A stretch of 39,483 nt of DNA from an uncultured Gammaproteobacteria bacterium (lineage in GTDB: Bacteria; Pseudomonadota; Gammaproteobacteria; Poriferisulfidales; GCA-002705445): assembly GCA_913065025.1 (NCBI GenBank), contig CAJYAP010000009.1, forward strand, positions 1-39,483, in the 5' to 3' direction. Positions 1-39,483 of this stretch are shown here, in pieces (the stretch's first letter is position 1; each line of letters opens with the position of its first letter). The notes under the pieces are model-generated. The model made no database searches, was not told where the DNA came from, and worked only from the letters and a program-made list of their open reading frames with translations. The position numbers and the translations under genes are program-made.

Positions 1-670
1 CTTCCCCAGCCGCAAGAGAGAATATATCTGTTTCCATTTTATGTGCTATATCTATACCTTTATGAAAATGCATTTTTTTTGAAAATGGGTTTTCCCTATT
101 TCCATAGTCAGATGATATGTATCCTTTTTTTGAAGGAAAACCTGTGGGTAGAAATTGCTCCTTCATCTCCATATTATTTACTAATTTAAATAAGTATTTA
201 AGATTATTTTCTTTTATTGATAAATCTATAAGCATCTTGTCTAAGTATTTATCAAAATCTGAATTATATTCAAATTCAATATTAATTTTATTTGTTCCAC
301 CTATATACCTTGGTTTTTTAAAGTTAAATTCTTTTTTATTAATTTTCGCAATACTTGATATTTTGTGGCCTAATGCATTGAGACTCTCAATTTCAGAAGA
401 CATAGTTATTAATTTTTGAGAAAAAAACTGCATTTTATCCTTATTTTCTTGTTTAACTAGTTGAATTTCATTTTTATATTTTTCTAGCTCAAAAACTGTT
501 TCGTCAAAGAGGTCCTTGTACCCAATTTTGTATCCATATATATATATTGATGAACTTAACAAAAAAACTAGAGATGATATCAAGAAACCAATTATAATAA
601 TAAATGTTGAACCATTAATCTTGTATGATGATGATTTATTTTTACTAGATTTGAAAATTATTATTTGCAT
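1..670 (-). CDS. M23-family metallopeptidase, membrane anchored (3' end cut by window edge)
   Basis: The frame opens at the ATG at 670 and runs off the left edge after 223 codons. It has a short basic N-terminus, one membrane segment at about residues 21-46, a charged coiled-coil-like stretch at about 52-100, and then the start of a peptidase M23 (LytM) domain. The segment GYISSDYGNRENPF (from residue 183) and HFHKGIDIA (201-209) match the family's opening glycine-rich strand and its first zinc-ligand motif HxxxD (H203, D207). The second motif, HxH, would lie beyond the window. M23 enzymes cut peptidoglycan cross-links or activate amidases. A gene of this kind normally sits between lpxC/DUF721 and secA in gammaproteobacteria, which fits its place here. 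Whether it is catalytically active cannot be judged from the truncated part. Confidence 0.85.
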   Translation of the reverse strand, partial: MQIIIFKSSKNKSSSYKINGSTFIIIIGFLISSLVFLLSSSIYIYGYKIGYKDLFDETVFELEKYKNEIQLVKQENKDKMQFFSQKLITMSSEIESLNALGHKISSIAKINKKEFNFKKPRYIGGTNKINIEFEYNSDFDKYLDKMLIDLSIKENNLKYLFKLVNNMEMKEQFLPTGFPSKKGYISSDYGNRENPFSKKMHFHKGIDIAHKMETDIFSLAAGE

Positions 671-733
671 TTTTTTTAAATTTTATTAAAGATTGTCATT
701 ATACAACTAATTTATGTTAATAATATTATATAT
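671..733. promoter_or_regulatory. divergent intergenic region with candidate promoters
   Basis: These 63 bases separate the M23 gene (minus) from the DUF721-like gene (plus). On the minus strand a perfect -10 hexamer TATAAT lies at 703..698, but no good -35 is found at normal spacing. On the plus strand TTGTCA at 693-698 could be a -35, with a weak GTTAAT about 17 bases downstream. The two signals overlap. This is pattern matching in AT-rich DNA and is only suggestive. Confidence 0.3.
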
Positions 734-1021
734 ATGAAAAAACTTAGTAGCCAAATTGATATTAGTATATTAGAAAAAGCTAAAATACTTGAAATGATAA
801 CAAAATATATAACTAAATATACAAATTCTCAAATAATCTGTTTTGCTTGCAATATTTCAGACAGTATTTTAATTTTAGGGGCAACTAATAGCTCTAATCT
901 TAATTCTGCTAGGAATTATCAACGAGAAATCTTAAAAGATGTGAATTCCGAGTTTTCTAGTTTACTAAACAAAGAAGTAAAAAAAATTAAATTTAAAATT
1001 ATCAAAGATCCTTATATTTAA
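734..1021 (+). CDS. DUF721/DciA-like small protein
   Basis: This is a 95-residue soluble protein with no signal peptide or membrane segment. Its plan fits the DUF721 (DciA-type) fold: an N-terminal helix (LEKAKILEMITKYI), a strand pair with a hydrophobic core (SQIICFACNISDSILILGA), a helix containing SARNYQREILKDVN, and a final strand (VKKIKFKII). Sequence identity to known members looks low, so the call leans on position. A DUF721 gene lies beside lpxC and an M23 peptidase gene in many gammaproteobacteria. DciA proteins help load the replicative helicase DnaB, and this role is inferred, not shown. The stop codon (1019-1021) directly abuts the lpxC stop codon on the other strand. Confidence 0.6.
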   Translation: MKKLSSQIDISILEKAKILEMITKYITKYTNSQIICFACNISDSILILGATNSSNLNSARNYQREILKDVNSEFSSLLNKEVKKIKFKIIKDPYI

Positions 1022-1945
1022 TTAAACTTCAGCATTGCTATATGCATCTATATAGTTTATAGGCAATTCTTCAGATGATTTATACCCTACTTCTTCCCAG
1101 GCATCTTGGGTTTCTAATAATTTTCTAAGTAACTTATTATTTAGATCATGCCCAGATTTATAACCTTCAAAAGATCCAATTAAACTTTTACCAAGCAAGT
1201 ATAAGTCTCCAACGGCATCTAAGATTTTATGCTTCACAAATTCATCTTCATATCTTAATCCATCTTTATTTAGAACTCTATGATCATCAACAACAACAGC
1301 ATTTTCTAAGCTTCCACCCAAAGCTAGATTTTTAGACCTTAATAATTCTACATCCCTCATAAATCCAAACGTTCTTGCTCTGCTTACTTCTTTAACAAAT
1401 GATACTGTTGAAAAATCTAATACTGCAGAATGAGTTTTATCATTAAATACAGGATGATCAAATCCAATAGTAAAAGCGACTTTAAAGCCCTCAAAAGGCG
1501 CGAATTTTACCCATTTTCCAGTGACGTCATCTTTAACTTCAATTGGTTTCAATATTCTAATAAATTTTTTTGATTTTGCTTGCTCTTTAATACCAGCTGA
1601 CTGAAGAAGAAAAACAAATGGTCCTGCACTACCATCCATTATTGGAACTTCCGGGCCATCAAGTTGTATATATAAATTATCAATTCCTAGACCAGCAATA
1701 GCAGAAAGAAGGTGTTCAACTGTTGAAACTCTGACTGTTTTTGATATTAATGTTGTGGAAAGAGTAGTATCTCCCACATTTTTTGGGCAAGCCTTTATTT
1801 CAATTTTCGGCTCAATATCTGTTCTAACAAATATTATTCCAGTTTCTGCTGGAGCAGGAATCAGAGTCAATGTTATTTTTTCCCCTGTATGAAGTCCGAT
1901 ACCTGTAGCTTTGATAGTGTTTTTTATTGTTCTTTGATTAATCAT
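1022..1945 (-). CDS. lpxC: UDP-3-O-acyl-N-acetylglucosamine deacetylase
   Basis: LpxC is the zinc enzyme for the first committed step of lipid A synthesis, acting in the cytosol. The 307-residue length is normal. The zinc and catalytic residues of the family are visible: H78 in STVEHLL, H239 and D243 in [17 protein letters not shown], and H266 in SGHDLNN. These correspond to E. coli H79, H238, D242 and H265. It is the last gene of the dcw cluster. It lies directly after ftsA because ftsZ, its usual upstream neighbour, has moved. A 120-base gap with a good sigma70-type promoter separates it from ftsA, so it is probably also transcribed on its own. No strong Shine-Dalgarno sequence precedes the ATG. 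Stability control by FtsH, known in E. coli, cannot be read from this sequence. Confidence 0.97.
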
Positions 1946-2006
1946 AATTATTTATTTTTATTATTTATTATTTATAATTTTACTACCTATAGAAAAATTT
2001 ATAGAT

Positions 2007-2036
2007 ATTATATAAATTATGCACATAATATGCCAA
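2007..2036 (-). promoter_or_regulatory. candidate sigma70 promoter for lpxC
   Basis: On the minus strand TTGGCA (2036..2031) and a perfect TATAAT (2012..2007) are separated by 18 bases, about 60 bases upstream of the lpxC ATG. The spacer holds an inverted repeat, ATTATG-CA-CATAAT on the plus strand (2016-2029), which could be an operator or simply AT-rich chance. This is the only sizeable gap inside the dcw cluster. Confidence 0.5.
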
Positions 2037-2065
2037 TTTTATATTTTGTATACTAATATTATTAA

Positions 2066-3292
2066 TTAATTATAAAATAAACTTCTAAATAGCTTCTTTG
2101 CTGCGTGAGTGAAATCTTCATTTACTGGGTCTATTTGAGGGTTAAGCTGCTTTTGTGCATATAATAGCAAACCTACGCTAGTAGCATATTCAGGGTTTTT
2201 CACGATATCCTCTGATCCCCCATATAAGTATTGTGGTATTCCAATTCGTACTTGCTTATGAAATATTTCTTCTGCAAGATCTTCAATACCTTCTGCTTTT
2301 GAACTTCCGCCTGTAAGAACTACACCGGCAGGTATTTTTTCTTCAAAACCACTTTGAGAAATCTTCTCATTTATGAAATTAAAAACCTCTTGGTACCTCA
2401 AACTCATAACCTCAACTAGTGTATATCGTTGTATAGATCTAGGTGCTCTATCACCTACTCCCGGAACTTCTATAATATCATCGCTGGATAATTCATTAGC
2501 TATACATCCATGTGTGATTTTAAGTTCTTCTGCATTATATGTGGATGTTTTTAATGCTTGAGCAAGATCATTTGTAACTTGATCTCCACCCAATGGAACA
2601 GATGAGGTAAATTCTATAGCTCCGTTACTAAATATTGCTATATCAGTTGTGCCTCCTCCAATATCAACCAAACATACACCAAGATCTTTTTCATCTTCGG
2701 TTAGTACTGACATACTAGAAGCTAACTGCTCTAGGACAACGCCCTCAGGCTCAATTGAACATTTCTTTATGCATTTCTCAATATTATCTCTTGCATTTTT
2801 TGCTCCAGTTACTAAATGATATCTTCCATCAAGAGCAATTCCTGACATGCCAAGAGGGACTTTAATTCCATCTTGACCATCTATTTCGTAGTCTTTTGCA
2901 AGCACGTGTAAAATTTCTTGATCATTTGAGAGAGTGATGGCTTTAGCAGATTCTTCCACAGATTTTAAGTCTTGGCTTGATACTTCTTTATTGTCTGAAA
3001 TTGCTGCTCTACCTGTAGCATTAAAACTTTGTATATGTTTTCCTGAAATACTTACATGTGCGGAATGAATCTTATATCCACTAACTAGTTCAGCTTCTTC
3101 AATTGATTTTCCAATTGATTGAACTGTTGAATTTATATCAATTACAACCCCTCTTTTCATGCCTAAAGATTTTGAACGCCCAACTCCGAGAAAATCAATT
3201 TCATTATCCTCATTAATAGAGCCAACAATAGCTTTGACATATGAAGTTCCTATATCTAAACCAACTATTAAATTTTTATCATTTTTTGCCAT
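2066..3292 (-). CDS. ftsA: cell division protein FtsA
   Basis: FtsA is the actin-like ATPase that tethers FtsZ filaments to the inner membrane and recruits later divisome proteins. The 408-residue protein begins with the actin-fold phosphate loop (LIVGLDIGTSYVKAIVG). It carries the second phosphate motif (CLVDIGGGTTDIAIF) and the adenosine motif (GVVLTGGSSKAEGI). It ends with a short amphipathic helix (AAKKLFRSLFYN) of the kind used as a membrane-targeting sequence. Twelve bases separate it from ftsQ upstream, and GGTGGA acts as a ribosome binding site. In most gammaproteobacteria ftsZ follows directly; here the next gene is lpxC, and ftsZ is about 12 kb upstream in the same cluster. Confidence 0.97.
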   Translation of the reverse strand: MAKNDKNLIVGLDIGTSYVKAIVGSINEDNEIDFLGVGRSKSLGMKRGVVIDINSTVQSIGKSIEEAELVSGYKIHSAHVSISGKHIQSFNATGRAAISDNKEVSSQDLKSVEESAKAITLSNDQEILHVLAKDYEIDGQDGIKVPLGMSGIALDGRYHLVTGAKNARDNIEKCIKKCSIEPEGVVLEQLASSMSVLTEDEKDLGVCLVDIGGGTTDIAIFSNGAIEFTSSVPLGGDQVTNDLAQALKTSTYNAEELKITHGCIANELSSDDIIEVPGVGDRAPRSIQRYTLVEVMSLRYQEVFNFINEKISQSGFEEKIPAGVVLTGGSSKAEGIEDLAEEIFHKQVRIGIPQYLYGGSEDIVKNPEYATSVGLLLYAQKQLNPQIDPVNEDFTHAAKKLFRSLFYN

Positions 3293-3304
3293 AATCCACC
3301 AACT

Positions 3305-4003
3305 TTATTTCCACCCAACAGAAAATCCATTTGAATACCTCATGTCAATATACCGCATTTTACTTAAATCGCTACTATTTAGTGTTTGGTAAACTTTGAA
3401 AAATATATCAATTTTTTCTTTAACATTTTTAGATCCAAGCTTAATAGTAATGCCTGATGATAAAATAACAGATATAGACCTAATATCATCTTCTATAATT
3501 TTCACAACTTTCTCATTTATATTATGTCTTATAAGATCATTTGAAAATAAAGAAAGATACTCGAAAATAATTTTATTTTTATTATTTTTTGAAATCAATA
3601 TTGGAAATTTATTATTTTTTTTATTTGCAGTAAAAATTTCTCCGTATTGATTTAAATAATCTTTATTATTCCATATAGCAATAGGAATATGTTCTGTTAC
3701 AAATATTATAATTTCATTTGGATAGGATCGTCTAATATTTGCGGAACTAATCCAATCAATATTCTCTATTTTGCTTTGCAAATAATTAATATCAACATTA
3801 AAAAAAGATTTTGATCTCACATATTTCTTCGCTACTTCTCGTATATCATCCACGCTTGAATTTTCTATATTTTTTAAATCAATAGTTATATCTGTAATCT
3901 GAAAATATGTTTTTTCATTATTCAAATTATTTTTTATAATAAATGCAATAATAATTATTATAATTAATAATAATATAATTGTAATTTTTTTTTTTAAAAT
4001 CAT
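3305..4003 (-). CDS. ftsQ: cell division protein FtsQ
   Basis: FtsQ is a bitopic inner-membrane divisome protein that links early and late division proteins through FtsL and FtsB. The 232 residues comprise a short basic N-terminus and an isoleucine-rich membrane helix (about residues 5-24). A POTRA-type domain follows (about 36-110; note FQITDITIDL and SYPNEIIIFVTEHIPIAIW). The beta domain ends in YIDMRYSNGFSVGWK, the classic FtsQ C-terminal signature. It lies 5 bases after ddl and 12 bases before ftsA, in the standard ddl-ftsQ-ftsA order. Low-complexity Ile/Lys/Asn content reflects the AT-rich genome. Confidence 0.93.
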   Translation of the reverse strand: MILKKKITIILLLIIIIIIAFIIKNNLNNEKTYFQITDITIDLKNIENSSVDDIREVAKKYVRSKSFFNVDINYLQSKIENIDWISSANIRRSYPNEIIIFVTEHIPIAIWNNKDYLNQYGEIFTANKKNNKFPILISKNNKNKIIFEYLSLFSNDLIRHNINEKVVKIIEDDIRSISVILSSGITIKLGSKNVKEKIDIFFKVYQTLNSSDLSKMRYIDMRYSNGFSVGWK

Positions 4004-4008
4004 AGATT

Positions 4009-4923
4009 TTAATCAAAAGACGTATCTAAAATTTTTAGTACTAGATCATCGAAATTTATATTATTTTCTTTGGCTGCCATAGGTAATAAACTATGTTCCG
4101 TCATACCTGGAACTGTATTTATTTCTATCACCCATGGTTTTTGTTCTTTTTCATCTAATATAATATCAACACGTCCCCACCCATTGCATTCTAATGCTTT
4201 AAATGTTTTTAATGATAGTTCTTTCATATGCTCTTCGATATCTTTAGATAATTTTGAGGGGCAGATATACTTCATTTTTTTTGAATTATACTTTGCATTA
4301 TAGTCATAAAATTTACCTGGTGGTTCTAATTTAATTGCTGGTAATGCATAATTATTTAGTATTCCAATTGTATATTCATTTCCCTTTATATATTCCTCCA
4401 ATATAAAATCATTGCTTATTTTTGTATTATCTAATATAGCTTTCTTACAATCTTTTTCATTTTCAACTATATGTACTCCAATACTAGAGCCTTCTGAAGA
4501 AGGTTTTATTACAAATGGATAATTAAAACTTGCTTCTATTTCTTCAATATTTGTCTTGCTGTTAATTTGTTTATATTCTGGTGTTGGTATGAGGTTTTCT
4601 AAAAGGATTTCTTTAGTATATCTTTTGTTCATGCAAGCCTTTGAGGACTTACTACTACTACCAGTATATGGAATAGATAGTTTATCAAGATATGATTGTA
4701 TTTCTCCATCTTCTCCGCCTTTACCGTGTAAAACTATAAATACTCTTTCTGGCGATATTTTTTTTATATTCTCAATATTATTTTTATCTAAGTCTAATTC
4801 TAATGCATCAACTCCTGAAGATATTAATGAATTATATACACTTTTTCCTGATATTAGAGATATCTCTCTCTCGTTTGACCAGCCGCCCATTATTACAAGA
4901 ACTTTTCCATATGTTTTCATCAT
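4009..4923 (-). CDS. ddl: D-alanine--D-alanine ligase
   Basis: Ddl joins two D-alanines with ATP to give the dipeptide used by MurF. The 304-residue protein is an ATP-grasp enzyme of normal length. Visible marks are the N-terminal loop GGWSNEREISLISG, the ATP-grasp core FVIKPSSEGSSIGVHIV, the segment WGRVDIILDE, and the metal-binding motif VIEINTVPGMTEHSLLPMAA. The stop codon of murB overlaps the start in an ATGA arrangement, which suggests translational coupling. The chosen start is the first of two adjacent ATG codons (MMK); the second, at 4920, is equally possible. FtsQ follows after 5 bases. Confidence 0.96.
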   Translation of the reverse strand: MMKTYGKVLVIMGGWSNEREISLISGKSVYNSLISSGVDALELDLDKNNIENIKKISPERVFIVLHGKGGEDGEIQSYLDKLSIPYTGSSSKSSKACMNKRYTKEILLENLIPTPEYKQINSKTNIEEIEASFNYPFVIKPSSEGSSIGVHIVENEKDCKKAILDNTKISNDFILEEYIKGNEYTIGILNNYALPAIKLEPPGKFYDYNAKYNSKKMKYICPSKLSKDIEEHMKELSLKTFKALECNGWGRVDIILDEKEQKPWVIEINTVPGMTEHSLLPMAAKENNINFDDLVLKILDTSFD

Positions 4924-5819
4924 TGTTTAATACCTATAAATTGCACTTCTGTTTCTAAATATATATTCTTCTCTTCATGCACCTTCTTTTGTATATAACT
5001 GATTAATTCTTCAACATCATTTGATTTAGCATTTTTCTCTGTAATAATAAAATTAGCATGTTTTTTAGATATGTAAGCTCCCCCAATTCGATAACCTTTT
5101 AGTCCTAATGAATCTACTAAGTTGGCAGCATATAAATTTTTTGGATTTTTAAAAACAGATCCACAACTTGGCAAACCTGTAGGTTGCTTAATTCTTCTAT
5201 CTTTTAAAAATTTTTTTATTATATCTAATGAATCATTTAATTCATTTAATTTTAAGTCGAATGTTGCGCTTATAAAAAAATTATCATCCTTTAACTCAAC
5301 ATTTCTATAACTTACATCAAATTCTAGTCTATCTTTTTCAACTAATATACCTTTTCTGTTCATTAAAATTACTTTTGAAACATTCTCCCATATGTTACCA
5401 CCATAGCACCCCGCATTCATTCTTAATGCTCCTCCAAGTGTTCCAGGTATTCCACAAAGAAATTCTAAACCTTTATAGTTTTTTTTTGCTGTGATTTGAG
5501 CAATTTTCATACAGGATAAACCAGCTTCAAAAACAAATTGTTTGTTATTATTCAAGTAATAGTTATTGAGTGATTTTTTTAAACATACGACAAATCCTTT
5601 TATTCCGTTGTCACGAATAAGTACATTACTTCCATTGCCTATAAAAGTTATTTTTTCATCATTTAGCAAACTTAAAAAAACTTTTAAATCTTCTACGTCA
5701 TATGGTTCAAATAAATACTCTGCTTTTCCACCTACTTTCCACGTATTGTAATTTTTCAAAGATATATTTTCTTTTAGATTTCCTCTAATTTTCTTCTTAA
5801 TTTTATAAATATTTTTCAT
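4920..5819 (-). CDS. murB: UDP-N-acetylenolpyruvoylglucosamine reductase
   Basis: MurB is the flavoenzyme that reduces the enolpyruvyl group made by MurA to give UDP-MurNAc. The 299-residue protein has the FAD-binding PCMH-type fold: KNYNTWKVGGKAEYL near the start, the glycine-rich ITFIGNGSNVLI, and GLEFLCGIPGTLGGALRMNAGCYG. The C-terminal domain holds the GLPSCGSVFKNP loop, whose serine after the glycine is the expected proton donor. Its length and lack of the extra E. coli-type insert suggest the shorter type II MurB. It lies one base after murC and overlaps ddl by four. The murC-murB-ddl order occurs in several proteobacterial groups, whereas E. coli keeps murB elsewhere. Confidence 0.96.
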   Translation of the reverse strand: MKNIYKIKKKIRGNLKENISLKNYNTWKVGGKAEYLFEPYDVEDLKVFLSLLNDEKITFIGNGSNVLIRDNGIKGFVVCLKKSLNNYYLNNNKQFVFEAGLSCMKIAQITAKKNYKGLEFLCGIPGTLGGALRMNAGCYGGNIWENVSKVILMNRKGILVEKDRLEFDVSYRNVELKDDNFFISATFDLKLNELNDSLDIIKKFLKDRRIKQPTGLPSCGSVFKNPKNLYAANLVDSLGLKGYRIGGAYISKKHANFIITEKNAKSNDVEELISYIQKKVHEEKNIYLETEVQFIGIKQ

Positions 5820-5820
5820 T

Positions 5821-7221
5821 TTAATTTAAAGTATTTTTATAATAATTAACAAATTTTGAAATATTTCCTGCACCCATAGTTAATAAAATATCTTTATCTT
5901 TTATTATCATATTTATATAATCTGACAGTTCTTTTTCTGAGTTTAATAGCACTACATTTACTTTATATTTTTTAATTTCCGCTACTAGTGCTTCTGAGGT
6001 AATATTTTCTATAGGTTTTTCGTTTGCTGGATATATATCCATTAGAATTAAATTTTGAACATTTTTTAATATATCTACGAACTGATTGAAATGTTCTGCT
6101 GTTCTGGAATATCTATGTGGCTGGAAAACTGTTATCACCCTTCTATTAGCCCAAACTTTATTGATTGTTTCAATAACTTCTTTCATCTCTGACGGATGAT
6201 GTCCGTAATCATCTATCCAGGTAAAGAAATTGTTATTTACTTGAAAATTGCCTATTACTTCAAATCTTCTACTGATACCAGGAAAATTTTCTATAGCCTT
6301 TTGTATAGTTTTTATTGGAACACCTAATTCTCTACATACGGCTAGTGCTGCCAATGAATTTGAGGCGTTATAGTGTCCTGGCATATTTAACCTTATTTCA
6401 TACTCTTTTTCATTTTCAATATATAAATACTTTGAAGGTATCGAATCAAAATTAATTGACTTTGCTTTGTAATCGGCGCTTATATCAATTCCAAACGTCT
6501 TTACTGGTCTTGATACCTTGCTAATTATTGATTTGGTATTGATATCGTTTATATTTAAAAAGCACAATCCATAAAATGGTAAATTATTTATAAATTCTAA
6601 GAAATTTTTCTTAAGTACATCAAAGCTATTTTCATGATTCTCAAGATGATCTTTGTCGATATTGGTAATAACTGACATTAATGGCTGTAGATGTAGAAAT
6701 GAAGCATCGCTCTCATCGGCTTCAGCGATCAGATAGTCGCTAGAACCTAACTTTGAGTTTTCTGAATTAATAATTTTTCCACCGATTATATAAGTGGGGT
6801 CATAATTAGCCTCATTGAGAATATGAGAGAGTATTGAAGTTGTTGATGTTTTTCCATGTGTACCTGCAATAGCAATACCATAACTAAATCTCATTAATTC
6901 AGCTAACATCTCTGCTCGCTTTATTATTGGGATATTTAGATCTTGCGCATATTTATATTCAACATTGTCGCCTTTAATAGCGCTTGATACCACAACAACA
7001 TCTTTTGATAAAATATTATCTTTATTATGTCCTATCGAAATAACAATACCTTTACTAATAAGTGACTCGGTAGTTTTTGAAGAATTTAAATCTGATCCTG
7101 AAACAATATAACCTAAATCAGATAATATTGAAGCTATACCTGACATACCACTTCCGCCAATACCAATAAAATGTATTTTTTTTACCCTACTCATGATTTT
7201 ATTTTTTAAATCACTTTTCAT
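5821..7221 (-). CDS. murC: UDP-N-acetylmuramate--L-alanine ligase
   Basis: MurC adds L-alanine to UDP-MurNAc, the first of the four Mur ligase steps. The 466-residue protein shows the N-terminal nucleotide-sugar site (IHFIGIGGSGMSGIASILS) and the ATP loop GTHGKTSTT (G120 onward; the histidine is typical of MurC). It also has AEADESDASFL, the central NIDKDHLENH segment, and the C-terminal IDDYGHHPSEM and FQPHRYSRT motifs. It is separated by single bases from murG upstream and murB downstream, so the three are surely cotranscribed. A later internal ATG (MSRVKK, residue 10) is an alternative start; the upstream ATG at 7221 leaves just one base to murG and was kept. Confidence 0.97.
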   Translation of the reverse strand: MKSDLKNKIMSRVKKIHFIGIGGSGMSGIASILSDLGYIVSGSDLNSSKTTESLISKGIVISIGHNKDNILSKDVVVVSSAIKGDNVEYKYAQDLNIPIIKRAEMLAELMRFSYGIAIAGTHGKTSTTSILSHILNEANYDPTYIIGGKIINSENSKLGSSDYLIAEADESDASFLHLQPLMSVITNIDKDHLENHENSFDVLKKNFLEFINNLPFYGLCFLNINDINTKSIISKVSRPVKTFGIDISADYKAKSINFDSIPSKYLYIENEKEYEIRLNMPGHYNASNSLAALAVCRELGVPIKTIQKAIENFPGISRRFEVIGNFQVNNNFFTWIDDYGHHPSEMKEVIETINKVWANRRVITVFQPHRYSRTAEHFNQFVDILKNVQNLILMDIYPANEKPIENITSEALVAEIKKYKVNVVLLNSEKELSDYINMIIKDKDILLTMGAGNISKFVNYYKNTLN

Positions 7222-7222
7222 T

Positions 7223-8302
7223 TTAATTATTTTCTATTTCACTAATTATTTCATCGCAAATATTTTTTGTAGCATCTTTTTTATTCAGTTTTAAAATATT
7301 TTCTGATAAAGACTGTTTTAATTCTGGATTCTCTATAAATGACTTAATTATGCTCGCTAAGTGATCATGCGTAAAATTTTTTTGATTAATTACAATTGCT
7401 GCATCATGACTTTCCAAGTACCTACTATTTTTCATTTGGTGGTTATCTGTCGCATATGGAAAAGGAACTATTATAGATGCAATTCCTAAATTCATTAGTT
7501 CTGTTAATGTTATAGCGCCTCCCCTACATATAATAATATCGCACCATTCGTAAACATTGATCATGGGATCAATATATTCTCTTATATCAATATTTACGTC
7601 AATATTTCTATATTGATCGGTTGCAGTTTTAATTGTTTTTCCTGTCTGATGTATAACATTAATTTCATATTTCGTAGTTTCTTTTAAACTATATATTGTT
7701 TTAGGTATTACTTCGTTGAATATCTTGGCTCCAAGACTCCCTCCTACCACTAAAATATTAATTTTTTTTTCAGATTTTATTTTTACTTTTTTGTTAATAT
7801 TTTCATACCTACTTGGATTTCCTAAATATTTATATTTTATATTTTTTAAATTCATTGGAAAACCCAATATAACTTTTTTAGATAAATGCCTTAAAATATT
7901 ATTAGCCATTCCAAATATTATATTTTGCTCATGAATTACAATTGGTATTCTTAAAAGATAAGAAGCTATGCAACAAGGAAAGCTAATATAGCCTCCCATA
8001 GATAAAGCAATCTGAGGTTTATATTTTCTAATTAAGACAATAGATTGGATTATTGCTCTTAACAAGCTAAATGGAAGCTTTATATATGCAAGTAACCCTT
8101 TCCCCCTTAAGCCAGAAAAGTTTACATATTCTATTAGTATTTCAGCTTCTGGCACTATCTTATTTTCTATACCTTTTTTAGTACCAACCCACAATACTGA
8201 AAAGCCATTCTGAATCAGTTCTTTTGCTATAGAAATTCCAGGGTAAATATGTCCACCTGTACCAGCTGCAAAAATTACTATTTTATTTTGGTCGCTATTC
8301 AT
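7223..8302 (-). CDS. murG: UDP-GlcNAc:lipid I N-acetylglucosaminyltransferase
   Basis: MurG converts lipid I to lipid II on the inner face of the membrane. The 359-residue GT28-type protein has the N-terminal glycine loop AAGTGGHIYPGISIA and the second loop SMGGYISFP. It also has INILVVGGSLGAKIFNE, and the UDP-GlcNAc site CRGGAITLTELMNLG followed by PYATDNHQ. All expected motifs are intact. A clear ribosome binding site (AAGG) precedes the ATG. It sits three bases after ftsW and one before murC, keeping the usual ftsW-murG-murC order. Confidence 0.97.
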   Translation of the reverse strand: MNSDQNKIVIFAAGTGGHIYPGISIAKELIQNGFSVLWVGTKKGIENKIVPEAEILIEYVNFSGLRGKGLLAYIKLPFSLLRAIIQSIVLIRKYKPQIALSMGGYISFPCCIASYLLRIPIVIHEQNIIFGMANNILRHLSKKVILGFPMNLKNIKYKYLGNPSRYENINKKVKIKSEKKINILVVGGSLGAKIFNEVIPKTIYSLKETTKYEINVIHQTGKTIKTATDQYRNIDVNIDIREYIDPMINVYEWCDIIICRGGAITLTELMNLGIASIIVPFPYATDNHQMKNSRYLESHDAAIVINQKNFTHDHLASIIKSFIENPELKQSLSENILKLNKKDATKNICDEIISEIENN

Positions 8303-8305
8303 GTA

Positions 8306-9460
8306 TTACCTTAATGAACTATTTAAGCTTTGCTTATAAACATCTCTATATATTCTTAATACTATAGTTATTGATAATATAGAAACTAAATAATTACTTC
8401 CACCATAACTAAAAAAAGGCATAGCTAATCCCTTAGTTGGAGCGATTCCAAGTGTTACAGCCATACTTAAGAAAGCCTGCAATGTAATAAATATTCCAAT
8501 TGCATATGATAAATAACCTTGAAATATTAAACCAACTCTTAAAGCTTTATCTCCTACAAAAAAACACTTCTTGATAAATAAATAAAATAAAATAATTGTA
8601 AATACAACTCCAAATATACCAAGTTCTTCAGCGAGGATAGCAAATATAAAATCTGTATGTGCTCCATATAGATATGAAAGTTTCGTTGTGCTAGCACCCA
8701 GGCCTTTCCCAAAAATTCCTCCACTTCCAATTGCCATTAATGACCAGCATAGATGATATCCATCACCCAAATAATCACTGCATGGTTCAATTAAATTAAA
8801 TCTCGATAATCTTTCTGGGCTAAGATATATCAAGATAGAAGCTCCTATTGCTCCTGAAAAAAATAATGTCATAAGGTGAAAAATCTTAGCTCTTGCAATA
8901 AACAGCATGACGAAAGTCATTAGAAATATGACTGCTGTTGATCCAAAATCAGGCTGCTTCAAAAGAAGAATAGCACTGATAAAAAAACATAATATTGGAA
9001 TTATAAAAATCTCAAATTTGTGAATATTTTTTTTATTGTAATCTAAGTATGCACACAGCCAAATTACATAGAATAATTTAAAAAATTCGGATGGTTGAAT
9101 ATTAAGCCCACCGTAGCTTAACCACCTAGTACTATTATTTACAGTTTTACCTATATCAGGAATAACAACTAAAACTAGTAAAAATAGAAAAAATAGTAAA
9201 AACACTTTGTAATTTTTTTTTAAATTTTCTGAACTTAAGAATAAAAAAAAAGAACATACAAAAACACTAAAAATTAAATAACCTATTTGCTGAAAACTAT
9301 AATAAAATGGTTCACCATAATTTTTATAAGATAATTCTATTGATGATGTTGTTAAAATTAATAGACCAAATAATATTATTGTGACTATAAGAAAAAAAAA
9401 GCTCAAATCGAAAAATGGTTTAATTATATTACTTAAATTGTTTTTATTATTTTTTTCCAT
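8306..9460 (-). CDS. ftsW: septal peptidoglycan glycosyltransferase FtsW
   Basis: FtsW is the SEDS-family polymerase that works with FtsI at the division site. The 384-residue protein is very hydrophobic with about ten membrane helices. Family landmarks are visible: STRWLSYGGLNIQPSEFFKL, the KQPDFGSTAVI loop carrying the catalytic-type aspartate, GAHTDFIFAILAEELG, and the late motif GLAMPFFSYGGSNYL. It is embedded between murD and murG with three-base gaps on both sides. Position next to murG and in the dcw cluster supports FtsW over its paralogue RodA. Confidence 0.96.
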   Translation of the reverse strand: MEKNNKNNLSNIIKPFFDLSFFFLIVTIILFGLLILTTSSIELSYKNYGEPFYYSFQQIGYLIFSVFVCSFFLFLSSENLKKNYKVFLLFFLFLLVLVVIPDIGKTVNNSTRWLSYGGLNIQPSEFFKLFYVIWLCAYLDYNKKNIHKFEIFIIPILCFFISAILLLKQPDFGSTAVIFLMTFVMLFIARAKIFHLMTLFFSGAIGASILIYLSPERLSRFNLIEPCSDYLGDGYHLCWSLMAIGSGGIFGKGLGASTTKLSYLYGAHTDFIFAILAEELGIFGVVFTIILFYLFIKKCFFVGDKALRVGLIFQGYLSYAIGIFITLQAFLSMAVTLGIAPTKGLAMPFFSYGGSNYLVSILSITIVLRIYRDVYKQSLNSSLR

Positions 9461-9463
9461 ACA

Positions 9464-10813
9464 CTAACTGTAATTTTCCATTACAAATTTTTTAAATAAA
9501 ATCCCCCTCTCTTCAAAGGATTCAAACATATCATAACTTGCACATGCTGGAGAAAGTAAAATACAAACAGGCATACTTTCTTTTTCTATAATTTTTTTAG
9601 CATATAATCTTGCTTTTTCTGAAGCAGCATTAATGTTATCAGCCAAAAAAATATTACTTATTGATGTAATTTCCCTATTCAGTAAATTTTTGCATTCTCC
9701 AAATAATATTAAGGCTGATACTTTTTTACCAATAATTTCGTTTAACTTTTTATAATTATTAGTCTTTGACTTACCTCCTAAAATTAAAATGATATTTTCA
9801 TCTAATGAATTTAGTGCTGATATTGTTGATTCTATATTTGTTGCTTTAGAATCATTAATCCATTTTATATCATCTTTGTAAAGAAACTTCTCCATCCTAT
9901 GGTCTATACATTCAAATTTTCTTATATATTGTAAGGCATCATTTACATCCTCGCCTATAGATTGAATTATGCTTAAACAAGAACATATATTTACTAAGTT
10001 ATGTAGACCTATTAATTGTATCTCATCTTCTTCTAAAATTTTCTTATTGCCATGATAAATATATTTTTTTTTATTTTTTATACGTATTCCAAAACTGTTA
10101 TTATTTTTAGGTTCATCACTTCCAAAAGTGTACTTGTAAATAACTTTCTCTTTTCTAATATTGTTATCATTCCTGTTTATAATTATATTTTCTGCATTAT
10201 TAAATATTTTATGCTTTATATTAATATAATTCTCAAGTGTTTCATGTCTATCAAGATGATCTTCAGTTATATTTGTTATGAGTGATGTAATACAATTAAT
10301 TTTTTTTGTCATTTCAAGTTGAAAACTTGATAACTCTAAAATATTATATTCATAATTTTCATAGGTTAACTCTAATGCTGGAAGTCCAATATTTCCTCCT
10401 GCTTTTACCTTTTTTCCCATTTTTCTCAAAACGTATTCTAAAATTGCTGTTACTGTCGTTTTTCCATTAGATCCCGTTATGCATATTGTCTTGCCATTAC
10501 ATGACTCATTAAATAAATCAATATCAGTTTGTATGTTTTTTTTATTTTTTATTATTTTTTTTAAGAATTGTTTTTCTATTTTAACGCCTGGGCTTACTAT
10601 GAAGTAATCATGCTTATCTATAAAACTTTTTTCTAATTTACCTAAAACTATACGCTGACTATCAACATATTTTTTTATTTCATCAGTAATTTTTAAGTTT
10701 TCTCTTGTATCGTATGCTATGAAATTTTTATTGTTAATTTTTAAATATTTTGCAACTGACACACCTGTTTTCCCAAGTCCGATTATTGCTACTGGTAAGT
10801 TGCTATTTTTCAT
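9464..10813 (-). CDS. murD: UDP-N-acetylmuramoyl-L-alanine--D-glutamate ligase
   Basis: MurD adds D-glutamate to UDP-MurNAc-L-Ala. The 449-residue protein has the N-terminal Rossmann-like loop IIGLGKTGVSVAKYL, the ATP loop GSNGKTT (residues 114-120), and GNIGLPALEL. The central segment NITEDHLDRHETLENY and the C-terminal DHRMEKFLYKDDIKWINDSKATN motif follow, with the ATP/product site LLSPACASYDMFESFEERG. It is among the most lysine/asparagine/isoleucine-rich genes here, following the base composition, but no key motif is lost. It lies 14 bases after mraY and three before ftsW. Confidence 0.96.
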   Translation of the reverse strand: MKNSNLPVAIIGLGKTGVSVAKYLKINNKNFIAYDTRENLKITDEIKKYVDSQRIVLGKLEKSFIDKHDYFIVSPGVKIEKQFLKKIIKNKKNIQTDIDLFNESCNGKTICITGSNGKTTVTAILEYVLRKMGKKVKAGGNIGLPALELTYENYEYNILELSSFQLEMTKKINCITSLITNITEDHLDRHETLENYINIKHKIFNNAENIIINRNDNNIRKEKVIYKYTFGSDEPKNNNSFGIRIKNKKKYIYHGNKKILEEDEIQLIGLHNLVNICSCLSIIQSIGEDVNDALQYIRKFECIDHRMEKFLYKDDIKWINDSKATNIESTISALNSLDENIILILGGKSKTNNYKKLNEIIGKKVSALILFGECKNLLNREITSISNIFLADNINAASEKARLYAKKIIEKESMPVCILLSPACASYDMFESFEERGILFKKFVMENYS

Positions 10814-10827
10814 AAGTGCTATATTCT

Positions 10828-11907
10828 TTATCTTAGTTTTAAAGTTGCCAAACCTATTAAAATAAGTATAAAGCTGATAATCCAGAATCTTACTACTACT
10901 TTAGGCTCAGGCCAGCCTTTTTGCTCAAAGTGGTGGTGAAATGGCGCCATTAAAAAAACTCTTTTTTTTCTGTATTTAAAAGAAAGCACTTGAATAATAA
11001 CTGATAGAGCTTCTAATACGAATATTCCACCCATAATAATTAATACAATTTCTTGCCTCACAATTACAGCCATTAGCCCTACAGCGGCTCCCAATGATAG
11101 AGCCCCCACATCTCCCATAAATACTTGCGCTGGATAAGTATTAAACCATAGAAAACCTAATCCAGACCCAATTAGCGCTCCTATAAATATTGTTATCTCA
11201 GCAGAATCTTTTACATACGGAATTAATAGATACTCTGAGAAATTAATATTTCCGCTTAAATAAGCAAAAACTCCTAAAGCTCCGCTAACTAAAACTATTG
11301 GCATTATTGCTAGCCCATCAAGTCCATCCGTTAAATTAACAGCGTTGCTAGTAGAAACTATTACAAGTATTGTTAAAGGAATAAAATATATGCCAAGATC
11401 AATAACAATATGCTTAAAAAAGGGTATTATAAATTGCTGTTCTTGCACTGATTCGATCTGACTAAACATCAATATAGAAATTATTCCAGCTACAAAAAAC
11501 TGTAATATTATTTTTAATCTTGCAGGCATTCCATTTTTATTTTTTGTCAATTTTTTATAGTCATCAATAAAACCAATAGCAGCAAAGAATAAAGTTGTGA
11601 GGATAAGATACTGTGTATACTTATTTTCTAGATCAGACCAAATTAAAGTTGTTATTAATAAGGAAGATAAAATTAGTAGCCCTCCCATAGTAGGTGTTCC
11701 AGCTTTACTTATATGGGACTTAGGACCATCATCTCTAATTACTTCAGATAAATTATTAATAGAAAACTTTTTTATAATATAAGGTCCAAGAAGCAAAGAA
11801 ATTAAAAGCGCTGTAATAATACTAAATATTGCTCTAAGAGTAATATATTCAAAAACTAAGAAATTAGTATTTAAACTACTTAAATAATCTAGTAAAAATA
11901 AAAACAT
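10828..11907 (-). CDS. mraY: phospho-N-acetylmuramoyl-pentapeptide transferase
   Basis: MraY transfers phospho-MurNAc-pentapeptide to undecaprenyl phosphate, giving lipid I. The 359-residue polytopic protein has about ten membrane helices and all catalytic signatures: the aspartate pair in [29 protein letters not shown], and the histidine-rich loop [14 protein letters not shown]. The N-terminus ([13 protein letters not shown]) aligns well with the E. coli start, which supports the ATG at 11907. It lies two bases from murF and 14 from murD, in canonical order. Confidence 0.97.
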
Positions 11908-11909
11908 TA

Positions 11910-13292
11910 TTAATTACCCCTAATTTTTAAAAAATTAACATACTCTTCAAGCTTAGCTGATCTTGAACCTTTTATAAGTATGCATGTGTACGGATCAATA
12001 TTAGTATTTAAATATGATTTTAAACTACTAGAATCATTAAAATGCTGGCCATCTAAACCAAAAATATCAGATGCATATTTACTATGTTTACCAATACTTA
12101 AGAACTTATCAATACCCATAGTTTTAGCATATCTACCAATATCTGAATGGTATTTTTCAGTATCTTTTCCTAACTCTACCATATCACCCATTAAAACCAA
12201 TTTCTTAAGATTAATACTTGATAAAAAAGATATTGCTGCTTTAAATGAACTTGGATTTGCATTATAACAATCGTCAATGATTTTAATATTATTTTCTAAT
12301 TCATGAATTTTTAAGCGTGAGGATATAGTCTCAAATTTTTCTAACTTTTTTTTAATTTCTTTTAAACTAATTCCTAAAGAGATAGCAATTGAAGCAGCAC
12401 AAGCTGTATTTAAAAAATTATGGTCGCCATTTAAATTTAGCTTAATAGACTCTTCATGTGAATTATAATTTAATTTTAATATATTACTTTCTATTTTTTT
12501 TATAGTTAAAAAATTTGTTTTATAAAAAATATTTCTAACTGTTTTTTTTATTTTATCGTAATTATTTTTTTCATATCCAAAATATATTTTTTTGCTCTTT
12601 TTATTAATAATTTTTCTAAACTTGTCCTGATTATTTATAACTGCAATTCCATTTTTATCTATATATTTAAATATACTATATTTTTCCTTTGCTGTATTTT
12701 CCAGTGTTCCAAATCCTTCTATATGTGCATATCCAATATTTGTTACTGCAGCAACATCAGGATTTACTAATTCTGCTAGTGGTCCAATTTCTCCTAAATT
12801 GTTAGCTCCTATTTCTACAACTACATACTCATCGTCCTGTTTTATTGATAGAAGTGTTAAAGGCACACCTATATGATTATTTAAATTTCCTTTTGTATAG
12901 CTAACTTTAAAATCGGATAGTATGTGTGCAACCATTTCTTTAACAGTTGTTTTTCCATTTGAACCTGTAATAGCAATAACCTTTGCTTTAGTTTGCTTTC
13001 TTATGAATGAGCTTAGGTTTTGTAACGCTTTTAATGTATCTTCTACTAAAATATAAGATTTTTCCTTAAGATTAATATTTTTAATTTTTTTTGTTGTTAT
13101 AACACAAGATGCTATCTTTAATGAATCTATAATAAAATCATGTCCGTCATATTTTACTCCCTTAATACAAATAAATACATCTCCTTTACTTATTGTTCTT
13201 GAATCTATTGAAAAACCACTTACTAAAATGTCTTCACCATAAAGCTCTCCGTCTAAATGTGCTGCTATTTCAATTAAAGAATATTTTTTCAT
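11910..13292 (-). CDS. murF: UDP-MurNAc-tripeptide--D-alanyl-D-alanine ligase
   Basis: MurF adds the D-Ala-D-Ala made by Ddl and completes the pentapeptide precursor. The 460-residue protein has the N-terminal substrate motif [21 protein letters not shown], the ATP loop GSNGKTT (110-116), and [13 protein letters not shown]. The central segments [15 protein letters not shown] and [12 protein letters not shown] and the C-terminal motif [15 protein letters not shown] complete the pattern. All are typical of MurF rather than other Mur ligases. Spacing is three bases from murE and two from mraY. Confidence 0.96.
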
Positions 13293-13295
13293 AAG

Positions 13296-14750
13296 TTATA
13301 CCATTAGTTTAATAACTTCACTTTTATCACTGTAGGCAATTTTTTTACTTTTTACGATCTGGAATTGTTCATGGCCTTTTCCTAGTATAAGAACTACTTT
13401 GTCAAAATTACTTCTATTTAATGATTTTTTTATTGCTTTTGATCTGTCTAAAACTACTTGATATTTTTTATTTTTTTTTATTCCTAATATAATATCTTCT
13501 GTAATTTTTTTCTGACTTTCATTTCTTGGATTATCATTTGTAATAATAATGTGATCTGATAGCTTGCAGGCAATTTCACCCATACTTTTTCTTTTTTTAG
13601 TATCTCTTTCTCCCCCACATCCAAATATAGTTATAATTTTATTTTTCGGAAAATGTTTTTTTATTGAGACTATAACCTGCTTCATAGCATCTGGTGTATG
13701 TGCGAAGTCAATAAATGTTGTTGGGTAGCCAACTTTATAATATTTGTTCATTCTCCCATCTATAGGTTTCAATTTTATTATATTATTGATTATTAAGTTA
13801 TACTTAATCTTATTTGTTGCCAAAGAGGCTACTGCAAGCAAAATATTTATTACGTTAAATTCACCAAACATTTTTATATTTATTTCTTTATCTCCATAAT
13901 TTGAATGAATTTTAAATTTAATGCCATACCTATAGTAAGTTATATCACTTGCATAAAAATCTGCTTTACTATTGCTTATAGATACGGTTTTAACTTTATT
14001 TCTATTTTTAATATCTTTGTAAATTTTTTTACCATAATAATTATCTATACAAATTATTTTTCTCTTACTTTTATACTTTGTAAATAACTTCAGTTTTGTA
14101 TTATAGTAATCTTTCATATTTTTATGATAGTCTAAATGATCATGTGTTAAGTTTGTAAAAATAACCGTATCAAAATTTATTCCTTGTATCCTATTTTGTT
14201 TTATACCATGAGATGAAGCCTCAATTACTACTGCTGAAGCCTCTTTATTAAAGAACTGTGATATGTACTTATTAATGTTTATTATATTGGGTGTGGTCAA
14301 GTTTTTCTGGCTAAGTTTTGGATATATTCCGTTACCTAAAGTTCCTATTAAACCTGCTTTTTCTTTTTGTAACGTTATCAATTGAGCTATAAAATTTGAT
14401 ACCGTACTCTTCCCATTAGTACCAGTTATTCCGTATATTTTAATTTTATTTTTTTTTACTTTATGGAATTTTTCGGACAACTTTGATATAGCTCTATCTA
14501 TATCATCAACAGCATAAAAATAGCATAGTTTATTATATTTTTTTATATTTAATTGACAATCCTTACTATAAATTATTAATTTAGCACCATTGTTTACAGC
14601 TTCATCAATATAAGAACTTTTAAAATTTTTTGTCTCTTTTATAAAAAAAATATAGTTTTTTTTTATTTCTTTACTGTTTTCGCTTAATCCTACAATATTT
14701 ATATTATCTATTGATAATTTTTTATCATTAATAAGAGATTTTAGTTTCAT
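13296..14750 (-). CDS. murE: UDP-MurNAc-L-Ala-D-Glu--meso-diaminopimelate ligase
   Basis: MurE adds the third stem-peptide residue. The 484-residue protein has the ATP loop GTNGKST (110-116), the segment VVIEASSHGIKQNR, and NLTHDHLDYH. The expected carbamylated lysine is in YYNTKLKLF (K219). The DNPR motif (D406-R409) marks enzymes that use meso-diaminopimelate instead of L-lysine, so the peptidoglycan is predicted to be the usual Gram-negative type. It normally follows ftsI directly; here ftsZ and a small lipoprotein gene separate the two. The gap to the lipoprotein gene is 17 bases. Confidence 0.96.
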   Translation of the reverse strand: MKLKSLINDKKLSIDNINIVGLSENSKEIKKNYIFFIKETKNFKSSYIDEAVNNGAKLIIYSKDCQLNIKKYNKLCYFYAVDDIDRAISKLSEKFHKVKKNKIKIYGITGTNGKSTVSNFIAQLITLQKEKAGLIGTLGNGIYPKLSQKNLTTPNIININKYISQFFNKEASAVVIEASSHGIKQNRIQGINFDTVIFTNLTHDHLDYHKNMKDYYNTKLKLFTKYKSKRKIICIDNYYGKKIYKDIKNRNKVKTVSISNSKADFYASDITYYRYGIKFKIHSNYGDKEINIKMFGEFNVINILLAVASLATNKIKYNLIINNIIKLKPIDGRMNKYYKVGYPTTFIDFAHTPDAMKQVIVSIKKHFPKNKIITIFGCGGERDTKKRKSMGEIACKLSDHIIITNDNPRNESQKKITEDIILGIKKNKKYQVVLDRSKAIKKSLNRSNFDKVVLILGKGHEQFQIVKSKKIAYSDKSEVIKLMV

Positions 14751-14767
14751 TTAAATTTTTTATTTTA

Positions 14768-14902
14768 TTATTCTTCGTTAACTTCACCACTTACCCATTC
14801 AGCAGCAGCAGAAATATCTCTTCCTATTCCATCAACTGTATTACAACCTATCAGTAAGGTAAAACCAATTATTATCAACCCGTAGTACATTATATTTTTC
14901 AC
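14768..14902 (-). CDS. entericidin-like small lipoprotein (44 aa, GTG start)
   Basis: This short frame lies between ftsZ and murE. The GTG at 14902 is preceded by a perfect AGGAGG five bases away, which decides the start; an in-frame ATG at 14890 has no such signal. The product has a hydrophobic leader (YYGLIIIGFTLLIGC) ending in a lipobox with the lipidated cysteine at residue 20, then NTVDGIGRDISAAAEWVSG. This matches the entericidin EcnA/EcnB pattern of CNTxxGxGxDIxxxGxAI. Entericidins are tiny outer-membrane lipoproteins described in E. coli as an antidote/toxin pair linked to stationary-phase lysis; many bacteria carry one of unknown role. Only one copy is seen, so an antidote-toxin pair is not supported. 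Gaps of 24 bases to ftsZ and 17 to murE imply cotranscription with the division genes. Confidence 0.85.
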   Translation of the reverse strand: MKNIMYYGLIIIGFTLLIGCNTVDGIGRDISAAAEWVSGEVNEE

Positions 14903-14907
14903 TTAAA

Positions 14908-14913
14908 CCTCCT
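14908..14913 (-). promoter_or_regulatory. strong ribosome binding site of the entericidin-like gene
   Basis: A full AGGAGG (minus strand) ends five bases before the GTG start at 14902. It is the clearest Shine-Dalgarno sequence in the cluster. It fixes the unusual start codon and suggests high translation of this small protein. Confidence 0.8.
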
Positions 14914-14926
14914 GTATTTTATATAT

Positions 14927-16225
14927 TTAATCTGCTTGCTTCCTTAAAAAAGCTGGTATGTCCAAAAAGTCTAAATCTAACTCTCCATTACTATTTTTCT
15001 TATGCTGAATGTTGTTATCACTTTTAATTACACTTTCTTTTTTATCTTCTATATTTTTAGCAGAAACATATTCGTCCTGTTTTGTATAGTTAAATAAACT
15101 TTCTTCTTGATTTTCATTATTACTTGTTACCACTTCACTTGGAATGTCTTCAGGATCTTCTATATTATTTATTTCTATAAATTTCTTATCTTCTAATACT
15201 CTATTGCTCTCAGCAGTATCTAAAATAACATCAACTTTTGGTAATATTACTTTTTCGCTGTGAGAATTTCTCATCCCTGTTGCTACAACTGTTACTTTTA
15301 TTTTATCTTCTAATGACTCGTCTATCGTTGTTCCAACTATTACATCTGCTTCTTCTTCATCAACTAAGCTTCCAATATGGTCTCCGATTGCTTTAAATTC
15401 GCCATTAGTTAAGCTTCCATTTGATGTAATATTTATTAGTAATCCTTTTGCATCCTTAACATCAACATCCTCTAATAATGGGCTTGCTATTGCTTGTTGA
15501 ATTGCATCTTCCGCTCTATCTATTCCTTCTCCAACACCACTTCCCATCATTGTTGAACCAGCGTTTGACATAACACTCTTTACATCTGCAAAATCTAAGT
15601 TTATTTCGCCAGGTTTTGTTATCAATTCTGCTATTCCCCCAACCGCTCTTTCTAAAACTGCATTTGATTGATTTTTTGCTTCAGATAAGGGCATATCATC
15701 ATCTAAACATAATTTATCATTTGGAATAATTATTAATGAATCAACCTTACTTCTTAATTCTTCAATTCCTTTTTCAGCATTAAGCATTCGTTTTTTCTTT
15801 TCGTATTCCCAAGGCTTTGTCACAACCGCAACTGTCAAAATACCTAACTCTTTTGCTAACTCTGCTATTACTGGTGAAGCCCCAGTTCCAGTTCCACCTC
15901 CCATGCCGGCAGTTATGAATAACATGTCACAATTTTCTATTGATTCTTTAAGCTTATCTCTATCCTCTATTGCTGCTTGCCTTCCAATATCAGGATTTGC
16001 ACCAGCACCTAATCCCCTTGTAATATTATGGCCAATATTACATTTTCTATTCTCGCTAACAGGATTATTTTTTAAGTCTTGTGCATCAGTATTTACACAT
16101 ATAAAGTCAACGCCACTAACTTTATTTAATATCATGTACTCAATTGCATTATTTCCACAACCACCAACGCCTACTACTTTAATATCAGCTTTTTGCTCTT
16201 TAGTATCAATTAATTCAAAAGACAT
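14927..16225 (-). CDS. ftsZ: cell division protein FtsZ
   Basis: FtsZ is the tubulin-like GTPase that forms the division ring. The 432-residue protein has the GTP-binding signature GGGTGTG (109-115), the preceding VGGCGNNAIEYM loop, and the catalytic T7 loop (NLDFADVKSVMSNAG). A polar linker of roughly 90 residues follows. The protein ends with the conserved peptide LDIPAFLRKQAD that binds FtsA and ZipA, identical to the E. coli ending. The position is unusual. It follows ftsI with an 11-base overlap and precedes an entericidin-like gene and murE, whereas ftsZ normally follows ftsA. A strong GGAGG six bases before the ATG (16236..16232), inside the ftsI end, probably ensures high translation. 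Codon use does not look foreign. Confidence 0.98.
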   Translation of the reverse strand: MSFELIDTKEQKADIKVVGVGGCGNNAIEYMILNKVSGVDFICVNTDAQDLKNNPVSENRKCNIGHNITRGLGAGANPDIGRQAAIEDRDKLKESIENCDMLFITAGMGGGTGTGASPVIAELAKELGILTVAVVTKPWEYEKKKRMLNAEKGIEELRSKVDSLIIIPNDKLCLDDDMPLSEAKNQSNAVLERAVGGIAELITKPGEINLDFADVKSVMSNAGSTMMGSGVGEGIDRAEDAIQQAIASPLLEDVDVKDAKGLLINITSNGSLTNGEFKAIGDHIGSLVDEEEADVIVGTTIDESLEDKIKVTVVATGMRNSHSEKVILPKVDVILDTAESNRVLEDKKFIEINNIEDPEDIPSEVVTSNNENQEESLFNYTKQDEYVSAKNIEDKKESVIKSDNNIQHKKNSNGELDLDFLDIPAFLRKQAD

Positions 16226-17978
16226 TACTTACCTCCGGGTTTTTATAAGGATATCTATCTAGTTTTTCAACTTCATTTGAAACTTTTTTTTGGTAATCCA
16301 AAATATTATCTGGATTAATATTTAAAATTCTTAAAGAATCTGTTGCGATTTTTTTGAACACTGGTGCTGCAACATAACCACCAAAATGAATTTTGGTTTT
16401 AGGTTTATTTATAACTACTACTATTACTAATTTAGATTTTATTAATGGGGTTATGCCTGCAAATAATGAAATATGGTCATCATCACTGTATTTATTTTTT
16501 TTGTTTCCACCTATATATAATTTTGCAGTACCAGTTTTCCCTCCAGCAGTGTAACCCTCTATTGCAGCTCTTTTTGCACTTCCGCTTTCAATAACTTTTT
16601 TTATTACATTTTTAACTTTCTTAAATTCTTTTTCATATTTTTTACTTTCATTAATTTGAATTTTATCACTTTTAAGAATTTTAGGATTAATTACTAAGCC
16701 ATTGTTAGCAATCACACTATAGGCTTTTGCTAACTGGAGTGGTGTAACTTTGCAATGATAACCCATTGCAAGTGATCTGACATCAGAATTTCCCCACTCG
16801 CTATAATGCGTTAACACACCTTCAACCTCGGAAGGAAAATTTGTATTAATTTTTTCTCCGATACCAATGTGTTCTAACAAATCATAAAAAATTTTTTTAT
16901 TAAATTTTTCTGAAATCATTATGCTACCTATATTACTTGACTTTATTATTACTCCTTCAGTAGTTAACTCTCCAAAGTTTTTAATATCCTTATATGTTTT
17001 ATTATCTAATCTTCTGTAACCAGGGCTTGTGTCAAAGTTATCACTTAAATTTACTTTCTCTGAATGCAGTGCTGCTGCCAATAAAAAAGGTTTGATTGTA
17101 GATGCCGGCTCTAAAGAATCTATAATTACTCTATTTCTTTCTTTTTCGGGACTATATGTTTTCCTGTCATTGGGATTGTATGATGGATAGCTTGCTGTAG
17201 CTAAAATATCACCATTTGTACTATCTAGTATTACTACGGAACCAGATTCTGCATTAACTTTTCTAACTTGATTTTTTAGCTCTCTATAAGCAACATATTG
17301 CAGTCTAGAATCTATTGTAAGAGTTAGTTTTTTCCCCTCTTTAGGAGCACTTACCTGTCTTATCTCTTTCACCACCTTACCATGAAGATCCGTCATAACA
17401 ATCTTTTCACCATTGTTACCCATAAGCAAACTATTGAAAGATTTTTCAATGCCCATTTGTCCATTATGATGAAAATCTGTCATACCAATTAGTGGAGCAA
17501 GGATCTCCCCTTCTGGATAATATCTTTGGAATTCTGTAATAAACTCTACACCACTAAGATTAAGATCAATAATCTTATTAGTAATTTCAGAAGATAGGTA
17601 TCTTCCATTTTTTATGTAACTAAAGTTTTTATTTTCCCTATTTTTTAATTCTCTTAATAAATCTCTATAATCTTTATTTAATATCGCACATAATTTTTTT
17701 AAAGATTTTTCATCTTTAAGAAATTTTTTTGTGTTATTTACAATTAAGGTATTCATAGGAATACTTTCAGCCAAGACTATATTATTTCTATCAACAATAG
17801 ATCCTCTACTTGTTCTTATAATATAATTTTTTACTTCTATTCCTTTGATCAGATTTGAGTATTTTTTTGTATCAGTATACTGAAGATTAAAGCACCTAAA
17901 TAAGATTACAAAAATCGAGATCATAATTAAAAATTTAATTATATCAACCCTTGCTATTTTTTTTAAAAAATTATTCAT
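16215..17978 (-). CDS. ftsI: septal transpeptidase FtsI (PBP3)
   Basis: FtsI cross-links peptidoglycan at the septum as the partner of FtsW. The 587-residue class B PBP has an N-terminal membrane anchor (about 13-30) and a pedestal domain starting with IIRTSRGSIVDRN. The transpeptidase domain has all three penicillin-binding motifs: STIK (catalytic S293, K296), SSN (347-349) and KTGT (481-484). It overlaps ftsL by eight bases at its start and ftsZ by 11 at its end. The gene order ftsL-ftsI is standard, and ftsI-ftsZ is not. Confidence 0.97.
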   Translation of the reverse strand: MNNFLKKIARVDIIKFLIMISIFVILFRCFNLQYTDTKKYSNLIKGIEVKNYIIRTSRGSIVDRNNIVLAESIPMNTLIVNNTKKFLKDEKSLKKLCAILNKDYRDLLRELKNRENKNFSYIKNGRYLSSEITNKIIDLNLSGVEFITEFQRYYPEGEILAPLIGMTDFHHNGQMGIEKSFNSLLMGNNGEKIVMTDLHGKVVKEIRQVSAPKEGKKLTLTIDSRLQYVAYRELKNQVRKVNAESGSVVILDSTNGDILATASYPSYNPNDRKTYSPEKERNRVIIDSLEPASTIKPFLLAAALHSEKVNLSDNFDTSPGYRRLDNKTYKDIKNFGELTTEGVIIKSSNIGSIMISEKFNKKIFYDLLEHIGIGEKINTNFPSEVEGVLTHYSEWGNSDVRSLAMGYHCKVTPLQLAKAYSVIANNGLVINPKILKSDKIQINESKKYEKEFKKVKNVIKKVIESGSAKRAAIEGYTAGGKTGTAKLYIGGNKKNKYSDDDHISLFAGITPLIKSKLVIVVVINKPKTKIHFGGYVAAPVFKKIATDSLRILNINPDNILDYQKKVSNEVEKLDRYPYKNPEVSNVF

Positions 17979-18243
17979 AAATATATATTAACTCTCTTTT
18001 TTTTGGTGCAGTCATGTTTAAAAAATTTTGAGCATCTTTTTCTATTTTGCTTAATGAATCATATTTCCCTTTTTCTACTCTAGCTTTTCTCCACTCAGTT
18101 TTTAAATTATATTTTTGATTAGATAAAGACTGCAAAATTCTATATTGAGTTCTTGTTAAATGCTCGGTCCATACAATTGCAAAAGAAAGAGCTATATTTG
18201 TAACAATTAATAATCCAATTATATATATTTTTAAGTTACTCAT
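17971..18243 (-). CDS. ftsL: cell division protein FtsL
   Basis: FtsL is a small bitopic divisome protein that forms a complex with FtsB and FtsQ and helps activate FtsWI. The 90 residues show a short cytoplasmic start, one membrane helix (about residues 5-24) and a periplasmic segment (RTQYRILQSLSNQKYNL and on) suited to a coiled coil. Sequence conservation in this family is low; the call rests on size, topology and position between rsmH and ftsI. It overlaps rsmH by four bases and ftsI by eight. Confidence 0.9.
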   Translation of the reverse strand: MSNLKIYIIGLLIVTNIALSFAIVWTEHLTRTQYRILQSLSNQKYNLKTEWRKARVEKGKYDSLSKIEKDAQNFLNMTAPKKRELIYIYE

Positions 18244-19169
18244 AGTTTTTCCGCTACTCTAATTCTTGCACTTCTTGCTCTTACATTTTGGTTAATTTCA
18301 TCATCTGATGCCTTAAGTGGTATTTTTACTTTTTTAAGTCTCAAGTTTGAGCTAATATTTGTTATTGGCAGCTTACTGATTATATTTTTTCCATCAGAAT
18401 GTTTATTTATAAAATTTTTTACTATTCTGTCTTCTAGAGAATGAAAACTTATAACAACTAGTCTTCCTTCTTTTTCAATCAACTCCAAGCAATCTTTTAA
18501 AATCTTTTCGAGCTCTTGAAGTTCTTTATTGATAAATATTCTTATAGCTTGAAAACTCTTTGTTGAAGGATTCTTTTTATATAATTTATTCTTTGGATAA
18601 CAGTTATTAATAATATTTGATAAATCTAATGTTGTTTTTAATGATTTATCTTCTATAGACTTCTTAATTGATTTAGCGATTCTGTAAGAATATTTTTCTT
18701 CTCCATATTTTTTAAGTACTCTACTTATTTCATCTATTTCTGCTTCCTGAAGCCACAACATTGCTGTCATTTTATTTGTCGTATCCATTCTCATATCAAT
18801 TGGACCTTCTTTCATAAAGCTAAATCCTCTATCTGCTTCATCTAATTGTGGAGAAGATACTCCCAAATCTAATAATATTCCATTCACTTTTTTAGAGTCA
18901 TTATATTTTTCTAAAATATATTCGATATCGCTAAAGTTACTTTTTTCAAAATAAAATCTTTTGTATTTAGAAAAATATTCCTTAGCATAATCCTCAGCGG
19001 CTTTATCTTTATCAATAGCTATTAGCTTTCCTTTTTCTCCAATTTTTTCTAAAATATTTCTTGAATGCCCGCCTCTGCCAAAAGTACAATCAACATATGT
19101 TCCGTTGCTAATTATATTTAAGCCTTCTATCACTCTATTTATCATTACTGGATTGTGAGAAAAACTCAT
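18240..19169 (-). CDS. rsmH: 16S rRNA (cytosine-1402-N4)-methyltransferase
   Basis: RsmH methylates N4 of C1402 in the ribosomal P site. The 309-residue protein shows the SAM-binding signature YVDCTFGRGGHSRNIL near the N-terminus. It also has IDKDKAAEDYA, the block GILLDLGVSSPQLDEADRGF, the motif GPIDMRMD, the segment SFQAIRIFINKELQEL, and VVISFHSLEDRIVKNF. It sits second in the dcw cluster, ten bases after mraZ, with AGGAAA as ribosome binding site. RsmI, which methylates the 2'-O of the same nucleotide, is encoded about 1 kb upstream (20191-21060). Confidence 0.97.
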   Translation of the reverse strand: MSFSHNPVMINRVIEGLNIISNGTYVDCTFGRGGHSRNILEKIGEKGKLIAIDKDKAAEDYAKEYFSKYKRFYFEKSNFSDIEYILEKYNDSKKVNGILLDLGVSSPQLDEADRGFSFMKEGPIDMRMDTTNKMTAMLWLQEAEIDEISRVLKKYGEEKYSYRIAKSIKKSIEDKSLKTTLDLSNIINNCYPKNKLYKKNPSTKSFQAIRIFINKELQELEKILKDCLELIEKEGRLVVISFHSLEDRIVKNFINKHSDGKNIISKLPITNISSNLRLKKVKIPLKASDDEINQNVRARSARIRVAEKL

Positions 19170-19179
19170 AATAAGTTTC

Positions 19180-19632
19180 CTAAAGTTTTAGTTCATTAAG
19201 AGCTGTATTTCCTAAGTCATCACTATCTTGACTTATAAGCCACGACTTTATGTTCTTGTTCCAAATACTTTCTGACCAAAGTTCAAACTTATTTCCCTGA
19301 CCAAGTAATACAATTTTCTTTTGAATAGCTGCATACTCTCTTAGAGGACTTGGAATTAAAAATCTTCCTTGTGAATCTATTTCTGACTCTGTTGCATATC
19401 CAATTAATAATCTCTGAATTAATCTAGCTTCTTTATTATAAGAAGGAAGATTAGAAAGTTTTTTCTCAATCCCTTCCCATTTAATTTGTGTATAAATTAA
19501 CAAGCATTTATCTTTATCAGCTGTAATAACTAATTTACATTTATTTTTTTCACGGAAATCTCTTCTATACCTTTGAGGCATTGAAGCTCTTCCTTTAACG
19601 TCTATACTTAAGTTACTAATACCTTTAAACAT
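19180..19632 (-). CDS. mraZ: transcriptional regulator MraZ
   Basis: MraZ is an AbrB-like DNA-binding protein that represses its own dcw operon in E. coli. The 150-residue protein has the two tandem SpoVT/AbrB-type halves. The first begins GISNLSIDVKGRASMPQRYR; the second is centred on ATESEIDSQGRFLIPSPLREY. Both carry the D-x-(K/Q)-G-R core that contacts DNA. It is first in the cluster. Three 10-bp direct repeats of the MraZ-box type lie immediately upstream of its ribosome binding site, which supports autoregulation here. Confidence 0.96.
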   Translation of the reverse strand: MFKGISNLSIDVKGRASMPQRYRRDFREKNKCKLVITADKDKCLLIYTQIKWEGIEKKLSNLPSYNKEARLIQRLLIGYATESEIDSQGRFLIPSPLREYAAIQKKIVLLGQGNKFELWSESIWNKNIKSWLISQDSDDLGNTALNELKL

Positions 19633-19645
19633 TATTTCCTAATAA

Positions 19646-19676
19646 CCCCACAATTACCCACAATTAGCCACAATAA
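19646..19676 (-). promoter_or_regulatory. MraZ box: three 10-bp direct repeats
   Basis: On the minus strand TTGTGGCTAA, TTGTGGGTAA and TTGTGGGGTT follow one another exactly, giving GTGG(G/C) every ten bases. This is the spacing of the TGGGN5 repeats bound by MraZ in E. coli. The first repeat is degenerate at its last G. The array ends about 14 bases before the mraZ ATG and overlaps the predicted transcription start, a good position for repression. Confidence 0.85.
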
Positions 19677-19700
19677 TGCAACATAATAAGTATTTGTCAA
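19673..19700 (-). promoter_or_regulatory. candidate sigma70 promoter of the dcw cluster
   Basis: A perfect TTGACA (minus strand, 19700..19695) is followed after 16 bases by CATTAT (19678..19673; four of six matches to TATAAT). The predicted start falls inside the MraZ-box repeats. A short inverted repeat (AGTCA-A-TGACT, 19715-19725) lies just upstream of the -35 and is of unknown meaning. Confidence 0.6.
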
Positions 19701-19807
19701 GATTTTTCTATATTAGTCAATGACTTACATAATATTTCGATTATGAAAAGTATACTTTAAATCATAGATGTATATAATTTACTTCAGAAACAACATTAAG
19801 TTTGAAT

Positions 19808-19833
19808 TTTATTTTTTCAAAAAAAATAAAAAA
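19808..19833 (-). terminator. possible U-rich 3' end of rnpB
   Basis: Directly after the closing helix of the RNase P RNA the minus strand reads into a long T-rich tract that can also fold into an all-A/T hairpin of about 11 base pairs. A GC-rich stem is missing, so this is a weak candidate terminator. The GAGTCGAC closing helix followed by the U-run may itself serve. Confidence 0.35.
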
Positions 19834-20171
19834 TTGAGTCGACCTATAAGCTGGGTTCTGTTGAATACAATCATTAATCTTGTATGCTTGTCACCAAACA
19901 CATCTAGCAGCCTACCCAAAAGCAGCACGAGTAGCACTATAGCTTTTCTATTTGGCCTTGCTCCGAGTGGGGTTTACCTAGCCAGCAATATTGCTATTAA
20001 CTGCGGTGAGCTCTTACCTCACCATTTCACCCTTACAATAAAATTGCGGTTTATTTTCTGTTGCACTTTCCGTAAGTTCACACTTCCCAGGTGTTACCTG
20101 GCACTCTACTCTATGGAGCCCAGACTTTCCTCTTCATTCCTAAAAATAAAGCGATTGCACAGTCGACTCAA
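19834..20171 (-). ncRNA. rnpB: RNase P RNA (type A)
   Basis: This is the catalytic RNA that trims the 5' leader of tRNA precursors. On the minus strand the 5' end reads GTCGACTG and later AGGAAAGTCTGGGCTCC, the conserved P4-side segment. The block GGGTGAAATGGTGAGG, the element GGTAAACCCCA, and a 3' end with AGAACCCAGCTTATAGG follow in the order known for bacterial type A RNA. The two ends form a perfect ten-base-pair closing helix (19834-19843 with 20162-20171). The length of about 337 bases is close to normal for this class, slightly short. Exact ends are estimated to within a few bases. It lies between rsmI and mraZ, its usual neighbourhood in Pseudomonas-like genomes. Confidence 0.95.
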
Positions 20172-20175
20172 CTTA

Positions 20176-20204
20176 ATTAGATATTAAAAACTATTTTTTT
20201 GCAA
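20176..20204 (-). promoter_or_regulatory. candidate promoter of rnpB
   Basis: TTGCAA (minus strand, 20204..20199) and TCTAAT (20181..20176, five of six matches) are separated by 17 bases. The predicted start, about seven bases later, coincides with the 5' end of the RNase P RNA. The promoter partly lies within the last codons of rsmI (stop at 20191). Confidence 0.55.
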
Positions 20205-21060
20205 GATTGATATATTTTTTATATATTTTATTTTTATTAAGCTTATAAAAAGTACATACGATTTTTATTGCTGAATTGTAGGATACATTATTTTTTAATA
20301 AAAGAATTATAAAACTTTCAATTTTACCATCTAATATATCTTTATTTGTTAGCTTTTCTTTTGGAATAATAATAACAAACTCGCCCTTTAACCTCTCATT
20401 ATTATTTTCAGAGAAATATTCAAACCAGTCATCTAAAGATAAATAATTAATATTTTCATATATTTTTGTAATTTCTTTAGCAACTAATATTTTTTTTTGT
20501 CCTCCATATATTTTTCTTAACTCTTCTAACGTATTGAGAACTCTATTAGGAGATTCAAAAAAAATTAAAGAAAAATTATTTTTTATTTTTAAAATATCTA
20601 TTTTTTGTGAGTTTTTTTTAGGTAAAAAACCAATAAATTTAAAATCATCTGAAGAAAATCCGCTTGAACTTATAGCTGCTATAACTGATGAAACGCCAGG
20701 GATTGGTGAAACCATAATATTTTTCTTATGCGCTTCTGAAATAATGATATCACCTGGATCTGATATAGATGGTGTTCCTGCATCTGATACTAAAGCTATA
20801 TCTTTTCCTTCCAAAAGAAGCCTGATTAAATAATCACACCTCTCAGCTTCGTTATGCTTATGATAACTAATTTGCTTTGCCTTGATTCCAAAATAATTAA
20901 GTATTTTTTTACTATGTCTAGTATCTTCCGTTGCTATAATATAAACATTTGATAATACTTTTACAGCTCTATAAGTAATATCATTTATATTACCAATTGG
21001 TGTGGCAACAACATATAATGTACCATAATTACTCTGTTTTTTTGTACTGATGATATGCAA
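20191..21060 (-). CDS. rsmI: 16S rRNA (cytidine-1402-2'-O)-methyltransferase
   Basis: RsmI methylates the ribose of C1402 of 16S rRNA, the nucleotide also modified by RsmH. The 289-residue protein belongs to the tetrapyrrole-methylase fold. It has GTLYVVATPIGNINDITYRA, the segment ATEDTRHSKKIL, the cofactor loop LVSDAGTPSISDPG, and SPIPGVSSVIAAISSSG. The only usable start is a TTG at 21060: no ATG or GTG is in frame between it and the first conserved residues, and an in-frame stop lies upstream. With that start the N-terminus has a length similar to E. coli RsmI. The TTG overlaps the divergent lpoA start region, so its promoter must lie inside lpoA. Confidence 0.93.
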   Translation of the reverse strand: MHIISTKKQSNYGTLYVVATPIGNINDITYRAVKVLSNVYIIATEDTRHSKKILNYFGIKAKQISYHKHNEAERCDYLIRLLLEGKDIALVSDAGTPSISDPGDIIISEAHKKNIMVSPIPGVSSVIAAISSSGFSSDDFKFIGFLPKKNSQKIDILKIKNNFSLIFFESPNRVLNTLEELRKIYGGQKKILVAKEITKIYENINYLSLDDWFEYFSENNNERLKGEFVIIIPKEKLTNKDILDGKIESFIILLLKNNVSYNSAIKIVCTFYKLNKNKIYKKYINLAKK

Positions 21061-22341
21061 ATTATTAAACCCATAATAGAAAGTTGTTTTACTAAATACG
21101 CTATTTTATTAGTGTTAAGTATATGTCTTTGTGGCTGCAATACAAATTATATAGAGATTATATCAGATAAAGAAATTGACAATAATACATCTAGAACTAT
21201 TGATGTCAGTAAAACTCAAATAAATATTGACGAGCTTCTCATTAGAAAAGAAACCATTGAAATAACTAATTTAACACCAATAAAAAAAATTGCCTTACTA
21301 TTACCTATGACCGGAAAATATTCAAAGATTGGTAAAGTTATATTTGAAGGTATTGAGGCGGAATTAAATAGTATTTCCAAAAATAATAGACCTGAATTAT
21401 CAATCTTCGACACAGGAGATGAGAATATAAATTTAAGAGATACTTATTATGAAATGTTATCTAACAATTTTGATTATGTCATTGGACCAATAAGAAAAAA
21501 TTTAATAAATAAAATCATAAATCACAGCTCAGATAAACTTCCAATTCTAACACTTAATTATACTAATAATTTTAAAAAATACCCTGATGCAGTCTATCAA
21601 TTTGGTCTACTTCCAGAAGATGAAGCTATATGTATAGCTGAAAAATCTATAATAGATGGAAATATCAACGCATCACTTTTGTACCCAGATAATACATGGG
21701 GGAAAAGAATTGGGGAGTCTTTTTCAATGAGATTTGAAGAACTAGGCGGTAAAGTTATTAATACTATAAAATATAAAAAAGATGAAGAAATGGAAATAAA
21801 TAAATCAATAAAAAGCTTGCTGCAAATTGAAAAAAGTATAAATAGAAAAGATTATTTGCAAAGTATTTTAAAAACAAAATTACAGTACAAGCCTTATATA
21901 CCGAATAATTTAGATATGATATTTTCAGTAGGCACTTCTAAAAATATGAGATCTATAAAGCCTCAGTTTAATTTCAACTTTGCCGAAGATGTGCCTTTTT
22001 ACTCAACATCACATATATATAATGGCGTAATTAATAAAGAAATTAATCAAGATCTAAATGATATAAAGTTTTGCGATATTCCATGGTTATATAATAATAA
22101 AGATATTTTACAAAAAAAAAGTTTGAGGGATAATGTGGAGAAGCGTGATTTATTAAGATTTGTTGCTATAGGAATGGACTCAGTAAAAATACTATATAAT
22201 ATAAATAGTTTAAAAATTAATAAGAAAAAGTATTTGGTAGCTAATACGGGTTATTTACAATTGGACGAATTTAATAAAATTAGGAGAAGCTTAATTATTG
22301 TAAAATTCAGAAACGGTAAAGCCAAAGAAGTGCCTTTTTAA
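21055..22341 (+). CDS. lpoA: LpoA/LppC-family outer-membrane lipoprotein (short form)
   Basis: LpoA activates the bifunctional peptidoglycan synthase PBP1A from the outer membrane. The 428-residue protein has a lipoprotein leader ending in LCGC (lipidated C28). A domain of the periplasmic binding-protein type follows, beginning at about residue 78 with KIALLLPMTGKYSKIGKVIFEG, the classic LppC opening. Later conserved pieces include DYVIGPIRKNL and NDIKFCDIPWL. E. coli LpoA has about 680 residues and carries an extra N-terminal TPR domain; here only a linker of about 50 residues precedes the binding-protein domain. The ATG at 21055 lacks a clear ribosome binding site. The adjacency to rsmI is conserved in gammaproteobacteria and supports the call. 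Confidence 0.88.
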   Translation: MQIIKPIIESCFTKYAILLVLSICLCGCNTNYIEIISDKEIDNNTSRTIDVSKTQINIDELLIRKETIEITNLTPIKKIALLLPMTGKYSKIGKVIFEGIEAELNSISKNNRPELSIFDTGDENINLRDTYYEMLSNNFDYVIGPIRKNLINKIINHSSDKLPILTLNYTNNFKKYPDAVYQFGLLPEDEAICIAEKSIIDGNINASLLYPDNTWGKRIGESFSMRFEELGGKVINTIKYKKDEEMEINKSIKSLLQIEKSINRKDYLQSILKTKLQYKPYIPNNLDMIFSVGTSKNMRSIKPQFNFNFAEDVPFYSTSHIYNGVINKEINQDLNDIKFCDIPWLYNNKDILQKKSLRDNVEKRDLLRFVAIGMDSVKILYNINSLKINKKKYLVANTGYLQLDEFNKIRRSLIIVKFRNGKAKEVPF

Positions 22342-22344
22342 ACT

Positions 22345-23718
22345 ATGTTGCATAAAAAACATATAAATTTTTTTAAAAAATTACTACCAGAAAACTTTGT
22401 ATTTAGTGAGAGAGGTGATTGCTGGGCATATGGTTATGATAATAGCAAAATGCATGTTGTTCCCGAGTGTGTTTTGTTTGCAAATGATAAGTTGCAAATA
22501 CAAAGTATCGTAAAATACTGCTTTGAAAATAATATCCCTATAACAACTAGAGGTCGCGGAACAGGCAATACTGGGGGGTCCGTTCCGATAGATAAATCCA
22601 TTGTTCTGTCCTTAGAAAAAATGAATAAGATTTTAAATATTGATATCAAAAATAGATTTTGTGAAGTCCAACCAGGCGTTATTAATAAAGAATTACAAAA
22701 AGAACTAAAAAAAGAAAATTTTTTCTGGGGACCAGATCCTTCAAGTCAAGACTACTCAACTATTGGTGGAAATATTGCAAACAATTCTGCTGGACCTAGA
22801 GCAATAAAGTACGGAACGCCAAGAGATAACATATTAGGTTTAGAATTTATATCGGGTATAGGTGAAATTTATAAAACTGGTGTTAAAACTTCTAAAGGAG
22901 TTGTCGGTTTAGACCTTACTAGGCTATTCACAGGGTCAGAAGGGATACTGGGGATATTAACAGAAGCAACGTTAAAAATATTGCCGTGTAATAACGCTAT
23001 AAAAACAGTTGAAATTACTTTTGACAGTGTTGCAGATGCATCGCAAACAATAATAAACCTTATGTCACAACCGATAACACCATATAAATTAGAATTTATT
23101 GATGGAGAGTCTATAAAACTAATAAATACTATTAAAACTGATCATTATGATACCAGCATAAAATCAGCAATACTTTTAGAAATTGATGGGGAGCTTGAGT
23201 ATATTGACTTAATGCTAAATAAAGTAATAAAAGTAATAAAAGAAGGTAATTTTAATAATATTAAGATTGCTGATAATAAAGATGAGATAGAAAAACTATG
23301 GTCTGCTAGAAAATCGCTGTCGCCCGCATTACGAGAAATTGGGGGTTATAAAATAAATGAGGATATAGTTGTACCAATTTCAAACCTAACAAATCTTCTA
23401 AATTCATTAGAAGAAATTTCTAAAAAATATAATATAAAAATTGTAAATTTTGGCCATGCAGGCAATGGAAATATTCATGTAAACTTATTATTTAAAACAA
23501 AGGAAGAGAAAGAGACTGATAACTCTAAAAAGTGCTTAGAAGAAATTTTTGATTTAGTTTTACGATTAAATGGAACTCTATCTGGGGAACATGGTATAGG
23601 TATTATAAAAAAACAATACATAGAAAAAGAAATAAATAAAGATACTTTAGTTTTAATGAAAAAAATTAAAGAACAATTTGACCCTAAAAATATATTAAAC
23701 CCAAATAAATCTATTTAA
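22345..23718 (+). CDS. FAD-linked oxidase, GlcD / D-lactate dehydrogenase type
   Basis: This 457-residue flavoprotein belongs to the FAD-binding PCMH family. The FAD-binding part shows ITTRGRGTGNTGGSVPID (about 65-82), GPDPSSQDYSTIGGNIANNSAGP and TGSEGILGILTEATLKILP. The C-terminal domain has FGHAGNGNIHVNLL and the terminal GEHGIGIIKKQYI. These C-terminal motifs are shared by glycolate oxidase subunit GlcD, D-lactate dehydrogenases and D-2-hydroxyglutarate dehydrogenase, so the substrate is a 2-hydroxy acid but is not resolved. There are no GlcE or GlcF genes next to it, which argues against a full glycolate oxidase here. It follows lpoA after three bases, in the place where yraN and diaA are usually found. 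Its stop codon overlaps that of sspA. Confidence 0.88.
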   Translation: MLHKKHINFFKKLLPENFVFSERGDCWAYGYDNSKMHVVPECVLFANDKLQIQSIVKYCFENNIPITTRGRGTGNTGGSVPIDKSIVLSLEKMNKILNIDIKNRFCEVQPGVINKELQKELKKENFFWGPDPSSQDYSTIGGNIANNSAGPRAIKYGTPRDNILGLEFISGIGEIYKTGVKTSKGVVGLDLTRLFTGSEGILGILTEATLKILPCNNAIKTVEITFDSVADASQTIINLMSQPITPYKLEFIDGESIKLINTIKTDHYDTSIKSAILLEIDGELEYIDLMLNKVIKVIKEGNFNNIKIADNKDEIEKLWSARKSLSPALREIGGYKINEDIVVPISNLTNLLNSLEEISKKYNIKIVNFGHAGNGNIHVNLLFKTKEEKETDNSKKCLEEIFDLVLRLNGTLSGEHGIGIIKKQYIEKEINKDTLVLMKKIKEQFDPKNILNPNKSI

Positions 23719-24326
23719 AATTCACTTCTTATCTCTTCTTCTTGCTCAGATAAATTTTCAATAAATGATGTTCTCTCAAATATTCTATCTGCATATTTCA
23801 TTATTGGTTTTGCGCTAGCTGGCAACTGAATTCCGTATTCTGGTAGTCTCCATAGAATTGGAGCCATACTACAATCTATAATACTAAAATCATCACTAAG
23901 GAAAAATTTCTTTTCTTGAATAAAGTCTAAAGACATCATTAAATTATCTTTTAATTTCTGCTTTGCAGCAGACGCTTTTTTTTCACCACTTGATTTAACA
24001 CTTTCTAACAAGCCATATAAATCTTTCTCTATATAATGCAAAACCATTCTTGTTTTTGCTCTAATCACTGGATCAACTGGCATGAGCGGCGGATGAGGAA
24101 ATCTTTCATCTAGGTATTCCATTATCACTCTAGATTCGTATAGCACGAGATTTCTATCAACAAATGTTGGAGTAGTATTATTTGGATTTAAAGCAATGAG
24201 GTCTTCATTATTTTCACCATGAGAGACATCTTCAACATTAAATACTAGGTCTTTTTCTCCAAGTACTATTCTTACTCTGTGAGATTGAGCGCTTTCTGGA
24301 TCTGAATATAGTGTCATGGTATGCAT
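23715..24326 (-). CDS. sspA: stringent starvation protein A
   Basis: SspA is an RNA-polymerase-binding protein with a glutathione S-transferase fold that changes promoter choice under starvation and acid stress. The 203 residues have the thioredoxin-like N-domain (MTLYSDPESAQSHRVRIVLGEK, NPNNTTPTFVDRNLVLYES) and the helical C-domain (DFSIIDCSMAPILWRLPEYGI). The motif ESRVIMEYLDERFPHPPLMP is very typical. It lies 17 bases after petC, the standard order petA-petB-petC-sspA. The usual next gene, sspB (the ClpXP adaptor), is absent: the gene ends tail to tail with the flavoprotein gene. Confidence 0.96.
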   Translation of the reverse strand: MHTMTLYSDPESAQSHRVRIVLGEKDLVFNVEDVSHGENNEDLIALNPNNTTPTFVDRNLVLYESRVIMEYLDERFPHPPLMPVDPVIRAKTRMVLHYIEKDLYGLLESVKSSGEKKASAAKQKLKDNLMMSLDFIQEKKFFLSDDFSIIDCSMAPILWRLPEYGIQLPASAKPIMKYADRIFERTSFIENLSEQEEEIRSEF

Positions 24327-24343
24327 AATTTTTACCTAGTAGT

Positions 24344-25075
24344 TTAGTGGACGTCTTTCCAGAATTCTTTTTTTGTATAGTAAGCTATAATCGTAAATAT
24401 AAATATAAATAGTAAAACCCAAAAACCCATTGAATATCTTTTTAATTTTGCTGGCTCCGAAACATAAACCAAAAAGTTTGTTATATCATTTGTTAACTGC
24501 TTATATTCAATTTCTGTGTAAGTCCCATCGGAAATTTTTTCCAAACTTACTGGGTTATTATTCGAATCTAGTACAAGTTTTTGTCCACCCTGAAGATTAG
24601 CTAGTATATTTGGCATTGAAGTGTTTGGTAAAGCTACATTATTATAACCTGTAGTTGTTGAATCATCTTCATAATACGTATTTAATTTTGAGTATATATA
24701 ATCAGCTCCTTTTGATCTTGCTGTTAAACTTAAATCAGGAGGAACGGCATTAAACCAGGTTACTGCATCTGATTCTTTCATTGCAATTGTCATTGTTTCG
24801 CCAATTTTTTTATCAGTAAAAAGTAAATTTTTTGAAAAAACTGCTTCTTCTATACCAAGATCTTGAGCCAATGTGCTCATTCTCATGTATTTTAAAGAGT
24901 GGCAGCCACTGCAATAATTTACAAAATGCTTTGCGCCTCTTTGCAAAGATGCTTTATTATTTATGTTACTTGTAGCTTTATACTTCGTAGATAGCTCACT
25001 TTTCACTGATGCTGAATAAGATATGTTACTTATTACTATTAAAAATATAAAAGCAAGAATATTATTTTTTATCAT
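24344..25075 (-). CDS. petC: ubiquinol-cytochrome c reductase, cytochrome c1
   Basis: Cytochrome c1 accepts electrons from the Rieske protein and passes them to soluble cytochrome c on the periplasmic side. The 243-residue protein has a cleavable signal (about 1-22) and one heme c site, CSGCH (C55, C58, H59). It has the NTSMPNILANL region expected to hold the axial methionine, and a C-terminal membrane anchor (about 213-234). The length fits the monoheme proteobacterial form. Its ATG overlaps the petB stop by four bases. It forms an operon with petB, petA and sspA. Confidence 0.96.
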   Translation of the reverse strand: MIKNNILAFIFLIVISNISYSASVKSELSTKYKATSNINNKASLQRGAKHFVNYCSGCHSLKYMRMSTLAQDLGIEEAVFSKNLLFTDKKIGETMTIAMKESDAVTWFNAVPPDLSLTARSKGADYIYSKLNTYYEDDSTTTGYNNVALPNTSMPNILANLQGGQKLVLDSNNNPVSLEKISDGTYTEIEYKQLTNDITNFLVYVSEPAKLKRYSMGFWVLLFIFIFTIIAYYTKKEFWKDVH

Positions 25076-26469
25076 TCCGTTACCCTGTCTGGGACTTCTT
25101 TTTCTTTATTTAAGCTGGAATATAAAGGTGATAATGTCATAAATACTACAAATGTAATAACTAAGGTTAGTCCAGTTAATATCATAATATAATTATCACT
25201 ACTAATTCTTAATAAGTCGTATATTAATATTAAAAAGATTATTACTCCTGAAAATACATAGCTGAATAAATTATTTCTTGTTGAGCTATAAAAATACAAT
25301 AGGGCAAAAAATATAAAATACATTTCACTAAATCTAAGTGCCAATGCATTGTATAACGGATTTGGTGCTTTAACTCCTAAGTATCCTAATATTAAAAAGC
25401 CAATCACGAAGACGAAAAGATTTATTTTAAATAAAGTACTTCTATACCTTATTGATTTAATTGGATTCCTATCTATCCATGGTAAGAAGAATAAAACTAC
25501 AATTGACATCGCCATTGCCAATGCGCCGAATGCTGGATCTGGGATAGCTCTTAAGATGGAGTAAAATGGCGTGAAATACCAAACTGGTGCTATATGTTCT
25601 GGGGTTACCAATGGATTAGCAGGTATAAAATTAGCGTGCTCTAAAAAATACCCTCCCATTTCGGGCACAAAAAATACCACAAGTGCGAATAAAAATAAAA
25701 AAACTCCAATACCAACAAAATCCTTGACAGTATAATATGGGTGAAAAGGTATTCCATCCAATGGAATTCCGTTTTCATCCTTATTTTTTTTGATTTCAAC
25801 TCCGTCTGGGTTATTTGAACCCACAGTGTGTAATGCTGATAAATGCAGTATAACTAATAACAATATAACCATTGGAACAGCGACAATATGTAATGCAAAA
25901 AATCTAGTTAGTGTTGGATCTGATATAGCAAAATCTCCTCTAATCCATATTCCAAGCTCCGGACCTATAACAGGAATGGTAGTAAACAAATTTATTATAA
26001 CTTGAGCTCCCCAATATGACATTTGCCCCCATGGTAATAAATAACCCATAAAAGCTTCCGCCATTAGTGCTAAGTAAATAAATACTCCAAATAACCAGAT
26101 TAGTTCTCTAGGTTTTTTGAAAGACCCATACATTAAAGCCCTAAACATATGAAGGTAAACTACAACAAAAAAAGCCGATGCTCCAGTTGAATGCATATAT
26201 CGTATAAGCCATCCTAAGTTAACATCTCTCATAATAAATTCTACGGAATCAAATGCTAATTTAGCATCTGGTTTATAGTGCATCGCTAAAAATATTCCGG
26301 TGAAAATTTGTAGAAATAAAATTAAAAAGGCTAAAGATCCAAAAAAATACCAAAAATTGAAATTTTTTGGTGTGTAATAGTGAGTTAAATGATTGCGGAC
26401 AAAGCTTAAAATTGGCAGTCTTTCGTCTACCCAACCTATTACACCTGTGGTTTGATTTTTTTCACTCAT
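25072..26469 (-). CDS. petB: ubiquinol-cytochrome c reductase, cytochrome b
   Basis: Cytochrome b is the membrane core of the bc1 complex and carries both quinone sites. The 465-residue protein has about nine or ten membrane helices. The four heme-ligating histidines are present (H93 and H107 in the second helix; H194 and H209 in the fourth). The Qo-site motif, PEWY in mitochondria, reads PVWY here (295-298). The C-terminus is longer than the mitochondrial protein by several helices' worth of residues, ending in a charged tail. It is preceded three bases upstream by petA and overlaps petC. Confidence 0.97.
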   Translation of the reverse strand: MSEKNQTTGVIGWVDERLPILSFVRNHLTHYYTPKNFNFWYFFGSLAFLILFLQIFTGIFLAMHYKPDAKLAFDSVEFIMRDVNLGWLIRYMHSTGASAFFVVVYLHMFRALMYGSFKKPRELIWLFGVFIYLALMAEAFMGYLLPWGQMSYWGAQVIINLFTTIPVIGPELGIWIRGDFAISDPTLTRFFALHIVAVPMVILLLVILHLSALHTVGSNNPDGVEIKKNKDENGIPLDGIPFHPYYTVKDFVGIGVFLFLFALVVFFVPEMGGYFLEHANFIPANPLVTPEHIAPVWYFTPFYSILRAIPDPAFGALAMAMSIVVLFFLPWIDRNPIKSIRYRSTLFKINLFVFVIGFLILGYLGVKAPNPLYNALALRFSEMYFIFFALLYFYSSTRNNLFSYVFSGVIIFLILIYDLLRISSDNYIMILTGLTLVITFVVFMTLSPLYSSLNKEKEVPDRVTE

Positions 26470-26472
26470 TTC

Positions 26473-27054
26473 TTAACCCTTTTGAATTTCAATACTTGCT
26501 GGTAATTCACCCACAACAATTGTATTTTCATCTTCGAATCTATATGGTGGAACTTTTAGATTTGCTCCAGCAGGGCTTCCATTAGCAACTTTTCCTGCTA
26601 AATCAAAGTTAGATCCATGGCATGCGCAGAAAAATTTATTCTCACTAGGCTTATAAGCTGGATTACATCCTAAATGCGTGCAAACACCTTCTAAAACTAA
26701 TATTTCAGGTTTAAGTGATCTAAATTTATTTTTTGCAAATTCTGGTTGCTGCTCGGCATTTTCAGACATTGGATCTTTATGTTTTTCATCACTAGTATTT
26801 ATACTATCAAGCATATTTTTTGTTCTTTTTACTACCCAGATAGGTTTTTTTCTCCATATTAGATCAATTTTCTCACCATCTTTTAGATTACTAATATCAA
26901 CTTTTACTGGAGCTCCTGCTGCTTTAGCTTTTGCACTAGGCCCCATCGATGATAAAAAAGGCCATAAAGTAGCTGCTGCACCTGTTCCGCCAACTATAGA
27001 AAGACTTCCTGTTAAAAATTTTCTTCTGCTATTATCGGGATTATCACTAGACAT
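26473..27054 (-). CDS. petA: ubiquinol-cytochrome c reductase, Rieske iron-sulfur subunit
   Basis: The Rieske protein carries the 2Fe-2S cluster that takes the first electron from ubiquinol. The 193-residue protein starts with a twin-arginine signal/anchor (NSRRKFLTGSLSIVG) and a membrane helix to about residue 37. The cluster ligands are intact: CTHLGC (C125, H127, with C130) and CACHGS (C143, C145, H146). An insertion of about 30 mostly polar residues (about 82-111) lies before the cluster domain. It is the first gene of the bc1 operon, with AGGAAA as ribosome binding site. Confidence 0.97.
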   Translation of the reverse strand: MSSDNPDNSRRKFLTGSLSIVGGTGAAATLWPFLSSMGPSAKAKAAGAPVKVDISNLKDGEKIDLIWRKKPIWVVKRTKNMLDSINTSDEKHKDPMSENAEQQPEFAKNKFRSLKPEILVLEGVCTHLGCNPAYKPSENKFFCACHGSNFDLAGKVANGSPAGANLKVPPYRFEDENTIVVGELPASIEIQKG

Positions 27055-27099
27055 AGATTAATTTCCTTTTCATAATTCCTAATATTAAAACTTGAAAAT

Positions 27100-27108
27100 A
27101 TTCTAACA
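27100..27108 (-). promoter_or_regulatory. candidate extended -10 promoter of petABC-sspA
   Basis: In the 84-base gap between hisC and petA the minus strand has TGTTAGAAT, an extended -10 element with five of six matches to TATAAT. No good -35 lies at normal spacing. It would start transcription about 40 bases before petA. The gap is the widest in this minus-strand block, which supports a promoter here, but the read-through from the his genes is also possible. Confidence 0.4.
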
Positions 27109-27138
27109 TAATGTGAAGTTTTTTTGTGTGAAAAATCT

Positions 27139-28209
27139 TTAAATTAATGATTTTTTCAAGGATTGTATAAATAAATTATTCTCTTTTCTAGATCCAACTG
27201 TAACTCTAAGACAATTTTCTAATCCAGCAGAATCTGACATATTTTTTATCAATATATTTGAAGAAACAAGACTATTGAAAATATCATCTGCGGACCCATC
27301 CAATATTTTGAATAAAACAAAGTTTGTTTTACTGCTATATGTCTCAATTTTATCAATTTCCTGCATTTTACTAATTAAAATGTCTTTTTGTTCAATAATC
27401 TCATTTATTTGACTATCTAAATGCTCACTATTATCTATAGATATCTCACTAATTTTTTGGGATACAGAATTAATATTAAAAGGCAATCTAAGCTTATTAA
27501 TATTACTAATTAATGAATTTTCTCCCAAGAGGTAACCTAATCTTATTCCTGCAAAACCAATTTTAGATAAAGTTTTCATGATTACCAGATTTTCAAATCT
27601 ACCTATTTCTGAAATAAAAGATTCTCCTGAAAAAGCACCATATGCTTCATCTATAACAACAATACCATTTGATTGCTTAATTATTTCTATAATATCTTTT
27701 TTTGACCAAAGATTTCCAGTTGGATTATTTGGATAAGCAAGAAATATTATTGCAGGATTAAATTTAATTATTTTTTCCAATATTAAATTTACATTTAGAG
27801 AAAAATCTTTTCTTAATGGCACTTCTTTAAATTTTAAACCTAAAACTTTTGAAATTTTCTGGTACATACTAAAAGAAGGTGACGGACTCATAATAACATT
27901 TTCTTTTTTAAGAAAGGCTAAACAAATTAACTGTATAAGTTCGTCAGAGCCATTGCCAATAATTATGTCAAATTTATTTTCAAGTTTGTGCTTTGAACGT
28001 AACTTTTTTCTCAAATTATTACAATCTGCGTCTGGGTATCTATTTAAATTTGAAGACCCAGAAGGTAACCCATTTATTTCAAAATTTAGATCTAAATCAA
28101 ATGGATTTTCCATAGCATCTAACTTAATCATATTTTTTGAATCAATAATCTTATATTCCTTTAACGAATCAATATCATCTCTTAAAAAGCCATTAATTTT
28201 ATTATTCAT
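27139..28209 (-). CDS. hisC: histidinol-phosphate aminotransferase
   Basis: HisC converts imidazole acetol phosphate to histidinol phosphate using glutamate and PLP. The 356-residue fold type I aminotransferase has NRYPDADCNNLRKKL, IIGNGSDELIQLICLAFL, the segment YPNNPTGNLWSKKDI, the PLP-contact aspartate in GIVVIDEAYGAFSG, and the PLP lysine in KTLSKIGFAGIRLGYLLG. The C-terminal motif NCLRVTVGSRKEN is typical. It overlaps hisD by eight bases. The remaining histidine genes are not in the window. Confidence 0.96.
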   Translation of the reverse strand: MNNKINGFLRDDIDSLKEYKIIDSKNMIKLDAMENPFDLDLNFEINGLPSGSSNLNRYPDADCNNLRKKLRSKHKLENKFDIIIGNGSDELIQLICLAFLKKENVIMSPSPSFSMYQKISKVLGLKFKEVPLRKDFSLNVNLILEKIIKFNPAIIFLAYPNNPTGNLWSKKDIIEIIKQSNGIVVIDEAYGAFSGESFISEIGRFENLVIMKTLSKIGFAGIRLGYLLGENSLISNINKLRLPFNINSVSQKISEISIDNSEHLDSQINEIIEQKDILISKMQEIDKIETYSSKTNFVLFKILDGSADDIFNSLVSSNILIKNMSDSAGLENCLRVTVGSRKENNLFIQSLKKSLI

Positions 28210-29515
28210 TATCTTTGCCCTTGTTTTTTCTTAAAACCGCGGAATCTTTGTGAGAACTCAAACCTTCTGCATTTGCAATGACCGCAGAATGTTTTGCTAG
28301 CATTTTTGATGCCTCTTCAGAACATTGAATTATATTAGATCTTTTTTGAAAATCCTGAACCCCGAGAGGCGAGGAAAATTTTGCAGTACCCATCGTAGGC
28401 AGAACATGATTTGAACCTGCGCAATAATCACCAAAAACTTCGGGTGTAAATTCACCTAAGAATATAGCACCTGCATTTTCAACTTTATCTAAATATTTTT
28501 CACTTTCTTTTATTGATAATTGAAGATGCTCAGGGGCTAATTCATTAGATATATTTATAGCTTCATCTATATCTCTTGAATTTACCAATAATCCAAAATT
28601 ATTTAAGGACGACTCTATAATTTCTTTTCTTTCTTGGGTTTTAAGTTTTTTTACCATACATTCTTCTACTTTTTTTAATAAGTCGCTATCTGGTGAAATT
28701 AATATAGATTGTGCTAACTTATCATGCTCTGCTTGTGAAAATAAATCTGCAACAATCCATTCAACATTTGCTGTCGAATCTGCTATAACTAATATTTCTG
28801 AAGGTCCAGCAAAGTTATCAATTCCAACTTCTCCATATAACTCTTTTTTAGCTTCAGCTACATACTGATTTCCAGGTCCAACAATAATATTTACTTTAGG
28901 AATTGTTTTTGTTCCAAATGCTAATGCTGCTATTGCATGCGCTCCTCCAATCCTAAATAACCTATCAACCCCCCCTAAAAATGCAGCTGCTAGGACTAAA
29001 TCGTTAACACTTCCCTGAGGTGAAGGAACCACCATAACGATTTCTCCAACTCCAGCAACTTTTGCAGGGATAGAATTCATTAAGACACAGGATGGGTAAA
29101 CTGCAGAACCACCTGGAACATAAATGCCTGCTTTCTCTATTGGAGATAATTTTTCACCTAACATTATACCTTCTCTAGTATAATTCCAGGATTTAGCTTT
29201 TTGGTGACCGGAAAATTCCTCTATTCTTTTTTTTGCAAATTTTAGAGCTTTTAGCTCCTCCACACTGATTTTATCTAGAGCTTCGGATAATTGTTTTTTT
29301 GGTATCTCTAATTCTTTAGCATTATTAACAGTATAATTATCAAATTTACTACAAAATTTTATTAGAGCTTGATCTCCATTTACTCTTACTTCAGAAATTA
29401 TATCTTTTACTGCGTCTTTAATATTAGTAGTGTTAACTTTTCTCTGAGAAATATGTTTTTTTATTTTTTCAGAGAAACCCTCGCTGCAAGAACTGATTTT
29501 TTTTATATTAAGCAT
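28202..29515 (-). CDS. hisD: histidinol dehydrogenase
   Basis: HisD oxidises histidinol to histidine in two NAD-dependent, zinc-assisted steps. The 437-residue protein shows AGIYVPGGSAVYPSCVLM, the segment RIGGAHAIAALAFGT, IIVGPGNQYVAEAKKELYG, GIDNFAGPSEILVIAD and the zinc-site region FSQAEHDKLAQSILIS. The C-terminal DYCAGSNHVLPTMGTAKFSS block is also present. Its ATG lies inside the end of the DAHP synthase gene (eight-base overlap), and its end overlaps hisC by eight bases, so the three are translated from one message. Confidence 0.97.
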   Translation of the reverse strand: MLNIKKISSCSEGFSEKIKKHISQRKVNTTNIKDAVKDIISEVRVNGDQALIKFCSKFDNYTVNNAKELEIPKKQLSEALDKISVEELKALKFAKKRIEEFSGHQKAKSWNYTREGIMLGEKLSPIEKAGIYVPGGSAVYPSCVLMNSIPAKVAGVGEIVMVVPSPQGSVNDLVLAAAFLGGVDRLFRIGGAHAIAALAFGTKTIPKVNIIVGPGNQYVAEAKKELYGEVGIDNFAGPSEILVIADSTANVEWIVADLFSQAEHDKLAQSILISPDSDLLKKVEECMVKKLKTQERKEIIESSLNNFGLLVNSRDIDEAINISNELAPEHLQLSIKESEKYLDKVENAGAIFLGEFTPEVFGDYCAGSNHVLPTMGTAKFSSPLGVQDFQKRSNIIQCSEEASKMLAKHSAVIANAEGLSSHKDSAVLRKNKGKDNE

Positions 29516-30566
29516 TACTTTTTCTTTTTTCTATTGCCTCCGACAATAAGCTTAAAGATTTTTCTGTATCTTCCCAGCCGATGCAGGAGTCTGTAACACT
29601 TTTACCATAAATAAGATTTGTATCATTAATATTTTGATTACCTTCTACAAGGTTACTTTCTATCATCAGTCCCCTAATTCTACTCTCACCTTTGCTTAAT
29701 TGTTTAGCAACATCATTAATAACATCTAGCTGTTTTTTATGATCTTTCATACTATTTGCATGACTACAATCAACAACTATTTGCTGTGGTAAATTTGCCT
29801 TATCAAGTCTAGCAGAGACTTCTTCTATACTCTTCTCGTCGTAATTAACTTTTTTAGACCCTCCCCTTAATATAGTATGACAATACATATTTCCGCTAGT
29901 AGAAAAAATTGCCGAATTACCATCTTTAGTTACAGAAAGGAAGTGGTGGGCACCTGAGCCTGATTTTATTGCATCAAAAACTATTTGAAGGTTTCCATCT
30001 GTTCCGTTTTTAAAACCTACAGGACATGATAAACCTGAAGCAAGTTCTCTATGACATTGACTTTCTGTAGTTCTTGCTCCTATAGCTCCCCAACTTATTA
30101 TATCTGAAATATATTGAGGACTTATTAAGTCTAAATATTCTGTTCCAGCTGGGATCTCTAAATTGACAATATCCAATAATAGTTTTCTACCAATTCTAAT
30201 TCCCTCATTTACCCGAAAGCTTCCATCTAGCATAGGATCATTTATCAAACCTTTCCACCCAATTGTGGTTCTTGGTTTTTCAAAATACACCCTCATAATT
30301 ATAAATATATTTTTAGATAACTTGTCAGATATTTGTTTTAATTTTTTTGCATAATCCATTGCTGCAACAGGATCGTGTATTGAACATGGTCCAATAACTA
30401 CAAATATACGGTCATCTTTTTTATCTAATATATTTTCTATAGTTTTTCTTGAATTTATAATAGTGTTGGCCGCAGCTTTAGTCAAAGGTAGCTCTTTCCT
30501 CACTTCATCTGGAGTACTTAATTCTTGAGTTTCTATTATTCTTAAATCGTCTGTTTTAAGGGTCAT
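29508..30566 (-). CDS. aroG: 3-deoxy-7-phosphoheptulonate (DAHP) synthase, AroG/F/H type
   Basis: This enzyme condenses phosphoenolpyruvate and erythrose 4-phosphate in the first step of aromatic amino-acid synthesis. The 352-residue protein closely follows the E. coli type I alpha family: VVIGPCSIHDPVAAMDYA, MRVYFEKPRTTIGWKGLIND, WGAIGARTTESQCHRELASG, the segment SCPVGFKNGTDG, and GKSVTDSCIGWEDTEKSL. Catalytic and metal-binding segments look intact. Which amino acid inhibits it (Phe, Tyr or Trp) cannot be told by eye, so the gene symbol is only nominal. Its place between hisG (nine bases upstream) and hisD (overlapping) is unusual, since these his genes are normally adjacent. Confidence 0.95.
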   Translation of the reverse strand: MTLKTDDLRIIETQELSTPDEVRKELPLTKAAANTIINSRKTIENILDKKDDRIFVVIGPCSIHDPVAAMDYAKKLKQISDKLSKNIFIIMRVYFEKPRTTIGWKGLINDPMLDGSFRVNEGIRIGRKLLLDIVNLEIPAGTEYLDLISPQYISDIISWGAIGARTTESQCHRELASGLSCPVGFKNGTDGNLQIVFDAIKSGSGAHHFLSVTKDGNSAIFSTSGNMYCHTILRGGSKKVNYDEKSIEEVSARLDKANLPQQIVVDCSHANSMKDHKKQLDVINDVAKQLSKGESRIRGLMIESNLVEGNQNINDTNLIYGKSVTDSCIGWEDTEKSLSLLSEAIEKRKSNA

Positions 30567-30575
30567 ATTTTTCCA

Positions 30576-33072
<2,497 letters not shown>

Positions 33073-33103
33073 GCCGTATTATTTCACACTATGAGGTATT
33101 TCA

Positions 33104-35617
33104 TCAAGAAACATCCTGATTATTTTCCTTACCTAGTGGCTTGAAAGTTAATAATAATGCTGGCAATAAAGTTAAGGAGGCTAAAAGGGCTGTCAACATA
33201 GCTAAACCAGTAAGTAAGCCAAAATATATCGTAGGAATAAAATTTGATAAAGATAAAATAGAAAAACCAATTACTATGATTGAAGAAGTGTAGTACATTG
33301 CTTTTCCTATACTTCCATGGCATATTTTGATTGAATTAGAATAGTTTCTATTTTGAGAAAATTCTCTTTTAAACCTAATTATATAATGAATAGTATTATC
33401 AACAGCTATTCCTACACTTATAGCTGCTATTGTAATTGTCATTAAATCTAAAGGTATTGATTTTAAGCCCATAAAACCAAGAACTAGGGTTGCTGGGAGA
33501 ATATTTGGCACTATTGCAATAGTTGCCAAATAAAAAGATCTGAACAAAACTACAAACATAAACATTATTGATATAAACACGAAGCCAATAGTTTGTATCT
33601 GAGATGAAAATAAACTTTGAAGCATATTATTATATAGAACTAACATGTTTGTAGTATTAAATCTATCATCAGGATAACCCATCTCGTTAGATAAGAAATT
33701 TTCGACTCTCTGAATAAACTCTTTCCTATTTAATCTTTTATCCGAATCTATAACTCTAAGCGTTATTCTTGTTTGCTCTTCGTCTTTTGATAAATAGGGA
33801 TCTAACAAAACTTCTTTGACTTCTTTAGACAAAGAATCTTTTATAGCACCAACTTGAAGATCTGATAATGACTCATTGTTATTTAGTCCGACGGCTAATT
33901 TGTATAATGTAGCAATTGACAAAACTTTACCTACTTCTGGTTGTAATTCTAAATAATCATGTATTTTTTCTACTTCTTTAAATTTAGGATTGCTTAACCA
34001 ATATCCTTGAATTTCTTCCTTATCATCTCCTAATAGTTCAGAAAGATCATCAAATTCTATATCATTATCAAGCTCTGTTTCATAATCATCATCTTTTTTT
34101 GGCATATCTATAATAATATCAAATGGAGTTGTTCCTCCAAGTTTCTTATCAATTTCGAGCATACCTTGATATATTTCGGTATCTGAATGAAAGTAATCGA
34201 TAAATCTATTTTCAACTTTAATTTTTGAAATTCCAAAAATGCTTACTAAAAAAATTATAAATGCAATCACAATTATCTTTCCATAATTACTTATTGAAAA
34301 AGAAGCAAAACGATTTGTTATATTTTTTGTTATATCACTTTTTTCTTCAATAACTTCATCTGGTAATATAATTAAAATCGCAGGAAAAACTATAAAAGTT
34401 ATAATGAATGCTGAGGTAATACCAAGAGTCATCATATGTCCAAAATCAATTACTGGCCTTATACCACTTACAACAAGTGAAGCAAAAGCAACGATTGTTG
34501 TTAATGAAGTATAGACACAAGGAATAAACATATAATGAATAGTCTCTTGAATAATATTTTTGTTTTTTATATTTGAATTGTTCGACTTAAGCTCTCTATA
34601 CCTAACCGCTAAATGAATAGTCATAGACATAGTAATAATCAATAATATTGCTGCAAAATTAGATGATATTATAGTGATTCGCCAATCTATATAACCTGAT
34701 AAGCCACTAACAAAAATTACTGAGACTATACAACCAAATAATGGAATTATAATCCACCTTATGCTTCTAAAAATAACAAATAAAATTAATACTAAAAATG
34801 CAAAGACTCCAATACCAAATTTTTTTATATCTTGCGCTATAAAATCTGTCATATCTGAAGTTATCATTGGAACGCCACCTAAAAAAATAGAAGCATCTTC
34901 TTTATATTTAGAAATTACTTCTCTTATTTTTTTTATATTCTCTTTTTCTTTGGCTGCATAAACTGAACTGTAATTTTTAAAATCTAGTTCTAAATTTTTT
35001 AAAGAGATTTTTTCCTCAGATGTTAATTCTCTATTTAATCGAATTTCTCGCAAATTATTCCTTTCATTTAACAATTCAAAGTATTTTTTATCCTTAGAAA
35101 AATAAACAACAATAACTGTTGTTGATGAATCTTCACTCATTAAAAGATTTTTATACAATGGACTTGTTGTAAATTCTCTTTTAACAAGATCAAGATCAAC
35201 ATCTTTCGTTCTTAAAGTTCTTTGTTGCTTTGAAAGATCTGAAAATCCTATCTTAGGACTGTCTAACAAAGGCACATCTAATATTGTTAAAACTTCACTT
35301 ACCCCATCTACATAAGATTTTATATCTTTAGAAAGATTATCTAAATTAGTTAATGATTTTTTATTATATATTCCTTGTTTAGGTTTATACGTAACTACTA
35401 CAAAGTCTTCTGTTCCATATCTTGCACTCGTTGCTCTGTAATATTTTAAAGCTTGATCATTCTCCAATACTAGAGAATCAGCAGATGCATCCATTTTAAA
35501 ATTTGGAATGCTGAAGGCAAAAAATAATATAATTGATAAAGCTAGAGAAAGCGATATGTATGGCTTTTCAATTATTGCGTAATCATAGAAATTTATTAAT
35601 TTGGTTATAATTTTCAT
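33104..35617 (-). CDS. MMPL/RND-superfamily transporter (possible lipid exporter)
   Basis: This 837-residue protein has the duplicated RND plan with about 12 membrane helices. There is one N-terminal helix (about 18-36), a large periplasmic domain (about 37-265), five helices ending near 430, and then the same plan again. The second half starts at SISNYGKIIVIAFIIF and includes VGIAVDNTIHYIIRFKRE. The latter sequence is a hallmark of the MMPL/sterol-sensing-like group. The second periplasmic domain contains KLGGTTPFDIIIDMP. Relatives include HpnN, which moves hopanoids and is paired with the MlaC-like HpnM. Pairing with mlaC here suggests a role in lipid traffic, which is an inference. No outer-membrane channel or membrane-fusion gene is nearby, so a classic tripartite drug pump is unlikely. 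Confidence 0.85.
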   Translation of the reverse strand: MKIITKLINFYDYAIIEKPYISLSLALSIILFFAFSIPNFKMDASADSLVLENDQALKYYRATSARYGTEDFVVVTYKPKQGIYNKKSLTNLDNLSKDIKSYVDGVSEVLTILDVPLLDSPKIGFSDLSKQQRTLRTKDVDLDLVKREFTTSPLYKNLLMSEDSSTTVIVVYFSKDKKYFELLNERNNLREIRLNRELTSEEKISLKNLELDFKNYSSVYAAKEKENIKKIREVISKYKEDASIFLGGVPMITSDMTDFIAQDIKKFGIGVFAFLVLILFVIFRSIRWIIIPLFGCIVSVIFVSGLSGYIDWRITIISSNFAAILLIITMSMTIHLAVRYRELKSNNSNIKNKNIIQETIHYMFIPCVYTSLTTIVAFASLVVSGIRPVIDFGHMMTLGITSAFIITFIVFPAILIILPDEVIEEKSDITKNITNRFASFSISNYGKIIVIAFIIFLVSIFGISKIKVENRFIDYFHSDTEIYQGMLEIDKKLGGTTPFDIIIDMPKKDDDYETELDNDIEFDDLSELLGDDKEEIQGYWLSNPKFKEVEKIHDYLELQPEVGKVLSIATLYKLAVGLNNNESLSDLQVGAIKDSLSKEVKEVLLDPYLSKDEEQTRITLRVIDSDKRLNRKEFIQRVENFLSNEMGYPDDRFNTTNMLVLYNNMLQSLFSSQIQTIGFVFISIMFMFVVLFRSFYLATIAIVPNILPATLVLGFMGLKSIPLDLMTITIAAISVGIAVDNTIHYIIRFKREFSQNRNYSNSIKICHGSIGKAMYYTSSIIVIGFSILSLSNFIPTIYFGLLTGLAMLTALLASLTLLPALLLTFKPLGKENNQDVS

Positions 35618-35753
35618 AAATTAAATGCTGAATTGCTTAAAATAAGATTAATATTATCATTATATAGTTTTTATATCAGCATTCTTATGGAATTTAAGAG
35701 ATATAACTTATATTATCTTATATAATTAATTAAATATTTTTTAGAAGAAAATT
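35618..35753. promoter_or_regulatory. divergent control region between the MMPL-mlaC-murA and kdsD-lpt-rpoN operons
   Basis: These 136 bases must hold the promoters for both large operons. TATAAT hexamers occur on the plus strand (35721-35726) and on the minus strand, but no convincing -35 partners were found. An eight-base perfect inverted repeat, AATGCTGA at 35624-35631 and TCAGCATT at 35676-35683, brackets the left part and could be an operator. The remainder is AT-rich with no other structure. Confidence 0.4.
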
Positions 35754-36734
35754 ATGTCTAAATTTAATCAAATTGATGCTTTAAAGCTAGCTAACGAAGT
35801 AATAATTTCTGAAGTTGCAGCTATAAATAATCTTAAGAAAACATTAGGGAAAAATCTTTATCTTTTTTGTAAAGCGATTCATGAATGCAAAGGTAAACTA
35901 ATAATTACTGGTGTAGGAAAATCTGGTCACATAGCTAATAAATTATCAGCTACTTTTTCAAGCACTGGCACCCCTTCATTTTTTATTCATCCAAGTGAAG
36001 CAATGCATGGAGATATAGGTGCTATTACAAATAAAGATTTGATACTTATAATATCTAATTCAGGGTGTACTCCAGAAATTTTACCTTTATTGCCAAATTT
36101 AAAGAAAATTGGATGTAAAATTTTAAGCTTGTGCGGTAACGTAAATTCAAAAATTTGCGAAGAGTCAAACATTTCGTTAAATATTGCTGTGAAAAAGGAA
36201 GCATGCCCTCTAAATCTTGCTCCAACTTCAAGCACTACAACTACTTTAGTTGTGGGCGATGTCATAGCTATTATATTAATGAAAATGAAGAATTTTAAAT
36301 CAACTGATTTTGGAGAAAATCATCCCGGAGGCCGCCTTGGGAAAAAACTTAACTTAAAAGTTAAGGATATTATGAAAAAGAATAAAGATATTCCAGTAGT
36401 AAAAAATAAAAAAAAACTTAAAGATGCGTTGATAGAAATGACAAAAAAAAATTTAGGATGTGTAATAATTTCAAATGAAAAAAATATTGCTATAGGTTTT
36501 TTCACTGATGGTGATTTAAGGCGATCTATTAACAAGCTGCTTGATATTCATGAAACTTTTATTGAAGAAGCTATGACTAAGAAATTTATTTCATGTAAAG
36601 AAAACGACTATGCTACAGATATTTTAAATTTTATGAATAGAAATAAAATTAATTCTTTACCTGTTTTGGATAATAAAAATAAAATAATGGGCGCTATAAA
36701 TATGCATATGTTAATAGAGTCAGGTATTAGATAA
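35754..36734 (+). CDS. kdsD: D-arabinose 5-phosphate isomerase
   Basis: KdsD converts ribulose 5-phosphate to arabinose 5-phosphate for Kdo synthesis in LPS. The 326-residue protein has an N-terminal SIS domain with ITGVGKSGHIANKLSATFSS, the histidine-bearing HPSEAMHGDIGAI, ISNSGCTPEILPLLP and LNLAPTSSTTTTLVVGD. FGENHPGGRLGKKL follows, and then two CBS domains (about 208-326). This is the standard KdsD layout. It starts the kdsD-lptC-lptA-lptB-rpoN block. The usual next gene, kdsC (Kdo-8-phosphate phosphatase), is missing: lptC begins three bases after the stop. Confidence 0.96.
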   Translation: MSKFNQIDALKLANEVIISEVAAINNLKKTLGKNLYLFCKAIHECKGKLIITGVGKSGHIANKLSATFSSTGTPSFFIHPSEAMHGDIGAITNKDLILIISNSGCTPEILPLLPNLKKIGCKILSLCGNVNSKICEESNISLNIAVKKEACPLNLAPTSSTTTTLVVGDVIAIILMKMKNFKSTDFGENHPGGRLGKKLNLKVKDIMKKNKDIPVVKNKKKLKDALIEMTKKNLGCVIISNEKNIAIGFFTDGDLRRSINKLLDIHETFIEEAMTKKFISCKENDYATDILNFMNRNKINSLPVLDNKNKIMGAINMHMLIESGIR

Positions 36735-36737
36735 TTC

Positions 36738-37304
36738 ATGATCTATCTTAAAAAAAATTTGTTAAATATAATTATTATAATTTTTGGATGTGCTGCTATA
36801 TTAATTATAAATAATAAAGCTGAAAATATTTTAGACATCAATTCTAGTAATATTAAAACAATGCCTGACAATATATTTGATCAAGTTAGATATATTGCGA
36901 TGGATGATAAAGGAAATCCACTTTACACAGTTTCAAGTCCAAATATGAAACAATTTTTTGAAAATGAAGTCATCGAAGCTAAGAGTCCTAATATTCTTTT
37001 ATTTAGAAAAGATAAGCCTCCAACAAAAATTATTTCTGAATTCGGTTCTATTGCATATAAGAGAAATAATATAAGGCTTTTTGGTAATGTTAATATGTAT
37101 TTTAAAGAAAAAATAAGCGAACCTTTTTTGAAATTAAATACTGAAGAAATATATATTTATTTAAATGAGCAATTAGCTGTAACCGACTCACAAGTCTTTA
37201 TTAAAAAAAGTAACTCATACTTAAACGGAGTAGGCATGAAAAGTAGTTTAATGCGAGGTGAATTTATTCTTTTTGAAGAAACTAGAGGAAGATATGTTAA
37301 ATAA
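36738..37304 (+). CDS. lptC: LPS export protein LptC
   Basis: LptC is the bitopic inner-membrane partner of LptBFG that hands LPS to LptA. The 188-residue protein has one membrane helix (about 8-26) and then a beta-rich periplasmic domain: FDQVRYIAMDDKGNPLYTVS, with the pattern of alternating hydrophobic strands common to LptC. Sequence identity in this family is low; the call rests on topology, length, and the position between kdsD and lptA/lptB. It overlaps lptA by 11 bases. Confidence 0.9.
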   Translation: MIYLKKNLLNIIIIIFGCAAILIINNKAENILDINSSNIKTMPDNIFDQVRYIAMDDKGNPLYTVSSPNMKQFFENEVIEAKSPNILLFRKDKPPTKIISEFGSIAYKRNNIRLFGNVNMYFKEKISEPFLKLNTEEIYIYLNEQLAVTDSQVFIKKSNSYLNGVGMKSSLMRGEFILFEETRGRYVK

Positions 37305-37794
37305 AATTATATTTTTTATATTTTTTATATATTTATCTTCAGGTGTTTCACTATCGTATTCATATGAACTTGATAGAGAAAAACCAGTTTTTTTAGAATC
37401 TGATTCTGCAAAATGGGACGAGGAATCGCAAAAGAGTACTTATCGTGGAAACGTAGTTGTTACTCAAGGAAGCATGCTTTTAACTGGAGAACTATTAATT
37501 GTAACTTCAAGAAATAATGAAATAAATAGAATGGTCATAACTGGTGAAAAAGCTACATATAAACAAAAAACAGTTAGTGGGAAAATTATTAATGGAGAAG
37601 CTAAAAAGATCCAATATTATGTTGATCAATCCAAAATAATTTTTATAAATAAGGCTGTCTTAACCCAAACAAATAATATTGTTAAAAGTAATAAAATTAT
37701 TTACAACACAGATAGTGAAAATATTACTGCCGGGGATAAAAAGGGAAAGGCACGAGTTAAAATGACTCTTGAGCCAAAAAAAGATAATGAATAA
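37294..37794 (+). CDS. lptA: LPS transport periplasmic protein LptA
   Basis: LptA forms the periplasmic bridge that carries LPS to the outer membrane. The start was set at the ATG at 37294 because GAGGAA lies just upstream (37285-37290) and translation then begins with a signal peptide ([20 protein letters not shown]); a frame extending back to 37258 is open but lacks this. The 166-residue product has the OstA-like strands: [38 protein letters not shown], the segment [14 protein letters not shown] and [18 protein letters not shown]. These are typical of LptA. It overlaps lptC by 11 and lptB by eight bases, so the three are probably coupled in translation. Confidence 0.93.
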
Positions 37795-38512
37795 ATTAGA
37801 TATAAAAAACATTTCGAAAACATATGATTCAAAAAAGATTGTTTCTAGTGTTTCTATAGAAGTAAATACTGGTGAAGTTATTGGTTTATTAGGACCTAAC
37901 GGCGCTGGTAAAACCACATGCTTCTATATGGTTACAGGATTAATATCTCCTGAATCAGGAAAAATATATTTAAATAAAAAAAATATAACCGAATTAACAA
38001 TAGATGAAAGAGCAAATATGGGTATAGGTTATCTTGCACAAGAACCATCAATATTTAGAGGATTAAGTGTGAATGATAATATTCTTGCAATATTAGAACA
38101 AAGGGAGGATATTAATAATAAACAAAAAAAAGAAAAATTATCGCATTTGTTAAAAACATTTAATATTAAACATATTAAAAATACAATGGGAATAAGTTTA
38201 TCAGGTGGCGAAAGAAGAAGAGCAGAAATAGCTAGAGCACTTGCATCTGATCCAAAATTTATATTACTCGATGAGCCATTCGCAGGAATAGATCCAATAT
38301 CAGTAATAGATATTCAAGAAATAATAAAAGATCTAAAAAATAATGACATAGGGATTTTAATTACAGATCATAATGTTAGAGAAACATTAGGGGTATGCGA
38401 TAGATCATATATCTTAAATAATAGCAAAGTTATAGCTGAAGGTAATTCTGAAGAGATTCTTAATAACGAAAAAGTTAAAAAAGTCTATTTAGGAGAGCAT
38501 TTTAAAATGTAA
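37787..38512 (+). CDS. lptB: LPS export ABC transporter ATPase LptB
   Basis: LptB powers LPS extraction by LptFG. The 241-residue protein (from the ATG at 37787) has the Walker A loop [12 protein letters not shown] (33-44), the Q-loop region [17 protein letters not shown], the signature [15 protein letters not shown], Walker [14 protein letters not shown] and the switch histidine in [11 protein letters not shown]. An upstream in-frame TTG at 37769 would add six residues; the ATG was preferred because it aligns with the E. coli start. It overlaps lptA by eight bases, and rpoN follows after 12. Confidence 0.97.
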
Positions 38513-38524
38513 AATTAAATTATT

Positions 38525-39483
38525 ATGAAGATAAATCTTTCTACAAAAAATGTTTCAAAACTAGCGATAACTCCTCAATTACAGAATGCTATAAAACTTT
38601 TACAATTTACTGCTGTTGAGATTAATCAAGAAATTCAAAATATTTTTGAATCAAATCCTCTGATAGAAAAAGAAGATTTATGTGAAGAATTTGAAGAAAA
38701 TAACTGTATTGATCATTATGCTCACTATGACAAGGATTTCACATCTAACATTAAAAGCACAGTTTCTACTTCCGAAATTATTGAAAGAACATCATCTGAA
38801 GAAGATACATTACAAAAGTATCTGATGTGGCAAATAAATTTATTAAATATTAGTGAAAATGACAAGTCCTTAGCTGAGTTAATTGTTGATTATATAAATG
38901 ATGACGGTTATTTAATAAAAGATATTTTCGAAATTTTTGATGACTTATATAAAAACACAGAAACGACAGTCGATGAACTCATTGCAGTTCAACATTTACT
39001 TCAAAATCTTGACCCCATAGGAACTTGCACTAAAAATATACAAGAATCTTTGTTGGTTCAAATACAGAATACAGAAGGTAAATCTATAATTATAAATAAA
39101 GCGTGTACAGTAGTAAGCGAATTTTTTCAAGAATTTACAGAGAATAAAACTAAGATTATTAAAGATAATTTAAATATATCTGATAAAGAAATTACATTAA
39201 TTCAAAAAATAATTAAAAAACAAAATGCTAGACCAGGTAACATTATTCTAAATAAAAAAAATTATAATTACGTAATACCGGACATAAAAGTCTCGAAGAT
39301 TAATTCAGAATGGGTAATAAAGAGTAATAAACTTATTTCTCCAGAAATAAAAATTAATGAGAAATATATAAATATTGATGAAAAAAATATGTCCGAAGTT
39401 GATAAAAAATATATAAAAGAAAATTTGCAGGAAGCAAAACTATTTATAAAAAACATTAACTATAGAAATGATACTTTATTGAG
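38525..39483 (+). CDS. rpoN: RNA polymerase sigma-54 factor (3' end cut by window edge)
   Basis: RpoN directs polymerase to -24/-12 promoters and needs enhancer-binding ATPases. The frame opens at the ATG at 38525 and runs through the right edge after 319 codons, about two thirds of the usual length. Region I is clear (KLAITPQLQNAIKLLQFTAV, then EINQEIQNIFESNPLIE). An acidic region II follows, and then the core-binding domain begins (YLMWQINLLN, DYINDDGYL, LDPIGTC, QNARPGN). The DNA-binding RpoN box lies beyond the window. It is last in the kdsD-lpt block, its normal place. Keeping sigma-54 in such a compact genome implies at least one enhancer-controlled regulon elsewhere. Confidence 0.95.
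   Translation, partial: MKINLSTKNVSKLAITPQLQNAIKLLQFTAVEINQEIQNIFESNPLIEKEDLCEEFEENNCIDHYAHYDKDFTSNIKSTVSTSEIIERTSSEEDTLQKYLMWQINLLNISENDKSLAELIVDYINDDGYLIKDIFEIFDDLYKNTETTVDELIAVQHLLQNLDPIGTCTKNIQESLLVQIQNTEGKSIIINKACTVVSEFFQEFTENKTKIIKDNLNISDKEITLIQKIIKKQNARPGNIILNKKNYNYVIPDIKVSKINSEWVIKSNKLISPEIKINEKYINIDEKNMSEVDKKYIKENLQEAKLFIKNINYRNDTLL

Follow-up and report, generated by a model that had tools for sequence, protein, structure and literature searches.

An MMPL/RND transporter at the mlaFED position in an uncultured marine gammaproteobacterium as a probable replacement for the MlaFEDB complex

The stretch of DNA analysed here (39,483 nucleotides, hereafter the window) stems from an uncultured marine gammaproteobacterium, the assembly of which comprises about 0.98 Mb and is 83% complete. 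It contains a compact run of genes for an MMPL transporter, the periplasmic lipid carrier MlaC, MurA and HisG, which diverges from kdsD and the lpt genes (Table 1). In E. coli K-12 the order is murA-ibaG-mlaB-mlaC-mlaD-mlaE-mlaF, followed by the divergent yrbG-kdsD-kdsC-lptC-lptA. With murA as anchor and the order shared with E. coli, the locus was recognised as the canonical mla locus, and by the same comparison, with murA on one side and kdsD-lpt on the other, the MMPL gene occupies exactly the position of mlaFED. As the gap between mlaC and murA amounts to just 2 bases, the slot has neither mlaB nor bolA/ibaG. A first-pass annotation of the window had reported a single 837-residue MMPL protein 31 bases ahead of mlaC, as well as the lack of mlaFED, mlaB and a bolA-like gene; spacer length and missing genes were both confirmed.

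Table 1. Features of the mla locus and of the encoded MMPL protein, in window positions.
Feature	Position	Strand	Basis or remark
MMPL/RND (HAE3-like) transporter, 837 aa	33104..35617	-	PF03176, 108 bits; own clade; 20-member alignment A1
MlaC-family periplasmic lipid carrier, 203 aa, hydrophobic signal-like N-terminus	32461..33072	-	PF05494, 108 bits, profile 3-165/166
Spacer, 31 bases, MMPL stop to mlaC start	33073..33103	-	sequence
murA, starting 2 bases past the mlaC end	31202..32458	-	locus anchor, E. coli order
hisG, 4-base overlap with murA	30576..31205	-	ORF list
Divergent intergenic region, 136 bases, between the MMPL-mlaC-murA-hisG run and kdsD-lptCAB	35618..35753	none	
kdsD, anchor at the opposite flank of the locus	35754..36734	+	E. 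coli order
lptC, lptA, lptB	36738..38512	+	Pfam LptC, LptA/LptD_N; LptB from ABC ATPase translation and position
Acidic insertion, about residues 506-538, second periplasmic domain	34004..34102	-	diagnostic for subfamily; variable length
TM4 Ser331, at the site of the HpnN Asp (8/8 HpnN)	34625..34627	-	Ser 53, Ala 6, Thr 1 of 60
TM10 Asp740, candidate proton-carrying residue	33398..33400	-	Asp in 60/60 subfamily members

The MMPL-mlaC pair was found unbroken in all eight relatives of the same genus or family in which the locus is assembled, so that the adjacency is not due to chance. In a ninth relative (G001, fetched whole) an assembly gap separates kdsD, at the end of one contig, from murA, with which a second contig starts. 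The idea that this genome had lost both MMPL and MlaC, at first considered as added evidence, was therefore dropped. In the sister genus (G011) yrbG still sits between kdsD and the MMPL gene. A promoter scan gave matches no more numerous than in shuffled sequences. Two further observations concern the flanks. kdsC (KDO-8-P phosphatase) is missing between kdsD and lptC (window 36734-36738), while in E. coli and in genome G160 it follows kdsD. Within the murA-his run a DAHP-synthase-like gene (29508-30566, minus strand), called from its translation alone, is located between hisD and hisG, and this neighbour from the aromatic amino-acid pathway recurs in relatives of the family (L083-L086).

Neither MlaE (PF02405) nor an MCE/MlaD domain (PF02470) was detected in the window's genome or in 19 relatives of its order. 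The fragmented, incomplete assembly and the gap in G001 could suggest that MlaFED is present and was overlooked; however, MlaE and MCE were absent from 20 of 20 genomes, among them relatives of 97-98% completeness and G018, a single contig that is 98% complete. Missing sequence therefore does not account for the result, and this explanation, refuted at the level of the order, deserves practically no credence. MlaC is encoded by a single copy in the window's genome, its Pfam score lying far above the cut-off of 26 bits, and one copy of MlaA (PF04333) was located on another contig (G000 C8:15963-16541, E 2e-68). With the window's genome included, MlaA is present in 18 of the 20 members of the order. 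Within a smaller set of relatives, the MMPL protein was found in all 24 MlaC-positive, MlaE-negative genomes and MlaA in 22 of them, two being without a match. The search for mlaFED, mlaA and squalene-hopene cyclase proposed in the first-pass annotation thus revealed no complete mlaFEDB elsewhere, one MlaA and no cyclase. Its suggestion of a simpler system in place of the ABC-type complex stood with respect to replacement but not with respect to a set of two parts, because MlaA is usually kept and the pathway would therefore have three.

Membership of the transporter in the MMPL/RND superfamily is apparent from the Pfam match (108 bits against a cut-off of 20.5, in two stretches) and from hydropathy, with two hydrophobic bundles and a large periplasmic loop before each. 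The best general match was the HAE3 model TIGR00921, below its cut-off (171 bits against 352), and the score for BstA was far off (40 of 1400 bits). In a tree of 80 proteins, comprising 60 of the MMPL subfamily, eight true HpnN and 12 other MMPLs, the subfamily formed one clade (SH-aLRT 99) and HpnN a separate one (100), so the tree that the first-pass annotation had called for sets the protein apart from both HpnN and other MMPLs.

These results bear on whether MMPL and MlaC are a divergent HpnN-HpnM pair and thus a hopanoid or sterol system. Among NCBIfam models, HpnM (TIGR03481, 61 of 160 bits) fits the carrier better than does E. coli-type MlaC (39 of 195), both below cut-off, the MMPL protein matches HpnN weakly, and relatives in sister family f2 have squalene-cyclase-family matches. 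However, HpnN scores are far under their cut-offs (TIGR03480, 98 of 752 bits; NF052374, 84 of 1100), as is that for HpnM, all 20 subfamily members give only weak matches to the HpnN model (best E 7e-42), no member of the order matches TIGR03480 at 1e-60, true HpnN is a separate and fully supported clade, and squalene-hopene cyclase was detected in 0/12 genomes of the window's family, its own included. HpnN membership was consequently ruled out by score and tree, and a hopanoid or sterol role, largely refuted for the window's genome, is very improbable; it would be tenable only if the substrate were a hopanoid or sterol taken up from outside. The likeness to HpnN-HpnM that the first-pass annotation had remarked on, without hopanoid genes, was borne out in that the architecture parallels HpnM-MlaA-HpnN clusters. 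As for f2, the cyclase-family matches (G012, G013, G015, G017, G018) lie inside open frames of about 1190 aa.

The subfamily is marked by an acidic insertion with a median net charge of -12 in its 60 members, compared with 0 in the 12 other MMPLs and -4.5 in the eight HpnN. It is possibly a candidate region for docking of the carrier, which stays a guess, since the net charge of MlaC does not follow the partner type (p = 0.17); a basic charge of MlaC as counterpart of the insertion was dropped for this reason. In addition to the residues in Table 1, His335 and His744 are invariant in the subfamily. The nearest solved structures by sequence are the HpnN entries 6wu0 and 5khn, which match mainly in the membrane bundles, and profile similarity to NPC1 is very weak.

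The same set of 274 genomes of the class was searched for the MMPL protein (E <= 1e-80), MlaE and MlaC. MlaE is missing in 30 of them, and among these MlaC was retained in 21/21 genomes with the MMPL subfamily as against 0/9 without it (Fisher p = 7e-8). Considering MlaC-positive genomes, the MMPL protein occurs in 21/21 without MlaE and in 25/231 with it (p = 3e-18). The 21 genomes span about 16 families, genomes of one family not being independent draws, and the association covers this one class, to which Nitrospinota and Nitrospirota add linkage alone. In a comparison of distances from which the MurA signal had been removed, MMPL and MlaC were correlated as well (partial r 0.47, permutation p 0.0008; a weak test with 12 genomes).

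Linkage was found to be recurrent. Six gammaproteobacterial families link the MMPL gene to mlaC and/or mlaA, two of them with whole mlaA-MMPL-mlaC clusters: the order is MMPL-mlaC-murA in the window's family (f1), mlaA-MMPL-mlaC in f53 (L026, L193) and MMPL-mlaC-mlaA at the murA / yrbG-kdsD site in f144 (L190, L194); in f121 (L200, L201) the gene stands ahead of mlaC-murA-hisG, with MlaE elsewhere in the genome, in f99 (L189) it overlaps mlaA, and in f28 (L185) it follows mlaA. Beyond the class it immediately precedes mlaC in one Nitrospirota (L107) and two Nitrospinota records (L098, L125), and the two lie one gene apart in further records (L088, L089, L100-L102). The pair, for which the first-pass annotation had proposed a check of lineages without mlaFED, thus recurs in other lineages, and in genomes lacking MlaFED the presence of the MMPL protein predicts retention of MlaC. 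Some genomes are noteworthy in themselves. G044, which is without MlaE, carries a second, long-branched subfamily member right after mlaA (L185, C2 8063-11514) and, besides it, a separate mlaC-mlaA pair (L238). G252 possesses two subfamily copies, each adjoining its own mlaC (L173, L201), in addition to MlaE and five MlaC in total, and is well suited to studies of partner specificity. A plasmid search yielded distant MMPL relatives alone.

It could be argued that the neighbourhood is a coincidence, the MMPL protein exporting something unrelated and the lone MlaC being a relic that has a different partner or no partner at all. The same MMPL gene indeed adjoins mpl, ubiX or pfp, at a distance from mla genes, in most MlaE-positive genomes and in many Gammaproteobacteria (e.g., Zhongshania, Microbulbifer, Porticoccus). 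Yet the association of 21/21 versus 0/9 over about 16 families speaks against coincidence, as do the independent linkages to mlaC and mlaA, which were seen in several families and in more than one phylum; we regard coincidence as improbable. Replacement of MlaFED by the MMPL protein, as first proposed from the window, is instead well supported by comparative genomics, and we consider it probable that the protein took over the inner-membrane job of MlaFEDB, even though several MlaE-negative genomes do not have the gene adjacent to mlaC.

Also counted against replacement is the presence of the subfamily in 26/244 MlaE-positive genomes of the class, usually distant from mla genes; Marinobacter and Alcanivorax are among the marine genera that carry it. 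Since it occurs in genomes that still possess MlaFED, the takeover was probably made by a lipid transporter already at hand rather than by a gene invented as a replacement. Families f5 and f157 each include one genome with both systems and one with the MMPL protein only, while f156 includes one with MlaE only and one with the MMPL protein only. On the tree of MMPL proteins, absence of MlaE required 12 changes, and well-supported branches force six of these or more (quick method). Decay at the former mlaFED site was observed where MlaFED was lost and the MMPL gene is located elsewhere in the genome. In G050 kdsD directly abuts mlaC and mlaFED is absent, in G022 yrbG alone remains between them, again without mlaFED, and G060 has an IS1595-like transposase fragment, named by eye, at the old site. 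An ORF ahead of mlaC in G021 resembles the C-terminus of MlaD (23 bits against a small custom profile; no match in Pfam), which is suggestive only of a probable 3' relic of mlaD.

In E. coli-type Mla, phospholipid passes from MlaA and MlaC to MlaFEDB by way of MlaD, on which MlaC docks. The lack of a MlaD-like domain in the present system was counted against replacement. RND proteins run on proton flow, and if the MMPL protein takes or gives the cargo of MlaC directly, the pathway would run on proton-motive force. The best reading in our opinion is hence a three-part MlaA-MlaC-MMPL pathway with proton-motive force in place of ATP. The outer-membrane lipoprotein MlaA would pass phospholipid to the soluble MlaC, which would traverse the periplasm and dock on the porter domains of the MMPL protein, perhaps via the acidic insertion; the MMPL protein would then move the lipid between MlaC and the inner membrane by a proton relay that may include Asp740, His744 and His335. 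Proton-motive force would thereby substitute for ATP hydrolysis by MlaF, and the periplasmic domains of the RND protein for the MlaD ring. On a wider scale, we lean towards the view that MlaC docks on a single RND protein, which stands in for the ATP-driven MlaFEDB complex, and that this proton-driven pathway arose several times, since an RND transporter widespread in Gammaproteobacteria was already sharing MlaC or MlaA, so that MlaFED could be lost.

Transport function and direction had been put forward as inference in the first-pass annotation and keep that standing, as does the substrate. Given replacement, the retrograde direction, for which the transfer of sterol from NPC2 to NPC1 offers an analogy, is slightly favoured by the retention of MlaA. 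Export is argued from the likeness to HpnN: the MMPL protein would load MlaC with phospholipid or another lipid for the outer membrane, the reverse of E. coli, and retrograde clearance would be lost or done otherwise. HpnN is the nearest solved relative, its clusters hold genes for HpnM, of the MlaC family, and MlaA, and it is described as moving hopanoids from the inner membrane towards the outer one in the passages of PMC6394551 and PMC10942540 that cite Doughty 2011 and Kumar 2017. However, MlaA, the retrograde donor at the outer membrane of E. coli, is present in 22/24 of the MlaE-less, MlaC-positive relatives, and the Asp in TM4 of HpnN is replaced by Ser or Ala in the subfamily, so that energisation does not simply follow the HpnN scheme. 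Such anterograde export is accordingly the less likely direction, though a serious one.

A lineage that keeps MlaC and MlaA with an RND pump represents a natural experiment on what MlaC needs from its inner-membrane partner, and bears on the long debate over direction and energy source of Mla transport. It also offers a function for an MMPL subfamily that is large, has no name so far and is found in Gammaproteobacteria, Nitrospinota and Nitrospirota. If the proposed pathway is true, the two engines, in species possessing both, may share one carrier, working either in parallel or in opposite directions.

A literature search, mostly without subscription journals, so that an earlier account is possible, gave no description of an RND protein replacing MlaFED or of MlaC with an MMPL protein. 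With E. coli-type Mla the system shares the locus between kdsD/lpt and murA, the carrier family PF05494 and the lipoprotein family PF04333, here encoded elsewhere in the genome, whereas it has lost the MlaFE ABC transporter, the MCE ring of MlaD and the STAS protein MlaB and has one RND protein instead. In eukaryotes NPC2 gives sterol to the RND-fold NPC1, likewise a soluble carrier serving an RND-fold membrane protein, but the carrier is unrelated. Veillonella possesses a Mla system that is also reduced, but in the opposite way, with MlaEFD kept and MlaA and MlaC absent (PMC10665443). Sterol transport by BstA-BstB-BstC in Methylococcus resembles the system in combining an RND protein with periplasmic lipid-binding proteins, although the Pfam family given for BstB is a phosphonate-binding one and not MlaC (PMC10942540). 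Monoterpene export by AmeABCD in Castellaniella likewise relies on a HAE3-type RND protein within an envelope system of several parts, its partners being DUF1302, DUF1329/LolA-like and COG4447 proteins instead of MlaC and MlaA (PMC6394551). HpnN-HpnM hopanoid transport has in common the pairing of a HAE3 RND protein with a MlaC-family carrier; the window's system differs in its RND clade, its scores below cut-off, the lack of hopanoid genes in the family, Ser for Asp in TM4, the acidic insertion and the position at the mla locus. A hopanoid transporter cluster with HpnM (204 bits), MlaA and HpnN (976 bits) was found in G084 (L230, C51 5357-9979), and as the three families occur together in hopanoid clusters, RND with MlaC and MlaA is a known type of architecture, which the present system parallels with a different clade and, presumably, a different substrate.
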